Source of the DNA: Bacteroidota bacterium
GTDB lineage: Bacteria > Bacteroidota > Bacteroidia > Chitinophagales > Chitinophagaceae
Length of the DNA: 59,696 nt
Direction of reading: 5' to 3'
Assembly (NCBI GenBank): GCA_003175695.1
Contig: PSRA01000080.1
Coordinates: 1 to 59,696 of the forward strand
The notes beneath the pieces were generated by a model. The model made no database searches. It saw only the letters and a program-made list of their open reading frames with translations, and was not told where the DNA came from. Shown in pieces: positions 1 to 59,696 of this stretch. Both the position numbers and the translations under genes were made by a program. Every line of letters starts with the position of its first letter. Position 1 is the stretch's first letter.

Positions 1-81
1 AACTTTTGCGATGTAGCATGCAAACTCAATGGTATTCATATCGAGTTGCGTTCCATCCAAAGCAAGCAGGATATTTTCCAT
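1..81 (-). CDS. Universal stress protein, N-terminal fragment (cut by window edge)
   Basis: Only the first 27 codons are in the window, reading leftward from the ATG at 81. The translation begins MENILLALDGTQLDMNTIEF and continues off the edge. The pattern of a short hydrophobic beta strand, then Asp-Gly, then a helix starting near 'NTIEFACYIAK' is the beginning of a Usp (UspA) Rossmann-like domain and resembles the complete Usp gene at 2073. Usp proteins are cytoplasmic nucleotide-binding proteins induced by stress or growth arrest. It heads the same stress-gene neighbourhood as the genes to its right. The assignment rests on few residues, so the subfamily cannot be given. Confidence 0.6.
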   Translation of the reverse strand, partial: MENILLALDGTQLDMNTIEFACYIAKV

Positions 82-183
82 GTTATTTTTTTCGCCAAAT
101 CTAGCCTATTACCCATGCTCATGCAATGATCTTACTTAAGGCGGAACATGACATTCATCAAATGGCACTTGTTTGAAAACAAA

Positions 184-1368
184 CTACTCCTTTTGTCTGT
201 AATAAAAGGTGAATAGATAAAAAAGCATCCTGATTGTCTGATAACACAGGTCCTGCCACAGGCGTTGAAACAAATGATATTGGGCCTTGAATTTTTCCGG
301 CAGGATTTGGATACAATCCTGCTCGATGATTTTATCAATTTCAGCCTTCACTTTTTGAGCGAAGGACTGATTGCGTACATCGAGGTTTAGTTCAATGCTT
401 GCGAATGCGCTTATATTGTTTATGTTGTATGATCCAAGCGTTATCCACTGACCATCGCAGATGGCCATTTTTGCGTGCAATATTGATGGTTTGTATTCGA
501 ACACATCAATACGATTCTTGAAAAGCCAGGGATACATGTGACGTTCTGCCTGTTTCGCAATTTTTAGATCGGAGAGGGAAGCCATGATGATCTTAATTCG
601 AACACCACGACGGATTGCCTTGCGGATCTTGTTTCTAAATCTTTTGCCTGGCAAAAAATAACTTGAAATGATAATGATTTCATGCTGCGCCTTTCGAAAG
701 ATCTGAAGATAACTTCTTGACACCTGGTTTTTTCTTCTTACCCAATCATTTCGTCGCATTCTAACCAGGCAAGGACCCGGGACGTCAACAAAAGAATCCT
801 CTTTGCTTTCTTCACACGGCGTTAATCCCATTTTTAAAGGATAACCATTCCAAGTCTTCCAACATAGTATGCATAATTCTCTTGCTATCGGACCTTTAAC
901 GTGCAATGCAAAATCGAACCAGGCCTTATGATTAGGCAAATCATTATAATGATCGCTGATATTAATTCCACCCACAAGAGCTTGTTCGCCATCAATAACA
1001 AGAAGTTTATGATGCAGCCTTCTTCCTACATAATGAAATTTACTTCTAAGTATTGGGTTAAAAAACCTGAACTCTATACCGGCTTCCTTTAAATCATTAA
1101 TCATTCGAAATGACAGCCTCTGGGAAGCATATCCATCGACGAGTAAATACACCTTCACCTGCCGGGCTGCTGCTCTTTTCAATGCAAGAGCTACCATCCT
1201 GCCCGTAGAATCTTCTTCATAGATATAAGTCTGCAGATGAATGGTCTCTTTTGTATTATCGATCAATGCAATCATTAGTTCGAAATACTGTTTTCCTCCA
1301 TGAATTAGGTTTACACTATTTCCGGCGACATAGCCCGAGTGGTCTGTTATGGATTTGGCGAATGACAT
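184..1368 (-). CDS. Phospholipase D-like / cardiolipin synthase family protein
   Basis: 394 residues with two HKD phospholipase D motifs: His119-x-Lys121 with Asp126 and a following GG, and His298-x-Lys300 with Asp305 and the GSYN box. Two motifs in one chain is the arrangement of cardiolipin synthases (ClsA/B/C) and related phosphatidyltransferases, which join two phosphatidylglycerols through a phosphohistidine intermediate. No N-terminal membrane segments are visible, so it resembles the ClsB/YbhO type more than ClsA. The gene is divergent from osmC, and a good -7 box (TAGTTTTG) lies 15 nt before its ATG. Whether the substrate is really cardiolipin is inferred from family membership; a nuclease or another phosphodiesterase activity is possible. 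Confidence 0.85.
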   Translation of the reverse strand: MSFAKSITDHSGYVAGNSVNLIHGGKQYFELMIALIDNTKETIHLQTYIYEEDSTGRMVALALKRAAARQVKVYLLVDGYASQRLSFRMINDLKEAGIEFRFFNPILRSKFHYVGRRLHHKLLVIDGEQALVGGINISDHYNDLPNHKAWFDFALHVKGPIARELCILCWKTWNGYPLKMGLTPCEESKEDSFVDVPGPCLVRMRRNDWVRRKNQVSRSYLQIFRKAQHEIIIISSYFLPGKRFRNKIRKAIRRGVRIKIIMASLSDLKIAKQAERHMYPWLFKNRIDVFEYKPSILHAKMAICDGQWITLGSYNINNISAFASIELNLDVRNQSFAQKVKAEIDKIIEQDCIQILPEKFKAQYHLFQRLWQDLCYQTIRMLFYLFTFYYRQKE

Positions 1369-1382
1369 GATTCAATTGCAAT

Positions 1383-1412
1383 CAAAACTATTTAATGATT
1401 TCAAATTTCAAG
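1383..1412 (-). promoter_or_regulatory. Putative promoter of the PLD-like gene
   Basis: On the minus strand CTTG (1412-1409), an 18-nt spacer, then TAGTTTTG (1390-1383) fit the Bacteroidota -33/-7 pattern TTTG-N19-TAnnTTTG. The -7 box ends 14 nt before the start codon. Inferred from consensus only. Confidence 0.45.
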
Positions 1413-1448
1413 TATGATGGGTGTCAGAACGCACATTGATCTGCATCA

Positions 1449-1491
1449 AAATAGTTGGTAGTTGTCAGTCACTGACAACTACCAACTATTT
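1449..1491. repeat. Perfect 43-bp palindrome (21-bp arms, 1-nt centre)
   Basis: Bases 1449-1469 and 1471-1491 are perfect reverse complements around a single C at 1470. The arm reads AAATAGTTGGTAGTTGTCAG plus one T. It lies between divergent genes, so it is not an obvious terminator for either. It could form a cruciform in DNA or a long hairpin in RNA, act as a binding site, or be a pair of inverted copies of a short intergenic repeat. Confidence 0.9.
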
Positions 1492-1580
1492 CAGGCAGGA
1501 TCATCCAGCTGACTGACAAATATCATGCAACTCCTTCCATGCTAATTCTAATTTTGAATTTCACAGAACATGTAGATACC

Positions 1581-2057
1581 ATGGAAACAAAAAATATGAC
1601 CACAAAAAAAATTGAATTTCAATTACAATTGAATTGGCTGGAAAAGACGAGAGGAATACTAACTTCTAAACAAGTAGGTGATACAATCAGGGTTGCTCTT
1701 CCGGCAAATTTCGGGGGAACGGGCAATGAATGGAGTCCTGAACACCTCTTTCTGGCATCCATTTCATCCTGCTTCATGACTACTTTCCTAGTGCTGGCAG
1801 AAAAAAAACATTTGCCGATTTTGAATTTTGAAAGCCATGCAGAAGGTCAGGTCCAATTTTTGAGTGGAAGATTTCAATTCACAGACATTCAGATTTATCC
1901 AAAGATCATTATTCAGGATGCTTTATTGATTGAAAAAGCTCATGATCTGTTGAAAAAAACTGAAAAATATTGTCTTATCTCAAACTCGATAAGTGCTCCC
2001 ATTACGTATAAGAGTGTAGTAGTCATGGGCGGCAACCATCCAGTCGTGAATAATTAA
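1581..2057 (+). CDS. OsmC family peroxiredoxin-like protein
   Basis: 158 residues from ATG 1581. An in-frame ATG at 1539 exists but would add a hydrophobic tail not usual for the family. OsmC/Ohr hallmarks are present: the 'GGTGNEWSPEHLFLASISSC' type segment carrying the first redox cysteine, with the second in 'EKYCLISNS' 67 residues later. The two cysteines reduce organic hydroperoxides in the cytoplasm in characterised members. The 'SPEHLFLAS' wording is nearer the general OsmC group than Ohr. It is followed 15 nt later by a universal stress protein and probably shares its transcript. The substrate is not predictable from sequence. Confidence 0.85.
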   Translation: METKNMTTKKIEFQLQLNWLEKTRGILTSKQVGDTIRVALPANFGGTGNEWSPEHLFLASISSCFMTTFLVLAEKKHLPILNFESHAEGQVQFLSGRFQFTDIQIYPKIIIQDALLIEKAHDLLKKTEKYCLISNSISAPITYKSVVVMGGNHPVVNN

Positions 2058-2072
2058 TATATCAGGTAGATC

Positions 2073-2912
2073 ATGAAGAAAATCATAGCTGCATTTGACG
2101 GATTGAGGTATTCAGAAGCCACACAGGAATACACATTTTACCTGGCGAAATTGTTACAAGCTCATGTCGTTGCAGTTTTTTTAAAGGAAAGAACGCGGGT
2201 TGGTTTTTCAATTTATGAAGCGATCGAGACGCAGTCCCTCACCGGCAGGGCAATTATTGACAAACTAAACAAAAGCGACAGTGCAACATCGAAAAAAGCT
2301 GTCGACTCATTCAGATCTGCTTCCAAAAAAGTGGGTATAACATTCACGATTCATGAGGATAGCCGAAACCCCTTGCAGGAATTGATACATGAGTCAGTTT
2401 TTGCCGACCTGATAGTCATCGACGCCGATGAAACATTCTCGTATATGGAACTCGGTGTTCCGGGAAATTTCCTGCGACATCTCCTGCATTCTGCTCAATG
2501 CCCCGTTATCGCAGTACCCAAAAAATTCACACCTATCAATGAAGTCACATTCCTTTATGATGGATCGGTATCCTCCGTGCACGCGATAAGGATGTTTGAT
2601 TATGTATTCAGAGATCTGAAAAATTTAAAAACGCAATTGCTATTTGCCTCCAGCAATCACGCTGTAAACCGTCTGCCTGACAATAAACTGATCAGGGAAT
2701 GGATGAAAAGGCATTATCCAAATGCGGCCATTACGACTGTGTCTGCTGGAAAAAAGAAACTGGCAGATTCTGCAGAAAAATTCCCCGCCTCGTCTTTGAT
2801 CGTTATGGGCGCTTATGAAAGAAGCCATTTCTCCATGTGGTTTCATGAAAGTGCTGCCAATGAAATGATAAGAAAATTGAAATTGCCGATTTTCATAACG
2901 CATACTCACTGA
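2073..2912 (+). CDS. Universal stress protein, tandem Usp domains
   Basis: 279 residues made of two Usp domains, about residues 1-150 and 155-279. The first starts 'MKKIIAAFDGLRYSEAT' and ends with 'HLLHSAQCPVIAVPK', the usual Usp C-terminal strand. The second starts near 'EVTFLYDGSVSSVHAIRMFD' and ends 'MIRKLKLPIFITHTH'. The G-x2-G-x9-G(S/T) ATP-binding loop is present only in weak form, so ATP binding is uncertain. Tandem Usp proteins are common in Bacteroidota and are usually induced on energy or redox stress. The gene lies 15 nt after osmC. Confidence 0.85.
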   Translation: MKKIIAAFDGLRYSEATQEYTFYLAKLLQAHVVAVFLKERTRVGFSIYEAIETQSLTGRAIIDKLNKSDSATSKKAVDSFRSASKKVGITFTIHEDSRNPLQELIHESVFADLIVIDADETFSYMELGVPGNFLRHLLHSAQCPVIAVPKKFTPINEVTFLYDGSVSSVHAIRMFDYVFRDLKNLKTQLLFASSNHAVNRLPDNKLIREWMKRHYPNAAITTVSAGKKKLADSAEKFPASSLIVMGAYERSHFSMWFHESAANEMIRKLKLPIFITHTH

Positions 2913-2992
2913 GGACTATCACCGCTCCTGCTGACATGGATCATTCATTTCTATTTCAAGTTTAATCTAATTTAGAATTTAAAGTCAAAGAG

Positions 2993-4084
2993 ATGAATAC
3001 GATTCTATCCAGGGAAGAAGTAAAGCTATCGGAAACCCGACGCGCTCCCGCAGTATCTATCATCATTCCTTTCGAGCCAAAAATGAGCTTGCGTCATGAA
3101 CTGGAACACCGGTTAAGGCTTGTCATGTGTAAGGTGGAAAAGCTATTAATGAGTAGTTACCCGTCGGACCAGGCTATGCCGGTGATCAACAAGATTAGGA
3201 GAGGCATAAAGAACCTCAACTACAATACTCACAAGAAATCCATTGCCATATTTGCATCGCCTTTGATTGACAAGCTTTATTACCTGGATGTTGCCGTAGA
3301 AGAAAAGATTGTTATCAACGAATCTTTCGATATCCGGGGGCTGGTTCAAAACAAAAAAGAGACTGTCCAATATCTTATTTTGATCCTCAGTGCAAAATCC
3401 TCCCGGACGTATTTGGTCAACGGTACCAAATTCATATTGATCAAATGCAATATTCCCAATAAGTCAGACGAATATGAGAGGGATATGCCCCAAAGGATCA
3501 CGCATTTTTCTGATACCTCCAAACATAAAGAAATAGTTATGGACAATTTCCTGCATCATATGGACGAAGGGTTGTCGTTAATATTGAAAGCTTATCCTTT
3601 GCCGGTTTTCGTGATGGGCACAAAGAAAGTGTTGGGCCATTTCAAGAAAATGACGCTGAACGAAAAAAGTATTGTTGGATGTGTTCAAGGCAATTATGAT
3701 AAATGCTCTGAAAACGAATTGCGCGAAGCAATAAATCCACTCGTTTCAGACTGGAAACTCGTAAAACAAAGGAATTTACTTCAACAGATTGAAAAAGCAA
3801 GAAGCGAAAACAAACTGGCAGAGGGCATGCAGCAAGTATGGAATGCGGCTTTAAGGAAGAATGGCAGCCTTTTGATAGTAGAAAAACATTTCAGATATCC
3901 TCCACAAAATGATTTTGAAACCAACAGAATCTATTCCGGAAATAATATCAACAATCCTTTCTATATCAAGGATGCTGTGGACAGTGTTATGGAAAAGGTA
4001 CTGGGGGCTGGAGGCAATGTTGAGTTTGTTGAAGATGGCTCTCTGGCTAAGATTGGCAAAATTGCGTTGATAAGATTCTATTGA
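2993..4084 (+). CDS. baeRF-type protein (bacterial archaeo-eukaryotic release factor-like, family 3)
   Basis: 363 residues. The N-terminal half (about 15-150) resembles an eRF1/Pelota-like domain and the C-terminal part (about 250-363) ends in the conserved style 'AVDSVMEKVLGAGGNVEFVE' followed by 'IALIRFY', as I remember for the bacterial baeRF family 3 (relatives of the aRF1/eRF1 C-terminal domains). The central segment 'GTKKVLGHFKKMTLNEKSIV' is also typical. These proteins are predicted to bind ribosomes or tRNA under stress, but function is not established. No GGQ peptidyl-tRNA hydrolysis motif is visible. It sits between a Usp gene and PEP synthase, 50 nt before the latter, consistent with a stress-survival role. 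Confidence 0.65.
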   Translation: MNTILSREEVKLSETRRAPAVSIIIPFEPKMSLRHELEHRLRLVMCKVEKLLMSSYPSDQAMPVINKIRRGIKNLNYNTHKKSIAIFASPLIDKLYYLDVAVEEKIVINESFDIRGLVQNKKETVQYLILILSAKSSRTYLVNGTKFILIKCNIPNKSDEYERDMPQRITHFSDTSKHKEIVMDNFLHHMDEGLSLILKAYPLPVFVMGTKKVLGHFKKMTLNEKSIVGCVQGNYDKCSENELREAINPLVSDWKLVKQRNLLQQIEKARSENKLAEGMQQVWNAALRKNGSLLIVEKHFRYPPQNDFETNRIYSGNNINNPFYIKDAVDSVMEKVLGAGGNVEFVEDGSLAKIGKIALIRFY

Positions 4085-4133
4085 AAAAATCACCCTCCGC
4101 AAGTAATATTTCAACCAAAGAAAATCGATTAAA

Positions 4134-6551
4134 ATGACTTCACTAATAAGAAAATTCTCAACCATTGGCATTACAGATACGTCTGTCGTTGGTGGCAAGA
4201 ATTCATCCCTGGGTGAAATGTTCACACAACTATCGGCCAGGGGCATACGGGTGCCCAATGGTTTTGCAACAACCGCTGATGCTTTCTGGAAATTTCTCGA
4301 TGCAAATGAGATTAGGGAGCCATTAAAGCTATTGCTGCTTAAACTGGATAGAAGAAATTTTAGCAACCTGAAAGAAATTGGAGAAGCTGCGAGAAAACTC
4401 ATTTTGGAGGCTAAGATGCCGGATACTCTTTCGGAGGCTATCGTTTCTGCTTACAAGGAATTAAGTGAAGATGAATCGCCGGCAGTAGCCGTCAGAAGTA
4501 GTGCAACAGCGGAAGACCTTCCCGAAGCGAGTTTTGCTGGACAACACGAATCATACCTCAATATCCAGGGGAAATCGGCCCTCTTATCCGCTGTCCAAAA
4601 ATGTTTCGCTTCTCTTTATACCAACAGAGCAATCAAGTACCGGGAGGATAATCGATTTGAGCATGCAAAAATTGCCTTGTCTGTTGGAATTCAGATCATG
4701 GTTCGATCCGATAAGGCTTGTTCCGGAGTAGGATTCACTCTTGAACCCGAATCGGGATTCAGAGACATCATTCATTTGGCTGGTGTGTGGGGATTGGGAG
4801 AGAACATTGTTCAGGGAACAGTCACCCCTGACGAATTCCTCGTTTTCAAACCGAGCTTGATTTCAGGAAAGCGTGCCATTGTACAAAGAAAATTGGGTGA
4901 AAAAGCTAAAACAATGGTTTATGGGAAAAGCGCAGAAGAACCTGTAATCAACATAGATACGCCCCTTGAAAAGCGGGAACAATTTGTTTTGAATGATGAA
5001 GAAATAATGAAACTTTCCGATTGGGCCATGTTGATCGAAGAACATTACAGGAAACCAATGGATTTTGAATGGGCCAAGGATGGCATATCAAATCAACTTT
5101 ATATTATCCAGGCAAGACCGGAAACGGTTCATGCAAGAAGGAATCCTCTTTTAATAACTGAATTCAAACTTTTGGAAAAAGGCAAGCAACTGGTCTCAGG
5201 TGAAGCAATTGGCTCCCGGATAGCTATAGGGATTGCCAGGATCTTGGATTCTCCAAAAGATGCAGAGAAATTGAAAACAGGTGAAATTGTAGTAACCGAT
5301 CTGACCAGTCCCGATTGGGACCCGGTTCTGAAAAAAGCATCAGCTATCATAACGAATAAGGGCGGCCGGACAAGTCATGCTTCCATTATTGCGAGGGAAC
5401 TCGGTGTGCCAGCTATTGTAGGCAGTCAAAATGCTACCACAGAAATTTCTGATGGCCAGTTGATCACTGTTTCCTGCTGTGAAGGAAAAACAGGCTATGT
5501 GTATAATGGGAAATTAAAATTTGAAGAGAACAAGCTTGATTTTTCTGACGTAAAAATGCCCGAAGGAACAGAAGTGATGTTAATTATAGCTGATCCCGAA
5601 AAAGCATTCAAACTTTCATTTTATCCCAATGATGGAGTTGGACTTTTGCGGATAGAATTTATCATTAATCATAGCATTCGGATCCATCCTATGGCGCTTG
5701 TCAATTTTGATCACCTCCAGGATAAGGAAGCAAAAAAACAAATCGAAATACTCACGCATCACTATTCTAATAAAAAACAATATTTCATCGACAAACTCGC
5801 CGAAGGAGTTGCCACCATTGCTGCTGCATTTTATCCAAAAGATGTAATTGTACGGATGAGTGATTTCAAGACCAATGAATATGCCAACTTAGTTGGCGGA
5901 GCCGCATTTGAACCCCAAGAAGAAAATCCTATGATTGGTTTCCGTGGAGCGTCGAGATACTATAACGATCTATATAAAGATGGTTTTCGCCTTGAATGTG
6001 AGGCAATGAAACAAGTCAGGGATGAAATGGGACTGACCAATGTAAAACTCATGGTACCTTTTTGCCGCACAGTAGATGAAGGCAAAAAAGTTATTCATGT
6101 TATGCAACAAAATGGACTAGTGCAGGGCAAAAATGGATTGGAAGTTTATGTGATGGCTGAAATTCCCAGCAATGTTATTCAGGCAGATGAATTTGCATCT
6201 GTATTTGACGGCTTTTCTATAGGATCTAATGACCTTACACAATTGACTTTGGGAATTGACCGCGATTCGGCTCTCGTAGCGAATCTGTTTAGCGAGCAAA
6301 ATAAGTCTGCCAAATTAATGATTGGCATGATGATTCTAAGAGCAAAACAAGCGGGAACGCGGATAGGTCTCTGCGGCCAGGCGCCAAGTGATTTTCCCGA
6401 ATTTGCCCGTTTCCTCGTTGATCATGGAATCGACAGTATATCATTCAATCCGGACGCGGTGATCAAGGGAATTGAGAATATCAACAAGGCCAAAAAGACT
6501 CAAAAAAATATCACAAAAACATTGCAAAGCCCTTTAAACCATTTAATGTGA
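4134..6551 (+). CDS. ppsA: Phosphoenolpyruvate synthase (pyruvate, water dikinase)
   Basis: 805 residues, the usual length for PpsA. Domains in order: ATP-grasp PPDK_N domain (about 15-340, with 'AVAVRSSATAEDLPEASFAG' and 'DFEWAKDG'), the swivelling PEP-utiliser domain with phosphohistidine His415 in 'GGRTSHASIIARELGVPAIVG' minus its last residue, and the PEP-binding TIM barrel (about 470-790) ending with acid/base Cys747 in 'GLCGQAPSDFP'. It makes PEP from pyruvate and ATP, the entry step for gluconeogenesis. It is set in a stress block instead of next to carbon-metabolism genes. Its stop codon overlaps the start of the next gene (GTGA), so the two are translationally coupled. No PpsR-like regulator is visible. 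Confidence 0.95.
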   Translation: MTSLIRKFSTIGITDTSVVGGKNSSLGEMFTQLSARGIRVPNGFATTADAFWKFLDANEIREPLKLLLLKLDRRNFSNLKEIGEAARKLILEAKMPDTLSEAIVSAYKELSEDESPAVAVRSSATAEDLPEASFAGQHESYLNIQGKSALLSAVQKCFASLYTNRAIKYREDNRFEHAKIALSVGIQIMVRSDKACSGVGFTLEPESGFRDIIHLAGVWGLGENIVQGTVTPDEFLVFKPSLISGKRAIVQRKLGEKAKTMVYGKSAEEPVINIDTPLEKREQFVLNDEEIMKLSDWAMLIEEHYRKPMDFEWAKDGISNQLYIIQARPETVHARRNPLLITEFKLLEKGKQLVSGEAIGSRIAIGIARILDSPKDAEKLKTGEIVVTDLTSPDWDPVLKKASAIITNKGGRTSHASIIARELGVPAIVGSQNATTEISDGQLITVSCCEGKTGYVYNGKLKFEENKLDFSDVKMPEGTEVMLIIADPEKAFKLSFYPNDGVGLLRIEFIINHSIRIHPMALVNFDHLQDKEAKKQIEILTHHYSNKKQYFIDKLAEGVATIAAAFYPKDVIVRMSDFKTNEYANLVGGAAFEPQEENPMIGFRGASRYYNDLYKDGFRLECEAMKQVRDEMGLTNVKLMVPFCRTVDEGKKVIHVMQQNGLVQGKNGLEVYVMAEIPSNVIQADEFASVFDGFSIGSNDLTQLTLGIDRDSALVANLFSEQNKSAKLMIGMMILRAKQAGTRIGLCGQAPSDFPEFARFLVDHGIDSISFNPDAVIKGIENINKAKKTQKNITKTLQSPLNHLM

Positions 6552-6961
6552 ACAAAGAAATCCATTTAGACAAAACAAAGTCCATTAAGTATATTCAAGA
6601 TATTTTTCAAAGCGAATTCCCTTTCCTTAGAATTGATTTCTATTCAGCCCCCCAAAAAGCAAAACCCAGGTTCAAATTGACCAACCCCAATACAACGCTT
6701 GGCCAATTGGCAGAAAATATACTTCCTGGTGTTATTCAAATTGATGAAAAGAAAAAAGTAGGTGACCTGGAAGCTGAATTGAAAAGTCGTTTTGGATTGA
6801 ATGTTCAGGTTTTAAGAAAATCTGGCAATAGCTGGCTTGAGACAACCCTTACTGACGACTGGACACTTGAAAAACAAAATAAGGAAGGAGAATTACTTCA
6901 CAATACCCCAATCCTACCAAATGATGAAGTGATTGATAAAGATCTCTTAGATCCTGAATAA
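6548..6961 (+). CDS. Hypothetical protein coupled to ppsA
   Basis: 137 residues from GTG 6548, overlapping the ppsA stop by 4 nt (GTGA). There is no closer ATG in frame at the junction. It is hydrophilic, with no signal peptide or membrane segment, and ends in an acidic tail 'EVIDKDLLDPE'. The middle ('TTLGQLAENILPGVIQIDEK' and 'VGDLEAELKSRFGLNVQVLR') has an alternating strand/helix look like a small alpha/beta or ubiquitin-like fold, but I do not recognise a family. The tight coupling suggests a role with PEP synthase or the adjacent stress proteins, which is inference only. Confidence 0.7.
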   Translation: MNKEIHLDKTKSIKYIQDIFQSEFPFLRIDFYSAPQKAKPRFKLTNPNTTLGQLAENILPGVIQIDEKKKVGDLEAELKSRFGLNVQVLRKSGNSWLETTLTDDWTLEKQNKEGELLHNTPILPNDEVIDKDLLDPE

Positions 6962-6967
6962 CGGATT

Positions 6968-8293
6968 ATGAAAGCAATAGAGAAGTTCACCATCAATTTC
7001 TTCTTCTTCTTTATTATCGCATGCGAAATCGCATGGCGCACAAAACATCCTATTCATCCAATTCCAATAACGATGGTTGTCGCGCCGTTGGATGATAGCA
7101 TGGCTGTAAATGCTTTTTATGCACGAAATCTGCAAAAATTATTCTGGTTCCTGCCTGGATCTGGATCGAGTCAGTTAAGGCGAGCCTTGAAGCAGTCTAT
7201 TGATAGTTCCATTTATTTTGGATTGACCAAAGAGAATTATCATTATGACATTGTAAGTAAGTTTTGCGAACCAGCGAACACTTATTACAAAGATTCAAAT
7301 CTGACTAATGCGGACAGAGTTTTCACAGATGCAGCGATTAAATTTTGCAGCGATGTATATAAAGGAGCAAATATTTCAAAATGGATTAATTCAGATGAAA
7401 TATCAAATAAGTATCAAGATAAGGATATTGACTTTATTTTGTCTGGACTTCTGCAATCCTCCGATGCAACTAAATACAAAGAATTTGTCAGCCGGTTGCA
7501 GCCAAAAGACATTGATTACCGAGTCCTCCGATCCCTCATTGCAGACAGTATAGGATCAGATTCAAAAAATATCAAAGGATTGACGGCTTCGATTAATCTT
7601 ACACGTTGGATCAATCATTTTCGGTTAAACAAATATGTGGTTGTAAATATCGGATCGGCCACGCTAAGGTATTACGAGAATGATAGTTTGAAGTTGAAAA
7701 TGAAAGTAGTGGTAGGCAAGCCTTCTACAAGAACACCAAGGTTTGCGGCCTATTGCAATGAAATTATTTTGTATCCATATTGGAATGTGCCAAGAAAGAT
7801 CGTTCTCAATGAATTGCTACCAACATTCAAATCATTACCAAATTCTGTAGAATCAATGAACATGCAAATTATAGATCGTTATGGAAGAATCGTTGATCTC
7901 GATACTTTGAATTGGCGCTTATACAACCACAATTTTTTTCCATACGAGGTGCGACAATCCACCGGTTGCGACAATGCCCTGGGAGTAATTAAATTCAACC
8001 TGACAAGCCCCTTTGATGTTTACATGCACGATACAAATCTCAAATCCGCATTTAAATCAGAATGAAGATATTTCAGTCACGGATGCATTCGCTTGGAAAA
8101 ACCCATGGAGCTGGCAAATTACTTTCTAAATAACCAGCTCGACAGCAATTTTCTTCAATCTTGTCTCAGGAACCAATCCCCTATTTCAATAAAAATAGAA
8201 AAGCAGATACCCGTGTTTGTTACCTACATGACCGCAGAATCCAATGAAGGCAGAGTCAAATATTACAGTGACATATACAAACTATTACAATGA
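6968..8293 (+). pseudogene. L,D-transpeptidase (YkuD family) interrupted by an in-frame TGA at 8063
   Basis: The first open part (6968-8065, 365 codons) has an N-terminal hydrophobic anchor (about 9-22), a scaffold-like helical region and the first part of a YkuD domain ('NVPRKIVLNELLP', 'RQSTGCDNALGVIKFNLTSP', 'DVYMHDTN'). It stops at TGA 8063-8065. Without any frame change, the codons directly after it read RYFSHGCIRLEKPMELANY, which is the catalytic SHGC(I/V)R motif, and continue to a normal end at 8293. One base change therefore removes the active-site Cys and the last 76 residues. Read through, the protein would be 442 residues long and would cross-link peptidoglycan in the periplasm. 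Options are a recent nonsense mutation, a sequencing error, or readthrough. There is no second, uninterrupted copy in the window. Confidence 0.85.
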
Positions 8294-8358
8294 CCCTTTC
8301 TTGAGCGGAATCATAAAAATCTATGAGCCAGATCAAAGGATTCAGGTATTCTCTGAAT

Positions 8359-8366
8359 TAGCTTTG
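8359..8366 (+). promoter_or_regulatory. Possible -7 box for the YtxH operon
   Basis: TAGCTTTG matches the Bacteroidota -7 consensus TAnnTTTG and lies 24 nt before the YtxH start codon. I see no good -33 TTTG at the matching distance, so this is weak. Confidence 0.3.
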
Positions 8367-8390
8367 ATTCATTCTCTAAATTATCATACA

Positions 8391-8666
8391 ATGAAAAAAT
8401 CATCTAAAATTTTGACAACGGTGGCCGCAAGCATGGCAATCGGGGGGGCACTTGGATTACTGTATGCTCCTGCGAAAGGATCCGAAACCAGAGCTAAACT
8501 GGATAAAAAACTCAAGAAGTTGGATAGAGACTTTAATGGCAATTGCAGCAAAGATCAACTGGAATTTGTGAAGGGAAAATTGGAACAGCATAAGCAAAGA
8601 GTTGAAAAGCACTTGCAGAAAATAAATGCCAAAATCGCAGAAAAGGAAACCAGTTCACAGACTTAA
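8391..8666 (+). CDS. YtxH domain-containing protein
   Basis: 91 residues from ATG 8391. The open frame extends further upstream, but this start gives the typical YtxH opening: Lys-rich N terminus, a short glycine/alanine membrane segment ('MAIGGALGLLYAPAKGSETR', roughly 13-28), then a charged helix. YtxH proteins are small membrane-anchored proteins induced by general stress in other bacteria; the molecular role is unknown. It begins a three-gene cassette (YtxH, holin-like, coiled coil) that is frequent in Bacteroidota. The next start codon lies 10 nt after its stop. Confidence 0.8.
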   Translation: MKKSSKILTTVAASMAIGGALGLLYAPAKGSETRAKLDKKLKKLDRDFNGNCSKDQLEFVKGKLEQHKQRVEKHLQKINAKIAEKETSSQT

Positions 8667-8676
8667 CTTAATCCAT

Positions 8677-9045
8677 ATGCGTGAAGAATTTGAAAAAATT
8701 GAGGAAACGGTGGCGCACCTCAAGACTTATGTAAGCACAAAGATTGAGGAGGCTAAACTAAGTGCGGCAGACAGGGTATCGGACGTTCTTTCGGTGTTTA
8801 TTGCCAAGCTGCTCACCAGCCTGCTCTTCTTTTTGTTTGTGCTATTCGCAAGTACTTCGGCTGCATATGCAATCGGAAGCAAATTGGGGCGAACTTGGCT
8901 TGGCTTTCTGATTGTTGCTCTTTCTTACTTGTTGTTAGGATGGATAGTCTGGATAGCAAGGGAAAGGCTTCTGCGCATCCCCATTATGAATTCAATTATT
9001 CGCAGGCTTTTTAAAGACGAACCGGAAGAATATGAAAAGAATTAA
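8677..9045 (+). CDS. Phage holin family (DUF1469/Actinobacterial-holin-X-like) membrane protein
   Basis: 122 residues from ATG 8677. It has an N-terminal amphipathic helix (1-40), two strong transmembrane segments (about 43-67 and 76-97), and a basic C-terminal tail. This topology is that of the 'phage holin family' proteins that are chromosomal and not phage-derived in Bacteroidota. The start at 8677 is preferred over upstream in-frame codons that would overlap the YtxH gene. Its last 14 nt overlap the next gene, so the two are likely translated together. A role in the cell envelope is inferred from topology and neighbours. Confidence 0.75.
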   Translation: MREEFEKIEETVAHLKTYVSTKIEEAKLSAADRVSDVLSVFIAKLLTSLLFFLFVLFASTSAAYAIGSKLGRTWLGFLIVALSYLLLGWIVWIARERLLRIPIMNSIIRRLFKDEPEEYEKN

Positions 9046-9334
9046 AAACAATCACCACTTGCAGGAACAGCGATTGGCTCTTCGGGTAAGAGAATTTGAG
9101 TTAGAGAAATCACTTCGCAAGGATTGGAAAGAGTTAAAAGAAAAATGGAACCCGTCGACAGCACTCGAAAATTCCAAACATTCCCATTGGTTAACAGAAT
9201 TGTTGCAGGTAGCAAGCGCTTCGCTAACAAGAAAAATACTGGAAAAAGCGGAAGAAAAAATTGAAGAAAGTTCCAATAAAGGAATTGAATTTCTTAATCA
9301 CCGTATTCTTCATTTGCAAAATAAACGCAAGTAG
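9032..9334 (+). CDS. Small coiled-coil protein of the YtxH/holin cassette
   Basis: 100 residues, very rich in Glu, Lys, Leu and Arg, with a long predicted helix at residues 10-45 ('QEQRLALRVREFELEKSLRK') and another at about 60-85. No signal peptide or membrane segment. The gene overlaps the preceding gene by 14 nt. I do not recognise a named family; proteins of this size and composition commonly follow YtxH and holin-like genes in this phylum. Function unknown. Confidence 0.65.
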   Translation: MKRIKNNHHLQEQRLALRVREFELEKSLRKDWKELKEKWNPSTALENSKHSHWLTELLQVASASLTRKILEKAEEKIEESSNKGIEFLNHRILHLQNKRK

Positions 9335-9385
9335 CATCCTCCCTTGATTCCTTCAAGATGAAGATTAAAGCCGACTCCCATAATC

Positions 9386-9688
9386 TCAGCTTTGAAGGAC
9401 CGTAGACAATCTTTTGATGATCTCATTTGCCGGTGTGACGCCACTGTTTCTCCAGAGAATATTTCCCTCTTTAAAAATTATTAAAGTAGGTACCGCCTGA
9501 ACATTATACATCCGGGCATATTCAGGATTTTTATCTACGTCCATTTTGAGAATCGTGACTCTTTCCCCCAATTTTCCCTTGAGTTCGTGAAGTATTGGGG
9601 TCATGAGTTTACAGGGGCCACACCATTCGGCAAAAAAATCAACCACTACTGGTTTTGAACCTTTGATATGAGCATTGAAATTTTGCAT
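9386..9688 (-). CDS. trxA: Thioredoxin
   Basis: 100 residues, normal thioredoxin size. The active site WCGPC sits in 'VVDFFAEWCGPCKLMTPIL' and the cis-proline loop is 'VQAVPTLIIFKEG'. It reduces protein disulfides in the cytoplasm, fed by thioredoxin reductase (not in the window). No signal peptide, so it is not a periplasmic Trx-like protein. It is convergent with the YtxH cassette and fits the stress block (OsmC and peroxide detoxification depend on thiol reduction). Confidence 0.93.
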   Translation of the reverse strand: MQNFNAHIKGSKPVVVDFFAEWCGPCKLMTPILHELKGKLGERVTILKMDVDKNPEYARMYNVQAVPTLIIFKEGNILWRNSGVTPANEIIKRLSTVLQS

Positions 9689-9750
9689 ATCAAATAATTG
9701 GAAGTGAGGAAAGAGCTATCATTGGGTCAATACTTTCAACCCTCAATTTA

Positions 9751-9948
9751 TTAAAATGTTTTCGGATCATTTTTTTCCGGAGGGGGAATTTCGGCCGGTT
9801 TGGGTTCTTCTGGTTCCCGGAAAGGGGTGATTTCGGGTTCCTCGGGCATAGGAGGTTCTTTTCCAGGAATTTCCGGGTTGATTTCAGGCCTTCGCCCAGG
9901 TTCTGGTTCTTCCGGGAATTTTTGTGGTTTCTTTTTATCACTTTTCAT
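9751..9948 (-). CDS. Small proline/glutamate/lysine-rich protein
   Basis: 65 residues, about a third proline, with repeated PE/PEEP/PEIP units ('PEIPGKEPPMPEEPEITP') after a basic start (MKSDKKKP). There is no cysteine and no membrane segment. An alternative minus-strand frame over the same DNA (9690-9941) gives an equally open but compositionally random protein, so the coding frame is chosen on the periodic proline pattern. Such proline-rich mini-proteins occur in this phylum, but I cannot assign a function. It is likely disordered. Confidence 0.45.
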   Translation of the reverse strand: MKSDKKKPQKFPEEPEPGRRPEINPEIPGKEPPMPEEPEITPFREPEEPKPAEIPPPEKNDPKTF

Positions 9949-10065
9949 ATTGAAAGGGCTGCAAATCGTTTGCCGTCTTTTTTTTTAAACCCGTCTCTTA
10001 GACCTAAATCTAGGATCGCCCAATTCGGATTTAACGCATTTGTATGATTAGAACAATAAATCCGC

Positions 10066-13000
10066 TCAATGGACAATTCGAGGAGCCAGTAATTTGTATA
10101 AGACCGGTGTAACCACCCTGGTTAATAGTGTGGAGCTGATCAAACCACCGATAATCACCAGGGCTAATGGCGAATAAAGCGGGTTACGCTCCAAAACCAG
10201 CGGTGTCAATCCACCAATTGCCGTAAGAGTTGTCAAAATAATGGGTATAAACCGCGTTTCACCTGCCTCCTGGATTGCGTCATTCAGGCTCATCCCTTTT
10301 TTTCTCAGCTGATCAGTATAATCGACCAACAGAATCGAATTCTTGACTTCAATACCCACCAGCGCAATCAGGCCGATCACTGCCACAAAAGAAAAGGTGT
10401 TTCCTGAGATCAATAGGGCCATGACCGCTCCAATGATGCCCAAAGGAATCACTGACAACACGATCAGAATGCCTTTGAATGTTTTGAATTCGAGAATCAA
10501 TACACCCAAAAGACCAAATACGGTGATGAGTATAATGGTACCCAACCCTCCAAAACTTTCTTTGCTTGCTTCAATATCTCCGGCAGCTACAAAGGACGCA
10601 CCTTTCGGAAACGACATTTGATTTAGTTCTTTCAGAATTCCATCTGTAACCGTTGCGGTATTAAAGCCGCTTTTTACAAATGACGTTATCACCGTATATC
10701 TGTCCTTATCGAAATGCTTAATGTTAGTTGGTGAAGTTTGAAATTGAAGATCGGCCAATTGATTTAAAGGAATCAACGCTCCATTGTAACTGCTTACAAA
10801 AATCTTCTTGAAAACATCAAAGGTTTGTTTGTTGTTTTTCGGGAGTGTAATGTTGATGTTGTACTCGTCACCATTTTCCTTTCGGTATGTACCAATGTTC
10901 AGACCTGTAACTGCCATTCGGATAGTACGGTCAATTTCGCTGACGGCAACTCCTAACAAGCCCGCTTTGTCTTTATTCACTTTGACCTTTATATCCGTTT
11001 TTAATGTTGTCAAATCATTGTTTACATACATGGTACCCGGTGTCTTCCGGATCAGATCTTCGACCATGAAAGAAAGCGAGCGCAAAGTGTCCAGATCTTC
11101 ACTGAACAAACGAATAGCAATGGGCGCTTCTATTGGCGGACCCTGCTCGAAGTCCTTTACTTCAATTTTTGCATTTGGAAAATCTCTGAATGTGGTTCTT
11201 AATTCATCAATTAGTTTTTTCTTTTTGTCAGGAGGAGTATTGTTGAGCTGAATGAAAATCTGAGCGTTATTGTCCGCATTACCCACCGGAACGACGTTGT
11301 AATAAATGCGGGGGTTACCATGACCGACATTTGATGCATAATTTTTCAAATCCGGAATTTTCCTGACGTAAGACTCCACATATCGCGTAACGGAATCTGT
11401 TGTTGACAAACTGCTACCCAGCGGAGTTTCAATGTTAACGAGAAACATGGGTTTTTCTGAAGCGGGAAATATGCTGAATCCGACCACAGGCACGAGTGCC
11501 AGGGAACCAAGAAAAATAATCAGGGCAATGCTCAGAGTCAATACTGGCCTTGCAATTGCAGCATGCAGCAGCTTTCTGTATGAGCCTCCGATCATTTTTT
11601 TCAAACCGCGAAGAAAAATATTCCCTTCTGCGTTTTCATGATTGCTAAGGATTCGACTTGAAAGAAATGGAATAATCGTGAGTGAGACAAATAAGGAAGC
11701 TAATACAGTGGCAACCACTGCAGCGGGCAGGCTGCGTATAAAATCCCCTGCCCCTTCCGGCAGAAACAACAAAGGGAGAAATGCAAAGATTAACGTAGCC
11801 GTGCATCCGAGAACCGCCAAACCAATTTGCTTGGTTGCAGCCATGGCTGCCTCTCCCTTGCTATATCCACTGCGAAGCCAACGCTCAATATTTTCAACCA
11901 CAACAATGCTGTCATCCACTAACAGCCCTAAGGCCACTACAAATCCGACAATACTCAGTTGATTAATAGAAAATCCAAAAATATCCAAAAGAAAAAGACC
12001 AATAGCGAGAGACAAAGGAATCGAAACCATAACCACCACACTTGCGCGAAATCCCAGCGGTAACAGTGTTAGAGAGACTAGGCAAATTGCCATGATAAAA
12101 TCAATTGTAAAACCGCTCAATCTTTTGTGCACACTTTCGGCATTGTTAAAACTTTGCTCGAATGCAATGGAGCGCGGCAATTCCTTCTTAAATTGATCAA
12201 CAACTAAATTCATTTCTTTTTCAACATCGAAAATATTCGTGCCCATTTTTCGGCTGGCTGTAACAAAAACGGCTCTTTTGCCATTTAATCTGCCAATATA
12301 ATTTTGTTCTTCATAATCAAATTTCACATCGCTGATATCGCGGACGTAGACTATTTTTCCGCTTGTGCTTGTCACTATCGTATTGGCGATCTCGTTGACT
12401 GACTTGTAATCACCGCTAGTCTTGATGTTGAATTTTTTCGTTCCCAGTTCGACACTACCGCCAGGGATGTTCACATTTTCATTTTGAATGGCGCTCAATA
12501 CACGACCAAGAGGGATCCTGTCCTGGGCCATTTTTTCGAGATTCAAACTCAGCCTGATTTGTTGCTGTGGGAATGCCCAATTATCGACATTCTTAAGCGA
12601 CTTTATCTTTTCCAGTCTTTTTTTCAGCTCCTTGCTCCATTCCTCCAAATCCCTATAAGGAATGGTTTCGCTCATCAAAGCATATTGTGCGATGTTGACA
12701 TCGCTAGGACTAAATTTCAGGATATCAATAGATAGTATGTCTTTGGGGAGGTTGCCACGTAGCGCATCCATCTCCCGGACAAGGTCCTGGTATTTTTTGT
12801 CCGGATCAGTCTGGTATTTGAATTCAACGTCAATGACGGCCAATCCATCTTCAATTCTGGAACGGATTCTTTTGATATCGTCCAACTCATTTACTTTCTT
12901 CTCGATGTTGTCGACAACAAGTTCTTCCATATCCTTAGGGCTTGTGCCAGGATAAATAACAACAACATTAAATTGCGGAGACTGGAAGTCAGGATCTTCT

Positions 13001-13104
13001 CCTCTCGGCATGTGCAATAAAGAGTTGATGCCTATTGCAGCCAACATCACGAATACAATCAATGTGAATTGATAGTTCTTGACAGAAAAATCTGTTATTT
13101 TCAT
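10066..13104 (-). CDS. RND-family efflux pump, inner-membrane permease
   Basis: 1012 residues, normal for an RND pump. Order: TM1 at about 14-32, first porter/docking loop, TM2-6 at about 330-480 with the proton-relay motif 'GLLVDDSIVVVENIER' (paired Asp in TM4), a cytoplasmic linker, TM7 near 515-540, second periplasmic loop, and TM8-12 to the end. The TM4 pattern matches hydrophobe/amphiphile exporters (HAE, AcrB-like), not the heavy-metal type. It exports toxic compounds from the periplasm using the proton gradient. It is the last gene of the channel-adaptor-pump operon and presumably under the neighbouring TetR regulator. The substrate range is not predictable. Confidence 0.93.
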   Translation of the reverse strand: MKITDFSVKNYQFTLIVFVMLAAIGINSLLHMPRGEDPDFQSPQFNVVVIYPGTSPKDMEELVVDNIEKKVNELDDIKRIRSRIEDGLAVIDVEFKYQTDPDKKYQDLVREMDALRGNLPKDILSIDILKFSPSDVNIAQYALMSETIPYRDLEEWSKELKKRLEKIKSLKNVDNWAFPQQQIRLSLNLEKMAQDRIPLGRVLSAIQNENVNIPGGSVELGTKKFNIKTSGDYKSVNEIANTIVTSTSGKIVYVRDISDVKFDYEEQNYIGRLNGKRAVFVTASRKMGTNIFDVEKEMNLVVDQFKKELPRSIAFEQSFNNAESVHKRLSGFTIDFIMAICLVSLTLLPLGFRASVVVMVSIPLSLAIGLFLLDIFGFSINQLSIVGFVVALGLLVDDSIVVVENIERWLRSGYSKGEAAMAATKQIGLAVLGCTATLIFAFLPLLFLPEGAGDFIRSLPAAVVATVLASLFVSLTIIPFLSSRILSNHENAEGNIFLRGLKKMIGGSYRKLLHAAIARPVLTLSIALIIFLGSLALVPVVGFSIFPASEKPMFLVNIETPLGSSLSTTDSVTRYVESYVRKIPDLKNYASNVGHGNPRIYYNVVPVGNADNNAQIFIQLNNTPPDKKKKLIDELRTTFRDFPNAKIEVKDFEQGPPIEAPIAIRLFSEDLDTLRSLSFMVEDLIRKTPGTMYVNNDLTTLKTDIKVKVNKDKAGLLGVAVSEIDRTIRMAVTGLNIGTYRKENGDEYNINITLPKNNKQTFDVFKKIFVSSYNGALIPLNQLADLQFQTSPTNIKHFDKDRYTVITSFVKSGFNTATVTDGILKELNQMSFPKGASFVAAGDIEASKESFGGLGTIILITVFGLLGVLILEFKTFKGILIVLSVIPLGIIGAVMALLISGNTFSFVAVIGLIALVGIEVKNSILLVDYTDQLRKKGMSLNDAIQEAGETRFIPIILTTLTAIGGLTPLVLERNPLYSPLALVIIGGLISSTLLTRVVTPVLYKLLAPRIVH

Positions 13105-13121
13105 GATAAAAGTTTTTGGGC

Positions 13122-13145
13122 GCTGAATTCGATTTGGAATTCAGC
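13122..13145. other. Hairpin between adaptor and pump genes
   Basis: GCTGAATTC (13122-13130) and GAATTCAGC (13137-13145) form a perfect 9-bp stem with a 6-nt loop in the 76-nt adaptor-pump gap. With no T-run on the transcribed strand, an mRNA-processing or stabilising hairpin is more likely than a terminator. Confidence 0.5.
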
Positions 13146-13180
13146 ACAATAATTAGTTTATGAAACTATTTTTATGAAGC

Positions 13181-14245
13181 TTAGGGATTGCTTTTGAGTA
13201 GCTTTACTCTTGAATTCTCTGTGAGATAACCCACTCCTTCTTTCACAACCGCACGCACATTTTGAATGCCGCCAACAATAGCTACAGAATCCTTCTCAAT
13301 AAAGGCAATCTGGACCTTGTGTCGGGCGACTGATTTACCGTCTTCATTCACACTGTATACAAAGCCAGATTTTTTATCCGCTTCTGCCAGGGCTTCAACA
13401 GGGATCATACCCAGTTGCTGATTTGAGTTTTGCGCCTGTATAGAAACTGTCGCAAATAATCCTGGCGCCAGCTTTTTGTTTCCAGGTAATACGCTTACTT
13501 CTACTTCATAGGTTCCGCTGGACGGGTCAGCAGATTGCTCGATTTTGCTGACTGATCCTTGGAGTGGCTGATCAGGATAGGCATCTACTAAAATCACGGC
13601 GCGATCGTTGACGCGCAATGCTGCCCAATCTTTGTCGCTGGCGCCAAAGCGCAAGACCCAATCATGACTTGAAGTTCCATTCATCATCAAAACAGGAGTT
13701 CCAGCACTGGCGAACTCTCCTTCATTCATTAGTTTCTTCGCAATGGTGCCACTGGCGGCTGCTCGGATTTGCGCATAAGCTTGGTTAAATTGAGCAATTC
13801 GAAGGTTTTCCTTACCGACGTTCAATTGAGTTTGTGCATTTTGGTATTGTTCCAGCGTTGCAGCGGTGTCAGCCAATAAATTCTTCATCCTTATTTCGTC
13901 ACGGCTCAATTTTTCTACATTTTGATTTGCCTGCTTTACCTGTGCATTAATCTCAGTAAGATCCAATGTGGCGAGTATTTGGCCTTTCTTGACGAAATCA
14001 CCCTCACGAACAAAAATTCTCGAGATAATGCCGCCGATTTTGAAAGATAATTTTGCTTCTTCAACTGAGGCAATCGTGCCTGAATATTCTAATCTTGGTG
14101 AATATGAAGAAAGTGTAACCGGAACAGTTTTAACAACAATTGTGTCTTCAGTTGCCGCATTTGAATGAATATCTGAATGGCAGGCTCCAAAAATTAATAG
14201 AGAAAAGAGCGGGATTGAAATTGAAATCTGTTGGAATGGTTTCAT
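13181..14245 (-). CDS. RND efflux periplasmic adaptor (membrane fusion lipoprotein)
   Basis: 354 residues. The N terminus has a signal peptide ending in a lipobox 'LLIFGAC', so Cys21 should be lipidated. Then come a barrel-sandwich/lipoyl domain ('FKIGGIISRIFVREGDFVKK', about 65-90), an alpha-helical hairpin (about 95-150), the second lipoyl half ('AAASGTIAKKLMNEGEFASA'), and beta-barrel and membrane-proximal domains. It links the pump to the outer-membrane channel. The hairpin is short, as in AcrA/MexA-like adaptors. It is encoded 27 nt after the channel gene and upstream of the pump. Confidence 0.92.
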   Translation of the reverse strand: MKPFQQISISIPLFSLLIFGACHSDIHSNAATEDTIVVKTVPVTLSSYSPRLEYSGTIASVEEAKLSFKIGGIISRIFVREGDFVKKGQILATLDLTEINAQVKQANQNVEKLSRDEIRMKNLLADTAATLEQYQNAQTQLNVGKENLRIAQFNQAYAQIRAAASGTIAKKLMNEGEFASAGTPVLMMNGTSSHDWVLRFGASDKDWAALRVNDRAVILVDAYPDQPLQGSVSKIEQSADPSSGTYEVEVSVLPGNKKLAPGLFATVSIQAQNSNQQLGMIPVEALAEADKKSGFVYSVNEDGKSVARHKVQIAFIEKDSVAIVGGIQNVRAVVKEGVGYLTENSRVKLLKSNP

Positions 14246-14272
14246 AAAAAAACATTTTTTCAGTGATAAGAT

Positions 14273-15646
14273 TTATTTCGATTTGTGATCTTCTATGTTG
14301 TAAGTCGCCATAACCCGTTCGAGTTCTGAAGCCCTGTTTAACACGGCCAGTTGCGCCAATGAGTACCGGATCTCGGCATTTGTCATTTGAGTACGGGCAT
14401 CAATTAGTTCCAGCTGAAGCGCCTGGCCTTCACGATACCGGCTCTGAGCCAAACGATATACTTCTCTTGTACTGATTACTTCATCAAATGAATTGTGCAT
14501 GGCTTCCCAAGCTGCCTTATAGCTGTTGTAAGTAGTTACAGCTTGCAACTGTATTTGATTGACTGCATATTCATATTGATTTTTGATGGCATCAATGTCA
14601 ATTTCACTCTGTCTTACTTTAAGCCGATTGTCGTTTCCTTTGAAAATATTCCATTGCAATTGAAGGCCTCCAAGCTGATACAACTGGCGATCATCGAACT
14701 TAAATCCGTATCCCTGGAATCCAATATTGTAAAAACCACTTATGACAGGTAGCTTGTAGCTTTGATTCAATTTGAGATTCATTTCAAGCGCACGTTGTGA
14801 ACTTTTGAGTTGCATCAATTCTTCTCTTTTTTCCGGAACTTCCATCGTGAGTTGCAACTCATTTTCAAGGGTGTGAAGAATGGCACTATCAAATCCTATG
14901 GAAGTTTCCAAGGGCTGGTTCAACAGAAAATTAAAATAGGCGGCAGCATTTTGATGATTTTGTTCAGCATTTGCCAATGAAGTTTGCACCTGGCTAACTT
15001 CCGCTTTAGCTTTCAGCACCACTTCTTTTGTTGCGGCGTTGTTCTTGACGAGCTTTTCTGCGAACCTCAGGTTTTCACGATCCGTAGCGAGTGCATTTTC
15101 AAAAATTGTGAGCGCTTTGACTGATTGCAGGTATTGAAAATAAGCCTGCTTAATATTGTTTACTAATTCCCGCTTGTAAAGATTCACCTGTTCTTCCTGG
15201 TTGGTGATCATTTCTTGTTTGATCATTTTATTATACCACAATTGAGGATCATAAAGAGGAACATTCACCTCAACTCTCGTATCATGGTAATCGTTAGGAA
15301 GAAATTGTATGCTCTGATTTTTTACCTGCGGGAATTTGGCTGATGAAGTCAGCTGATTTAATGAAGAATATACATTATTCAGCAGATCACCGATTGGCAC
15401 TTCGATCGTCCTGCCACCATTTGCCAATGTGTATTGAGAGTTGAAACTTGCCTGCGGATAAAACAACGCCTTGGCTCTGTCGAGATCTAACCTTGCTTTT
15501 TTGAGATCGAATGATTTTTGTTTGATCGCGAGATTACTGTCGAGGCCTTTTTGAATATATGCATCGAGTGTTTGCGCGAAGGCTCTCTGCCAAAGCGAGT
15601 ATAATAGGAGCAGGCAGAAGATGATGATAATGGTTTTCTTGTTCAT
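14273..15646 (-). CDS. TolC-family outer-membrane efflux channel
   Basis: 457 residues with an N-terminal signal peptide (1-24, 'SLWQRAFA' before cleavage) and the two repeated helical OEP domains of TolC proteins, at about 25-235 and 245-450. Long heptad-rich helices and 'ALEMNLKLNQSYKLPVISGF' at the start of the second repeat are typical. As a trimer it forms the outer-membrane duct of the RND system. First gene of the operon. A palindrome shared with the tetR promoter lies 29 nt before its ATG, implying TetR control. Confidence 0.92.
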   Translation of the reverse strand: MNKKTIIIIFCLLLLYSLWQRAFAQTLDAYIQKGLDSNLAIKQKSFDLKKARLDLDRAKALFYPQASFNSQYTLANGGRTIEVPIGDLLNNVYSSLNQLTSSAKFPQVKNQSIQFLPNDYHDTRVEVNVPLYDPQLWYNKMIKQEMITNQEEQVNLYKRELVNNIKQAYFQYLQSVKALTIFENALATDRENLRFAEKLVKNNAATKEVVLKAKAEVSQVQTSLANAEQNHQNAAAYFNFLLNQPLETSIGFDSAILHTLENELQLTMEVPEKREELMQLKSSQRALEMNLKLNQSYKLPVISGFYNIGFQGYGFKFDDRQLYQLGGLQLQWNIFKGNDNRLKVRQSEIDIDAIKNQYEYAVNQIQLQAVTTYNSYKAAWEAMHNSFDEVISTREVYRLAQSRYREGQALQLELIDARTQMTNAEIRYSLAQLAVLNRASELERVMATYNIEDHKSK

Positions 15647-15674
15647 AAGAGTGTTTATTAATTATGTTCATATA

Positions 15675-15689
15675 CTTAACATTGTTAAC
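15675..15689 (-). promoter_or_regulatory. TetR operator upstream of the efflux operon
   Basis: CTTAACATTGTTAAC, identical at 14 of 15 positions to the palindrome in front of tetR. The shared block is 17 bp (ATACTTAACATTGTTAA). It sits between a TTTG (15701-15698 on the minus strand) and a weak TATATGAA -7 candidate (15674-15667), the position expected for repression of the channel-adaptor-pump operon. Confidence 0.7.
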
Positions 15690-15706
15690 TAATTAGGCAA
15701 AAAAAT

Positions 15707-16336
15707 TTACCTTAGTGAAAGGTCAATTGTGCCCATTAACCAGTTAACAGATTGATGCATCAGCGCCTTCAGATCAGGAATTTCTCCGAGCTTGTCGAAT
15801 CTTTCCCTGATAGCCAGGCTGACGAGTCCATGCACCATACCCCAAATCGCCATTGCAACAGAATCAATGTTGCTTGCCGGCATAATTAGTTTCTTTTCCA
15901 TTGCTTCGCTAATGGTGTCTTTGAGGAGTTTCAGAGCATTTTCTCCGGGGGTCCAGTCGCAGTTTGCCATCTCTGCTAACGCTTTCATGGGGGCCCGCTG
16001 GATAAACATTACGTCGTAGAATTCAGGATTGGCGAGACCAAATTCGATATAGTTTTCGCCCATTTTGTGGAGGCGGGTAATTGGATTTGCGATTCCTGCC
16101 AAGGGTTGGTTCATCATGGCAAATTTTTGAAAACCCATTTCATGCAGGCTGTAAAAAATTTCGTTCTTATCCTTAAAGTATAGGTATACAGTGGTCGGAC
16201 TATATTCAATGAGATCGGCAATCTTTCTTATCGTGACGTTATCAAATCCTTCTTCAATAAATAACTTCATCGATGCATCGAGGATTTGTTTCCTGATCTC
16301 GAGCTTTTGTTTTCCTTTTCTTTCCGCTATACCCAT
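15707..16336 (-). CDS. TetR/AcrR-family repressor of the efflux operon
   Basis: 209 residues. The N-terminal helix-turn-helix at about 29-55 ('VTIRKIADLIEYSPTTVYLY' then 'FKDKNEIFYSL') is a standard TetR_N domain. The C-terminal helical ligand domain resembles the WHG type ('AIWGMVHGLVSLAIRERFD'). TetR proteins in this setting repress the adjacent pump and are released by its substrates. The gene is upstream of, and in the same direction as, the efflux operon. Its own promoter contains a perfect copy of the operator, so it should be autoregulated. Confidence 0.9.
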   Translation of the reverse strand: MGIAERKGKQKLEIRKQILDASMKLFIEEGFDNVTIRKIADLIEYSPTTVYLYFKDKNEIFYSLHEMGFQKFAMMNQPLAGIANPITRLHKMGENYIEFGLANPEFYDVMFIQRAPMKALAEMANCDWTPGENALKLLKDTISEAMEKKLIMPASNIDSVAMAIWGMVHGLVSLAIRERFDKLGEIPDLKALMHQSVNWLMGTIDLSLR

Positions 16337-16348
16337 AATTAAACGATG

Positions 16349-16379
16349 TAAAAATACTTAACATTGTTAAGTTTCCAAA
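16349..16379 (-). promoter_or_regulatory. tetR promoter with embedded TetR operator
   Basis: On the minus strand: TTTG (16379-16376), exactly 19 nt, then TATTTTTA (16356-16349), a close fit to TTTG-N19-TAnnTTTG. The perfect 15-bp palindrome CTTAACATTGTTAAG (16357-16371) fills most of the spacer, so bound repressor would block polymerase. Confidence 0.7.
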
Positions 16380-16466
16380 TTTTTTGGAGACTTTTTAAAA
16401 AAAAAACTGTTTTTACCCAGGCGCAATCTAAGATAAAAGATGCTTCTGCTGGCCATTTCTGATCAA

Positions 16467-16486
16467 AAGCTGCAGCAAAGCAGCTT
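16467..16486. other. Short hairpin in tetR-VOC intergenic region
   Basis: AAGCTGC (16467-16473) and GCAGCTT (16480-16486) form a perfect 7-bp stem with a 6-nt loop, just left of the larger palindrome at 16500. Role unknown. Confidence 0.4.
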
Positions 16487-16499
16487 AAGAATTAATTTG

Positions 16500-16543
16500 C
16501 GCAAGTATGTTCTTGCATATATATTTGCAAGCACATACTTGCG
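16500..16543. promoter_or_regulatory. 44-bp nested palindrome upstream of the VOC gene
   Basis: Outer arms CGCAAGTATGT (16500-16510) and ACATACTTGCG (16533-16543) are perfect reverse complements. Inner arms CTTGCA (16512-16517) and TGCAAG (16526-16531) also pair, with one mismatch between the layers and an 8-nt AT loop. A TATTTTTTG stretch follows at once (16544-16552) and may be the -7 region of the VOC gene, making this a candidate operator. Read as RNA on the plus strand it would also be a hairpin followed by a T-run. Confidence 0.6.
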
Positions 16544-16609
16544 TATTTTTTGGAAATCACGAGGAAGTTTTGCAATACCAAATAAAAAAAACAACTAAAA
16601 ACATGAATC

Positions 16610-17053
16610 ATGGCACTTATCAATCCACACATTAACTTCAACGGAAATGCCGAAGAAGCATTTACCTTTTACAAATCAGTATTTGGCGGAGAGTTTGCGA
16701 AGGTTATTCGTTTCAAAGACCTTGCAAGTTCTGGCTTCCCAATAGGAGAAAAAGAAAAAAATAAAATTATGCATATTGCTTTGCCTATCGGCAAGAGTAA
16801 TATGCTGATGGCAAATGACGTCCCAGAAAGTATGGGACGAACCAACGAAAATGAGAACAGGAGTAAAATCTCAATTAGTGCAGAAAGTAAAGAAGAGGCA
16901 GATAAATTATTTAATGGTCTTTCGGCAGGCGGAAAAATAGAAATGCCAATTTCAGATAGTCCTTGGGGTTCATATTTTGGTATGTTTAGAGACAAATACG
17001 GAATTGAATGGATGGTGAACTTTGACTCAAATATAATGGTCAATAGCAACTGA
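16610..17053 (+). CDS. VOC family protein (PhnB/glyoxalase-like)
   Basis: 147 residues starting 'MALINPHINFNGNAEEAFTF', the standard opening of PhnB-like VOC proteins, with 'FYKSVFGGEF' next and the closing 'SPWGSYFGMFRDKYGIEWMV'. Two beta-alpha-beta-beta-beta modules are expected. VOC members include glyoxalases, dioxygenases and resistance proteins; PhnB-type ones have no settled activity. The gene stands alone between palindromic sequences and is divergent from tetR. The flanking 17.06-17.27 kb is non-coding, consistent with a self-contained acquired gene, but that is inference. Confidence 0.85.
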   Translation: MALINPHINFNGNAEEAFTFYKSVFGGEFAKVIRFKDLASSGFPIGEKEKNKIMHIALPIGKSNMLMANDVPESMGRTNENENRSKISISAESKEEADKLFNGLSAGGKIEMPISDSPWGSYFGMFRDKYGIEWMVNFDSNIMVNSN

Positions 17054-17270
17054 CGAAAAATAACCAACGGCTAACATCGGTGTAGCAAAACCGGGGCTGA
17101 CGATTTTAATTGAGCATTTGTGTAGCTATCCGAGTTTGTGCCTAATTTTGGTTTGAGAATTTTCAAATGCCCTGCTCTCACCAACTTACGGACATCCCTC
17201 CAATCATAAACTTATCGTAGATAAAGGAACCGAATCTGACATCGTAGCAAGAGCGTTCTGAGTGTAAACA

Positions 17271-17303
17271 ATTGTTACAACCAATATAGAGACTATATTG
17301 GTT
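17271..17303 (+). promoter_or_regulatory. Promoter with overlapping operator-like inverted repeat (SRPBCC gene)
   Basis: ATTG (17271-17274), 19 nt, then TATATTGG (17294-17301) approximates the -33/-7 consensus. A perfect inverted repeat AACCAATATAG / CTATATTGGTT (17279-17289 and 17293-17303, 3-nt centre) overlaps spacer and -7 box. This is the geometry of a repressor site; the repressor is not in the window. Confidence 0.55.
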
Positions 17304-17327
17304 GCCATGCTATTAAAATCGATTCAT

Positions 17328-18314
17328 ATGAAGCCGGGAAGTTTTCACTGTAGTATTGAAGTTCCTGTCACTTCGTCCAGGGCTTTTGAAGGAATCAGTC
17401 AAATTAAAAACTGGTGGACTACACACGTAGAAGGAAATGCAAGTAAACTTAACGATATTTTCATTCCCCGATTTGGAGAAACTTACTCTACTATTCAGGT
17501 TACAGAATGGGAAAAGAATCAAAAAGTGGTCTGGCACGTTGTTGACTCATGGCTGCATGTGCTGTCAAATAAAAAAGAATGGAACGGTACTGATATGATA
17601 TGGGAAATTTCTCCATTGAAAGACGGTGTAGAAATTCAAATGACCCACGATGGACTTATTCCATCCTTGGAATGTTTTGCTAATTGTGAGATAGGTTGGG
17701 ATTTTTTTGTGAAGGTAAGTTTATTCAATTATCTCGTTGGAAAAGAGGGAGCACCATTCACAGATATTCATTTGACCAAACAGGAAACCAAATCAAAAGA
17801 TCCTGAGGCTGTCATCTTCGTTGATAACAAGGAAGGAAAGATCATGGCAGAAACAGATCTTCCCATTGAACCACAATTCGTCTTCAGAGCCCTCACAGAT
17901 TCAAATGAAATTGAACATTGGTGGGGCGCCGACAATGTATATCGCATGACAAATTGGAGGGCCGATCTCCGGCCAGGCGGCAACTATTCAGTCGCTGTCA
18001 GGACGCCGGATGGTCAAATATTTCCTGCAAGTGGAAAATTTATCGAGATTGAATTTCCAAATAAAATTGTTCACACCAGAATTTATAATTGGGATCACCC
18101 AACATTGGGTCGACGAGAAACTATAATTCATTATCAACTTGATCCGATTCCATCCGGAACGCACCTGAAGGTGATTCATGAGGGATTTACAGAATCCAGT
18201 GAAGCTGCCATTGAACACGCAGAAGGTTGGAAAAGAGTGCTGCGATGGTTGTATAAGCATTCATATTATAACTTCTATTTCCCCAAGAAGAATGCAGTGA
18301 AAAGCCCGTCGTGA
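17328..18314 (+). CDS. Double SRPBCC (AHSA1/START-like) domain protein
   Basis: 328 residues from ATG 17328, chosen because the domain begins right after it; an in-frame ATG at 17307 lies at the presumed transcription start. Two SRPBCC domains: about 5-150 ('SIEVPVTSSRAFEGISQIKN' then 'WWTTHVEG') and 165-325 ('AETDLPIEPQFVFRALTDSN', 'WWGADN', 'RADLRPGGNYSVAV', 'EGWKRVLRWL'). The second is a typical AHSA1-like hydrophobic-ligand domain. Such proteins bind lipids or small hydrophobic molecules; several are paired with ArsR regulators, but none is present here. Stand-alone cytoplasmic protein, ligand unknown. Confidence 0.8.
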   Translation: MKPGSFHCSIEVPVTSSRAFEGISQIKNWWTTHVEGNASKLNDIFIPRFGETYSTIQVTEWEKNQKVVWHVVDSWLHVLSNKKEWNGTDMIWEISPLKDGVEIQMTHDGLIPSLECFANCEIGWDFFVKVSLFNYLVGKEGAPFTDIHLTKQETKSKDPEAVIFVDNKEGKIMAETDLPIEPQFVFRALTDSNEIEHWWGADNVYRMTNWRADLRPGGNYSVAVRTPDGQIFPASGKFIEIEFPNKIVHTRIYNWDHPTLGRRETIIHYQLDPIPSGTHLKVIHEGFTESSEAAIEHAEGWKRVLRWLYKHSYYNFYFPKKNAVKSPS

Positions 18315-18734
18315 GTTTTATGCAAATTCAACATTCTTATTGGTGAACGGAGGCCTTCGAAGATCTCCATGTATCTCGCTTTTTCACTCGAATACAAACA
18401 TAGGAGACATAACGTGCAGTTGGGAGACAAAGATCCCGCTTTGCTACTTGCACTCAAAATGACAAAAGCAAAACTGTCTTTGATTGAAAATATCATTGAA
18501 AGAACCCTTGGTCATCATATAGTTTTTCATCTGCAACTATCTGACCACAAACTATTTAGCTAGAACTTAGTTTTGTTTGCGATAATATTAGCCGCCGAAT
18601 TTTGATTTCACCGGCACGCATATCCGATATAAATTTGCTATCGAATCACGTTTGATATCCGATTGCTCTCCTGAATTTCTTGCCACGCACGTTGCTTCCT
18701 CAAAATTTTTTATTCAAGTTTAAAAAGCAAAACA
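18315..18734. other. 420-bp gap without a convincing gene
   Basis: The only frame with protein-like composition is 18369-18563 on the plus strand (64 codons, containing 'QLGDKDPALLLALKMTKAKL'). It could be a degraded remnant or a tiny orphan, but it has no clear start signal and no recognised family. The rest is AT-rich and should hold the promoter of the secreted protein at 18735. Confidence 0.4.
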
Positions 18735-19163
18735 ATGAAACCACAAATGGTACGTAATCATGCACTAAAAGCATTGTCAGTAGTCGCAACTGTGGCTGTG
18801 TTATTCGCAAGTAATCCACTCAGCGCACATGCTGGTCCCATTAAAGGAAAAAAGGCAACCATCGTTTCAGACGATCAGGTTACCGTTCAATATAAAGGGT
18901 CCGATGACAATAGCTTTATTTTTAACGTAGTCTTTGAAAATCCGGCAGCTCAGAAATTTTCACTTATCCTGAAAAATGACGAAGGTGTTGTCGTCTACCA
19001 GGACCAATTTAATGACGCGCATTTTTCTATGATCATCCGCGTCGAGAAAGAAGGCAAAGATATCCATCCGACCTTCGTGATTAAGACTGGTAACAAAGAG
19101 TTGACACGCAAATTTTCCGTAAATCGGGTAATTACAGAAAACGTCGAAGTAACCAAACTTTAA
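18735..19163 (+). CDS. Secreted hypothetical protein
   Basis: 142 residues with a clear Sec signal peptide: basic 'MKPQMVRNHALK', hydrophobic core to about residue 26, and a probable cleavage after 'LSAHA'. The mature part is beta-rich ('SFIFNVVFENPAAQKFSLIL', 'FSMIIRVEKEG') and reads like a small immunoglobulin-like sandwich, similar to the T9SS-style periplasmic proteins of this phylum but without a type IX sorting tail. Function unknown. A strong terminator follows. Confidence 0.75.
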   Translation: MKPQMVRNHALKALSVVATVAVLFASNPLSAHAGPIKGKKATIVSDDQVTVQYKGSDDNSFIFNVVFENPAAQKFSLILKNDEGVVVYQDQFNDAHFSMIIRVEKEGKDIHPTFVIKTGNKELTRKFSVNRVITENVEVTKL

Positions 19164-19194
19164 GACGGTGATGAAAAGTTCTGACCCGGGAAAC

Positions 19195-19235
19195 AAAAAG
19201 ACCAAGGAGAATACTTTGGTCTTTTTTGTTTTTTA
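19195..19235 (+). terminator. Rho-independent terminator
   Basis: AAAAAGACCAA (19195-19205) pairs with TTGGTCTTTTT (19216-19226), loop 10 nt, followed by further T runs. It ends the transcript of the secreted protein at 18735. Confidence 0.85.
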
Positions 19236-19259
19236 GCTTGAAGAAAATTCATCGTTAAA

Positions 19260-19646
19260 ATGAACAATCTTCAGCAAAGTTTTTTGACACATACAAAACC
19301 AAATGCCCTGCAAATTGTATTATTTACAAGCAATCTTGCACTGACTAAATTCAAATTTATGCGAAAGGGAATTGCCGATAGTCAGGCTGCCAATATCCCA
19401 TTTAACCAGCGCTCTCTCACAGCACTGGAAAAACATGGATACAAATATGTTCAGATAAAGGGCCTGTCGACCGATAATCATTACGATTACATTGAAACCC
19501 GTTTCCTGGTTTTAATTCCGCTGAAGGAACTTCCTTTAGATCCAAATCAAAAGGATATTTATGAGCCGATTGACAGCAAACTGCTTCGCCGGTGGGCACA
19601 AGAAGAAAATGAATCCCCTAAGATTGTCATCGCAGAACATAATTAA
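19260..19646 (+). CDS. Hypothetical cytoplasmic protein
   Basis: 128 residues, hydrophilic, with no signal peptide and no membrane segment. Mixed alpha/beta composition, with 'RSLTALEKHGYKYVQIKGLS' in the middle and 'DSKLLRRWAQEENESPKIVI' at the end. I do not recognise a family. The ATG lies 25 nt after the preceding terminator, so its promoter must overlap that terminator or transcription reads through it. Confidence 0.65.
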   Translation: MNNLQQSFLTHTKPNALQIVLFTSNLALTKFKFMRKGIADSQAANIPFNQRSLTALEKHGYKYVQIKGLSTDNHYDYIETRFLVLIPLKELPLDPNQKDIYEPIDSKLLRRWAQEENESPKIVIAEHN

Positions 19647-19909
19647 TCCCAACAATACATGATGTTCTAAATAGCTGGCAGGTATTCATTTGACCTGCGT
19701 TTGCTTTCCCATCCAATCTGATTTTTTTCAACTAAAATAAACGTACCTTTAGTCTTCAATCCTCTCCCATTCTTCCCTTTGATTACTTTAATAATAAAAA
19801 AATCCCTTCGCATTTCTTCGAAGACGTCTGTCCCAATGCATGATTTAATCGAGTTCCGCTGAATGCAACTTTGAAGATTTTCTTTTATTGTTAACCAAAA
19901 TACAATTGT

Positions 19910-20179
19910 ATGCTACAGATCATCATTAGCCTGATTTCCGGGGCCGTGGGAGGCAATTTGGCAGGTGCCATTTTGAAAAGATTTAATTTGGGTCCGCTTT
20001 GGAATTCTGTTGTAGGAATTCTTGGTGGCGGCTTGGGAGGTCAATTGTTGAATGCCCTCCAGGGCGGAACAGCTGGAGGAGCCAGTGTGCTTGGGAATAT
20101 ACTATCCTCAGGAGTAGGAGGGGGAATTCTCATGGCTATTGTTGGATTTATTAAGGGCAGGTTAACGAAGCATGCCTGA
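19910..20179 (+). CDS. Small glycine-rich membrane protein
   Basis: 89 residues, about a quarter glycine, with two or three hydrophobic segments (2-22, 32-50, 65-82) separated by Gly/Ala turns ('GGGLGGQLLNALQGGTAGGA') and a short basic C terminus 'KGRLTKHA'. It resembles the small glycine-zipper membrane proteins of the YeaQ/YmgE or DUF-type class; the exact family is uncertain. Stand-alone gene with its own terminator downstream. Confidence 0.7.
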   Translation: MLQIIISLISGAVGGNLAGAILKRFNLGPLWNSVVGILGGGLGGQLLNALQGGTAGGASVLGNILSSGVGGGILMAIVGFIKGRLTKHA

Positions 20180-20544
20180 GCCTCTCCCCGCAGAATTTAG
20201 CATTACTCATTTTTCGCACACTAGCAGGAGTATAGTTGAGTATCCTTCAAAAGGAGGCCACCTTCGGGTGGCTTTGTTTTGGATAAGGCATGAGCGTGTT
20301 TCCTAATAATTTGTAGTCGAAGTGAGGGATGAATGCAGCACGATCGAAATCTAAAAAAACTTGCGGATGGTTTAAACCCTGCCACCGTTTTCAATATATG
20401 TCACCACCCCAACCTCATCTCCACTTTCAATCCTACTCCAGGATTCCTCTTCCCTGCCATCCACCATATTAAATCATTATAAACTTTACATTTCAACCAG
20501 TGCAATTGACATATTGATCTAAATTTAGCACCAGAAGTGCCACT
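20180..20544. other. 365-bp gap, terminator plus promoter region
   Basis: Apart from the hairpin at 20257-20272, nothing gene-like is visible on either strand. The right part is AT-rich and should contain the phospholipase C promoter. Confidence 0.5.
20257..20280 (+). terminator. Rho-independent terminator
   Basis: GCCACC (20257-20262), a TTCG tetraloop, GGTGGC (20267-20272), then TTTGTTTT. It terminates the small membrane protein gene at 19910. Confidence 0.85.
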
Positions 20545-23100
20545 ATGGATACACGTAGAGAATTTATCAAAAAAGCAGCCATGTTCTCAGGGGGCGCGAG
20601 CCTTTTGGGAAACCTGCCCGAATCGATTCAAAAGGCTATCTCAATTGATCCCCCAGCGGGAACTTCTTTCATGGATGCAGAACATATCGTCCTGCTCATG
20701 CAGGAAAACCGCTCATTCGATCATACTTACGGTAGCCTGCGGGGAGTACGCGGCTTCAACGATCCCCGCGCTATCAGTCTGCCAAACAAAAATCCCGTAT
20801 GGTTGCAAACCAATGCTAACGGTGAAACCTATGCGCCATTCCGAATGGACATAAAAGATACGAAAGCTACCTGGATGCATTCCCTCCCCCACACCTGGAC
20901 GAACCAGGTGGACGCAAGAAATGAAGGTAAATTCGACAAATGGCTCGACGCAAAAAGATCCGACTATCCCGAATATGCCAACCTGCCTCTCACCATGGGA
21001 TTTTATTCGCGGGAAGACTTACCTTTTTACTATGCGCTGGCCGACGCATTCACGATTTGTGATCAGCACTTCTGCTCCTCACTGACAGGCACAACGCCCA
21101 ACCGCCTTTATTTCTGGACTGGCACCATTCGCGAAGAGCAACATGAAAGTTCCTATGCAAATGTTTGGAATGAAAATGTTGACTATGGCTCCCAGGTTCA
21201 ATGGAAGTCTTTTCCTGAAAGACTTGAAGAAAACGGAATTCCATGGAAGATTTATCAGAATGAAATCAGCATGCCTATGGGTCTCTCCGAAGATGAAGAT
21301 GCCTGGCTGGCTAATTTTGGCGATAGCCCTCTTCAATGGTTTCGTCAATATAATGTTCAGTTTTCTGAGAAATACCGCGACTATTCAAAAAAAATGCTCC
21401 AGGACTTGCCCGGACAAATTGCCGAACTGGAAAGACAGCTTCGTGAATCTTCCGGGAATAAAGATACCTCCGAGTTGAAAGCAAAGCGGCAGCAAATGAT
21501 TTCATTTCTGCGGATACTGAAAGAGGAAGAACACACATTCAGCCCTGAGAACTTTGAAAAATTAACGTCATTTGAAAGGAACCTTCATGAAAAGGCATTT
21601 TCAACCAACAAAAATGACCCCGATTATCTTTCACTTACTTCGCTACATTACCAGGATGGCAATGAATCGCGGGTAGTCAGCGTGCCCAAAGGAGATATTT
21701 TTCATCAATTCAGGCAAGACGTAAATGAAGGCAGATTGCCGACTGTTTCATGGCTGGTTGCACCCGAAAGATTTTCCGATCATCCCAGTTCTGCATGGTA
21801 TGGTGCATGGTATGTTTCAGAAGTGTTGGATATCCTAACAAAAAATCCAGAAGTCTGGAAGAAAACAATATTCATTCTCACCTACGATGAAAATGATGGA
21901 TATTTTGACCATGTGCCTCCATTTGTTGCGCCCGATCCCAGGAGACCTGAAACGGGAACAACTTCGTCGTCATTGAACACCGGTGTAGAATACATTACAC
22001 TTGACCAGCAGCTTTCTAAGAAAGTGGTTCCCCCGCAGCAGATCCGGGAAAGCTCCATTGGACTCGGTTATCGTGTGCCGTTAGTAATTGCTTCTCCCTG
22101 GAGCCGTGGGGGGTGGGTTAATTCGCAGGTATTTGATCATACTTCCTGTTTACAGTTTCTGGAAAAATTCCTGCAAAATAAATCGGGTAAAAAAATAGAA
22201 GAAAGCAATGTGAGTGCATGGCGTAGAACTATTTGTGGCGATCTCACTTCTGTATTCCGCCCTTACAATGGTGAAAAGTTGGACAATCCTGCATTTCTTC
22301 AAAGAGATGCAGTCATAGAAGGCATTCACAGGGCTCAATACAAACAAATTCCGCAGAATATAAAATCCCTTTCGAAGCAAGATATAGAGGCCGCTTTGAA
22401 ATCTCCCCGTGCTGCATCGTGGATGGTAAGACAGGAGAAAGGGATACGACCTTCTTGCTCATTACCATATCAATTGGAAGTTGATGGAAAAATCATTTCT
22501 GACAAAAAACTATTTCAAATACAGTTTCACACAGGTAAAGAGCAATTCGGTGAAAAATCAGCAGGATCGCCATTTAATGTACACGCACCCGGGAACTACC
22601 TTAAATCTGAATTGAATGGCCAACATAATCCGGCATATGAATCAGGGAGAACATGGTCATTTGCCGTTGTCGCAGGCGACACCATTCAGTACAGTTGGCC
22701 ACTCGCCAATTTTGAAAGTAATAACTATCATTTGAGAGTCTATGGGCCCAATGGATTCTTCAGAGAATTTGCAGGGGATTCTTCAGAGGAACTCCCTGAC
22801 ATCGCACTTCAATATGAAAAAAATACCAGTGGAAAATTCACAGGCAACATCCGTCTGCAAATTGCAAACAAGAATCAAAAAGAATTTATCGTTGAGATTG
22901 TAGACAATGCATATGGATCCTCTCCGATATCTAAAACCGTCAAGTCAGCCACCCAATTTGAAATTCCAATTAGTCTGGAACCCAGTTCCAACTGGTATGA
23001 TGTAAGTGTGCGGATAAAAGGGAATCAGACATTTGAAAAAAGATATGCGGGTCGTGTCGAAACTGGTAAAGCTGGGATAAGTGATCTAGCGATGGGATAA
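20545..23100 (+). CDS. plcN: Phosphocholine-specific phospholipase C, Tat-exported
   Basis: 851 residues, the usual size for the acid-phosphatase-type phospholipases C (PlcN/PlcH family). The N terminus has a twin-arginine signal 'MDTRREFIKKAAMFSGGAS'. Catalytic blocks include 'IVLLMQENRSFDHTYGSLRG' and 'ILTYDENDGYFDHVPPF', whose Asp, Asn, Glu and His residues hold the active site. Two C-terminal DUF756-like beta domains follow at about 650-745 and 755-845. It cleaves the phosphodiester of phosphatidylcholine or sphingomyelin outside the cytoplasm and may serve in phosphate or choline scavenging; no choline or phosphate genes adjoin it. Symbol given by family resemblance only. Confidence 0.9.
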   Translation: MDTRREFIKKAAMFSGGASLLGNLPESIQKAISIDPPAGTSFMDAEHIVLLMQENRSFDHTYGSLRGVRGFNDPRAISLPNKNPVWLQTNANGETYAPFRMDIKDTKATWMHSLPHTWTNQVDARNEGKFDKWLDAKRSDYPEYANLPLTMGFYSREDLPFYYALADAFTICDQHFCSSLTGTTPNRLYFWTGTIREEQHESSYANVWNENVDYGSQVQWKSFPERLEENGIPWKIYQNEISMPMGLSEDEDAWLANFGDSPLQWFRQYNVQFSEKYRDYSKKMLQDLPGQIAELERQLRESSGNKDTSELKAKRQQMISFLRILKEEEHTFSPENFEKLTSFERNLHEKAFSTNKNDPDYLSLTSLHYQDGNESRVVSVPKGDIFHQFRQDVNEGRLPTVSWLVAPERFSDHPSSAWYGAWYVSEVLDILTKNPEVWKKTIFILTYDENDGYFDHVPPFVAPDPRRPETGTTSSSLNTGVEYITLDQQLSKKVVPPQQIRESSIGLGYRVPLVIASPWSRGGWVNSQVFDHTSCLQFLEKFLQNKSGKKIEESNVSAWRRTICGDLTSVFRPYNGEKLDNPAFLQRDAVIEGIHRAQYKQIPQNIKSLSKQDIEAALKSPRAASWMVRQEKGIRPSCSLPYQLEVDGKIISDKKLFQIQFHTGKEQFGEKSAGSPFNVHAPGNYLKSELNGQHNPAYESGRTWSFAVVAGDTIQYSWPLANFESNNYHLRVYGPNGFFREFAGDSSEELPDIALQYEKNTSGKFTGNIRLQIANKNQKEFIVEIVDNAYGSSPISKTVKSATQFEIPISLEPSSNWYDVSVRIKGNQTFEKRYAGRVETGKAGISDLAMG

Positions 23101-23140
23101 ATATGATGAAGACCCAGATTCTTTTATCAAACCTGGAAGT

Positions 23141-24415
23141 TCATACTTTATGCTTATAACTTAAGTGAACCTTTTCCGGTAAATTGGTTGGTATAGAGAC
23201 GACAAAAGTGCTCCCGACATTTGGTTGGCTTTGGGCATAAATAAACCCCTTGTGTTTTTCGGTTATTCGTTTGCAGATAGCCAGTCCAATGCCGGTTCCT
23301 TTGAATTCTGCAATTGGATTAAGCCGCCGGAACATATCAAAAATTTGTTTTGCATGTTTTTGTTCAAATCCAATTCCGTTGTCTTCGACACAAATTCTGC
23401 AGAACTTATTATCAGGCAACTTATTGGCCTTATCCTGGTTCGTTGATGTTATTTCCGCATAGATTTTGATGCGCGGCGGGATATCTTTTTTAGAAAACTT
23501 TAGCGCATTTCCGATTAAGTTGGAAAAAAGAGGACGGATCAAAACCGGATTCACCCTAAGCGACGGCAACTTTTCAGTCTCTATATGCGCATTTTTTTCA
23601 TGAATGGCGCTCTCCATTTCGCCAATTACTTCCTTTACAGCTTCATTCAAATCAGTGAGCTCAAATCCATCACCATCTGCAGAGATTTTCGAGAAGGCCA
23701 GGATATCATTGATCAATTGTTGCATCCGTTCGCAAGTGTGCTGCATTCGTTCCAAATAATTTCTGCCGTCTTCGTCCATACTTTCATGGTATTTCAAATA
23801 TAACCGGTCACTGAATACACGAATCTTTCGTAGCGGAGCCTGAAGATCGTGGGAAGCCATGAATGCAAAATAGTCGAGCTCTTTATTGACAGCTTCCAGC
23901 CTCGAAACATTTTCTACCAACTGCCTGTTCAATTCGTTGATCCTTTCTTCGGAAGTCTTTCTTTCATTGATTTCAATCTCAAGGCTTTTGTTAATAGCCA
24001 GTAATTTTTCTTCCTGCGCTAAAAGTCTATGATTCTTCTTGTACAGTTCAATAAAGACCGCAACTTTTGCTCTCAATAGTTCAGGTTTCACCGGTTTGTA
24101 GATATAATCAACGGCGCCTGCACGGTATCCCTCAAACACATTTTCTTCTCCATAATTGTTAGCTGTAATAAAAATGATGGGAATATGTCGAAGTTTATCC
24201 CTGTCGTAGATTAACGCCGCGGTTTCGAATCCACTCAGGTTCGGCATTTTTACATCCATTAAAATAAGTGCAAAGTCAATGTCTGACAGCAAGATCTTCA
24301 ATGCCTGACGGCCCGAATTGGCCTTTACAAAACGATATCCGTCGGGCTCCAGAATGGACTCCATCGAAAGCAAATTATCATCGCGATCATCTACAAGCAG
24401 AATTTTTGGGCGCAT
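23141..24415 (-). CDS. Response-regulator/histidine-kinase hybrid
   Basis: 424 residues, soluble. An N-terminal receiver domain (1-122) carries phosphoacceptor Asp54 ('LILMDVKMPNLSGF') and Lys107. A coiled coil follows (about 123-175), then HisKA with His189 ('FMASHDLQAPLRKIRVFSDR') and a HATPase_c domain (about 290-410; N box 'LIGNALKFSKKD', 'DNGIGFEQKHAKQIFDMFRR', 'GTGIGLAICKRITEKHKG'). A receiver in front of a kinase implies it is switched by phosphotransfer from another kinase. It starts 12 nt after the stop of the giant HAMP kinase and is clearly co-transcribed, so that kinase is the likely partner. Confidence 0.92.
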   Translation of the reverse strand: MRPKILLVDDRDDNLLSMESILEPDGYRFVKANSGRQALKILLSDIDFALILMDVKMPNLSGFETAALIYDRDKLRHIPIIFITANNYGEENVFEGYRAGAVDYIYKPVKPELLRAKVAVFIELYKKNHRLLAQEEKLLAINKSLEIEINERKTSEERINELNRQLVENVSRLEAVNKELDYFAFMASHDLQAPLRKIRVFSDRLYLKYHESMDEDGRNYLERMQHTCERMQQLINDILAFSKISADGDGFELTDLNEAVKEVIGEMESAIHEKNAHIETEKLPSLRVNPVLIRPLFSNLIGNALKFSKKDIPPRIKIYAEITSTNQDKANKLPDNKFCRICVEDNGIGFEQKHAKQIFDMFRRLNPIAEFKGTGIGLAICKRITEKHKGFIYAQSQPNVGSTFVVSIPTNLPEKVHLSYKHKV

Positions 24416-24427
24416 ATCGGATCTAAT

Positions 24428-27400
24428 TTATTTATAGAACCAAATTCTCATCAATGAGAGTAACTGATCAATTTTTAAAGGTTTGGTAATATAGTCGGAT
24501 GCACCCGCTTCAATACACTTCTGCCTGTCGCCTTTCATTGCTTTGGCAGTAACAGCAATAATCGGCAACGTGCTATTCTTGTGCTCTCTCCTGATTTTTT
24601 GTGTCGTCTCATAACCATCCATTTCCGGCATCATGATATCCATGAGTACCATCTCAATTTTCTGTTTTTCATCATTGATGATGGCAATAGCTTCCTTGCC
24701 ACTTTCCGCCGTAACTACATTCATGTTGTAACGCTCAAACACAGTCGTCAATGCAAACAGGTTTCTCACATCATCATCTACTACAAGGATATTTTTCCCA
24801 GTAAGAATATCATTTTTTAACCGGATATTCTCAATAATCTTCTTTTTTTCGTGTGGAAGATCTTTGTGATTCAAGTGCAATTGCAGGATAGTTTCCTCTA
24901 ACAACAATTCTAATGAATTAACTCCCTTCAATAGCACACTATTTGAATTTCGATTCAGGCGATGAAATTCCTTTTTATTGAAATCTTTGGCCGAATATAT
25001 GATTACAGGGGTCAGCCTGTTTTTATTTTCGGAGACATAGTCAATCAATTCCTGCCCTGAGATATCTGGTAAAGTGTAGTCTAATATTATGCAGTCATAA
25101 TCACTCATTTTAGTTTCTTCCATCGCCTGCCTGCCAGTTGGAACAATATTAACTTTTGTATTCTCACTCATCAGTATTTTTGAAATTTGTGATGACTCCA
25201 GTTCATTGTCCTCCACTACAAGAATTTGTCTCAATTCCTTTTTGCTCAAAGAAACAATATCATCGAAAAGCTCATTGAGCGATTCTGTCTCAAGTGGTTT
25301 CAACAGAAAACTCCGGGCTCCGCGTCTTATCGCCAGGTCCCTGTTTTCTTCTCCTGAAATCAGGTGAATCGGAATATGCCGGTAATTCAAATCATTTCGC
25401 AGGAGATCCAGCACCTTCCAACCGCTGGTATCCGGCAATTTTACATCCAGTGTGATGGCAACTGGTGTAAATCTGGCTATATAATCCAACACTTCGAGGT
25501 AATTGGTCGCAACTACAGCTTTCAATCCCCACTCATGCGCTTTTTCAATAATAATCTTACCAAACCGGATATCATCTTCAACTATCAAAAGAATTTTGTC
25601 GTGCGGTTGAATATTATTTCTGTCATCACCTGTATCATTAATCATTTCGCTTACGATATTCAAACCAGCGGCCGCGTCTGAATTTGTAGGAATCTGCAAG
25701 GCATTCAGCAATGTGTCAATGTCGCCATTGCCTGAACCAAGGTGCAATTTGTGATAAGCAGTCAGGCTTTCCGGAGCTTCTTTCGATATTACCCCCGTTA
25801 CATTTTCAATAGGAAGATAAAGCGTGAATGTGCTTCCCTTGGATGGGTAACTCTCGAGTTCAATTGTTCCACCAAGCAATTCAGCAAGACCACGGCTAAT
25901 TGATAAACCAAGTCCTGTACCACCGTATTTACGACTAGTGGACCCTTCAGCCTGCTGGAATGCCTCAAAGATGATGTTTTGCTTTTCCATCGGAATGCCA
26001 ATACCTGTATCCGAAATAGCAAATGCCACCACCTTGTCTGCATTGTCGAGACTGGGTATACCGGACTTCCATGCCCTGTTTGCCTCGTAGATCCTAAGAC
26101 TGACTTCACCTTTTTCTGTAAACTTGAATGAATTGGAAAGAAGATTCTTGATGATTTGATTCAATCGCTGGAGGTCTGTCTCGAGTGATACGGGCAAATT
26201 GTGATCCGTTTCAATAGTGAAGCGTAAATGCCTGGCTTCTGAAATAGGTTTGAACGTGGTCTCGGCAAAATTGGCGATTTCAGCAAATCGAACTGTGGAG
26301 ATATTCGTTGTTATAAATCCTGATTCAATCTTTGAGAGATCCAGAATGTCGTTGATCAATTGAATGAGGTCATCTCCGCAGGAGTGAATCGTCCGGGCGT
26401 ACCGGATTTGTTTGTCAGTCAGGTTTCCTTCTGCATTTTCATATAATTGTTGAGCCAGGATCAGTAAGCTGTTCAAAGGTGTTCGCAATTCATGCGACAT
26501 GTTCGCAAGGAACTCCGATTTGTATTTTGAAGTAAGAGTAAGCTGTTCCGCTTTTTCTTCCAGGGAACGTCGCGCTTCTTCAACTTCCTTATTTTTAGCT
26601 TCCACTTCATTCTTTTGCTTGGCAAGAAGGACAGCCTTATCCTGCAATTCATCATTCGTTCTTCTTAGTTCTTCCTGTTGAATCTTTAATTCACCTGCCA
26701 GCGACTGCGATTGTGTCAACAGTTCTTCTGTACGCGTATTGGCTTCAATAGTATTTAGTACGATACCGATGCTTTCTGTCAATTGACTAAGGAAATCCAG
26801 ATGCGTTTCACTGAATACGTCGAGGGATGCCAATTCAATAACCGCTTTCACACTGTTTTCAAACAAAACTGGCAGGATGATCAGGTTGGAAGGTTTGGCC
26901 CTTCCCAATCCAGAACTAATTTTGATATAGTTGGCGGGAACATTGCTGAGAATGATTCTTTCTTTTTCAAATGCTACCTGTCCCACCAGTCCTTCGCCGA
27001 TAGCAAATTCAGTAGGAATATTCCTGTCTGATTTATAGCCGTAGGCTGCGAAAAGATTCAATTTCAAATACTGTCTTTCATCTTCCTGATTCAGTATATA
27101 GAAAGCTCCATAGTGGGCAGACACCACCTGGGCAAGTTCAGAAAGAATTCGCTGGGCCACAGTCTTGAGGTCTTTTTGACCCTGCAACATTTGGGTAAAC
27201 TTGGCGAGGTTGGATTTCAACCAGTCTTGTTCCTGGTTACGCAAAGTCGTTGCACGAAGATTAGCAATCATTTGGTTGATGGTGTCCTTCAATGCTTCCA
27301 CTTCTCCCTTTGCTTCTACCCGGATCATTCGTGTAAGGTCACCCTTCGTGACAGCAGATGCTACTTCCGAAATGGATCGAACTTGCGTGGTGAGGTTTTG

Positions 27401-30400
27401 AGCTAACTGATTTACATTTTCTGTCAGATTTTTCCAAATCCCGGAGGCACCTGGCACACTGGCCTGACCGCCGAGTCTGCCATCTACACCCACCTCACGG
27501 GCAACAGTGGTTACCTGATCGGCGAAAAGTGCGAGCGTGTCGATCATTTCATTGATCGTATCGATTAGTTGGGCAACTTCTCCGCGCGAAACAATAGCAA
27601 GTTTTTGTTTCAGGTTACCAGTAGCGACGGAGGTAACCACTTTGGCAATTCCACGCACCTGGTTGGTGAGATTAGACGCCATCATGTTTACACTATCGGT
27701 AAGATCTTTCCAGGTTCCGGCAACACCTCTTACTTCAGCCTGACCTCCCAATTTTCCTTCTGTACCCACTTCTCTTGCAACACGGGTTACTTCAAATGCG
27801 AAAGAAGTCAATTGTTCCACCATGGTGTTGATGGTATTCTTCAGATCGAGAATTTCTCCTTTGACGTCGATGGTAACGGTTTTCGACAAATCACCACTGG
27901 CAACGGCTTTGGTTACTTCTGCAATATTTCTCACCTGTGCCGTAAGGTTACCAGTCATTTGATTTACTGAGTCAGTCAAATCTTTCCATGTCCCTGCCAC
28001 GCCTGGCACAAATGCCTGCCCTCCCAATTTACCGTCTGTTCCGACTTCACGAGCAACGCGTGTTACCTCCGAGGCAAATGCGCGAAGCTGGTCAACCATC
28101 GTGTTGAGTGTTTCTTTCAATTGCAATATCTCACCGCGAACATCAACCGTAATTTTTTTAGACATATCACCGTTAGCCACTGCAACAGCAACTTCTGCAA
28201 TATTTCTTACCTGCGCCGTCAGGTTACCGGCCATTTGGTTCACCGAATCCGTCAGATCTTTCCATGTCCCTGCAACTCCGGGCACAAAAGCTTGTCCACC
28301 CAATTTTCCGTCTGTACCTACTTCTCTTGCCACGCGGGTTACTTCAGACGCGAAGCCTCTTAATTGATCGACGAGTGTATTGATAGTATTTTTTAGTTCG
28401 AGAATTTCTCCCTGCACATCCACTGTAATCTTTCGGGAAAGGTCGCCATTCGCAACAGCAGTAGTTACTTCAGCAATATTTCGCACCTGCGATGTGAGGT
28501 TGCTCGCCATTTTATTTACACTGTCTGCAAGGTCTTTCCAGGTTCCGCCAACGCCGGGAACATCTGCCTGCCCACCTAATTTTCCTTCCGATCCTACTTC
28601 GCGAGCCACGCGCGTCACTTCCGATCCAAATGAATTCAACTGGTCCACCATCGTGTTGATGGTATTTTTAAGTTCGAGGATCTCACCGCGAACATCAACC
28701 GTAATTTTTTTCGAGAGATCACCCTTGGCAACTGCCGTCGTCACTTCTGCGATATTACGCACCTGTGCCGTAAGATTGCTGGCCATCCCGTTTACTGAAT
28801 CAGTAAGATCCTTCCAAACACCACCCACCCCTTCCACTGTTGCCTGGCCACCGAGTTTACCCTCTGATCCAACTTCGCGCGCAACACGGGTAACTTCCGA
28901 AGCAAAGCCGCGTAACTGATCTACCATGGTGTTGATGGTATTCTTGAGTTCGAGAATTTCACCTTTAACATCCACATCGATTTTTCTGGACAAGTCACCG
29001 GTTGCGACGGCAGTCGTGACTTCCGCAATGTTTCTCACCTGCGAAGTGAGGTTACTTGCCATGATATTGACGCTGTCTGTGAGGTCCTTCCAGGTTCCTG
29101 CCACACCAGGAACATCTGCCTGGCCGCCCAATTTTCCTTCGGATCCCACTTCACGCGCAACGCGGGTAACTTCTGATCCAAATGAATTCAGCTGGTCCAC
29201 CATCGTGTTGATGGTATTTTTTAATTCAAGGATCTCTCCTTTTACATCCACAGTAATTTTTCTTGACAAATCACCCTTCGCTACGGCCGTCGTTACTTCT
29301 GCGATGTTTCTTACCTGGCCAGTTAAATTGCTCGCCATTTGATTTACTGAGTCGGTCAGATCTTTCCATGTTCCTGCAACTCCTTTCACTTGTGCTTGTC
29401 CTCCCAATTTTCCTTCAGTACCGACTTCCAATGCCACGCGCGTTACTTCCGAAGAAAATGAATTCAACTGATCCACCATGGTGTTGATGGTGTTCTTTAA
29501 TTCGAGAATTTCTCCCTTTACATCCACAGTAATTTTTCTCGACAGATCACCTTTGGCCACAGCTGTAGTTACTTCTGCAATATTTCTTACCTGGCCTGTC
29601 AGGTTGCTTGCCATCTGGTTGACAGAATCAGTAAGATCTTTCCAAACGCCCCCTACTCCTTTTACTTTGGCTTGCCCGCCAAGTTTTCCCTCAGAACCTA
29701 CTTCGCGCGCAACACGCGTAACTTCTGCTGAGAAAGAGTTTAGTTGATCCACCATCGTATTGATGGTATTTTTTAATTCGAGAATTTCACCTTTTACATC
29801 CACTGTAATTTGTCTGGACAAGTCGCCTTTTGCTACTGCTGTCGTTACTTCCGCGATATTTCTCACCTGGCCTGTCAGGTTGCTTGCCATTTGATTCACC
29901 GAGTCAGTCAGGTCCTTCCAAACACCACCCACGCCCTTAACCTGTGCCTGGCCGCCCAGTTTGCCTTCTGTGCCCACTTCCAATGCAACGCGGGTAACTT
30001 CGGAAGAGAAAGAATTTAATTGATCCACCATCGTATTGATGGTGTTCTTTAATTCAAGAATTTCTCCTTTTACATCCACCGTGATCTTCTTGGACAAATC
30101 GCCCTTTGCAACAGCTGTCGTCACTTCTGCAATATTTCTTACCTGGCCTGTGAGGTTGCTTGCCATCTGGTTGACGGAATCAGTCAGGTCTTTCCAAGTA
30201 CCTGCAACTCCCTTCACTTTTGCTTGTCCTCCTAATTTACCCTCCGAACCTACTTCACGCGCGACACGCGTAACTTCCATGGAGAACAGGTTAAGTTGTT
30301 TAACCATATCGTTCACCTCCTTGGCAATCCTGGCAAATTCTCCCTGGAGAATGTGACCACTTATTTCAAGTGGCATTTCCTGTGAAAGATTTCCTTTGGC

Positions 30401-30871
30401 CACGCAACTTATTACGTGTGCAATTTCTATTGTGGGGTGAACAAGGTCTGATATAAGTGCATTCAACGCATCGACACCGGTGCTCCAGCTTCCTTTGGCA
30501 TTTGGAACTTCTATTCTTTGTGTAAGTTTTCCCTGGTTACCGATGGTATTACTGGCGCGCGTAAATTCATGCATCATTTTTTCATTCAGCAAAATGATGT
30601 CGTTTAATGTGTCGCAAATTTTACCATTCAAACCGACTTGGTCGATGGGCATGCGCACGTTAAAATTTCCGTTCTTCATCTCGGTAAGCACTTTGAACAA
30701 TTGCTTATCAAGCCCCTGAACTATCGTTTCCTGGGTATATCCGAATTCCGGGACTGGAAAGGATTTTGCCTTAGCTTTCTTAGTTGGTCTTTTAGCTTTG
30801 GTTGAAGGACTGGAAATGCGCGCACGATGACCGTTAGCCGTGCGGCTGGTTTTGGGCTTGGTATAACTCAT
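24428..30871 (-). CDS. Giant soluble hybrid histidine kinase with an eleven-unit HAMP array
   Basis: 2147 residues with no membrane segment. A basic disordered N terminus (1-40) is followed by degenerate HAMP-like units (45-198), eleven 92-residue HAMP units (199-1210), a GAF domain (about 1220-1375), a coiled coil (1380-1450), HisKA with His1460 in '[20 protein letters not shown]', HATPase_c (about 1565-1690), then three receivers with acceptors Asp1809, Asp1931 and Asp2078. No Hpt domain, so the phosphorelay partner must be elsewhere. The poly-HAMP layout is that of group III hybrid kinases (fungal Nik1/Os1 type), which sense osmotic or mechanical stress through the array. Followed 12 nt later by a receiver-kinase gene. 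Confidence 0.95.
27242..30277 (-). repeat. Eleven tandem 276-bp repeats encoding HAMP units
   Basis: Codons 199-1210 are eleven consecutive 92-codon units beginning (E/Q)VT(R/T)VA, each with 'GKLGGQA' or 'GRLGGQA', a WK(D/N)LT segment and (for units 1-9) an 'EIL(E/Q/D)LK' helix. Units 1-4 are almost identical at protein level; 5-9 are close; 10 and 11 are more diverged. Synonymous DNA differences exist, so protein-level selection or gene conversion, not just recent duplication, keeps them alike. A site for recombination-driven copy-number change and for misassembly. Confidence 0.95.
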
Positions 30872-31514
30872 CAGAATAAATTTTGGCAGTTAAGTGTTAT
30901 GATGCGCTATTTTGATTTCGCCCAAGGATAAGGAAATGGGCGAACCGCGGTGAGGAAATACAATTCAAAAATGTATGCCAGTTTTCTGAACACTTAGTTT
31001 TCAGTCACTTAGAGGAGGCTAGGGAAAGTTCGTGTAATTAATTCCACATTTTGGGGAGGGATAAAATAATAGGGAGCTTAAAGTCGGGAGTTAGATTGGA
31101 TGATAGTAAAGTCCTGAAAAAACACCCTGTCCCGGATCCAGCATCCTGCTTCCTTTATAATCGAAGATCCAGACCCGCCATCCGGCATCCTGCACCAAAC
31201 CACCTGTAAGTGGTATTGATTATAATGGACGGCCAAAATATCTTTACAAAACGGGTTTGTGAATGGTTTGGCACAATCAAAGGCAGCAGCAATGCTGCCT
31301 TTCCTATTTGAAAGAAGCAAAACCGGATAATCGAATCAAAATGGTGTGGGAATAAATCCAGAATAAAAAAGAAATGGAAAGAGTATATAAGAATCTACCC
31401 GGAAAACATGTCAATGATCTTTTCCCCATGCAATACCGGTGATGAAGATTCAATATAGTATCCGGTATCCTGTTTCAAGTATTTGGTGTCTAGTGACGAG
31501 TCTCCGACTCCGGG
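30872..31514. other. 643-bp gap: repeats and a hairpin
   Basis: No credible gene; the minus-strand frame at 31078-31320 is low-complexity. Several degenerate 'ATCC(A/G)GCATCCTG' units occur: GGATCCAGCATCCTGC (from 31134), CATCCGGCATCCTGC (from 31180) and ATCCGGTATCCTG (from 31459). The left end should hold the promoter of the HAMP kinase, and the hairpin at 31279 may end the transcript coming from the cytochrome gene. Confidence 0.5.
31279..31302 (-). terminator. Possible terminator after the cytochrome c gene
   Basis: AAAGGCAGCA (31279-31288) and TGCTGCCTTT (31293-31302) form a perfect 10-bp stem with a 4-nt loop. It lies 213 nt after the minus-strand cytochrome gene and has only a short T-run, so termination is plausible but not certain. 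Confidence 0.45.
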
Positions 31515-31919
31515 CTATTTCCTCGCCGCTTTCACGTCCCCAGGAGTTACAGCCGCTCCTTTATTCTTCCAGGAATTTCTTATGTAATTCAAAACATCAC
31601 TTACTTGTTCGTCCGTCAAATCAAATCCATTCATTGGCGTCGTGTAGCTCTTGCCGTTAACCTTCATCTCCATGTTTGCTCCATACAAAACCTGCTGAAT
31701 TGATCTCTTCTTGTCTGCCATCAGGTAATCCGCCTGGGCCAAAGGGGGATAGACTCCTTCAACCCCCGTCCCTTGTTCCATGTGGCAGGATAAACAATAA
31801 GCCGTGTACACATCCTTGCCTCTTGCTATGCTAGCCTTCAAATCGAATTTTTGAGTCGCGTGAAAAGAAGAAAGCAAAATAACACCCAATGAGACGCAAA
31901 GCAGGATCTTTATTTTCAT
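31515..31919 (-). CDS. c-type cytochrome
   Basis: 134 residues from ATG 31919 (the frame opens earlier, but this start gives a clean signal peptide 'MKIKILLCVSLGVILLSSFH'). One heme-binding motif CLSCH ('YTAYCLSCHMEQGTGVEGVY'), with a probable distal Met in 'YTTPMNGFDLTDEQVSDVLN'. It is a class I monoheme cytochrome of the periplasm. It directly follows the molybdenum hydroxylase subunits and probably takes electrons from their Fe-S clusters into the respiratory chain. Confidence 0.88.
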   Translation of the reverse strand: MKIKILLCVSLGVILLSSFHATQKFDLKASIARGKDVYTAYCLSCHMEQGTGVEGVYPPLAQADYLMADKKRSIQQVLYGANMEMKVNGKSYTTPMNGFDLTDEQVSDVLNYIRNSWKNKGAAVTPGDVKAARK

Positions 31920-32003
31920 ATTAATGGAGGAATGTAAACAATAAATTATTTCTTTACAGAACAAGCAGGCAAATATAACTATCAGGACGATCCGAAAACC
32001 GCA

Positions 32004-34172
32004 TCACACTTCATCCAGGTTGAATGGTAATTTCCTGATTCTTTTGCCTGTCAAATCATAAATTGCATTGCATAGTGCGGGTGCAAATGGAGGTAGCGCG
32101 GGTTCTCCCACGCCACCAGGTCTCTCATCATTTTCCGCAATGTGCACTTCAATTTCCGGAATATCGGGGATTCTGGGCATTTTGTATTTGTCGAAATTTC
32201 TTTCGACTGCCATTCCATCCTCAAAATGTGTTTCATGTTTTATCGCGGCGCCCAACGCCATCACTATACTGCCTTCTACCTGGGCCCGTATGATGTCGGG
32301 ATTGACATACCATCCACAATCCATAAGCGCATATACCTTGTCGATTTTCACTTTGCCCCCAGCATTCCTGGACACCTTTACTACCTCACCAACTATACTT
32401 TCAAAGCATTCTGTGATGGCTACACCCCACCCTTCATTTTTTCCCCGCGATTTCCAATTTGTAATTTCTTCCAGCTGGTCGATCAAAGCCTGATACCTAT
32501 CATTATCAAGGTGCATCCGCCTGAAATCCATAGGGTCTTTTCCTGCTGCGTGAGCGAGTTCGTCCATAAAACTTTCATAGGCAAATCCATTCGTCGACGC
32601 ATACACGGAGCGCCACCACATGACAGGAATAGGTGAAACGGTTGGAATATCACCAAAACTATAGTTCGGAATTGATTCGAAATATGCTTTAAGAAAACCT
32701 TCAACTGTACTTCCATTGTAAGCCGTCCTGTCTGGATCCTTGGATTGCAGATCCATATTTTGAGCGGCCATTTTTGTTTGAAAAGCGGACAAACTTCCCT
32801 GATCATTCAAACCGGCCTTACACCCATAAACTGCACCCGGTCTGAAAGGACCTTGGGTCATATCATCTTCTCGTGTCCAGATCACTTGGACTGGCGCATT
32901 GACTGCTTTGGAAATCAAACAGGCTTCGTGCGGATAATCTGTAAAGGCCTTTCGACCGAAACCACCACCCAGGAATGTCATATTCACCACAACCTGGTCA
33001 ACTGGAATATTTAGCCTGGTACTCAAATCACTTTGAATCCAGTCTGGCGCCTGGATGGGTCCCCATACTTCGCATCGATTCTCAGTCACATTAGCCACGC
33101 AATTTACAGGCTCCATACAACTATGCGATTCGTAAGGCGTCTCATAAATCGCTTCTATTTTTTTAGTTGCTTTTTGAAATGCCTGGTCAAAATTACCTGC
33201 CGCCCGATCCATTAGAATAGGCTTTTCCAAATCTTGTCTCATTCTTTCGTATAGTTGGGCGGTACTTAAGTGCTCAAATCCACTATCATCCCATTCAACT
33301 TTCAGCAATTTTCTGCCCTGCATGGCAGCCCAGTAGCTGTCTGCTACTACTGCCACTCCTTCCTGGTCATAACCAAACACAGCTCTTGCCACTTTCATTA
33401 CTTTTTTTACACCCGGTACCTTCATTACGGCAGTGTCGTCAAAACTCTGCACTCTTCCTTTAAACCTGGGGTTGCGTTCGACAACAGCATAAAGCATTCC
33501 TGGCAATTTCTTATCGATGCCAAAGATGGCCTTGCCGTTAATTTTCGTAGGATTGTCCTGCCTGGGCATTGGTTTTCCGACCAATTTATATTCACTACGT
33601 TTCTTGAGTTGTACATTCTTCGGTGGATCCAGTTTCGAGGCAGCTTCTACCAGTTCCCCATATGCGAATTTCTTACCTGATGGCCTGTGGATCACCTGCC
33701 CGTTCTCTGCATAACATTCATCCTTATTGACATTCCATTTTTTGGCTGCGGCTTCAATAAGCATTTCTCTTGCTGTGGCGCCCGTCAAAAGTAGTCTCTT
33801 GTAAGATCCGCGAACTGTAGAACTGCCGCCGGTTACCTGGCTTCCAAATTTCTTCTGGTGGCCCGGAGCAAATTGAATATTCACCTGGTCCAGGTTGACT
33901 TCCAACTCTTCAGCAATCATTTGGGGCACCACCTGGAAAGCGCCCTGTCCCATTTCCGCTCTGTGGCTGAGCAAAGTCACCTTTCCTGTTTTATCGATGG
34001 CAATCCAACTAGTCAATTCAATGCCTTCCCCCTCAGCGGTCGTCCAATGTACTACCGCTCCCTGCTGTCCTGCCCAGGATGGAAAACAAAATCCGAGTGT
34101 CAGAGCAGCGCCGGTCAGGCTGGTATTTCGGATAAAACTTCTTCTGGAAATTTCCCGGTTACTTGTTTTCAT
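32004..34172 (-). CDS. iorB: Molybdopterin-binding aldehyde oxidase/xanthine dehydrogenase-type large subunit (IorB-like)
   Basis: 722 residues, the size of isoquinoline 1-oxidoreductase beta-subunits rather than XdhB. A Tat signal lies at the N terminus ('ISRRSFIRNTSLTGAALTLG'), so the enzyme is exported folded with its cofactor. Mo-cofactor segments include 'GGGFGRKAFTDYPHEACLIS' and 'GGVGEPALPPFAPALCNAIY' with the catalytic Glu in the GVGEP motif near the C terminus. With the 2Fe-2S subunit and cytochrome c it forms a three-part periplasmic hydroxylase of unknown aldehyde or heterocycle substrate. Encoded beside a full Mo-cofactor gene set. Confidence 0.88.
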   Translation of the reverse strand: MKTSNREISRRSFIRNTSLTGAALTLGFCFPSWAGQQGAVVHWTTAEGEGIELTSWIAIDKTGKVTLLSHRAEMGQGAFQVVPQMIAEELEVNLDQVNIQFAPGHQKKFGSQVTGGSSTVRGSYKRLLLTGATAREMLIEAAAKKWNVNKDECYAENGQVIHRPSGKKFAYGELVEAASKLDPPKNVQLKKRSEYKLVGKPMPRQDNPTKINGKAIFGIDKKLPGMLYAVVERNPRFKGRVQSFDDTAVMKVPGVKKVMKVARAVFGYDQEGVAVVADSYWAAMQGRKLLKVEWDDSGFEHLSTAQLYERMRQDLEKPILMDRAAGNFDQAFQKATKKIEAIYETPYESHSCMEPVNCVANVTENRCEVWGPIQAPDWIQSDLSTRLNIPVDQVVVNMTFLGGGFGRKAFTDYPHEACLISKAVNAPVQVIWTREDDMTQGPFRPGAVYGCKAGLNDQGSLSAFQTKMAAQNMDLQSKDPDRTAYNGSTVEGFLKAYFESIPNYSFGDIPTVSPIPVMWWRSVYASTNGFAYESFMDELAHAAGKDPMDFRRMHLDNDRYQALIDQLEEITNWKSRGKNEGWGVAITECFESIVGEVVKVSRNAGGKVKIDKVYALMDCGWYVNPDIIRAQVEGSIVMALGAAIKHETHFEDGMAVERNFDKYKMPRIPDIPEIEVHIAENDERPGGVGEPALPPFAPALCNAIYDLTGKRIRKLPFNLDEV

Positions 34173-34190
34173 TTTTTAAAAATTTCAGGT

Positions 34191-34655
34191 TCATGATTTT
34201 GCGAGTAATGCGGCAGCTTTGATAGCCTTTCGAATCCTGGGATAAGTACCGCATCGGCAAATATGTCCTTGCATGAGAAGATCAATGTCAGTATCAGTTG
34301 GATTGGGCTTACTCTTTATCAACGCTGCCGCAGCCATTATTTGTCCACTTTGACAATATCCGCATTGAGGTACCTGCTCGGCTATCCATGCCCGTTGTAC
34401 CGGATGAGAATTGTCAGGCGACAAGCCCTCTATGGTTGTTATTTTTTGACTAGCTGCAGCAGAAACGGGAATAGAACATGACCTGACCGGATTGCCATTG
34501 AAATGCACGGTGCATGCACCACACTGGGCCATGCCACAACCATATTTGGTACCGGTGAGACCAACGATGTCTCTAATTACCCATAGTAGTGGCATTTGCG
34601 GATCGGCTTCCACCGCGTGTGTGGATCCGTTAATCATTAAATTATAGGTAGCCAT
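34191..34655 (-). CDS. iorA: 2Fe-2S subunit of molybdenum hydroxylase (IorA-like)
   Basis: 154 residues from ATG 34655. It contains the plant-type ferredoxin cluster motif '[20 protein letters not shown]' and the second cluster motif '[12 protein letters not shown]' plus '[15 protein letters not shown]'. These are the two [2Fe-2S] centres of xanthine oxidase-family small subunits. No signal peptide of its own, so it would be co-exported with the Tat-signal large subunit. It precedes the large subunit by 18 nt in one operon. Confidence 0.92.
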
Positions 34656-34742
34656 AATGCAAAATTTGGAGTGGGTCAAGTTACATATTTGTAACGAGCC
34701 TGGAAATGAAATTATATTAACGGTTTTAAATTAGAATGCGTA

Positions 34743-35657
34743 TCAACCCTCGTGCCGCTTTCCTTTGATAACATCAAATACGTGCAACACTTGGGGAAAC
34801 AGCGCCCGAATCGTTTCCTGCGCCCCTTTTACTGATCCAGGAAGAGTGATAATCAATGCAGTTCCAGCGAAGCCGGCAATGCCCCTTGAAAGCATTGCGT
34901 AAGGCGTCCTTTCTTGTCCATATCGACGTGCGGTCTCCATTAATCCCTGAATTTCCTTATCCAACAAGGGCGCGATCGCATCGGGTGTCCGATCACGCGG
35001 TGACAAACCTGTTCCTCCTGCAAACAAAGCCAGGTCATACTGATCTTTTTTCAACTGGAATACTTTTTCCTGAATCAGTTTTTCTTCGTCGGGAATGATT
35101 TCAAAAAGTGAAACTTCCAAACTATATTTTAGAAGTTGTTCGGTTATGGCAGTCCCCGTCTTGTCCTTTTCTTTGCCGGACGACACGGTGTCCGAGCAAA
35201 CAATTACCGCCACTTTTAATTCCCGCTTCTCCATATGTGCAAGATCGGATTTGCCTCCCTGCTTGAGGTTAAGCCGAATGGCGGAAATCTCAATGCCTTT
35301 GTCGAGAGGTTTGAGCATATCATAGATCGTCAGGGCTGTAATCGCTGCTCCATGCATCGCTTCTACTTCAACGCCGGTTTTGTAAATCGTATGTACTTCC
35401 ACCGTTATGATAATTTGCAATCCTTCCAACAAATAAGAAATGGAAGCAAATTCGATGGGCAAAGGGTGACAATCGGGTATTACATCGCTTGTCTTTTTGA
35501 TCGCAAAGAGTCCCGCCGCCCTCGAAAATTCAAAAACGTCACCCTTGGGAACTTTCTTTTCCCGAATCGCCTCCAGAGTTGACTCCTTCGAAAGATTGAC
35601 AATTGCCGTGGCGACAGCTTTTCGAAGAGTATTGCTTTTTTGGGTGATGTCTATCAT
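34743..35657 (-). CDS. moaCB: Bifunctional MoaC / MoaB-MogA protein (molybdopterin synthesis)
   Basis: 304 residues from ATG 35657. The N-terminal MoaC domain (about 1-150) has 'IPDCHPLPIEF' and 'MHGAAITALTIYDMLKPLDK', forming cyclic pyranopterin monophosphate with MoaA. The C-terminal MogA/MoaB domain (about 155-304) has 'VCSDTVSSGKEKDKTG' and 'GGTGLSPRDRTPDAI', which bind and adenylylate molybdopterin. The fusion is known from Bacteroidota. It lies 160 nt downstream of moaE across a repeat-bearing gap and may have a separate start of transcription. Confidence 0.92.
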   Translation of the reverse strand: MIDITQKSNTLRKAVATAIVNLSKESTLEAIREKKVPKGDVFEFSRAAGLFAIKKTSDVIPDCHPLPIEFASISYLLEGLQIIITVEVHTIYKTGVEVEAMHGAAITALTIYDMLKPLDKGIEISAIRLNLKQGGKSDLAHMEKRELKVAVIVCSDTVSSGKEKDKTGTAITEQLLKYSLEVSLFEIIPDEEKLIQEKVFQLKKDQYDLALFAGGTGLSPRDRTPDAIAPLLDKEIQGLMETARRYGQERTPYAMLSRGIAGFAGTALIITLPGSVKGAQETIRALFPQVLHVFDVIKGKRHEG

Positions 35658-35711
35658 GACCAAACTTTTGTCTTGCCGGTTTTTAACGTGTATTCAATAA
35701 TCCCCATGTGT

Positions 35712-35800
35712 ACCTATGTTCCTGTCTTCCCCATGTGCCTATGTGGAAAAAGTCTGAAACTACAGTCGGTTTCCACCACATAGGCACGTAGGAACAGGGC
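35712..35800. repeat. Intergenic repeat element with inverted arms
   Basis: GTGCCTATGTGG (35735-35746) and CCACATAGGCAC (35776-35787) are perfect 12-bp inverted repeats, with further weaker pairing outwards (CCTATGTTCCTGT on the left against AGGAACAGG on the right). The 'CCTATGT' and 'ACATAGG' wording repeats inside it. Such elements are common in gaps of this phylum; this one separates moaCB from moaE. Confidence 0.7.
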
Positions 35801-35822
35801 ACACCTGGAAATATTTCTTTAT

Positions 35823-36299
35823 TCAATTATTTTCCTTCCACTGATACGATTCATCCTCAAAGATCTCCTTTCCCCAAATGGGTAAGCCGGCTTTTATCCG
35901 CTCGACAACTTCTTCACAGGCATCAATAGCCGCTTTTCGGTGGGCAGAGGAGGTGAACACGAATAAAGAAATTTCACCCGCCTTCACTTTTCCCAGGCTA
36001 TGGTAAATATGCATACAGGTGAGGTCATAAGATCCGAAGATTGACTCCCTGATGTCGTGCATTTTCTTAAGTGCCATCTCTTCGTAGGCAGTATATTCAA
36101 TGGCAGCTACCGTTTTATCATCGATCCGGTCGCTTCGCACCTGGCCCAGGAAAATACTATGCGCCCCAATAGAGGTTTTGTCCTTGTGTGCCTCAATTTT
36201 CGCGGCTATCATCGCCGGAGTTATAGGTCCTGAAACAAAAATATTTTTGATCCTGGTTTCTTTCATTTTATTCAAAAGAATTTTTCTTCCTTCCAGCAT
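35823..36299 (-). CDS. moaE: Molybdopterin synthase catalytic subunit
   Basis: 158 residues. MoaE features: 'SIFLGQVRSD', 'AIEYTAYEEMALKKM', 'YHSLGKVKAGEISLFVFTSS' with the family-typical HRKAAIDAC segment, and the Lys in 'IWGKEIFEDESYQWKEN'. It transfers sulfur from MoaD thiocarboxylate to make molybdopterin. ATG 36299 is used because its A is shared with the last A of the moaD TAA stop (TAATG); an in-frame ATG at 36266 also exists and gives the core domain. Confidence 0.95.
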   Translation of the reverse strand: MLEGRKILLNKMKETRIKNIFVSGPITPAMIAAKIEAHKDKTSIGAHSIFLGQVRSDRIDDKTVAAIEYTAYEEMALKKMHDIRESIFGSYDLTCMHIYHSLGKVKAGEISLFVFTSSAHRKAAIDACEEVVERIKAGLPIWGKEIFEDESYQWKENN

Positions 36300-36535
36300 T
36301 AACCACCGGAATAAGGTGGCAACAATGCAATTTCGTGATCCGAATCCGATAGGGCAAAATTACCTGATATGATCTCCTGGTCCACGGCAATGAGGTAGGG
36401 CGAATGTTCAAGGGCGGGATACTTAATGTGTAGTTTCCTGACGAGTTGATCCGTGTCAGCAACCTGATCAAAACAAATTGATTCATTATTGGTCAAATCC
36501 CGAATAGGTCCGAATGTGATAACCCTGATTGCCAT
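36299..36535 (-). CDS. moaD: Molybdopterin synthase sulfur carrier subunit
   Basis: 78 residues from ATG 36535, a ubiquitin-like fold ending in 'ALLPPYSGG'. The terminal Gly-Gly is the site of adenylylation and thiocarboxylation. It overlaps moaE by one base (TAATG), so the two subunits are made together. The activating enzyme MoeB/ThiF-type is not in the window and must be encoded elsewhere. Confidence 0.95.
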   Translation of the reverse strand: MAIRVITFGPIRDLTNNESICFDQVADTDQLVRKLHIKYPALEHSPYLIAVDQEIISGNFALSDSDHEIALLPPYSGG

Positions 36536-36542
36536 AATATTT

Positions 36543-37283
36543 TCAGGCTTTTGTGAACAATAACTTATAAGAAGCAAAAAGCAACACGACGGCCAGGATA
36601 TTTTTTAACCACGACTGTTTGAACCGCAACGCCCCAAAATAGGCTCCGCAAAGGCCACCCATGAATGCAAAAATGACATAACTATACATGTTGGAGGTGA
36701 AATGAATTCCCTGGGTGAGTTGACCTGCCAGTCCCGATAATGAATTGACAAAAATAAACAGCGCACTGATGGCAGCCGTCTGTTTTTGATTCGTCCATTT
36801 CATCAATAGCAAAATGGGAGATAACAGGATTCCTCCCCCAATCCCGATCAGGCCTGACAGGAATCCAATGGCTCCGCCAATCACAAGCGACAGATAGGGA
36901 TTTGATTTCCTGGTTTGATCAACACTAAAATTGCTGAAGAATAAAAATCTTGTTACCGGAACCAATAAAAGGAGTCCCAATATTTTCTTATAAATATTCG
37001 CATCCACGATAATCATACCGCCAATGAATGACATGGGCACAGATGCAATCGCAAAAGGCAGGAATATTTTCCATAAAAAGTGCTTTCCCCGATAAAATTG
37101 AATGAAAGACGTGAGGGAGACGAAAAGGTTTAACAACAGGGCTGTTGGCTTCATTACTTCGGGGGTAATGCCAAAAATCACCATCAATGCGAGATATCCG
37201 CTGGCTCCCCCGTGTCCAACGGCAGAATAGAGAAAAGCAACAAGAAAGAGCAGGATGTAAAACAAAATCATTGTTTCTTGCAT
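36543..37283 (-). CDS. TauE/SafE-family anion permease
   Basis: 246 residues, eight likely membrane segments, with the TauE/SafE repeat features 'GLIGIGGGILLSPILLLMKW' and the N-terminal 'SAVGHGGASGYLALMVIF'. Family members export sulfite or sulfoacetate-type anions, or carry other oxyanions. It lies inside the Mo-cofactor operon, 7 nt before moaD and 10 nt after moeA, so transport of an oxyanion or sulfur species linked to cofactor synthesis is suggested by position only. No ModABC transporter is visible. Confidence 0.85.
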   Translation of the reverse strand: MQETMILFYILLFLVAFLYSAVGHGGASGYLALMVIFGITPEVMKPTALLLNLFVSLTSFIQFYRGKHFLWKIFLPFAIASVPMSFIGGMIIVDANIYKKILGLLLLVPVTRFLFFSNFSVDQTRKSNPYLSLVIGGAIGFLSGLIGIGGGILLSPILLLMKWTNQKQTAAISALFIFVNSLSGLAGQLTQGIHFTSNMYSYVIFAFMGGLCGAYFGALRFKQSWLKNILAVVLLFASYKLLFTKA

Positions 37284-37293
37284 GACAATTCAT

Positions 37294-38481
37294 TTAAGAA
37301 GGAAGCAGATGAACTTCAACCTGGTCGCCAACACTCCATTCCTGTTGCTTTTCAGGGAGGCATACTAGACAATTGGCTTGCGCAAAGGAACTCATTCTGT
37401 AGGATTCCTGGGCTTCCAACGGATACACATATTCTGATTCTACATTTCCTTTTAAGAAATGAGTCAGACTTGTTGTTTTGGTAAAATTTTGCCCCATCAT
37501 TGCCCATTTTTTCTCAAGGCCTTCGCGGTTCAGTCCCTTCATTTTGTTAATTGCCGTAAGTACATATTCATAAAAGCAAGTTAACACCGAAGATGGATTA
37601 CCAGGCAATCCAAATATTATTTGCTTTTCTTTTTTGCCAAAATAAAGAGGTTTACCCGGTCTCTGTTTCACGTTATGAAAGATCTGTTGAATACCGCAGG
37701 CGGTGGCTGATTCCAAAACAAAATCATAATCTCCCACACTAATTCCTCCTGTCAATAAAATAAGATCGTGTTCTTCCAGCCCTTTTGCAATTGCATTTTT
37801 GACCAATGCGGGATCATCATCCACCCAGACTACTGTTGGTTCCTCTAGTCCGGCCCTCTTCATGGCCGCTCCGAGAGAAAATGAATTCGATTCATAAACC
37901 TGGCCAAAAGCTAAGCCCTGGCCGGGCTGACGAAGTTCCCGGCCCGTAATGATAACCGTTATTCTAGGATTTGGATAAACTGTCACCTTCTCCTTGCCTA
38001 TTCCAGCTAAAAACCCAATAGCCGCCGGTGTTAGACACGAACCGGCAGCCAATGCCCTTTGGCCGGCGCCAATTTCGGATCCGCGTTTCCTGACATGATT
38101 ACCTTTTTGGATCAAAGCGTCTAATATTTCCAAAGATCCATTGTGTAGCTTTACTTTCTCCTGCATGATGATGGTGTCTGCTCCGTCAGGCAAGGGTGCA
38201 CCGGTAAAAATCCTGCAGGCCTCTCCCCTTTCCAGGTTGTGCATATCGGTTATTCCTGCCGCCATTTCTCCCTTCACAAGTAATTGCCGGGTGTTTTTCC
38301 AATCGTTATATGCAAAAGCATATCCGTCCATCGATGATTGATCAAAGCCAGGAATATCATAATCTGCAAAATGATCTTTGGCCAAGACAAGGCCGCAAGC
38401 CGTTTGGATCGGCATCGAAACTGAGTCAAGCAAATCGGAAAAATCGTTTACCAGGGATTTGGCCTCTCCAACAGAAATCAT
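37294..38481 (-). CDS. moeA: Molybdopterin molybdenumtransferase MoeA
   Basis: 395 residues. Typical MoeA sequence: 'DIPGFDQSSMDGYAFAY', 'GEACRIFTGAPLPDGADTII', 'LTGGISVGDYDFV', 'GLPGNPSSVLTCFYEYVL'. It inserts molybdate into adenylylated molybdopterin in the cytoplasm. Middle of a colinear operon, between moaA and the TauE-like gene. Single-copy here; Bacteroidota often carry only one. Confidence 0.95.
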   Translation of the reverse strand: MISVGEAKSLVNDFSDLLDSVSMPIQTACGLVLAKDHFADYDIPGFDQSSMDGYAFAYNDWKNTRQLLVKGEMAAGITDMHNLERGEACRIFTGAPLPDGADTIIMQEKVKLHNGSLEILDALIQKGNHVRKRGSEIGAGQRALAAGSCLTPAAIGFLAGIGKEKVTVYPNPRITVIITGRELRQPGQGLAFGQVYESNSFSLGAAMKRAGLEEPTVVWVDDDPALVKNAIAKGLEEHDLILLTGGISVGDYDFVLESATACGIQQIFHNVKQRPGKPLYFGKKEKQIIFGLPGNPSSVLTCFYEYVLTAINKMKGLNREGLEKKWAMMGQNFTKTTSLTHFLKGNVESEYVYPLEAQESYRMSSFAQANCLVCLPEKQQEWSVGDQVEVHLLPS

Positions 38482-38537
38482 ATCTGGTTTATTCTAATTT
38501 GAATAATGACATCAATTTGAAGGAAATTATTTTTTTT

Positions 38538-39518
38538 CTACCCTCCAATTGATATCATGGTCCTGTTATGAATATTGGCAGCCTGCAAATGTTCAAAGTC
38601 TGTGTCGAACTGACCGCCTAATTGCCGTGCCTTATTTGCAATGCTTTTTCTTATCAGCGGCAGAATATCTTTCCCTTCCCGGAATGGTGTTAGCAAATCT
38701 GTTTCTTCTTTTGAAAACAGGCAATTTTTTATTTTGCCATCAGCGGTAAGCCTGACGCGGTTGCAGGTGTCACAAAATGGGGCACTCATGGTGCTGATCA
38801 CCGAAAAACTGCCGGCATGTCCCGGCACCGAATATCTCTTGGATGTATCATGCAATTCATCCTTCATCCTCTCGAAAGTGTATCTCGAGCCGATTACAGC
38901 CATCATTTGCTGCCACGTGAAAACTTTCTCGCTACTCCATTTGTTGCCGCTGAATGGCATGAATTCGATAAAGCGAACATGCACGGGTTCAAATTTGGTC
39001 CATTCGATAAAATCATTGATCTCATCTTCGTTCACCCCTTTCATGACAACCATATTCAACTTAACATGAATGCCGGCTTGCAGGGCGAGCCCTATATTTT
39101 CATAAACCGTCTTAAATAAGTCTCTTCGTGTGATCAATTGGAACCTGTCTGCGCGAAGCGTGTCGAGGCTAATATTAACAGATGACATCTTTGCCGCCAC
39201 CAGAACTTCCAGGTTCTCACGCAGACGCGTTGCATTCGTTGTAATCGCAAGTCTGACCGGCAAATTAGCGAGTGATTGAATGATGACCGATGCATCTTTT
39301 CTGACGAGGGGCTCCCCTCCGGTAAGTCTTATTTTTTTAACGCCTTCTGAAACAAATATTTTAGCGAGCGATGCAATTTCTGCTGCCTGCATGAGCCGTG
39401 AAGAAGGAGTGAAAGAATAGTTCTCTTCGGGCATACAGTAAAAACATCGAAGGTTGCAATTGTCAGTCAGCGAAATCCTTAAATAATCATGAATCCTATT
39501 GAATGAATCTATCAACAT
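38538..39518 (-). CDS. moaA: GTP 3',8-cyclase MoaA (radical SAM)
   Basis: 326 residues from ATG 39518. The N-terminal radical-SAM motif CNLRCFYC ('RISLTDNCNLRCFYCMPEEN') binds the first 4Fe-4S cluster, and the C-terminal 'PFCDTCNRVRLTADGKIKNC' binds the second. 'KIRLTGGEPLVR' is the SAM-binding GGE motif. The enzyme rearranges GTP for molybdopterin synthesis together with MoaC. The C terminus lacks the classic GG ending ('MISIGG' does close with GG, in fact conserved). Same operon as moeA, 56 nt upstream. Confidence 0.95.
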   Translation of the reverse strand: MLIDSFNRIHDYLRISLTDNCNLRCFYCMPEENYSFTPSSRLMQAAEIASLAKIFVSEGVKKIRLTGGEPLVRKDASVIIQSLANLPVRLAITTNATRLRENLEVLVAAKMSSVNISLDTLRADRFQLITRRDLFKTVYENIGLALQAGIHVKLNMVVMKGVNEDEINDFIEWTKFEPVHVRFIEFMPFSGNKWSSEKVFTWQQMMAVIGSRYTFERMKDELHDTSKRYSVPGHAGSFSVISTMSAPFCDTCNRVRLTADGKIKNCLFSKEETDLLTPFREGKDILPLIRKSIANKARQLGGQFDTDFEHLQAANIHNRTMISIGG

Positions 39519-39592
39519 TATAATTCCCCTCAATTAATTTTAATTGCCAAAATTCAAATCACGAGTCCAGCATTTAGCATCAGTATCGTCTT

Positions 39593-40207
39593 TTATTCTC
39601 CCCGCTCCCCGCTTCCCTGGCTGTGCTGCCAAAGTTGGAAATCATCCCAGGTATCAATATCAATATAACCCTGCGGAAAAGAAATGGTTTCGACAGATCC
39701 GCGATGATTGCTAAAAATCTTTTTTGCACCTTGCTGACCCTTCAATTTTTGCAGTTCCGGAAAATATTTTTTGTCAAAGATAGCTGGTATGCCCATAGTA
39801 TCGCGGTATGCCGAGGCCACCATCGGCTTGCCGGTCTTTTCCTTTCTAAGAATAAGCCCATCTATCACCGAAGGAGAAACAAAAGGTTGATCACAAGTCA
39901 TAAAGACTATACCATTGAGGTCGGGGATTTGCTTTTCAGACGCCGCAACTCCCGTTCTTATAGAAGAGGCCACTCCTTCTTCCCACAAGGGATTTTGCAC
40001 TATGGTCAGGTTGCTTGCAATTAAGTGCGGCTGAATCTGGTCCTGGTATGCACCCAACACCACAAAAACTCGTTTGCACTGCGAATGCAAGGCAACGTTT
40101 GCCATTTGAACAATGAGTGGCTTGCCATCCACAGGAAGAAGTTGTTTCGGTTGGCCAAGTCTGTTAGAAGAACCGGCAGCCAGCAAAACCAATGCGTAGG
40201 TTGCCAT
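39593..40207 (-). CDS. mocA: MobA-like nucleotidyltransferase (probable molybdopterin cytidylyltransferase)
   Basis: 204 residues from ATG 40207. 'ALVLLAAGSSNRLGQPKQLL' is the NTP-binding signature and 'FMTCDQPFVSP' the metal-binding part. The short 'GSSNRLGQPKQLL' wording matches the MocA group, which attaches CMP to molybdopterin for the xanthine-oxidase family, rather than MobA (GMP). This fits the hydroxylase encoded nearby. The start codon lies one nucleotide after the xdhC stop. MobA-versus-MocA choice is inferred from wording and context. Confidence 0.85.
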   Translation of the reverse strand: MATYALVLLAAGSSNRLGQPKQLLPVDGKPLIVQMANVALHSQCKRVFVVLGAYQDQIQPHLIASNLTIVQNPLWEEGVASSIRTGVAASEKQIPDLNGIVFMTCDQPFVSPSVIDGLILRKEKTGKPMVASAYRDTMGIPAIFDKKYFPELQKLKGQQGAKKIFSNHRGSVETISFPQGYIDIDTWDDFQLWQHSQGSGERGE

Positions 40208-40208
40208 A

Positions 40209-41384
40209 TTATTCAAATGAATGTGAAGAAGATCGTTCTTTAAAAATAAACGATTCCTGTTGCTTCTCTTCCCAGGTTCCGGCATGAATCGAGCCTTGCC
40301 GATTTTTTAAAAATCCTCCATCCTTTTTGGACAAGACGGCCTTAATTTCTGCTATAATTGAAAGCGCTATTTCTTCCGGCGTTTCTGCACCGATATTTAA
40401 TCCCACTGGTCCAAATATCTTTGCTGCACTCTCCTCCCTCCAGTTGCCCTCCTGTTGCAGTTCGGAGATCAATCTTTCCGTCTTTTTTTTCGGCCCCAGT
40501 ATTCCGGCATATGCAAAGGTCTTTTTCATCAATTCCCTGAGCAAGGCGAGATCATAGTTATAATTATGGGTCATTAATACAAAAACAGTCTGATCGTCAA
40601 TTTGAACCTGGTCAAGCAGGTTGCCCGGTTTGGAAATTATCACAGATTGGGCCAGGGGGAACCGTAACGGGGTGGCATAGTCGCATCTGCCATCAGCGAC
40701 TGTCACCTGCCACCCTAGAATCGAAGCCATTTCCACCAGGGGAATGATATCGTTTCCCGCACCGGCGATAACCAATGAAATATCCGGCTGCAGAAATTCA
40801 ATAAATGCGCTGGTACTTTCTTTCATGTCCAGGATCCTCGATACTTCAAGTTCTGTCGCCAGACCAATCTCCTTATAAATATTCTGCTCGAAGCCCGACA
40901 CAGGAATCTTTCCAATGATCTGACCGTTTTGCAGCCTCAACATGCACGTGCCTGGCTGAGATGCTCCCGGCGTCATATCGAAGAGGGTGACCAAAACAGC
41001 ATTTTGCCTTTGCGCAAGAACTCTTCGCAATAAATGAACTGGATTATCGGCTATTGAATCATCTATTGGCTCGATCAGAATATGTATAATACCATGGCAG
41101 CCCAGTCCGACCCCCAATTTGGCATCGTCTTCGTCTGTCGTATCATAGGTTACCAGCCTCGGTTTTTGCTGCATTATTACAGAAAGTGCCTTTCTAAGCG
41201 CATCGCCTTCAAGACAACCGCCACTAATAGCACCAGTCAGCCTGCCCTCATCAGTTACAAGCATTCGGGCTCCGGGACGCCGGTAGGATGAGCCGTCCAC
41301 CCTTACGACGGTAGCCAGCGCCGTGCGTTTTCCGTCTCGCTGCGCCCTCTCGTAAGCGTCCAAAATTGCCCGGATTTCTTTCAT
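40209..41384 (-). CDS. xdhC: XdhC/CoxI family Mo-hydroxylase maturation protein
   Basis: 391 residues from ATG 41384. The N-terminal XdhC_CoxI domain (about 10-80) has 'VDGSSYRRPGARMLVTDEGR' and 'GAISGGCLEGD'. The C-terminal Rossmann domain (about 190-355) has 'LVIAGAGNDIIPLVEMASIL' and 'TDDE'-type segments upstream. XdhC proteins bind Mo-cofactor, guide its sulfuration and insert it into xanthine-oxidase-family enzymes. First gene of the Mo-cofactor operon and thus the natural site of its promoter. Confidence 0.9.
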   Translation of the reverse strand: MKEIRAILDAYERAQRDGKRTALATVVRVDGSSYRRPGARMLVTDEGRLTGAISGGCLEGDALRKALSVIMQQKPRLVTYDTTDEDDAKLGVGLGCHGIIHILIEPIDDSIADNPVHLLRRVLAQRQNAVLVTLFDMTPGASQPGTCMLRLQNGQIIGKIPVSGFEQNIYKEIGLATELEVSRILDMKESTSAFIEFLQPDISLVIAGAGNDIIPLVEMASILGWQVTVADGRCDYATPLRFPLAQSVIISKPGNLLDQVQIDDQTVFVLMTHNYNYDLALLRELMKKTFAYAGILGPKKKTERLISELQQEGNWREESAAKIFGPVGLNIGAETPEEIALSIIAEIKAVLSKKDGGFLKNRQGSIHAGTWEEKQQESFIFKERSSSHSFE

Positions 41385-41706
41385 GAGCTGATTTCCATTG
41401 AAAATGATCATCTAAAATTACGAAATCTGCTGTCCCTGTAATGGCTCATTTGATGAGCCCACGAATTCCCATTATGTAGAACAATATTCCTGAATCAAAA
41501 ATGATCGGAATCAATCGCCAAAGCGCAGTTCAGGCCAAAATGACTCCTTATTTATGCTTAGGGCATAATATTTTAGTAAAATAAATAAGCCCATCAAGCG
41601 TTTTCGAATAGGCTTTTCCTTCTACTAGTCAATGATAATGAAAGGATAGCAGCGAAAGTACTTTGATTGGCAGGTTATAAAACAATAGAAGCTTAACTAG
41701 ACGTCA
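41385..41706. other. 322-bp divergent intergenic region
   Basis: Contains a 17-bp palindrome at 41443-41459 and a possible -7 box for xdhC on the minus strand (TAATTTTA, 41420-41413). The rest is AT-rich with no gene. Confidence 0.5.
41443..41459. promoter_or_regulatory. 17-bp palindrome upstream of xdhC
   Basis: GGCTCAT-TTG-ATGAGCC is a perfect 7-bp inverted repeat. It lies 22 nt upstream of the candidate xdhC -7 box TAATTTTA, roughly at or above the -33 position where a regulator could act. Binding protein unknown. Confidence 0.45.
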
Positions 41707-43299
41707 ATGGAAAAAAAGCAAGCATGGCCAAGGGGTATCAAAGCCTTGTACTACCTGACTGCTATTTTTATTTTTCTCATTATTGTTTGCCTGGTCCTAA
41801 ACCGCGTTGTTAACAGGAGAATCAGTCAGTCTTTAGAGCAGGTTTCATCAGGACTGAACATGTCATATTCTTCCATCAGTACAAACGTGCTCAATTCTTC
41901 TGTAACGATCAACGATCTTAGTTTTTCCATCAAAGGCAAGGAAGACAGTTCGCAGCAACATAAATTCTCCTTTGGTACTGTTACTCTAACGGGACTTAAC
42001 TTTTTCAAATTGATGTCTTCAAAAAAGTTGGAGATAGAAAAAATGAAATTGGAAAATAGCAACCTCAGTTTTGATCATAACCTTTCCAGTCAGAAAATTT
42101 CCGCGCCCGCGGCATTCACTCCATTTAATGAAGTTGCAATCGATGAAATAGAATTAACTGATTTCATCGGATCTCTCCATACCGGTAAACATGAAGATAT
42201 GTCACTGGAAGGTGGCTTAATCCTGAAGGGTGTCCAAATTGATGACTTAAAGAAATCGCTCGACAAGAACAACATTCACCTCGCATCGATAAAAGGAAAA
42301 GTCTCCAGCCTCGAATATAAGATTCCCGGAAAATACCAGTCAGTCCAAATTAAAAACCTGGAAGTAGACAGCAAGGAATCCACCTTGACGATAGATACGT
42401 GTAGAATAGTCCCCCGCCTGGACAAGTTTGAAATGGGCAGGAAAAAAGGATACCAGGTGGATTATGTTGAAGGAACCAGCACAGGTATCGAGATGGAGAA
42501 ACTGGACGTGATGGAATTATTCAATAAAAAACTGATAGCGGAGAAAATCAAGATTGATCACAATGATATTTATGTTTTCCGTGACAGAAGACTGCCTCTG
42601 AAGGGGGACAATAAAGATATGCCGATGGAAGACCTTGAATCTTTACCGATGTCAATTCGTGTTCAATCCGCGACTGTCAACGCATCTAATTTTTCTTACG
42701 AAGAATTCCCCAAGAAAGGAAATGAGTCGGGGATATTGAAAATTCTTCGGATGCATGCTTCTATTGCTCCATTAATTAATCATCCACAAAAAGGAGATCC
42801 GCCATTTATTACGTTGAAGGCTAGCGGATCGTTAATGGGGTCGGGTACTGTGACCACGACTATGGAGATGCCATTTCAAAAAGACCAGGACTATAAAGTA
42901 CAAGGTGAATTCAAGAAGCTAGATCTTACCAAACTGAACGCATCCGCGGAAAACCTGGGAAGAATTCATATAGAATCGGGTATGTTGGATTATCTCGGCT
43001 ACCAATTCGACATGAATAAAGAAAAAGCAACGGGGAAAATTGTGGGTGAATACCACGATCTCGTGATTGATAAACTGAAGGATAAAACTTCGGATAAAAA
43101 AGTCGATAAAATCAAATCTTTCTTTCTCAAGCAGGTGATCATCCCCAAAAACAAAGACAAATCGCTGGCTGAATCAAAGCGCACCGGAAAAGTATCTTAC
43201 AACCGCGATCCAACACGATATTTTTCTTATTACATGCTTCATTCATTGTTGACCGGAGTCAAGGCCAGTTTCACCCTTGGGTTCCTATTACCCGGCTAA
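41707..43299 (+). CDS. AsmA/DUF748-like membrane-anchored protein
   Basis: 530 residues. One N-terminal transmembrane anchor (about 13-35) is followed by a long repetitive beta-rich region with phrases such as 'SSVTINDLSFSIKG', 'GTVTLTGLNFFKLM', 'KMKLENSNLSF' and 'QIKNLEVDSKESTLTID'. Strand-rich repeats of this kind characterise AsmA-like, bridge-type lipid-transport proteins of the Gram-negative envelope. No catalytic residues are recognisable. It stands alone between the Mo-cofactor operon and the arabinose genes; no link to either is evident. Confidence 0.6.
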   Translation: MEKKQAWPRGIKALYYLTAIFIFLIIVCLVLNRVVNRRISQSLEQVSSGLNMSYSSISTNVLNSSVTINDLSFSIKGKEDSSQQHKFSFGTVTLTGLNFFKLMSSKKLEIEKMKLENSNLSFDHNLSSQKISAPAAFTPFNEVAIDEIELTDFIGSLHTGKHEDMSLEGGLILKGVQIDDLKKSLDKNNIHLASIKGKVSSLEYKIPGKYQSVQIKNLEVDSKESTLTIDTCRIVPRLDKFEMGRKKGYQVDYVEGTSTGIEMEKLDVMELFNKKLIAEKIKIDHNDIYVFRDRRLPLKGDNKDMPMEDLESLPMSIRVQSATVNASNFSYEEFPKKGNESGILKILRMHASIAPLINHPQKGDPPFITLKASGSLMGSGTVTTTMEMPFQKDQDYKVQGEFKKLDLTKLNASAENLGRIHIESGMLDYLGYQFDMNKEKATGKIVGEYHDLVIDKLKDKTSDKKVDKIKSFFLKQVIIPKNKDKSLAESKRTGKVSYNRDPTRYFSYYMLHSLLTGVKASFTLGFLLPG

Positions 43300-43412
43300 T
43301 ATATTGTTTGTTTTATCCGAAATTCTTTTTTTTGTATTTACAAAGTTGCAATCAACTAAATTCAACCTTATTTTGGATGCTATTGGCTGGTCTCTAAACT
43401 ATTCTCCTGCTT

Positions 43413-44120
43413 ATGACAAAGTATTCTGGACACAAGCATTTGCTCGCGGCTGTAGATTGTATCATTTTCGGATTTGACGGCTATGATCTTAAATTACTAT
43501 TGATAAAAAGAGGATTTGATCCAGAGAAGCACAAATGGAGTCTCATGGGAGGTTTTGTCAACGATGATGAAAGTTTGGAAAAAGCAGCGAACCGGATATT
43601 ATACCAGTTGACGGGGCTAGAGGGCGTATATATGGAGCAGTTACAAACCTTCAGTGACCCCATAAGAGACCCGGTGGAGAGAACTATTTCTACGGCTTAT
43701 TTTGCCCTGATCGATATTCATCAATATGAAAAGCGGATTAACCATGATTATAATGCTGAATGGTTCCTGCTAAAAGACAGGCCCGACTTAATTTTCGACC
43801 ACGATCAGATGGTTCGCCTGGCACAAAAAAGATTAAGGTATAAAGCGGCCATGCATCCTATCCTCTTCGAATTATTGCCGGACAAATTTACCATCCCCCA
43901 GTTGCAGTGCTTATACGAAGAAATTTATGATACCAAGTTGGACAACAGAAATTTTAGCAGAAAAATACTGTCGACCCAACTCCTGGTTAAACAAAAAGAA
44001 AAGGACAAGTTTAATTCCAAGAAAGGGGCTTTCTACTACAAATTAAACAAGAGAAAGTACCGCGCCAATTTCCAGGCATTCCTGAATTTGATTCCAAACC
44101 CGGACAAGTTGCTGGTGTAA
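43413..44120 (+). CDS. araR: NUDIX-domain/winged-helix regulator (AraR/NrtR type), first copy
   Basis: 235 residues. The N-terminal NUDIX fold (about 10-130) has 'KHKWSLMGGFVNDDESLEKA' but the NUDIX box then reads NRILYQLTGL in place of the REuxEE glutamates, so hydrolysis is unlikely. The C-terminal winged-helix (about 150-230) has 'FTIPQLQCLYEEIYDTKLDN' and 'NRNFSRKIL'. This is the architecture of the Bacteroides arabinose repressor AraR (NrtR relatives). Located directly upstream of araB, it is the probable arabinose-operon regulator. Its own upstream region has a 14-bp palindrome TTTGTATTTACAAA. Confidence 0.88.
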   Translation: MTKYSGHKHLLAAVDCIIFGFDGYDLKLLLIKRGFDPEKHKWSLMGGFVNDDESLEKAANRILYQLTGLEGVYMEQLQTFSDPIRDPVERTISTAYFALIDIHQYEKRINHDYNAEWFLLKDRPDLIFDHDQMVRLAQKRLRYKAAMHPILFELLPDKFTIPQLQCLYEEIYDTKLDNRNFSRKILSTQLLVKQKEKDKFNSKKGAFYYKLNKRKYRANFQAFLNLIPNPDKLLV

Positions 44121-44292
44121 GCAGGTTGTTAGACTACTTTTGATTCTGGATTGTTCGCCCCTGGGCAGGTGCGGTGAAGCATTTAAGCAGAATCTTTTAC
44201 CCATCGCAAAGGAGCTGGTATCCCACGATCCAGTATAAACAAACCAGCATCAAATATCAAATTCTCCATCTCAATTTCGCAATCCAATTTTT

Positions 44293-44311
44293 AAGTGTTA
44301 TTTTGACACGA
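44293..44311 (+). promoter_or_regulatory. Putative AraR operator upstream of araB
   Basis: AAGTGTTATTTTGACACGA, with half-sites GTGT and ACAC in dyad symmetry, ends 18 nt before the araB ATG. It matches the core of the palindrome before the GH3/NUDIX-2 pair at 52115 (GTGT, 6 nt, GACAC in the same spacing). It overlaps a -7-like TTATTTTG with TTTC 19 nt upstream. Inferred site for one or both NUDIX regulators. Confidence 0.5.
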
Positions 44312-44329
44312 ATTTCCGCGAAACATTTT

Positions 44330-46003
44330 ATGAAGGATGATTCTTTTGTAATCGGAGTTGATTTTGGCACTGATTCTGTCAGATCGGTCGTCGTTGATAC
44401 GAAGTCGGGGGCAGAGGTATCTTCTTCGACCTTCCATTACCCCCGTTGGAGGGACGGTCTATTTTGCGATCCTACTCTGAACCAGTTCAGACAGCATCCA
44501 AAAGATTATGTCGAAGGTTTGGAATCTACCATCCAATTTTCACTCAGGTCAGCAGGATCGGCTGTGGCCTCTCGAATAAAGGCAATTTCAGTTGATACAA
44601 CCGGGTCTACTCCCGTTGCCGTTGATAAAACAGGTTCGCCACTTTCTCTGCAACCTGCTTTCGATAGCAATCCCAATGCTATGTTCGTTTTATGGAAAGA
44701 CCATACGTCAGTTGCCGAAGCGGCAACCATCAATGAACATGCGAAGAAATTTGAAATCGACTACCTCCGGTTTGTGGGAGGAGTCTATTCATCTGAATGG
44801 TTCTGGGCCAAATTGCTCCATATTCTACGAGTCGATGAACAGGTTTACAAACATTACCATTCATGGGTCGAGCACTGCGATTGGATTCCTTTCCTTTTAA
44901 CAGGTGGAAATGAGGTGACAAGGATCAAACGCGGGGTTTGCAGCGCCGGACACAAAGCCCTTTGGTCCGAAGAGTTTGGAGGACTTCCACCTGATTCATT
45001 CTTTTCTTCTCTCGATCCGAGGCTAAAGGGAATTACCGGGAGGCTTTTCAGTAAGACTTACGCGGCGGATCAGTCAGCCGGCTGTATCAGTAAAGTTTGG
45101 AGTGAAAGACTGGGACTTCCTCCTACTGTCACGATAGGTATGGGAGCATTTGATGCGCATATGGGTGCCGTAGGAGGTCAGATCGAACCTTACTATCTCA
45201 GCAAAGTAATGGGCACCTCAACCTGCGATATGCTGGTTGCGCCTATGCAAGAAATGGGTGGCCGCCTTGTTCGCGGAATTTGCGGTCAGGTTCCGGGGTC
45301 AATTATACCGGGCATGTTGGGGATGGAGGCAGGCCAATCGGCATTCGGAGACGCATACGCGTGGTTCAAAAATATCTTATCATGGCCATTGCAAATAGTC
45401 CGGACCCGTTCCGATTTAAGCGCAAGCGAAAAGATTTTTCCTTTGATTGACCAGCTTAACGAGGACTTAATTGACCTGTTGAGCAAAGAAGCCGCTTCCA
45501 TTCCGGTTACACATGAGAATGAAATTGCACTGGATTGGTTAAATGGCAGGCGCACACCGGAGGCTAATCAATCCCTGAAAGGCGCACTGATGGGATTGAA
45601 TTTAGGAACAAACACTCCAAAAATTTTTCGGGCAATTGTAGAATCAACCTGTTTCGGAGCAAAAGCCATAGTCAACTGTTTCGAAGAACAAGGCGTGCCC
45701 GTCAAAGGATTGATTGGCCTCGGAGGTGTAGCCAGGAAATCACCATTTATCATGCAAATGATGAGTGATGTCATGAACATGCCGATACGGATTCACCGGT
45801 CTGAACAAACATGCGCCATTGGAGCCGCGATGTTTGCGGCAACCGCCGCTGGATTGTACCAAAAAGTAGAAGATGCAATGCAAGCTATGGGTCAGGGATT
45901 CGACAATGAATTTCGACCAGACAAAAACAACGCAGCCATCTATGCTCAAAGATTTGAAAAATATAAAGCATTAGGTCACTGCATTGAAAAACTAACACCC
46001 TAA
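44330..46003 (+). CDS. araB: Ribulokinase AraB
   Basis: 557 residues from ATG 44330. The frame is open upstream, but only this start gives the FGGY opening 'DSFVIGVDFGTDSVRSVVVD'. FGGY family hallmarks: phosphate-binding 'GVDFGTDSVR', 'VWSERLGLPPTVTIGMGAFD' before the ATPase core, and 'GLIGLGGVARKSPFIMQMMS'. It phosphorylates L-ribulose to L-ribulose-5-phosphate. Length and order (araB-araD-araA) match other Bacteroidota. A dyad-symmetric site lies just upstream. Confidence 0.95.
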   Translation: MKDDSFVIGVDFGTDSVRSVVVDTKSGAEVSSSTFHYPRWRDGLFCDPTLNQFRQHPKDYVEGLESTIQFSLRSAGSAVASRIKAISVDTTGSTPVAVDKTGSPLSLQPAFDSNPNAMFVLWKDHTSVAEAATINEHAKKFEIDYLRFVGGVYSSEWFWAKLLHILRVDEQVYKHYHSWVEHCDWIPFLLTGGNEVTRIKRGVCSAGHKALWSEEFGGLPPDSFFSSLDPRLKGITGRLFSKTYAADQSAGCISKVWSERLGLPPTVTIGMGAFDAHMGAVGGQIEPYYLSKVMGTSTCDMLVAPMQEMGGRLVRGICGQVPGSIIPGMLGMEAGQSAFGDAYAWFKNILSWPLQIVRTRSDLSASEKIFPLIDQLNEDLIDLLSKEAASIPVTHENEIALDWLNGRRTPEANQSLKGALMGLNLGTNTPKIFRAIVESTCFGAKAIVNCFEEQGVPVKGLIGLGGVARKSPFIMQMMSDVMNMPIRIHRSEQTCAIGAAMFAATAAGLYQKVEDAMQAMGQGFDNEFRPDKNNAAIYAQRFEKYKALGHCIEKLTP

Positions 46004-46046
46004 TCAATGTGTGTCATTTCACAACAAGAAATGATTCCCTTTTATC

Positions 46047-46748
46047 GTGAATAAATATCAACATATCAAAGAAGAGGCCTATCGTGCGAATATGGAACTG
46101 CCGCAATTGGGACTAGTCAAATTCACATTCGGCAATGCGAGTGTTGCAGACCGTGAATTGGCTGTGTTTGCCATCAAGCCTAGCGGCGTCCTCTACGAAG
46201 AACTAGGGCCTGATAAAATGGTGATTGTTGACTTCAATGGTCATGTGGTTGAAGGCGAGCTTCGTCCATCTTCAGATACCAAAACGCACGCAGTCCTCTA
46301 TTCCGAATGGAAAAACATCCAGGCCATCGTGCATACCCATTCTTTGTATGCTACTGCCTGGGCCCAGGCTAACAGGAATATTCCAATTTACGGGACGACA
46401 CATGCAGATTATCATTGCGACGAAATTTCTTGTTCTCCCCCAATGGATGACAATTTGATAACGGGCGACTATGAACAACAGACCGGATGGCAAATCATTC
46501 AGCATTTCAAAGACTGCCAGTTGAACTATGAGGAAGTGGAAATGGTTCTGCTGGGCAGTCATGGGCCTTTTTCATGGGGAAGTTCAGGATCAAAAGCGGT
46601 TCATAACAGCGCTGTTCTTGAATATATCGCTCATTTGGCATTTCTGACAGAACAGATTAATGCCGAAGCGCCCACCTTGAAGGATTCGTTAATCAAAAAA
46701 CATTTTCAAAGAAAGCATGGGCCTGATTCTTATTACGGTCAGCCATAA
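46047..46748 (+). CDS. araD: L-ribulose-5-phosphate 4-epimerase AraD
   Basis: 233 residues from GTG 46047 (the nearby ATG at 46031 is out of frame). Class II aldolase fold with 'AIVHTHSLYATAWAQANR' (metal-binding HxH), 'HADYHCDEISCSPPMDDN', and the C-terminal His in 'LLGSHGPFSWGSSGSKAVHN'. It converts L-ribulose-5-phosphate to D-xylulose-5-phosphate for the pentose phosphate pathway. Gap to araB 43 nt; same operon. Confidence 0.95.
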   Translation: MNKYQHIKEEAYRANMELPQLGLVKFTFGNASVADRELAVFAIKPSGVLYEELGPDKMVIVDFNGHVVEGELRPSSDTKTHAVLYSEWKNIQAIVHTHSLYATAWAQANRNIPIYGTTHADYHCDEISCSPPMDDNLITGDYEQQTGWQIIQHFKDCQLNYEEVEMVLLGSHGPFSWGSSGSKAVHNSAVLEYIAHLAFLTEQINAEAPTLKDSLIKKHFQRKHGPDSYYGQP

Positions 46749-46810
46749 CCGAATACAAAAAAGGAGACATTGAATACCCTTTGAAACAATAAAACACAAT
46801 TTGAGAAAAA

Positions 46811-48313
46811 ATGATCGCTAAAGAATGGGAAATTTGGTTACTAACCGGCAGCCAGCATTTGTATGGCAAAAAAACATTGGATGAGGTTGCTTCCGACGCT
46901 GAATTAATTGCCAATTCACTCAATAAGTCAGAAGGAATGCCTGTTCGAATTATTCACAGGTCGGTGCTCACCACAGCAGAAGAAATTCTTCAAAGTTGCA
47001 AAGAAGCGAATCACAACAAGTCTTGCATTGGCATCATCACCTGGATGCACACTTTTTCACCTGCAAAGATGTGGATCAATGGTTTGAAAATTTTACACAA
47101 ACCAATATTGCACCTGCATACACAATTTCGGCGCGATATTCCCTGGGCTGGAATAGATATGGATTACATGAACCTTCATCAGTCCGCACATGGGGACAGA
47201 GAATTTGGCCATTTGATGAGCCGCATGCAAGTCGAGAGAAAAGTAGTAGTTGGCCATTGGCAGGACACCGAAACCATTAATGAAATAAGTACCTGGGCGC
47301 GGGCCGCTGCAGGATGGAATGATTGGCAAGGTGCAAAATTCGTCAGGTTTGGTGATAACATGAGGAATGTCGCAGTGACTGAAGGAGACAAAGTTTCAGC
47401 AGAATACCAATTCGGATATTCCGTCAACACGCACGGCGTAAGCGAGCTGGTTAAAAGAATCGAAGAGGTATCAGATGGAGATTCAGAGGCACTTGTAAAA
47501 GAATATGAAGATTTGTACCAATTAGGAGAGGGTTTAAAAAAAGGCCAGCCCCATAGACAATCCCTTGCGGAAGCAGCAAGGATTGAACTGGGAATGAAAT
47601 TCTTTCTTGAAGAGGGTAATTATAAAGGATTCACTGATACTTTCGAAGATTTACATGGATTAAAGCAATTGCCTGGTATTGCTGTGCAAAGATTGATGCA
47701 AGCAGGATACGGATTTGGAGCAGAAGGCGATTGGAAAACTGCCGCGCTTGTTCGCGCAATGAAAACCATGAGCTATGGTTTGCCCGGCGGGAATTCTTTT
47801 ATGGAAGATTATACTTATCATCTTGAGCCAGGACATGAGATGGTCCTTGGTGCACATATGTTGGAGATATGTCCTTCCATCGCTTGCGAAAAACCATCAT
47901 GTGAAATTCATCCACTTTCAATCGGTGGCAAATCGGACCCTGTCAGGCTGGTATTTGACAGTGGTCCCGGGCCGGCTATTAATGCTTCTCTGCTTGATAT
48001 GGGAAATCGCTTTCGTTTGTTGGTCAATGAAGTCATGGCCATTGCTCCTTCGCATCCTCTTCCGAATTTGCCTGTCGCGCGCGTGATGTGGCAACCATAT
48101 CCGGATCTGAAAAAAGCTTGTCACGCATGGATCCTTGCCGGAGGCGCGCATCATACCTGCTACAGTCAAAATCTTCGATCGAAACATATGGAAGACTTTG
48201 CTTCAATGGCGGGAATTGAATTTGTATTAATTGATAAGAATACAGATATTTATCAGTTCAAGAATCACCTTCGTTTGAACGAAGTCTATTACCAGATCAA
48301 TAGGAGTTTCTGA
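46811..48313 (+). CDS. araA: L-arabinose isomerase AraA
   Basis: 500 residues, normal length. '[20 protein letters not shown]' at the N terminus and '[20 protein letters not shown]' are standard AraA segments; metal ligands are spread over Glu and His residues including the C-terminal half ('[20 protein letters not shown]'). It interconverts L-arabinose and L-ribulose in the cytoplasm. Third gene of the arabinose operon. Confidence 0.96.
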
Positions 48314-48353
48314 TTCCCGATGATGACTAAATCAACTTTAACGCTGCTTGTAC

Positions 48354-50057
48354 ATGAACAATCAACTTGTCTTCAAAGACTATCTAGTTTTTATTATCTA
48401 TTTCATTGTTGTTGCTTGCTATGGCTACTGGATTTACAGAAAAAGGAAAACACGCGAGCATGATTCAAAGGCCTTCTTCCTTGCTGAGGGTTCACTAACC
48501 TGGTGGGCGATTGGCGCTTCTCTGATTGCTTCCAATATTTCAGCTGAGCAATTTATCGGCATGAGTGGAAATGGTTTTTTTGTTGGCATTGCGGTGTCGG
48601 CATATGAGTGGATTGCCGCACTCGCATTGATCATCATTGCAGTATGGTTTATTCCGGTTTATCTGAAAAACCATATCTACACGATGCCACAATTTTTGAA
48701 AACCCGATATAACGAAACCGTTGCGTTGATCATGGCCATATTCTGGCTTTTCCTTTATGTTTTCGTCAACCTTACTTCCATCTTATATCTCGGCGCTATT
48801 GCCATCAACGGGCTGCTTCCTCATAATGATGGGTATGATTATTTACATATCGTCATGATTGCTTTATCGGTTTTTGCCATCATCATTACGTTGGGAGGTA
48901 TGAAAGTAATTGGTTACACCGACGTGATCCAGGTGACGGTATTGATTATTGGAGGTTTGGCAACTTCTTACATGGCGCTTGACAGAGTAAGTGGCGGTCA
49001 TGGAGCCGTTAGTGGATTTTCAACTTTGATGAATGAAGCTCCGGAGCATTTCCGCATGATCCTGTCAAGGCCAAATGCTCAGTCAACACAGGAACATATC
49101 GACAAATATTTAATCCTTCCGGGCATTCTCATGTATGCCGCGGGTCAATGGATCGTTAACTTGAATTATTGGGGCTGTAACCAATACATTACCCAACGTG
49201 CTCTTGGTGCAAACCTGCAGACTGCAAGAAGTGGAATTCTCTTTGCTGCCCTACTCAAGTTGATGATGCCCATTATTGTGATGTTGCCGGGTATTGCAGC
49301 ATATGTATTGGTAAAGCAAGGCCACCTGAGTCCGTTGTCAAAAATGGATGATGCATATGCTTCTGTTCTTGGATTTTTGCCGGCAGGCCTGAAGGGATTG
49401 TCAATCGCTGCGCTGACAGCAGCCATCGTTGCTTCTCTTGCTGGAAAGGCCAATAGCATATCCACCATTTTCACACTTGATATTTATAAAAGATATATAA
49501 ACAAGGAAGCTTCCGAAAAGCGGTTGGTTTGGACCGGCAGACTGGTGGTATTTGCAGCGATGATACTCTCCATTCTTTTCACCTGGAGAGATCTATTGGG
49601 AATCGGTAGCACAGGAGGATTCACGTATATTCAAAAATATACTGGTTATATTAGCCCAGGGGTGTTTGCCATGTTCATTTTGGGGATGTTTTGGAAGAGG
49701 ACAACAGGCACTGCAGCAGTTGCCGGACTAATCACCGGTCTTACACTTTGCATATTCTTCAATGAGTTTGCTCCGCAGATTTTTGGACATGAGACTTTCT
49801 TATACACCGCCTATCCAACGCATACAACAGTGAATGGCGTGGATCGTATCGTGTGGGAAATCCCCTTTCTAATTTGCATGGGGATTGCCTTTTTCTTTGC
49901 AATCGCTGTCATGGTGACGTTAAGCCTGGCTGGACCCAAAATAAATCCAAAATCATTTGCACTTGATGCGCAAATGTTCAAGTTACAGCCCAAAACAGTT
50001 GGATTGATTGCAGTAGTATTGCTTATACTTTTCTCTCTTTATATAAAGTTCTGGTGA
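48354..50057 (+). CDS. Sodium/solute symporter (SSS/SGLT family), probable arabinose transporter
   Basis: 567 residues from ATG 48354, about 13-14 membrane segments. 'ASLIASNISAEQFIGMSGNG' is the Na+-binding signature of SGLT-like proteins (close in wording to vSGLT), and 'AALTAAIVASLAGKANSIST' carries the conserved sodium-site helix 8. Coupled uptake of sugar with Na+. Last gene of the araB-D-A cluster, 40 nt after araA, so L-arabinose is the most likely substrate. Confidence 0.92.
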   Translation: MNNQLVFKDYLVFIIYFIVVACYGYWIYRKRKTREHDSKAFFLAEGSLTWWAIGASLIASNISAEQFIGMSGNGFFVGIAVSAYEWIAALALIIIAVWFIPVYLKNHIYTMPQFLKTRYNETVALIMAIFWLFLYVFVNLTSILYLGAIAINGLLPHNDGYDYLHIVMIALSVFAIIITLGGMKVIGYTDVIQVTVLIIGGLATSYMALDRVSGGHGAVSGFSTLMNEAPEHFRMILSRPNAQSTQEHIDKYLILPGILMYAAGQWIVNLNYWGCNQYITQRALGANLQTARSGILFAALLKLMMPIIVMLPGIAAYVLVKQGHLSPLSKMDDAYASVLGFLPAGLKGLSIAALTAAIVASLAGKANSISTIFTLDIYKRYINKEASEKRLVWTGRLVVFAAMILSILFTWRDLLGIGSTGGFTYIQKYTGYISPGVFAMFILGMFWKRTTGTAAVAGLITGLTLCIFFNEFAPQIFGHETFLYTAYPTHTTVNGVDRIVWEIPFLICMGIAFFFAIAVMVTLSLAGPKINPKSFALDAQMFKLQPKTVGLIAVVLLILFSLYIKFW

Positions 50058-50102
50058 TGTTCCCGGGGTTGCCAATCAAAGGTAATGCCGGAAACAGGAT
50101 CT

Positions 50103-50142
50103 AAATAAAAAGCGCGCAACGGTGATTGCGCGCTTTTTATTT
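50103..50142. terminator. Bidirectional rho-independent terminator
   Basis: AAATAAAAAGCGCGCAA (50103-50119) and TTGCGCGCTTTTTATTT (50126-50142) form a perfect 17-bp stem with a 6-nt loop, flanked by T-runs on both strands. It separates the converging symporter and GH3 genes. Confidence 0.95.
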
Positions 50143-50166
50143 GCTCATCGCTTTGGCAATAATGAT

Positions 50167-52107
50167 CTAGTAGCTAAGTCCGAATCCAAATTTGTATAGC
50201 GGATCCTTTGAGTCGTATGGTACATCTTCTTTTTGGTTGCGAACAGCTTCCATAGAAGATGGCAGCTCAATCGGCAGGTGACCCCCCGGCTTTGCTTTCC
50301 CAAAAATCACATCCAAAACTGCAGCATCGCTTGCACCAAAATCTGCCATGAGTCCCTTTGATTTAGCACTGATTTCTGGAATAACAGCAGGACGGTCCAA
50401 ATAAATATCGACTATTGTTGGAACGGTATTTAACAATTGCAGTATGCTGTCCTTTGCTGTTCCTTTGAAATCAAGATCACCGTGATGGAACATTCTTGCC
50501 ATCATAATGGGAGATTCAACAGGATAGAATGGCGTATTTAAACGGAGAATTGCGATATCCGCATTTTCCGGTTTGTCGACCACCTGGCCGTATTGCGCTG
50601 CCACGTTGGGGTCCAGGTTTTTCACATATATCTTTAACGTCCCGGCGGTCAGGGGCAGTCTATTTCCATCGTTCTTTAATAGCGTGATCGCTCTTCTTTG
50701 AGCAGCTTCTGCTGCTTTAACAAACTCCTCATTACCGACAGTCCGTTCTGCTTTGTCGACATCCACAAATGGATTATCAAAAAGTCCGAGTTCAAATTTT
50801 TGACGAAGCAGTCTTTTTACTGATTCATCCATTCTTTTTTCACTCAGCCTGCCATCTTTTACCAGCTTGACAACTACTTCAGGTATGTTTTCCCCACCAA
50901 ACTGATCAACGCCGGCATCAATTATTTTCTTAACGCGTTCTTCGGTACTAAGATTTTCAACACCCCATGCGCGTGCAGGCCATACCGATTGGCCCATATG
51001 CGCGTCTGAAACAAGACCCCAATCGGTACAAACGACCCCGTCATAATGGTACTTATTTCTAAGCAGGCCGGTGATGATATCTTTATTATAAGAGAATCCG
51101 ACATTTTCACTCGTTTGATCCATGGGAACGCCATAATAAGGCATGATTGCGGCAGTATTTGCTTTTAATGCTGCTTCAAATGGTATCAAATGGTATTTGA
51201 AATTTTTACCAGGATAGACCTGTCCTTTTTGGAAAGGAAAATGAGGATCCAGTCCTTCTTTTTGCGGGCCACCTCCCGGAAAATGTTTTGTCATACAAGC
51301 CACGCTGTTAGAATCCAGTTTGTTTCCCTGGAAACCGAGAATATATGCAGTGCCCATTTTTGACGAGAGATCAGCATCTTCGCCAAAAGTGCCGGATATC
51401 CGCGGCCACCGGGGTTCTGTTGCAAGGTCCACCTGCGGATGAAGCGCTTCGCGAATTCCGACGGAAACATATTCCTGCCTGGAATCATCTGCGAATTGGC
51501 GGGTTAATTTTTCGTCACCAATGGCTGCGAGCCCCAGCGGTTCTGGCCATTGAGCAAAACTTTTGGCGGTCATGGCAAATATGTTACCTGAGAAATGATT
51601 CCGGGGATCGGAGGCTATGGTAATGGGTATGCCGAGACGCGTGGAATCTTCAGCATATTTTTGCATATTGTCATACCATACCGCCAGGGCTTTAGCTGTG
51701 GGCACCTGCCAAAGATTGAAATGATTCATCTTTTTTTCACGAACCAGTTTGGCTCCGTTAGGGGCGAACGCAAAAAGTCCTTTAGCGGGTTTATCTTCAA
51801 TTGACCCGTCTTCGTTTACTCTCGCCCCGTTGATGAACATCATGCCGGCTTTTTCTTCCAGGGTCATTTGTTTGAGAATATCATTTACTCTCGCCTCTAT
51901 CGGTTGCCTGCTGTCTTCATACACATCCATCTTCCCATTTTTGTTCAAATCACGGAAATGAGTGATGCCTCCTGAGGAAGTATTCACATGCACCAAACCT
52001 GATTGTGAATTTTGTTCTGAATGGGCAATGACTACCCAGGACAAGGTCCCTACAAGAACCACCGGCGCCAGCCCGAAAGCGAGCTTTTTAGCTGATAATT
52101 TTTTCAT
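50167..52107 (-). CDS. Glycoside hydrolase family 3
   Basis: 646 residues from ATG 52107. It has an N-terminal signal-like helix (1-30), an EF-hand-like loop 'DLNKNGKMDVYEDSRQPIEA', then the TIM barrel with 'GVVCTDWGLVSDAHMG' containing the nucleophile Asp and 'CMTKHFPGGGPQKEGLDPH', and the alpha/beta sandwich to the end ('YKFGFGLSY'). It stops there, without the fibronectin III domain often seen. GH3 enzymes release terminal beta-glucose, beta-xylose or arabinofuranose units; next to arabinose genes, an arabino- or xylo-oligosaccharide substrate is likely but unproven. Exported, probably to the periplasm. Confidence 0.9.
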   Translation of the reverse strand: MKKLSAKKLAFGLAPVVLVGTLSWVVIAHSEQNSQSGLVHVNTSSGGITHFRDLNKNGKMDVYEDSRQPIEARVNDILKQMTLEEKAGMMFINGARVNEDGSIEDKPAKGLFAFAPNGAKLVREKKMNHFNLWQVPTAKALAVWYDNMQKYAEDSTRLGIPITIASDPRNHFSGNIFAMTAKSFAQWPEPLGLAAIGDEKLTRQFADDSRQEYVSVGIREALHPQVDLATEPRWPRISGTFGEDADLSSKMGTAYILGFQGNKLDSNSVACMTKHFPGGGPQKEGLDPHFPFQKGQVYPGKNFKYHLIPFEAALKANTAAIMPYYGVPMDQTSENVGFSYNKDIITGLLRNKYHYDGVVCTDWGLVSDAHMGQSVWPARAWGVENLSTEERVKKIIDAGVDQFGGENIPEVVVKLVKDGRLSEKRMDESVKRLLRQKFELGLFDNPFVDVDKAERTVGNEEFVKAAEAAQRRAITLLKNDGNRLPLTAGTLKIYVKNLDPNVAAQYGQVVDKPENADIAILRLNTPFYPVESPIMMARMFHHGDLDFKGTAKDSILQLLNTVPTIVDIYLDRPAVIPEISAKSKGLMADFGASDAAVLDVIFGKAKPGGHLPIELPSSMEAVRNQKEDVPYDSKDPLYKFGFGLSY

Positions 52108-52114
52108 AACTTCA

Positions 52115-52133
52115 TTGTGTCTGTATGACACAA
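52115..52133. promoter_or_regulatory. Putative operator between GH3 and NUDIX-2 genes
   Basis: TTGTGTCTGTATGACACAA is a perfect 7-bp inverted repeat around a 5-nt centre. It lies 8 nt before the GH3 ATG and about 71 nt before the second NUDIX regulator, and shares GTGT-N6-GACAC geometry with the site before araB. It would let one regulator control the divergent pair and the arabinose operon. Confidence 0.6.
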
Positions 52134-52204
52134 AGTATGCGATTTTCGGGAAAAAACCATGGTTAATACAGGGAATTTTGTTTATTTACAAATATTTACT
52201 TCAA

Positions 52205-52975
52205 ATGGCTGATCTTAAAGAATTAAAGGATTTTATCAAAGAAGGCGAAAAAGAGTTCCTTCCACATGTTTCCCTGGATTGTGTGGTATTGGGTTTTCAT
52301 GAAAACGAATTAAAAGTGTTGCTACTGAAAATGAAGCAGGGAGAACAATGGTCATTGGCCGGAGGTTTTATAAGGAAAGACGAGCCCGTGGATAAAGAGG
52401 CATACCGCGTCTTAAAGGAAAGGACAGGATTGAATGACATATTCTTACAACAATTTCACCTTTTTGGCAATCCCGGCAGGTCCGACAAAAAATTTTGGAC
52501 TGAATGGTTTTTGAAACGAGGACTGGGTCATTCAGAAAACTGGCTGACTCAAAGGTTTGTCACCGTCGGCTATTATGCTCTTGTTGAATATTCTCAGGTA
52601 AGCCCGAAACCTGACAGTCTTTCTGATGCCTGTCGCTGGTTCGATCTCCGGCAATTGCCTCCTTTGATCATGGATCATAGCCAAATCATTCAAAAAGCGA
52701 TTGATACAGTCAGGCTGCAACTTAATTACCAGCCCATTGGCTATAATTTATTGCCGAAGAAATTCACGATGCCACAGTTGCAGAAGCTTTATGAAACTGT
52801 ACTTGACCGGTCTCTTGACCGAAGGAATTTCCAAAGAAGAATATTGGGGTATGGTATCCTAAGAAGGCTCAAGGAGAGAAAAAAAGGAGGGGCGCACAAG
52901 GCTCCTTATCTCTATTCTTTCGATCTACGCAAATACCACAACGCCCTAAAAGACGGCCTCCAGGGGGGATGGTGA
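52205..52975 (+). CDS. NUDIX-domain/winged-helix regulator (AraR/NrtR type), second copy
   Basis: 256 residues from ATG 52205 (the frame opens earlier, within the GH3 promoter, but this start gives the correct domain). The NUDIX fold spans about 20-150 ('QWSLAGGFIRKDEPVDKEAY', box continuing RVLKERTGL, so key glutamates are absent), and the winged helix about 175-250 ('FTMPQLQKLYETVLDRSLDR', 'RRNFQRRIL'). It is paralogous to the protein at 43413. Divergent from the GH3 gene with a palindrome between, so it probably controls that enzyme, sensing a sugar or sugar phosphate. No catalytic role expected. Confidence 0.88.
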   Translation: MADLKELKDFIKEGEKEFLPHVSLDCVVLGFHENELKVLLLKMKQGEQWSLAGGFIRKDEPVDKEAYRVLKERTGLNDIFLQQFHLFGNPGRSDKKFWTEWFLKRGLGHSENWLTQRFVTVGYYALVEYSQVSPKPDSLSDACRWFDLRQLPPLIMDHSQIIQKAIDTVRLQLNYQPIGYNLLPKKFTMPQLQKLYETVLDRSLDRRNFQRRILGYGILRRLKERKKGGAHKAPYLYSFDLRKYHNALKDGLQGGW

Positions 52976-53065
52976 TTTTAATTACGTGTCTGTCCTCCAC
53001 GCCCCCACTTTTTAAGCTCATTAGATTTGCGTCTTTGAAGCTATAATGCACTCATTAAATCAAAA

Positions 53066-53113
53066 ATGCCGGTACCGTATTCTCCACCCCAGTGTAAGAC
53101 ACGGTACCGGCAT
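53066..53113 (-). terminator. Hairpin with 13-bp arms, probable terminator of the receptor gene
   Basis: ATGCCGGTACCGT (53066-53078) and ACGGTACCGGCAT (53101-53113) are perfect reverse complements with a 22-nt loop; read from the minus strand the hairpin is followed by TTTTTG. Each arm also contains the self-complementary CGGTACCG. It lies 32 nt after the receptor gene and may be a repeat element used as terminator. Confidence 0.65.
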
Positions 53114-53144
53114 GCGTCGCTACGCGCAGTTGGCGGAAATCAGC

Positions 53145-55805
53145 TTATTGCATTCCCTGCATCGCATCCTGCGAGCCCGAATTATTGAAATTCTTGCGCT
53201 TGAACAGTGACACATCCATTTTTCCAAATCTCCAGGTGAAATTCACTCGCACTAACTGAGGATCACGGAGACGATCATAATCCTGGACAAATGTCGGCCC
53301 TTCGGAATGTTGCTTCGACCAGCGCGTTCTGAAAATATCGCTCACTGCGATGCTCAGTGTTGCCGCATCCTGCTTCAGGAAACTCCTGGATAACGCTGCG
53401 TCAACCGCCCAGAAAGCGGCTATATATCCTTGTGAGGCGCTTGTTGGTGCACCACCACCAGGAGGTCCGAATCCACCACCTCCTGTATTGATTGGCAGGT
53501 TGGTCTTAGATTGATAGATCCCGGTGATCTGCAATTTTAGCTTAGCAGGCAATTTGAAATTGGTATTCAACTTGCCAAACCAGCTCCACAAGGCATTCTG
53601 AGCCTGCTGGCTTAAATTTTCTGTGTTGATCTTGGAATTGTAAATATTCACATTTGCTGTGAGATCCCACCATTTGGTAAGCGTAGTCACAGAGGTAAGT
53701 TCAGCGCCCATCGTCTGACTCGAATTCGCATTTACATATGTATTGATCAACTCTGTTTTTCCGGTGATTGGATTTGGCACAGTGTCGAGGTATCGAGTGA
53801 TCAGGTGGTCAGTGTGCTTGTAATATACAGAGGCCATGATCGTATTATTACCCTTTAGCGTCTTCAAATAGGAAAACTCCAGGGAATTAGTGAACTCCGG
53901 TACCAAATCAGGATTACCCCTGGTGATATTAAGGCTGTCCGTATAATCTGTATAGGGAATCAGCTGGAAAAAGTTCGGACGGTTGATCCTTCTCGTATAA
54001 CTCATTTGCAATTCCTGCTTTTTTCCGAGCTTTTGACTGAGGAACACAGAAGGGAAAAGGCTGATCGGATATACATGACTGAAAGTTTCCTTTGTATTGG
54101 TTAACTCGCCTTTGTAATCAGAACTTTCACCCCGGAGACCCACCTGATAACCAAAATTTCTAATTGCACTTGTAAATGAAACATATCCTGCATATACATC
54201 ATTCGTGTTCTTGTAATTGGTAGATGCAGACGGGACCGGGATGAAAATACCATTGCCCAATGTGTCCAGGTAGTTATATTGATTGTTCACGAGCTGCTGC
54301 GTGTTAAAGCGCACACCGGCTTCCAACTTTGTCTTTGCATTGAAAGGCCTTACATAATCACTTTGTATGGTGATGAATTTGTTGTTTCCATCGCCATCGA
54401 GTTTTTGCTGGCGCAATCCATTCTTGATACTGCCAGGACCGTCAGTATAATAATCCGTGACATAGAGAGATTGGCTGCTATTTTTTCCTGCAAAATAATT
54501 TCCGTCTATAGTGAGTGTTTCACCTTCAGTCGGGAAGAGATGCTTAAATCCAAATTGCAGGCCATTAGCATTAAATTCACGGGTTGAATTGGTGTTTCGC
54601 TGGCTATAATGGGGATTTGTTGCGGAATCGGGATATAAAATAGAAGTATAGATGTCATCTGTTTCGGTTGGTGTAAACCTGCCGTGGACTTTGATCCCTG
54701 ACAAAGAAAACGTTGTGCGGTTGGTCATGAAATAGTCGAATCCGAGGCTTCCAAAAACAAAAGCTCCCTTGTTCTTACTATACACAGATTGATCCACATT
54801 TGTCGGCGTAGCCGGATTTGTATAGTCTGTGCGATTATTTGTTCCTTTTGTTACGCCCCGATTCTGATTCACAAATCCAGCCGCCGTGAAATTGAATTTG
54901 TTTTGTCTCAAATTGAAATTTCCGCCTCCATTAATACCACCGCGGCTATCCACACCAAGACGGAAATTGCCATTATATCCCGTTTTCCTGTTTTTCTTCA
55001 ATACAATATTTAAAATCCCGGCGCTACCGCCTGATGCATCATATTTTGCTGATGGATTTGTGATCACTTCAACACTTTCAATTGCGTCGGCAGGAATTTG
55101 ATCCAAGGTCAATGTCGTAGGTCTGCCGTCAATGTATATTTGCGGTGCCGCATTCCTCAATGTCACATTCCCATCGATGTCAACACTCACTGAAGGAACG
55201 TTTTTCATTACATCCAAAGCGGTTCCTCCTGCATTGACCATATCTTTTTCAACATTGTAAACTTTCTTGTCGATGTCCATCCTGACAGTAGGTTTACTTG
55301 CTGTCACTGTAACAACAGCCAGCTGTTTCATATCCACCGTCATCTTAATGTTTCCCAAATCTTTGTCAACAGAATTGATCATTCCTGACATAGCGTTCAT
55401 CGCCTGTGCCGGATCGCCCGATTGCCTGGCTGCTCCGCCGTTAGCTGGCATTTTCATCTGGAAAGCAACATTTTGCTCAAACACTTTATACCCGGTCGCA
55501 GAAATTTTCAATTTCAAACCTCCGAAAAGAGGAAGTTCTTCGAAATTGAATTCACCATTTGCTTTAGTGCTTAACCCCTTGAAAAGAACATCTTTCCTTT
55601 TCTTAGAAGCGGAATCATATTTATTCTGGAGAAGGATCACTGTTGCATCACTAATAGGATGACCAGCACTGTCGACCACTTTACCGTAGATATGGCCTAT
55701 GTTCGGGATCGATTGACCTTTTCCTCCTGCTCCAGGTGCTGGAAATTGGGCCATCCCTATGAAACCCATTGAAACCAAAGCAGCAAATATTAGCGTCCTT
55801 TTCAT
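53145..55805 (-). CDS. TonB-dependent-receptor-like outer-membrane beta-barrel protein
   Basis: 886 residues. A signal peptide (1-19, ends 'IGMAQ') and a Gly/Pro-rich linker are followed by a CarboxypepD_reg domain (about 36-120; 'GHIYGKVVDSAGHPISDATV'), a plug domain (about 175-265; 'KNVPSVSVDIDGNVTLRNAA', 'QIYIDGRPTTL', 'IESVEVITNPSAKYDASGGS'), and a large beta barrel to the end. This is the OMP_b-brl_3 class, not SusC. It imports or binds an unidentified ligand. Transcription probably depends on the LytTR regulator next door: a direct repeat lies 28 nt ahead of its -7 box. Confidence 0.9.
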   Translation of the reverse strand: MKRTLIFAALVSMGFIGMAQFPAPGAGGKGQSIPNIGHIYGKVVDSAGHPISDATVILLQNKYDSASKKRKDVLFKGLSTKANGEFNFEELPLFGGLKLKISATGYKVFEQNVAFQMKMPANGGAARQSGDPAQAMNAMSGMINSVDKDLGNIKMTVDMKQLAVVTVTASKPTVRMDIDKKVYNVEKDMVNAGGTALDVMKNVPSVSVDIDGNVTLRNAAPQIYIDGRPTTLTLDQIPADAIESVEVITNPSAKYDASGGSAGILNIVLKKNRKTGYNGNFRLGVDSRGGINGGGNFNLRQNKFNFTAAGFVNQNRGVTKGTNNRTDYTNPATPTNVDQSVYSKNKGAFVFGSLGFDYFMTNRTTFSLSGIKVHGRFTPTETDDIYTSILYPDSATNPHYSQRNTNSTREFNANGLQFGFKHLFPTEGETLTIDGNYFAGKNSSQSLYVTDYYTDGPGSIKNGLRQQKLDGDGNNKFITIQSDYVRPFNAKTKLEAGVRFNTQQLVNNQYNYLDTLGNGIFIPVPSASTNYKNTNDVYAGYVSFTSAIRNFGYQVGLRGESSDYKGELTNTKETFSHVYPISLFPSVFLSQKLGKKQELQMSYTRRINRPNFFQLIPYTDYTDSLNITRGNPDLVPEFTNSLEFSYLKTLKGNNTIMASVYYKHTDHLITRYLDTVPNPITGKTELINTYVNANSSQTMGAELTSVTTLTKWWDLTANVNIYNSKINTENLSQQAQNALWSWFGKLNTNFKLPAKLKLQITGIYQSKTNLPINTGGGGFGPPGGGAPTSASQGYIAAFWAVDAALSRSFLKQDAATLSIAVSDIFRTRWSKQHSEGPTFVQDYDRLRDPQLVRVNFTWRFGKMDVSLFKRKNFNNSGSQDAMQGMQ

Positions 55806-55844
55806 ATGAATGGTTGTTTTTAATTTAAATCAAATCATTCGCAA

Positions 55845-55909
55845 CAAAAATATTTCGGGAATTGTAAGAATTTCCGAAAATGAGACGAGCGGGTAAAATG
55901 TTGCGACAA
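55845..55909 (-). promoter_or_regulatory. LytTR-type direct repeat plus -7 box, receptor gene
   Basis: Minus strand: distal unit TTGTCGCA (55909-55902), proximal unit TCGTCTCA (55888-55881), start-to-start spacing 21 bp, then exactly 28 nt, then TATTTTTG (55852-55845), a perfect TAnnTTTG -7 box. No -33 TTTG at the right distance, as expected for an activator-dependent promoter. Confidence 0.7.
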
Positions 55910-55990
55910 AATTGAGCCAGACATTACAGGGAACACATGATAAATAAATCTCATTGATGCAGATGACGCCATCTGTGAGATAAACCCGAA

Positions 55991-56710
55991 TTATTTTCCA
56001 TGCTGGCCTATAGCTTGGAGCAGCGCATCTTTGTAATTGTCACTCAAAGGAATCTCCATGGATCCGAGGAAAACAGATCCTTTTCTGATAGAAGAAATTC
56101 GGGGAATCGATATAATATATGATTTATGAACGCGAAGGAATTTTTTAGCCGGTAATTTCTCTTCAATCGATTTCATACTCATTCGGATAACCAACGGCTT
56201 ATTATTGGCCAAATGAATCTTTAAATAATCCTTCAATCCTTCAATAGCTATGATATCATCAATAGCCACCTTGACAAGGCTGTATTCTGCATTCACAAAA
56301 AAATACTCTGGCTCTTTAGAATTCTCAGTTGGAGAATTCGCCTGATTTTTCAACTTAAAAAATTCCCAGGCTTTATTGGTAGCTTTGAAAAATCTCTCGA
56401 ATGACACTGGTTTAACCAGGTAATCGATCACATCAAGACTATAGCCTTCCAGCGCATATTGATTATAGGCAGTAATCAAAATAAACAGTGGCCGGTTGGC
56501 AAGTGACTGGATCAATTGCAAGCCCGTCAATCCTGGCATTTGAATATCCAGGAAGACCAAATCAATTTTCTCTCTTTGTATAATTTCAATTGCTTCGAAG
56601 GCATTCCTGCATTTGGAAACCAGCTGTAAATAAGGAACCTGCCTGATATTGTCTTCAAGCAAATCCAGTGCAAGGGGTTCATCATCTACGGCAAGACATC
56701 GCAACATCAT
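55991..56710 (-). CDS. LytTR-family response regulator
   Basis: 239 residues from ATG 56710, overlapping the kinase stop by 4 nt (another in-frame ATG at 56707). The receiver domain (1-120) has acceptor Asp55 ('IDLVFLDIQMPGLTGLQLIQ') and Lys in 'DYLVKPVSFERF'. The LytTR DNA-binding domain (about 140-235) has 'NAEYSLVKVAIDDIIAIEGL' and 'FLRVHKSYIISIPRISSIRK'. LytTR proteins bind pairs of 9-bp direct repeats; matching repeats occur before three genes of this cluster. Partner of the LytS-type kinase at 56707, and the likely activator of the receptor gene. Confidence 0.93.
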   Translation of the reverse strand: MMLRCLAVDDEPLALDLLEDNIRQVPYLQLVSKCRNAFEAIEIIQREKIDLVFLDIQMPGLTGLQLIQSLANRPLFILITAYNQYALEGYSLDVIDYLVKPVSFERFFKATNKAWEFFKLKNQANSPTENSKEPEYFFVNAEYSLVKVAIDDIIAIEGLKDYLKIHLANNKPLVIRMSMKSIEEKLPAKKFLRVHKSYIISIPRISSIRKGSVFLGSMEIPLSDNYKDALLQAIGQHGK

Positions 56711-57750
56711 TGTAATTTTAATTGAAGGGACGCAATAAACCAACCATTCGATTCTTTCACGGTCAGAGTATGCCGCTGGTCATATAACAAATTTAACCTT
56801 CGCCGGACATTGGAAAGTCCTATACCGGAAGTCTTGTCTTTCAGTTCCTGTGATGCATTCTTGAATTTATTTTTTATTTCGAAATCCAGGACGCCGTTAT
56901 GCACGCGAAGGGAAATATCAATTTCAGGATTCTCAATCAATCCGGTTCCATGTTTAAATGCATTCTCGATAAACGGAATCAGCAACATAGGCTCTATTAG
57001 ATGGTAGTCTTCTTCATCACAAATTTGAACGTTCACCAGGATATCGTTTCCAAAACGCAATTTCTGCAGGTCAATATAGCTGGTGACATATTCTATTTCT
57101 CTTGATAGCGGCACTTTGTCTTCGTCCGACTCGTACAGCATGTATCGCATGAGGCCAGACAGCTTGATCAATGATGGTTCGAGGCGATCAGATTTTAACC
57201 TGGCCAACGCTACCATATTGTTCAACACGTTGAAAAGAAAATGGGGACTCACCTGGGATCTTAAAAACAATAATTCAGTCTTCAGGTTTTCATTTTCTTT
57301 TTCCTTCAGTAACCTTTCTGCTTTTATTTTGTCTGCAGCAAAGCGGTAAAGGGTGGCCATCGCCCACAAAAAGATAAATGGAATGATTGAAAAGAAAAAT
57401 TCACGATGGATATAAGTGCCATGTGCCCTTTTGCCAGAATCAAATAGAAAACTAAGAAAGACCATGAATACTACTAACGTGAGGAATGTAAGTAATACGT
57501 ACTGCCATTTCTTCGTTTTATAAAGGAAAAAGGGAATAAAGTAATAAGCATTCAGGTAGAATATAGCAACTGAAGCAAGAAAGAATCCCACGTGCACCTT
57601 ATTGAACAACGCGTGGCTCCATTCTCCACTTTGGCCTGGTTTGCCAGGTGCAAACAATGGCAACAAGAACACCAGAACCCATGTAAGAATGTGAAAGGCA
57701 ACGACCACCCATCGAATTCTATACCATTGCTTGCGAATTGTTGTTTCCAT
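56707..57750 (-). CDS. LytS-type sensor histidine kinase (His_kinase family)
   Basis: 347 residues from ATG 57750 (a TTG three codons earlier is possible). Four membrane segments near 15-32, 52-72, 83-104 and 119-137, then a short coiled coil and the His_kinase domain with His170 in 'LFLRSQVSPHFLFNVLNNMV', and HATPase-like 'IPFIENAFKHGTG' and 'GIGLSNVRRRLNLLYD'. It senses an unknown signal in the membrane and phosphorylates the downstream LytTR regulator. Promoter region carries the same repeat as two neighbouring genes; the -7-like box ends only 7 nt before the ATG, so the mRNA may be nearly leaderless. Confidence 0.92.
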   Translation of the reverse strand: METTIRKQWYRIRWVVVAFHILTWVLVFLLPLFAPGKPGQSGEWSHALFNKVHVGFFLASVAIFYLNAYYFIPFFLYKTKKWQYVLLTFLTLVVFMVFLSFLFDSGKRAHGTYIHREFFFSIIPFIFLWAMATLYRFAADKIKAERLLKEKENENLKTELLFLRSQVSPHFLFNVLNNMVALARLKSDRLEPSLIKLSGLMRYMLYESDEDKVPLSREIEYVTSYIDLQKLRFGNDILVNVQICDEEDYHLIEPMLLIPFIENAFKHGTGLIENPEIDISLRVHNGVLDFEIKNKFKNASQELKDKTSGIGLSNVRRRLNLLYDQRHTLTVKESNGWFIASLQLKLQ

Positions 57751-57756
57751 ATTTTG

Positions 57757-57821
57757 CAAAATTGATCAATAAATCCTTGCCGAAATGAACGTTGCGACGA
57801 ACTGCCCTCATGTGCCGACAC
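57757..57821 (-). promoter_or_regulatory. LytTR-type direct repeat plus -7-like box, kinase/regulator operon
   Basis: Minus strand: distal unit GTGTCGGC (57821-57814, the weaker one), proximal unit TCGTCGCA (57800-57793), 21 bp start-to-start, 28 nt, then CAATTTTG (57764-57757), one mismatch from TAnnTTTG. Spacing is identical to the receptor and LolA-like promoters. Suggests autoregulation of the two-component system. Confidence 0.55.
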
Positions 57822-57921
57822 ATTTTTGCCAATTGCACCTTCAAAATAAAAATCGGAAGGCAGGTTGAACAAAAATTCTTGGCGCTTCACCCCCCTTCCG
57901 ATTTATACCGGTAACCGGCCG

Positions 57922-58635
57922 CTATTTTGTCATCTCAAATATCTTCGGATCTACATCTTTATTTGTCTCAATCTTCTTAACATTTTGAGTAATATTGAAC
58001 TGACCCCCGTAGCTGATATCTACTGTATAGGGGTAAAGTAACCCGAAATCCGTTTTCTGGAAATTCGAAAAGGTTCTTGTTATTTCCATTTCCTGTCCCA
58101 TCATACTGCCGGTTTGAATAGACTTGGTGATAAGATAAGTTTTCGGATCAATATAAATTGTCGTTACAACTCCATCTTTGTTCGTCACCTTCAATCTGTA
58201 CGCACTGTCTTCTTTTCCCAGTAATTCAACCTTACTTCCTTTAGCTGCATAATTATAGAGTGGGCCTCCGATATCTATCTGGTCTTTACCAGCTTTATAT
58301 TGATCGTCCGGCATTGCCTGCGGATCGGGACTTCCAGCCATCGGATTAATTGCCCATCCTGCCTTATCCGTAAAAACCTGAACCATCTTCTGGCCATTGA
58401 AGTCGGATTCCATTCTAAGCCCTTTTCCATTCAATATAGTAAGCGTGCTGGGTGCATCATTGCCCATCACCTGCACTGTAGATTCCGAATACATCGATTT
58501 TATCTTATCGATTTTATCTTTACCTCCGATGGCATCAAAATGTTTATTGATTATCTCATCAGCCGTTTGGGCCTTTGATACCAAAAAGGCAGTCAAAGCC
58601 AATGCGAACAACATGCTTTGTTTTACAATTTTCAT
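57922..58635 (-). CDS. Periplasmic LolA-like (outer membrane lipoprotein-sorting) protein
   Basis: 237 residues with a signal peptide (1-22, ends 'VSKAQ'). The mature region has the LolA/LppX-like unclosed barrel pattern with 'INKHFDAIGGKDKIDKIKSM', repeated strands such as 'STLTILNGKGLRMESDFNGQ', 'SAYRLKVTNKDGVVTTIYID', and 'YLITKSIQTGSMMGQEMEIT'. Annotated in relatives as outer membrane lipoprotein-sorting proteins, although true LolA function is not shown for this group. It is part of the neighbouring LytTR regulon by its promoter sequence. Confidence 0.8.
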   Translation of the reverse strand: MKIVKQSMLFALALTAFLVSKAQTADEIINKHFDAIGGKDKIDKIKSMYSESTVQVMGNDAPSTLTILNGKGLRMESDFNGQKMVQVFTDKAGWAINPMAGSPDPQAMPDDQYKAGKDQIDIGGPLYNYAAKGSKVELLGKEDSAYRLKVTNKDGVVTTIYIDPKTYLITKSIQTGSMMGQEMEITRTFSNFQKTDFGLLYPYTVDISYGGQFNITQNVKKIETNKDVDPKIFEMTK

Positions 58636-58696
58636 TTTTTGAATTTTATTAAGAGTGATTGAACAAGTGAGATTGATCTCAGTTCTTGCTACTAAT

Positions 58697-58761
58697 CAAA
58701 TCTAAAATAACAGCCACATTGGATCCGAAAAATGAGACGAAACCCTCAAATATTGCGACGA
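58697..58761 (-). promoter_or_regulatory. LytTR-type direct repeat plus -7 box, LolA-like gene
   Basis: Minus strand: distal unit TCGTCGCA (58761-58754), proximal unit TCGTCTCA (58740-58733), 21 bp start-to-start, 28 nt, then TAGATTTG (58704-58697), a perfect TAnnTTTG box. Both repeat units agree with the receptor-gene site in 7 of 8 and 8 of 8 positions. Confidence 0.7.
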
Positions 58762-58808
58762 GTGACTAACCCTATAGCTGCCTTTAAACTCCACGGAACT
58801 CTTTCTTT

Positions 58809-59696
58809 TTACACAACCAGGTTCTTCATAAATACTGCATTAGCTTTTGCAGCGTCCAAAGTTGGACCATGGAATTTTTCTTGCTCAACAATGAAATATT
58901 CCATGCCATTCGCTTTAGCAACCCTGGCTATTTTGGGAAAATCGATGGAGCCTGTTCCCAGCTCGGTGGAAGCATCCATGTCCTTGGGTCCAGCATCAAT
59001 TTTCCGATCTTTCATGTGGCAAAGCCGGAAACGATTCGGATATTTTTGAAGCCATTCAGTGGGGTCAGAACCCACGGTAACAACCCAATAAATATCCATT
59101 TCATAGTCGACCAGCCCCGGATCGGTATTCTTCAAAAGAATTTCCTGAGGTTTCACGCCGTCCTGTACCTGGAAGGTATACCAGTGATTATGGTAGGCAA
59201 ATCTTAATCCGTTCTTCTTGCATATTTCGCCACATGCATTGAATTTGTCGGCCGCTTTTTTGTAATCGTCCAATGTTTTTTGTGCACCATAATAGGGACA
59301 AATCAGGTATTTCATTCCAATTTCTGATGCCAGTGCTGCTTTCTTTTCAAACTGTCCATTGTTGTTATTGATATCGCAATGGCTTGAGATGAAATCAAGT
59401 CCGAGATCATCCATAGTTTTCTTAAACTCCTTGTTCGTCATTCCCCAGAACATGCCTTTGCCCCCTTCGAAACCTTCAATCAATTTGTATCCAAAGGATG
59501 CCACCTGTTTTAGTGTGTCCTGCGGATCCTTTGCCATTACATCTTTTACGGTCCAGAGTTGCAATCCAAATTGGTCTAGTTTCTCTTTACTGTGACTGCT
59601 GAAAAGGCTGTTCGATAGGGATGGATTTGTAAAAGCTTTGGCAGCGATTGAGCCAAAAGCCAAACCTGAAGCAAGCATCCCGCCTCTCTTCAGGAA
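58809..59696 (-). CDS. Sugar phosphate isomerase/epimerase-like TIM-barrel protein (5' end outside window)
   Basis: At least 295 codons; the frame continues past the right edge, where codons FLKRGG precede Met59678 and look like the tail of a twin-arginine signal (RRxFLK). The rest is an AP-endonuclease-2/xylose isomerase-like TIM barrel: 'FGLQLWTVKDVMAKDPQDTL', 'FISSHCDI', 'GLRFAYHNHWYTFQ' and 'DPGLVDYEMDIYWVV'. Exported members of this class are common in Bacteroidota beside sugar-processing genes. Substrate unknown. The gene is followed leftward by the LolA-like gene on the same strand. Confidence 0.85.
   Translation of the reverse strand, partial: FLKRGGMLASGLAFGSIAAKAFTNPSLSNSLFSSHSKEKLDQFGLQLWTVKDVMAKDPQDTLKQVASFGYKLIEGFEGGKGMFWGMTNKEFKKTMDDLGLDFISSHCDINNNNGQFEKKAALASEIGMKYLICPYYGAQKTLDDYKKAADKFNACGEICKKNGLRFAYHNHWYTFQVQDGVKPQEILLKNTDPGLVDYEMDIYWVVTVGSDPTEWLQKYPNRFRLCHMKDRKIDAGPKDMDASTELGTGSIDFPKIARVAKANGMEYFIVEQEKFHGPTLDAAKANAVFMKNLVV

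What the first reader, a model, noticed from the sequence alone, without database searches (positions are those of the whole stretch)
55845..58761. Three promoters of one cluster share a direct repeat at fixed distance from the -7 box (LytTR regulon)
Minus-strand promoters of the outer-membrane receptor, the LytS-type kinase/LytTR regulator operon and the LolA-like gene each carry two units of TCGTCKCA type, start-to-start 21 bp, and the proximal unit ends exactly 28 nt before a TAnnTTTG (or CAATTTTG) -7 box. LytTR regulators are known to bind 9-bp direct repeats spaced about two helical turns. Equal phasing in three places is hard to get by chance. This defines a self-contained, autoregulated signalling unit: sensor, regulator, barrel receptor and periplasmic lipid/lipoprotein-type protein. 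The target repeat and its link to this receptor/LolA pair appear undescribed to me, and should be checked.
Basis: partly seen in the sequence, partly recalled or inferred. Interest (0 to 1): 0.85.

Follow-up and report, generated by a model that had tools for sequence, protein, structure and literature searches.

The report
Conserved LytTR operator controlling envelope genes
A pair of short repeated DNA words sits at a fixed distance in front of several cell-envelope genes in this Bacteroidota genome and in many relatives, and is most likely the switch by which a LytTR two-component regulator controls those genes and itself.

Summary
The repeats are real, phased and conserved. In the window, the receptor and LolA-like promoters each carry TNGTCKCA-N13-TNGTCKCA ending exactly 28 nt before a TAnnTTTG box. 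The kinase promoter has a good proximal unit only; the distal one matches 4 of 8. Among 120 repeat pairs found in family genomes without regard to any promoter, an exact TAnnTTTG lies 28 or 29 nt downstream in 43 and at other distances (5-59 nt) in 6. The full pattern occurs 45 times in 41 of 394 genomes; the reversed control never. 36 of 45 sites precede a homologue of the same outer-membrane receptor. All 41 genomes hold a close LytTR regulator. Kinase operons often keep a weaker site, which suggests autoregulation. The regulon is not confined to the cluster: the only other exact pair in this genome precedes a YceI gene, and close YceI orthologues keep it. Spacing and position match known LytTR operators; the half-site, its fixed order and this regulon did not appear in the listings of nine literature searches. 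Verdict: a well-supported new LytTR operator and regulon of a known kind. Binding, sign of regulation and signal are untested.

The parts
55902..55909 (-). distal half-site of receptor operator, TTGTCGCA
55881..55888 (-). proximal half-site of receptor operator, TCGTCTCA
55845..55852 (-). -7 box TATTTTTG of receptor promoter, 28 nt after proximal unit
53145..55805 (-). outer-membrane receptor (886 aa): CarboxypepD_reg, Plug, OMP_b-brl_3
   Evidence: PF14905 E 1.9e-92
57814..57821 (-). degenerate distal half-site of kinase operator, GTGTCGGC (4 of 8)
57793..57800 (-). proximal half-site of kinase operator, TCGTCGCA
57757..57764 (-). -7 box CAATTTTG (one letter off) of kinase promoter; ends 6 nt before the ATG, so the mRNA is predicted to be nearly leaderless
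   Evidence: relatives
56707..57750 (-). LytS-type sensor kinase (PF06580 His_kinase, HATPase_c_5)
55991..56710 (-). response regulator, Response_reg + LytTR
58754..58761 (-). distal half-site of LolA-like operator, TCGTCGCA
58733..58740 (-). proximal half-site of LolA-like operator, TCGTCTCA
58697..58704 (-). -7 box TAGATTTG of LolA-like promoter, 28 nt after proximal unit
57922..58635 (-). LolA-fold protein (237 aa; signal peptide by reading, not computed)

Best explanation
The repeats are the operator of the LytTR response regulator encoded in the same cluster. The membrane kinase senses a signal (unknown, probably of the envelope) and phosphorylates the regulator; two regulator molecules bind the two half-sites, which lie on one face of the helix two turns apart, and, from a fixed position just upstream of the core promoter, help the primary-sigma RNA polymerase at TAnnTTTG promoters. 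Targets: the outer-membrane receptor (core, conserved target), the kinase-regulator operon itself through a weaker site (feedback), and in some lineages a LolA-fold protein and a YceI-family protein. Shown by sequence comparison: the operator, its phasing, its targets and its co-occurrence with the regulator. Inferred: binding by this regulator, phosphorylation, activation rather than repression, the envelope signal.
For: Spacing 21 enriched 16 to 0-2 in 58 loci. Fixed 28-29 nt to TAnnTTTG in 120 pairs chosen without regard to a box. 45 full-pattern sites in 41 of 394 genomes and 20 of 101 genera, reversed control zero in every row; 36 of 45 precede the receptor by 54-85 nt. Positions outside the search pattern are conserved too: T before the distal unit 41 of 45, TTT at positions 11-13 counted from the distal unit's start 41, 43 and 40 of 45, TTT right after the proximal unit 35, 40 and 44 of 45. 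All 41 genomes have a regulator match at E <= 1e-60 against 185 of 394 overall (hypergeometric 2.5e-15, not corrected for relatedness). The receptor keeps the operator where unlinked: in G141, on one 5.5-Mb contig, the best regulator match is 237 kb from the site. Kinase promoters keep a site (9 of 21 unselected; 40 of 47 in mostly pair-selected loci). A few more distant LytTR loci use other letters in the same layout: TTCGTAG/TTGGTAGA 21 bp apart (L090, L098) and TGGTCTAT/TGGTCTAC 20 bp apart (L100, L101, L103), box at 28-29 nt. LytTR regulators are reported to bind two imperfect repeats about 12 bp apart (PMC4064291, passages) just upstream of the core promoter (PMC6193735, passages).
Against: No binding, expression or start-site data. 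Window-only and own-genome statistics are weak. 75 of the 120 exact pairs have no exact box at 27-30 nt, and 35 of those have no gene start within 90 nt, so many bare pairs are chance or belong to other regulators; the bare pair is only about 2.5 times commoner than its reversed control (136 to 55, counted by me). Kinase promoters of L056, L057, L060-L063 and L065-L067 (41-53% identity or so) show no recognisable pair, nor does the receptor promoter of L061. Eight of the 45 full-pattern sites precede neither receptor, kinase nor LolA-like gene, two of them because the contig ends. In the scan of paralogue loci a spacing of 20 was as common as 21 (6 against 5 loci). The genome is 78.8% complete.
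Confidence: 0.86

Rival explanations
1. The sites are bound mainly by another, paralogous LytTR regulator (the genome has about 20 near-full-length matches to this regulator), and this pair only sits beside its targets.
For: One search lists 32 matches to the regulator in this genome; similar half-sites occur before genes near other regulators (efflux operons in L144 and L157; a propeller kinase next to a receiver protein with a weak HTH_18 match in L241).
Against: The pair's own promoter often carries the site; every genome with the full pattern has a close relative of this regulator; 17 fetched stretches around own-genome paralogues showed no GT-core pair with a box in the scan, and some other LytTR loci use other letters.
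Confidence: 0.08
2. Same binder, opposite sign: the regulator represses these promoters, so the fixed distance reflects exclusion of polymerase rather than contact with it.
For: Sign cannot be read from sequence; repression by LytTR proteins is known (PlnD, abstract start in the listing).
Against: The sites lie upstream of the core promoter, at about -41 to -70, not over it; the 28/29-nt phase is rigid, and in kinase promoters the alternative register is about one helical turn further (box end at 36-37 or 44-47 nt), as expected for contact with polymerase.
Confidence: 0.05
3. The repeats are chance or a by-product of promoter composition.
For: Window-only and own-genome counts are close to controls.
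Against:: conservation over 20 genera with zero in the control.
Confidence: 0.01

Closest known systems
LytTR direct-repeat operators (AgrA of S. aureus, HdrR/BrsR of S. mutans and relatives)
   Same: two half-sites with start-to-start about 21 bp, immediately upstream of the core promoter, autoregulation
   Different: half-site TTYGTCKCA instead of the ACCACTTAT type (PMC6193735, passages) or ACAGTTAAG (AgrA, recalled); TAnnTTTG core promoter; targets are envelope proteins
AlgR sites of Pseudomonas (CCGTTCGTC, PMC4064291, passages)
   Same: share the six letters TTCGTC; LytTR regulator
   Different: AlgR sites are not necessarily paired 12 bp apart and may be far from the start; here a close-set pair at fixed phase
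Predicted Bacteroides LRS-like operons (PMC6193735 Table 3, passages: 11-bp repeats, 11-bp gap, 11 bp upstream of TGTA-19-TATCTTTG)
   Same: Bacteroidota, LytTR-type repeats just upstream of a TAnnTTTG promoter
   Different: those regulators have transmembrane segments and pair with a membrane protein, not a kinase; other half-site, 22-bp period
BtsS/BtsR and YpdA/YpdB of E. coli
   Same: LytS kinase plus LytTR regulator; NCBIfam BtsR is the best family hit of the regulator, far below its cut-off (124.8 against 246 bits)
   Different: targets are transporters (PMC5552118, passages); no receptor or LolA-fold partner

Membership tests
LytS/LytTR two-component system | Response regulator with receiver and LytTR domains | tested here: met
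   PF00072 E 2.6e-19, PF04397 E 8.3e-19, both above cut-off
LytS/LytTR two-component system | Kinase with PF06580 and GHKL ATPase domain, adjacent | tested here: met
   PF06580 E 6.8e-24, PF14501 E 6.1e-5; genes overlap by 4 bp
LytTR direct-repeat operator | Two imperfect repeats of about 9 bp separated by about 12 bp | tested here: met
   start-to-start 21
LytTR direct-repeat operator | Repeats immediately upstream of core promoter at fixed phase | tested here: met
   28-29 nt before TAnnTTTG
LytTR direct-repeat operator | Half-site fits the published LytTR consensus | tested here: inconclusive
   shares TTCGTC with AlgR CCGTTCGTC; the general consensus is recalled and fits only the central GT
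LytTR direct-repeat operator | Bound by the cognate regulator | not testable with these tools
   needs gel shift or footprint
LytTR Regulatory System (LRS) | LytTR regulator without receiver domain plus membrane inhibitor | tested here: not met
   receiver domain and kinase present; definition from PMC6193735 (passages)
LolA superfamily | LolA/LolB fold | tested here: met
   model pLDDT 88.3; best PDB match 3buu (LolA superfamily) E 2.9e-10, TM 0.59/0.62; P. gingivalis LolA3 9tp6 and LolB 9tpm also listed
LolA superfamily | Pfam or NCBIfam family by sequence | tested here: not met
   no Pfam family at E 0.001; no NCBIfam family at 0.01
LolA superfamily | Carries lipoproteins to the outer membrane | not testable with these tools
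   needs experiment

The most novel reading that the evidence does not exclude
This is the first operator defined for a large, little-characterised class of Bacteroidota LytTR systems, and it reveals a general grammar: an ordered, asymmetric pair (GTCGCA distal, GTCTCA proximal) locked 28-29 nt from the -7 box, with clade-specific letters in a shared layout; a sensor operon that makes leaderless mRNA and whose promoter moves relative to the operator only by about one helical turn; and a dedicated envelope-lipid or envelope-stress regulon (barrel receptor, LolA-fold protein, YceI, small PepSY-like proteins, in some lineages efflux).
Probability: 0.35. Interest if true: 0.68.

Novelty: new member of a known kind. 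Interest (0 to 1): 0.52.

Why it matters
This genome alone has about 20 near-full-length matches to the regulator, and none of my nine literature listings showed an experimentally defined operator for a Bacteroidota LytTR response regulator.

Tried and rejected
Chance: rejected. Window-only shuffles and the own-genome reversed-pattern control were weak and by themselves would not have supported the finding.

Other LytTR loci (17 stretches around own-genome paralogues and L056-L104): a scan for GT-core repeats with a box gave nothing in the 17 own-genome stretches; at spacing 21 hits came from L063, L068, L090, L095, L098, and spacing 20 was as common (6 loci). A looser scan at spacing 20 gave L077, L087, L093, L096, L100, L101, L103, and at 21 also L057 and a second site in L090. 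A still more general scan mixed real with evident chance hits. So a family-wide grammar rests on few loci.

PepSY-like genes as a general target: of 30 loci brought in by the L173 protein only one has a pair at no more than 3 mismatches, and that is the query's own locus. The label itself is weak: two of the four small proteins first scanned match PepSY_like below Pfam's cut-off and the others match nothing.

YceI as a general target: 3 of 30 loci, but these are 3 of the 4 closest (60-100% identity); the fourth (G120, 61%) lies beside the regulator gene.

A -33 element: no column from 10 to 24 nt before the box exceeds 0.3 bits, but in F. johnsoniae the -33 element is weak anyway (PMC6847099, passages), so this does not show that the activator replaces it. 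NCBIfam gave no useful name for receptor, kinase or LolA-like protein. Literature: nine searches; I saw listings, and passages of PMC10197871, PMC4064291, PMC4227749, PMC5552118, PMC11885536, PMC6193735, PMC6222199, PMC9723704 and PMC6847099, no whole paper. Most subscription papers are not held.
Full report
WHAT IS THERE. All genes run on the minus strand: LolA-like gene (58635-57922), sensor kinase (57750-56707), LytTR response regulator (56710-55991), outer-membrane receptor (55805-53145). Pfam: receptor CarboxypepD_reg, Plug and OMP_b-brl_3; regulator Response_reg and LytTR; kinase His_kinase PF06580 and HATPase_c_5; the LolA-like protein has no Pfam family.

THE OBSERVATION. The receptor and LolA-like promoters hold the repeat pair exactly as described, 28 nt before TATTTTTG and TAGATTTG. 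The kinase promoter has a perfect proximal unit 28 nt before CAATTTTG but a distal unit with 4 of 8 letters. Window shuffles and the own-genome control alone do not make this compelling.

CONSERVATION. A search for relatives of the kinase gave 58 loci from public genomes; several of the closest are named Chitinophagaceae, from which I infer the window's family. In them, pairs of TCGTCKCA at no more than 2 mismatches occur 16 times at spacing 21 and 0-2 times at every other spacing from 9 to 44. The strict pattern TNGTCKCA-N13-TNGTCKCA-N27-30-TANNTTTG was then run on 394 whole genomes of the family: 45 matches in 41 genomes and 20 of 101 genera, with zero in the reversed-pattern control columns. 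Distances are 28 (22 sites), 29 (21) and 30 (2).

PHASE TEST WITHOUT A BOX. The pair alone gave matches in 99 of 394 genomes; I count 136 rows against 55 control matches in the table. Fifteen rows from two genomes (G314, G199) were dropped without being fetched: 11 of them lie at multiples of 21 bp from one another, that is in tandem arrays, and 4 are single rows with similar letters. One more (G000:C209) was looked at apart. For the remaining 120, exact TANNTTTG is found at 28 nt (22), 29 (21), 30 (2), 31 (3) and 56 (1), and at no other distance from 5 to 59; with one mismatch allowed there are 32 at 28 and 29 at 29, 3 at 30, 9 at 31 and 0-4 elsewhere. By the numbering of F. johnsoniae promoters (box -12 to -5, start 4-5 nt after it; PMC6847099, passages) the proximal unit ends at about -41 or -42 and the distal unit begins near -69 or -70.

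TARGETS. Of the 45 strict sites 36 precede a receptor homologue by 54-85 nt; one is the window's LolA-like gene; eight are other: a small protein with a weak PepSY-like match (L166), efflux outer-membrane proteins (L144, L157), DUF1801 (L143), an SprB-repeat protein (L145), a chromate transporter 444 nt away (L156) and two at contig ends (L142, L177). In nine of the 36 my simple gene caller did not see the regulator in the fetched stretch. In G141, a single 5.5-Mb contig, the best regulator match is 237 kb away, so the receptor keeps the operator without linkage; in G058 the two are on different large contigs. G242 looks like an assembly break, in G361 and G127 the regulator lies 5-8 kb from the site, and G183, G338, G312 and G300 are drafts where linkage cannot be judged. 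Among the 75 pairs without an exact box, 11 precede a receptor and 8 a kinase within 90 nt, 21 another gene, and 35 nothing.

A FOURTH TARGET IN THIS GENOME. The only other exact pair in the genome, G000:C209:18206-18234, lies 60 nt upstream of a YceI-family gene (PF04264 E 1e-32), with TACTTTCA, two letters off the box, at 28 nt. Of the four closest YceI genes in 147 genomes, G112 (72%) has a pair with one mismatch and an exact box at 29, G127 (60%) one with three mismatches and an exact box at 29 (113 nt from the start codon), and G120 (61%) lies beside the regulator gene; the remaining 26 of 30 loci, at most 55% identical, lack the pair. A YceI gene in G362 has an exact pair with a box one letter off at 29 (L213), and in L135 and L137 a YceI gene lies next to the regulator gene. 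So YceI belongs to the regulon in some lineages, and 'self-contained' needs correction. The genome is 78.8% complete, so further targets may be missing.

CO-OCCURRENCE. All 41 genomes with the strict site have a regulator match at E <= 1e-60, against 185 of 394 overall (hypergeometric 2.5e-15, relatedness not corrected).

ANATOMY OF THE OPERATOR. The two half-sites are not equal: the K position is G in 45 of 45 distal units and T in 40 of 45 proximal units; each is followed by conserved T runs not demanded by the pattern. In kinase promoters the pattern differs: mostly a strong TCGTCGCA-like proximal unit and a weaker distal one. In loci found by kinase homology alone, 9 of 21 kinase promoters (L047-L067, window apart) have a TCGTCKCA pair with no more than 3 mismatches; shuffled promoters reach that in 0.1%. 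In loci mostly fetched because they hold a pair, 40 of 47 distinct kinase promoters do so for TNGTCKCA. There the box lies in two registers: end of TAn(1-2)TTTG at 36-37 nt (7 of 21 with a box) or 44-47 nt (14 of 21), and in most the start codon moves with it (42-43 or 50-51 nt), leaving exactly 5 nt between box and ATG in 16 of 21; 18 of 39 promoters had no recognisable box. By the F. johnsoniae rule such mRNAs would be leaderless; in F. psychrophilum leaderless mRNAs are 5.5% (PMC9723704, passage). Receptor mRNAs would have a short leader (19-21 nt between box and ATG in 21 of the 38 with a box, of 50).

OTHER CLADES. L090 and L098 have TTCGTAG/TTGGTAGA units 21 bp apart before their own kinase, exact box at 28-29. 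L093, L096, L100, L101 and L103 have TGGTMTAY-type units (one is TAGTCTAT) 20 bp apart before a gene of 150-182 aa, with a box one letter off at 28. Their LytTR domains differ from the window's in a one-residue loop length and in the strand after the FhRhHKS stretch (read from the alignment). I read this as one layout with clade-specific letters; it rests on few loci.

MECHANISM. A LytS-type kinase and its LytTR regulator use a two-turn direct repeat upstream of primary-sigma promoters and probably activate them. The position agrees with the rules that LytTR repeats are about 12 bp apart (PMC4064291, passages) and about 10 bp upstream of the -35 element in LRS promoters (PMC6193735, passages). 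The half-site shares TTCGTC with AlgR's CCGTTCGTC. Binding, phosphorylation, sign and signal are inferred. The targets (barrel, LolA-fold, YceI) point to envelope or lipid homeostasis; this is a guess from families.

NOVELTY. The kind is known; PMC6193735 even lists predicted LytTR-type repeats before Bacteroides promoters (other half-site, 22-bp period, regulators of another build). The half-site, its order and this regulon did not appear in the listings of nine searches. I therefore file it as a new member of a known kind, unusually well supported by comparison.

Noticed in passing
window 57764-57748 and kinase promoters of relatives: The -7 box ends 6 nt before the kinase ATG, so the sensor-regulator mRNA should be nearly leaderless; 16 of 21 relatives' kinase promoters with a box (of 39 examined) have exactly 5 nt.
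   Followed up: partly
G000:C209:18206-18234 (L015, L271): Exact repeat pair 60 nt upstream of a YceI-family gene in the same genome: an unlinked extra regulon member.
   Followed up: yes
window 50167-52131; L135 277-2598; L267 5715-8102: A glycoside hydrolase family 3 gene lies near or beside this cluster in three places where I scanned it; its promoters were not examined.
   Followed up: no
L144 6006 onward, L157 6065 onward: The same operator layout precedes efflux genes (OEP in both; HlyD and ABC scanned in L144, MacB in L157) near a related kinase.
   Followed up: partly
L241, L260, L221, L253, L259: A similar pair, roughly TCGTCTCA-TTnTTTCnnCAAT-TCGTCTCA, stands before genes of about 1055-1078 aa; the one scanned (L241) is a propeller-type sensor kinase followed by a receiver protein with a weak HTH_18 match; no -7 box at 27-30 nt with fewer than 2 mismatches.
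   Followed up: partly
L093, L096, L100, L101, L103: A second LytTR clade has TGGTCTAC-like repeats 20 bp apart before a 150-182 aa gene, box one letter off at 28 nt.
   Followed up: partly
G314 C8 and C31, G199 C5 and C10: Tandem 21-bp arrays that match the pair by repetition; dropped from the counts, not fetched or examined.
   Followed up: no
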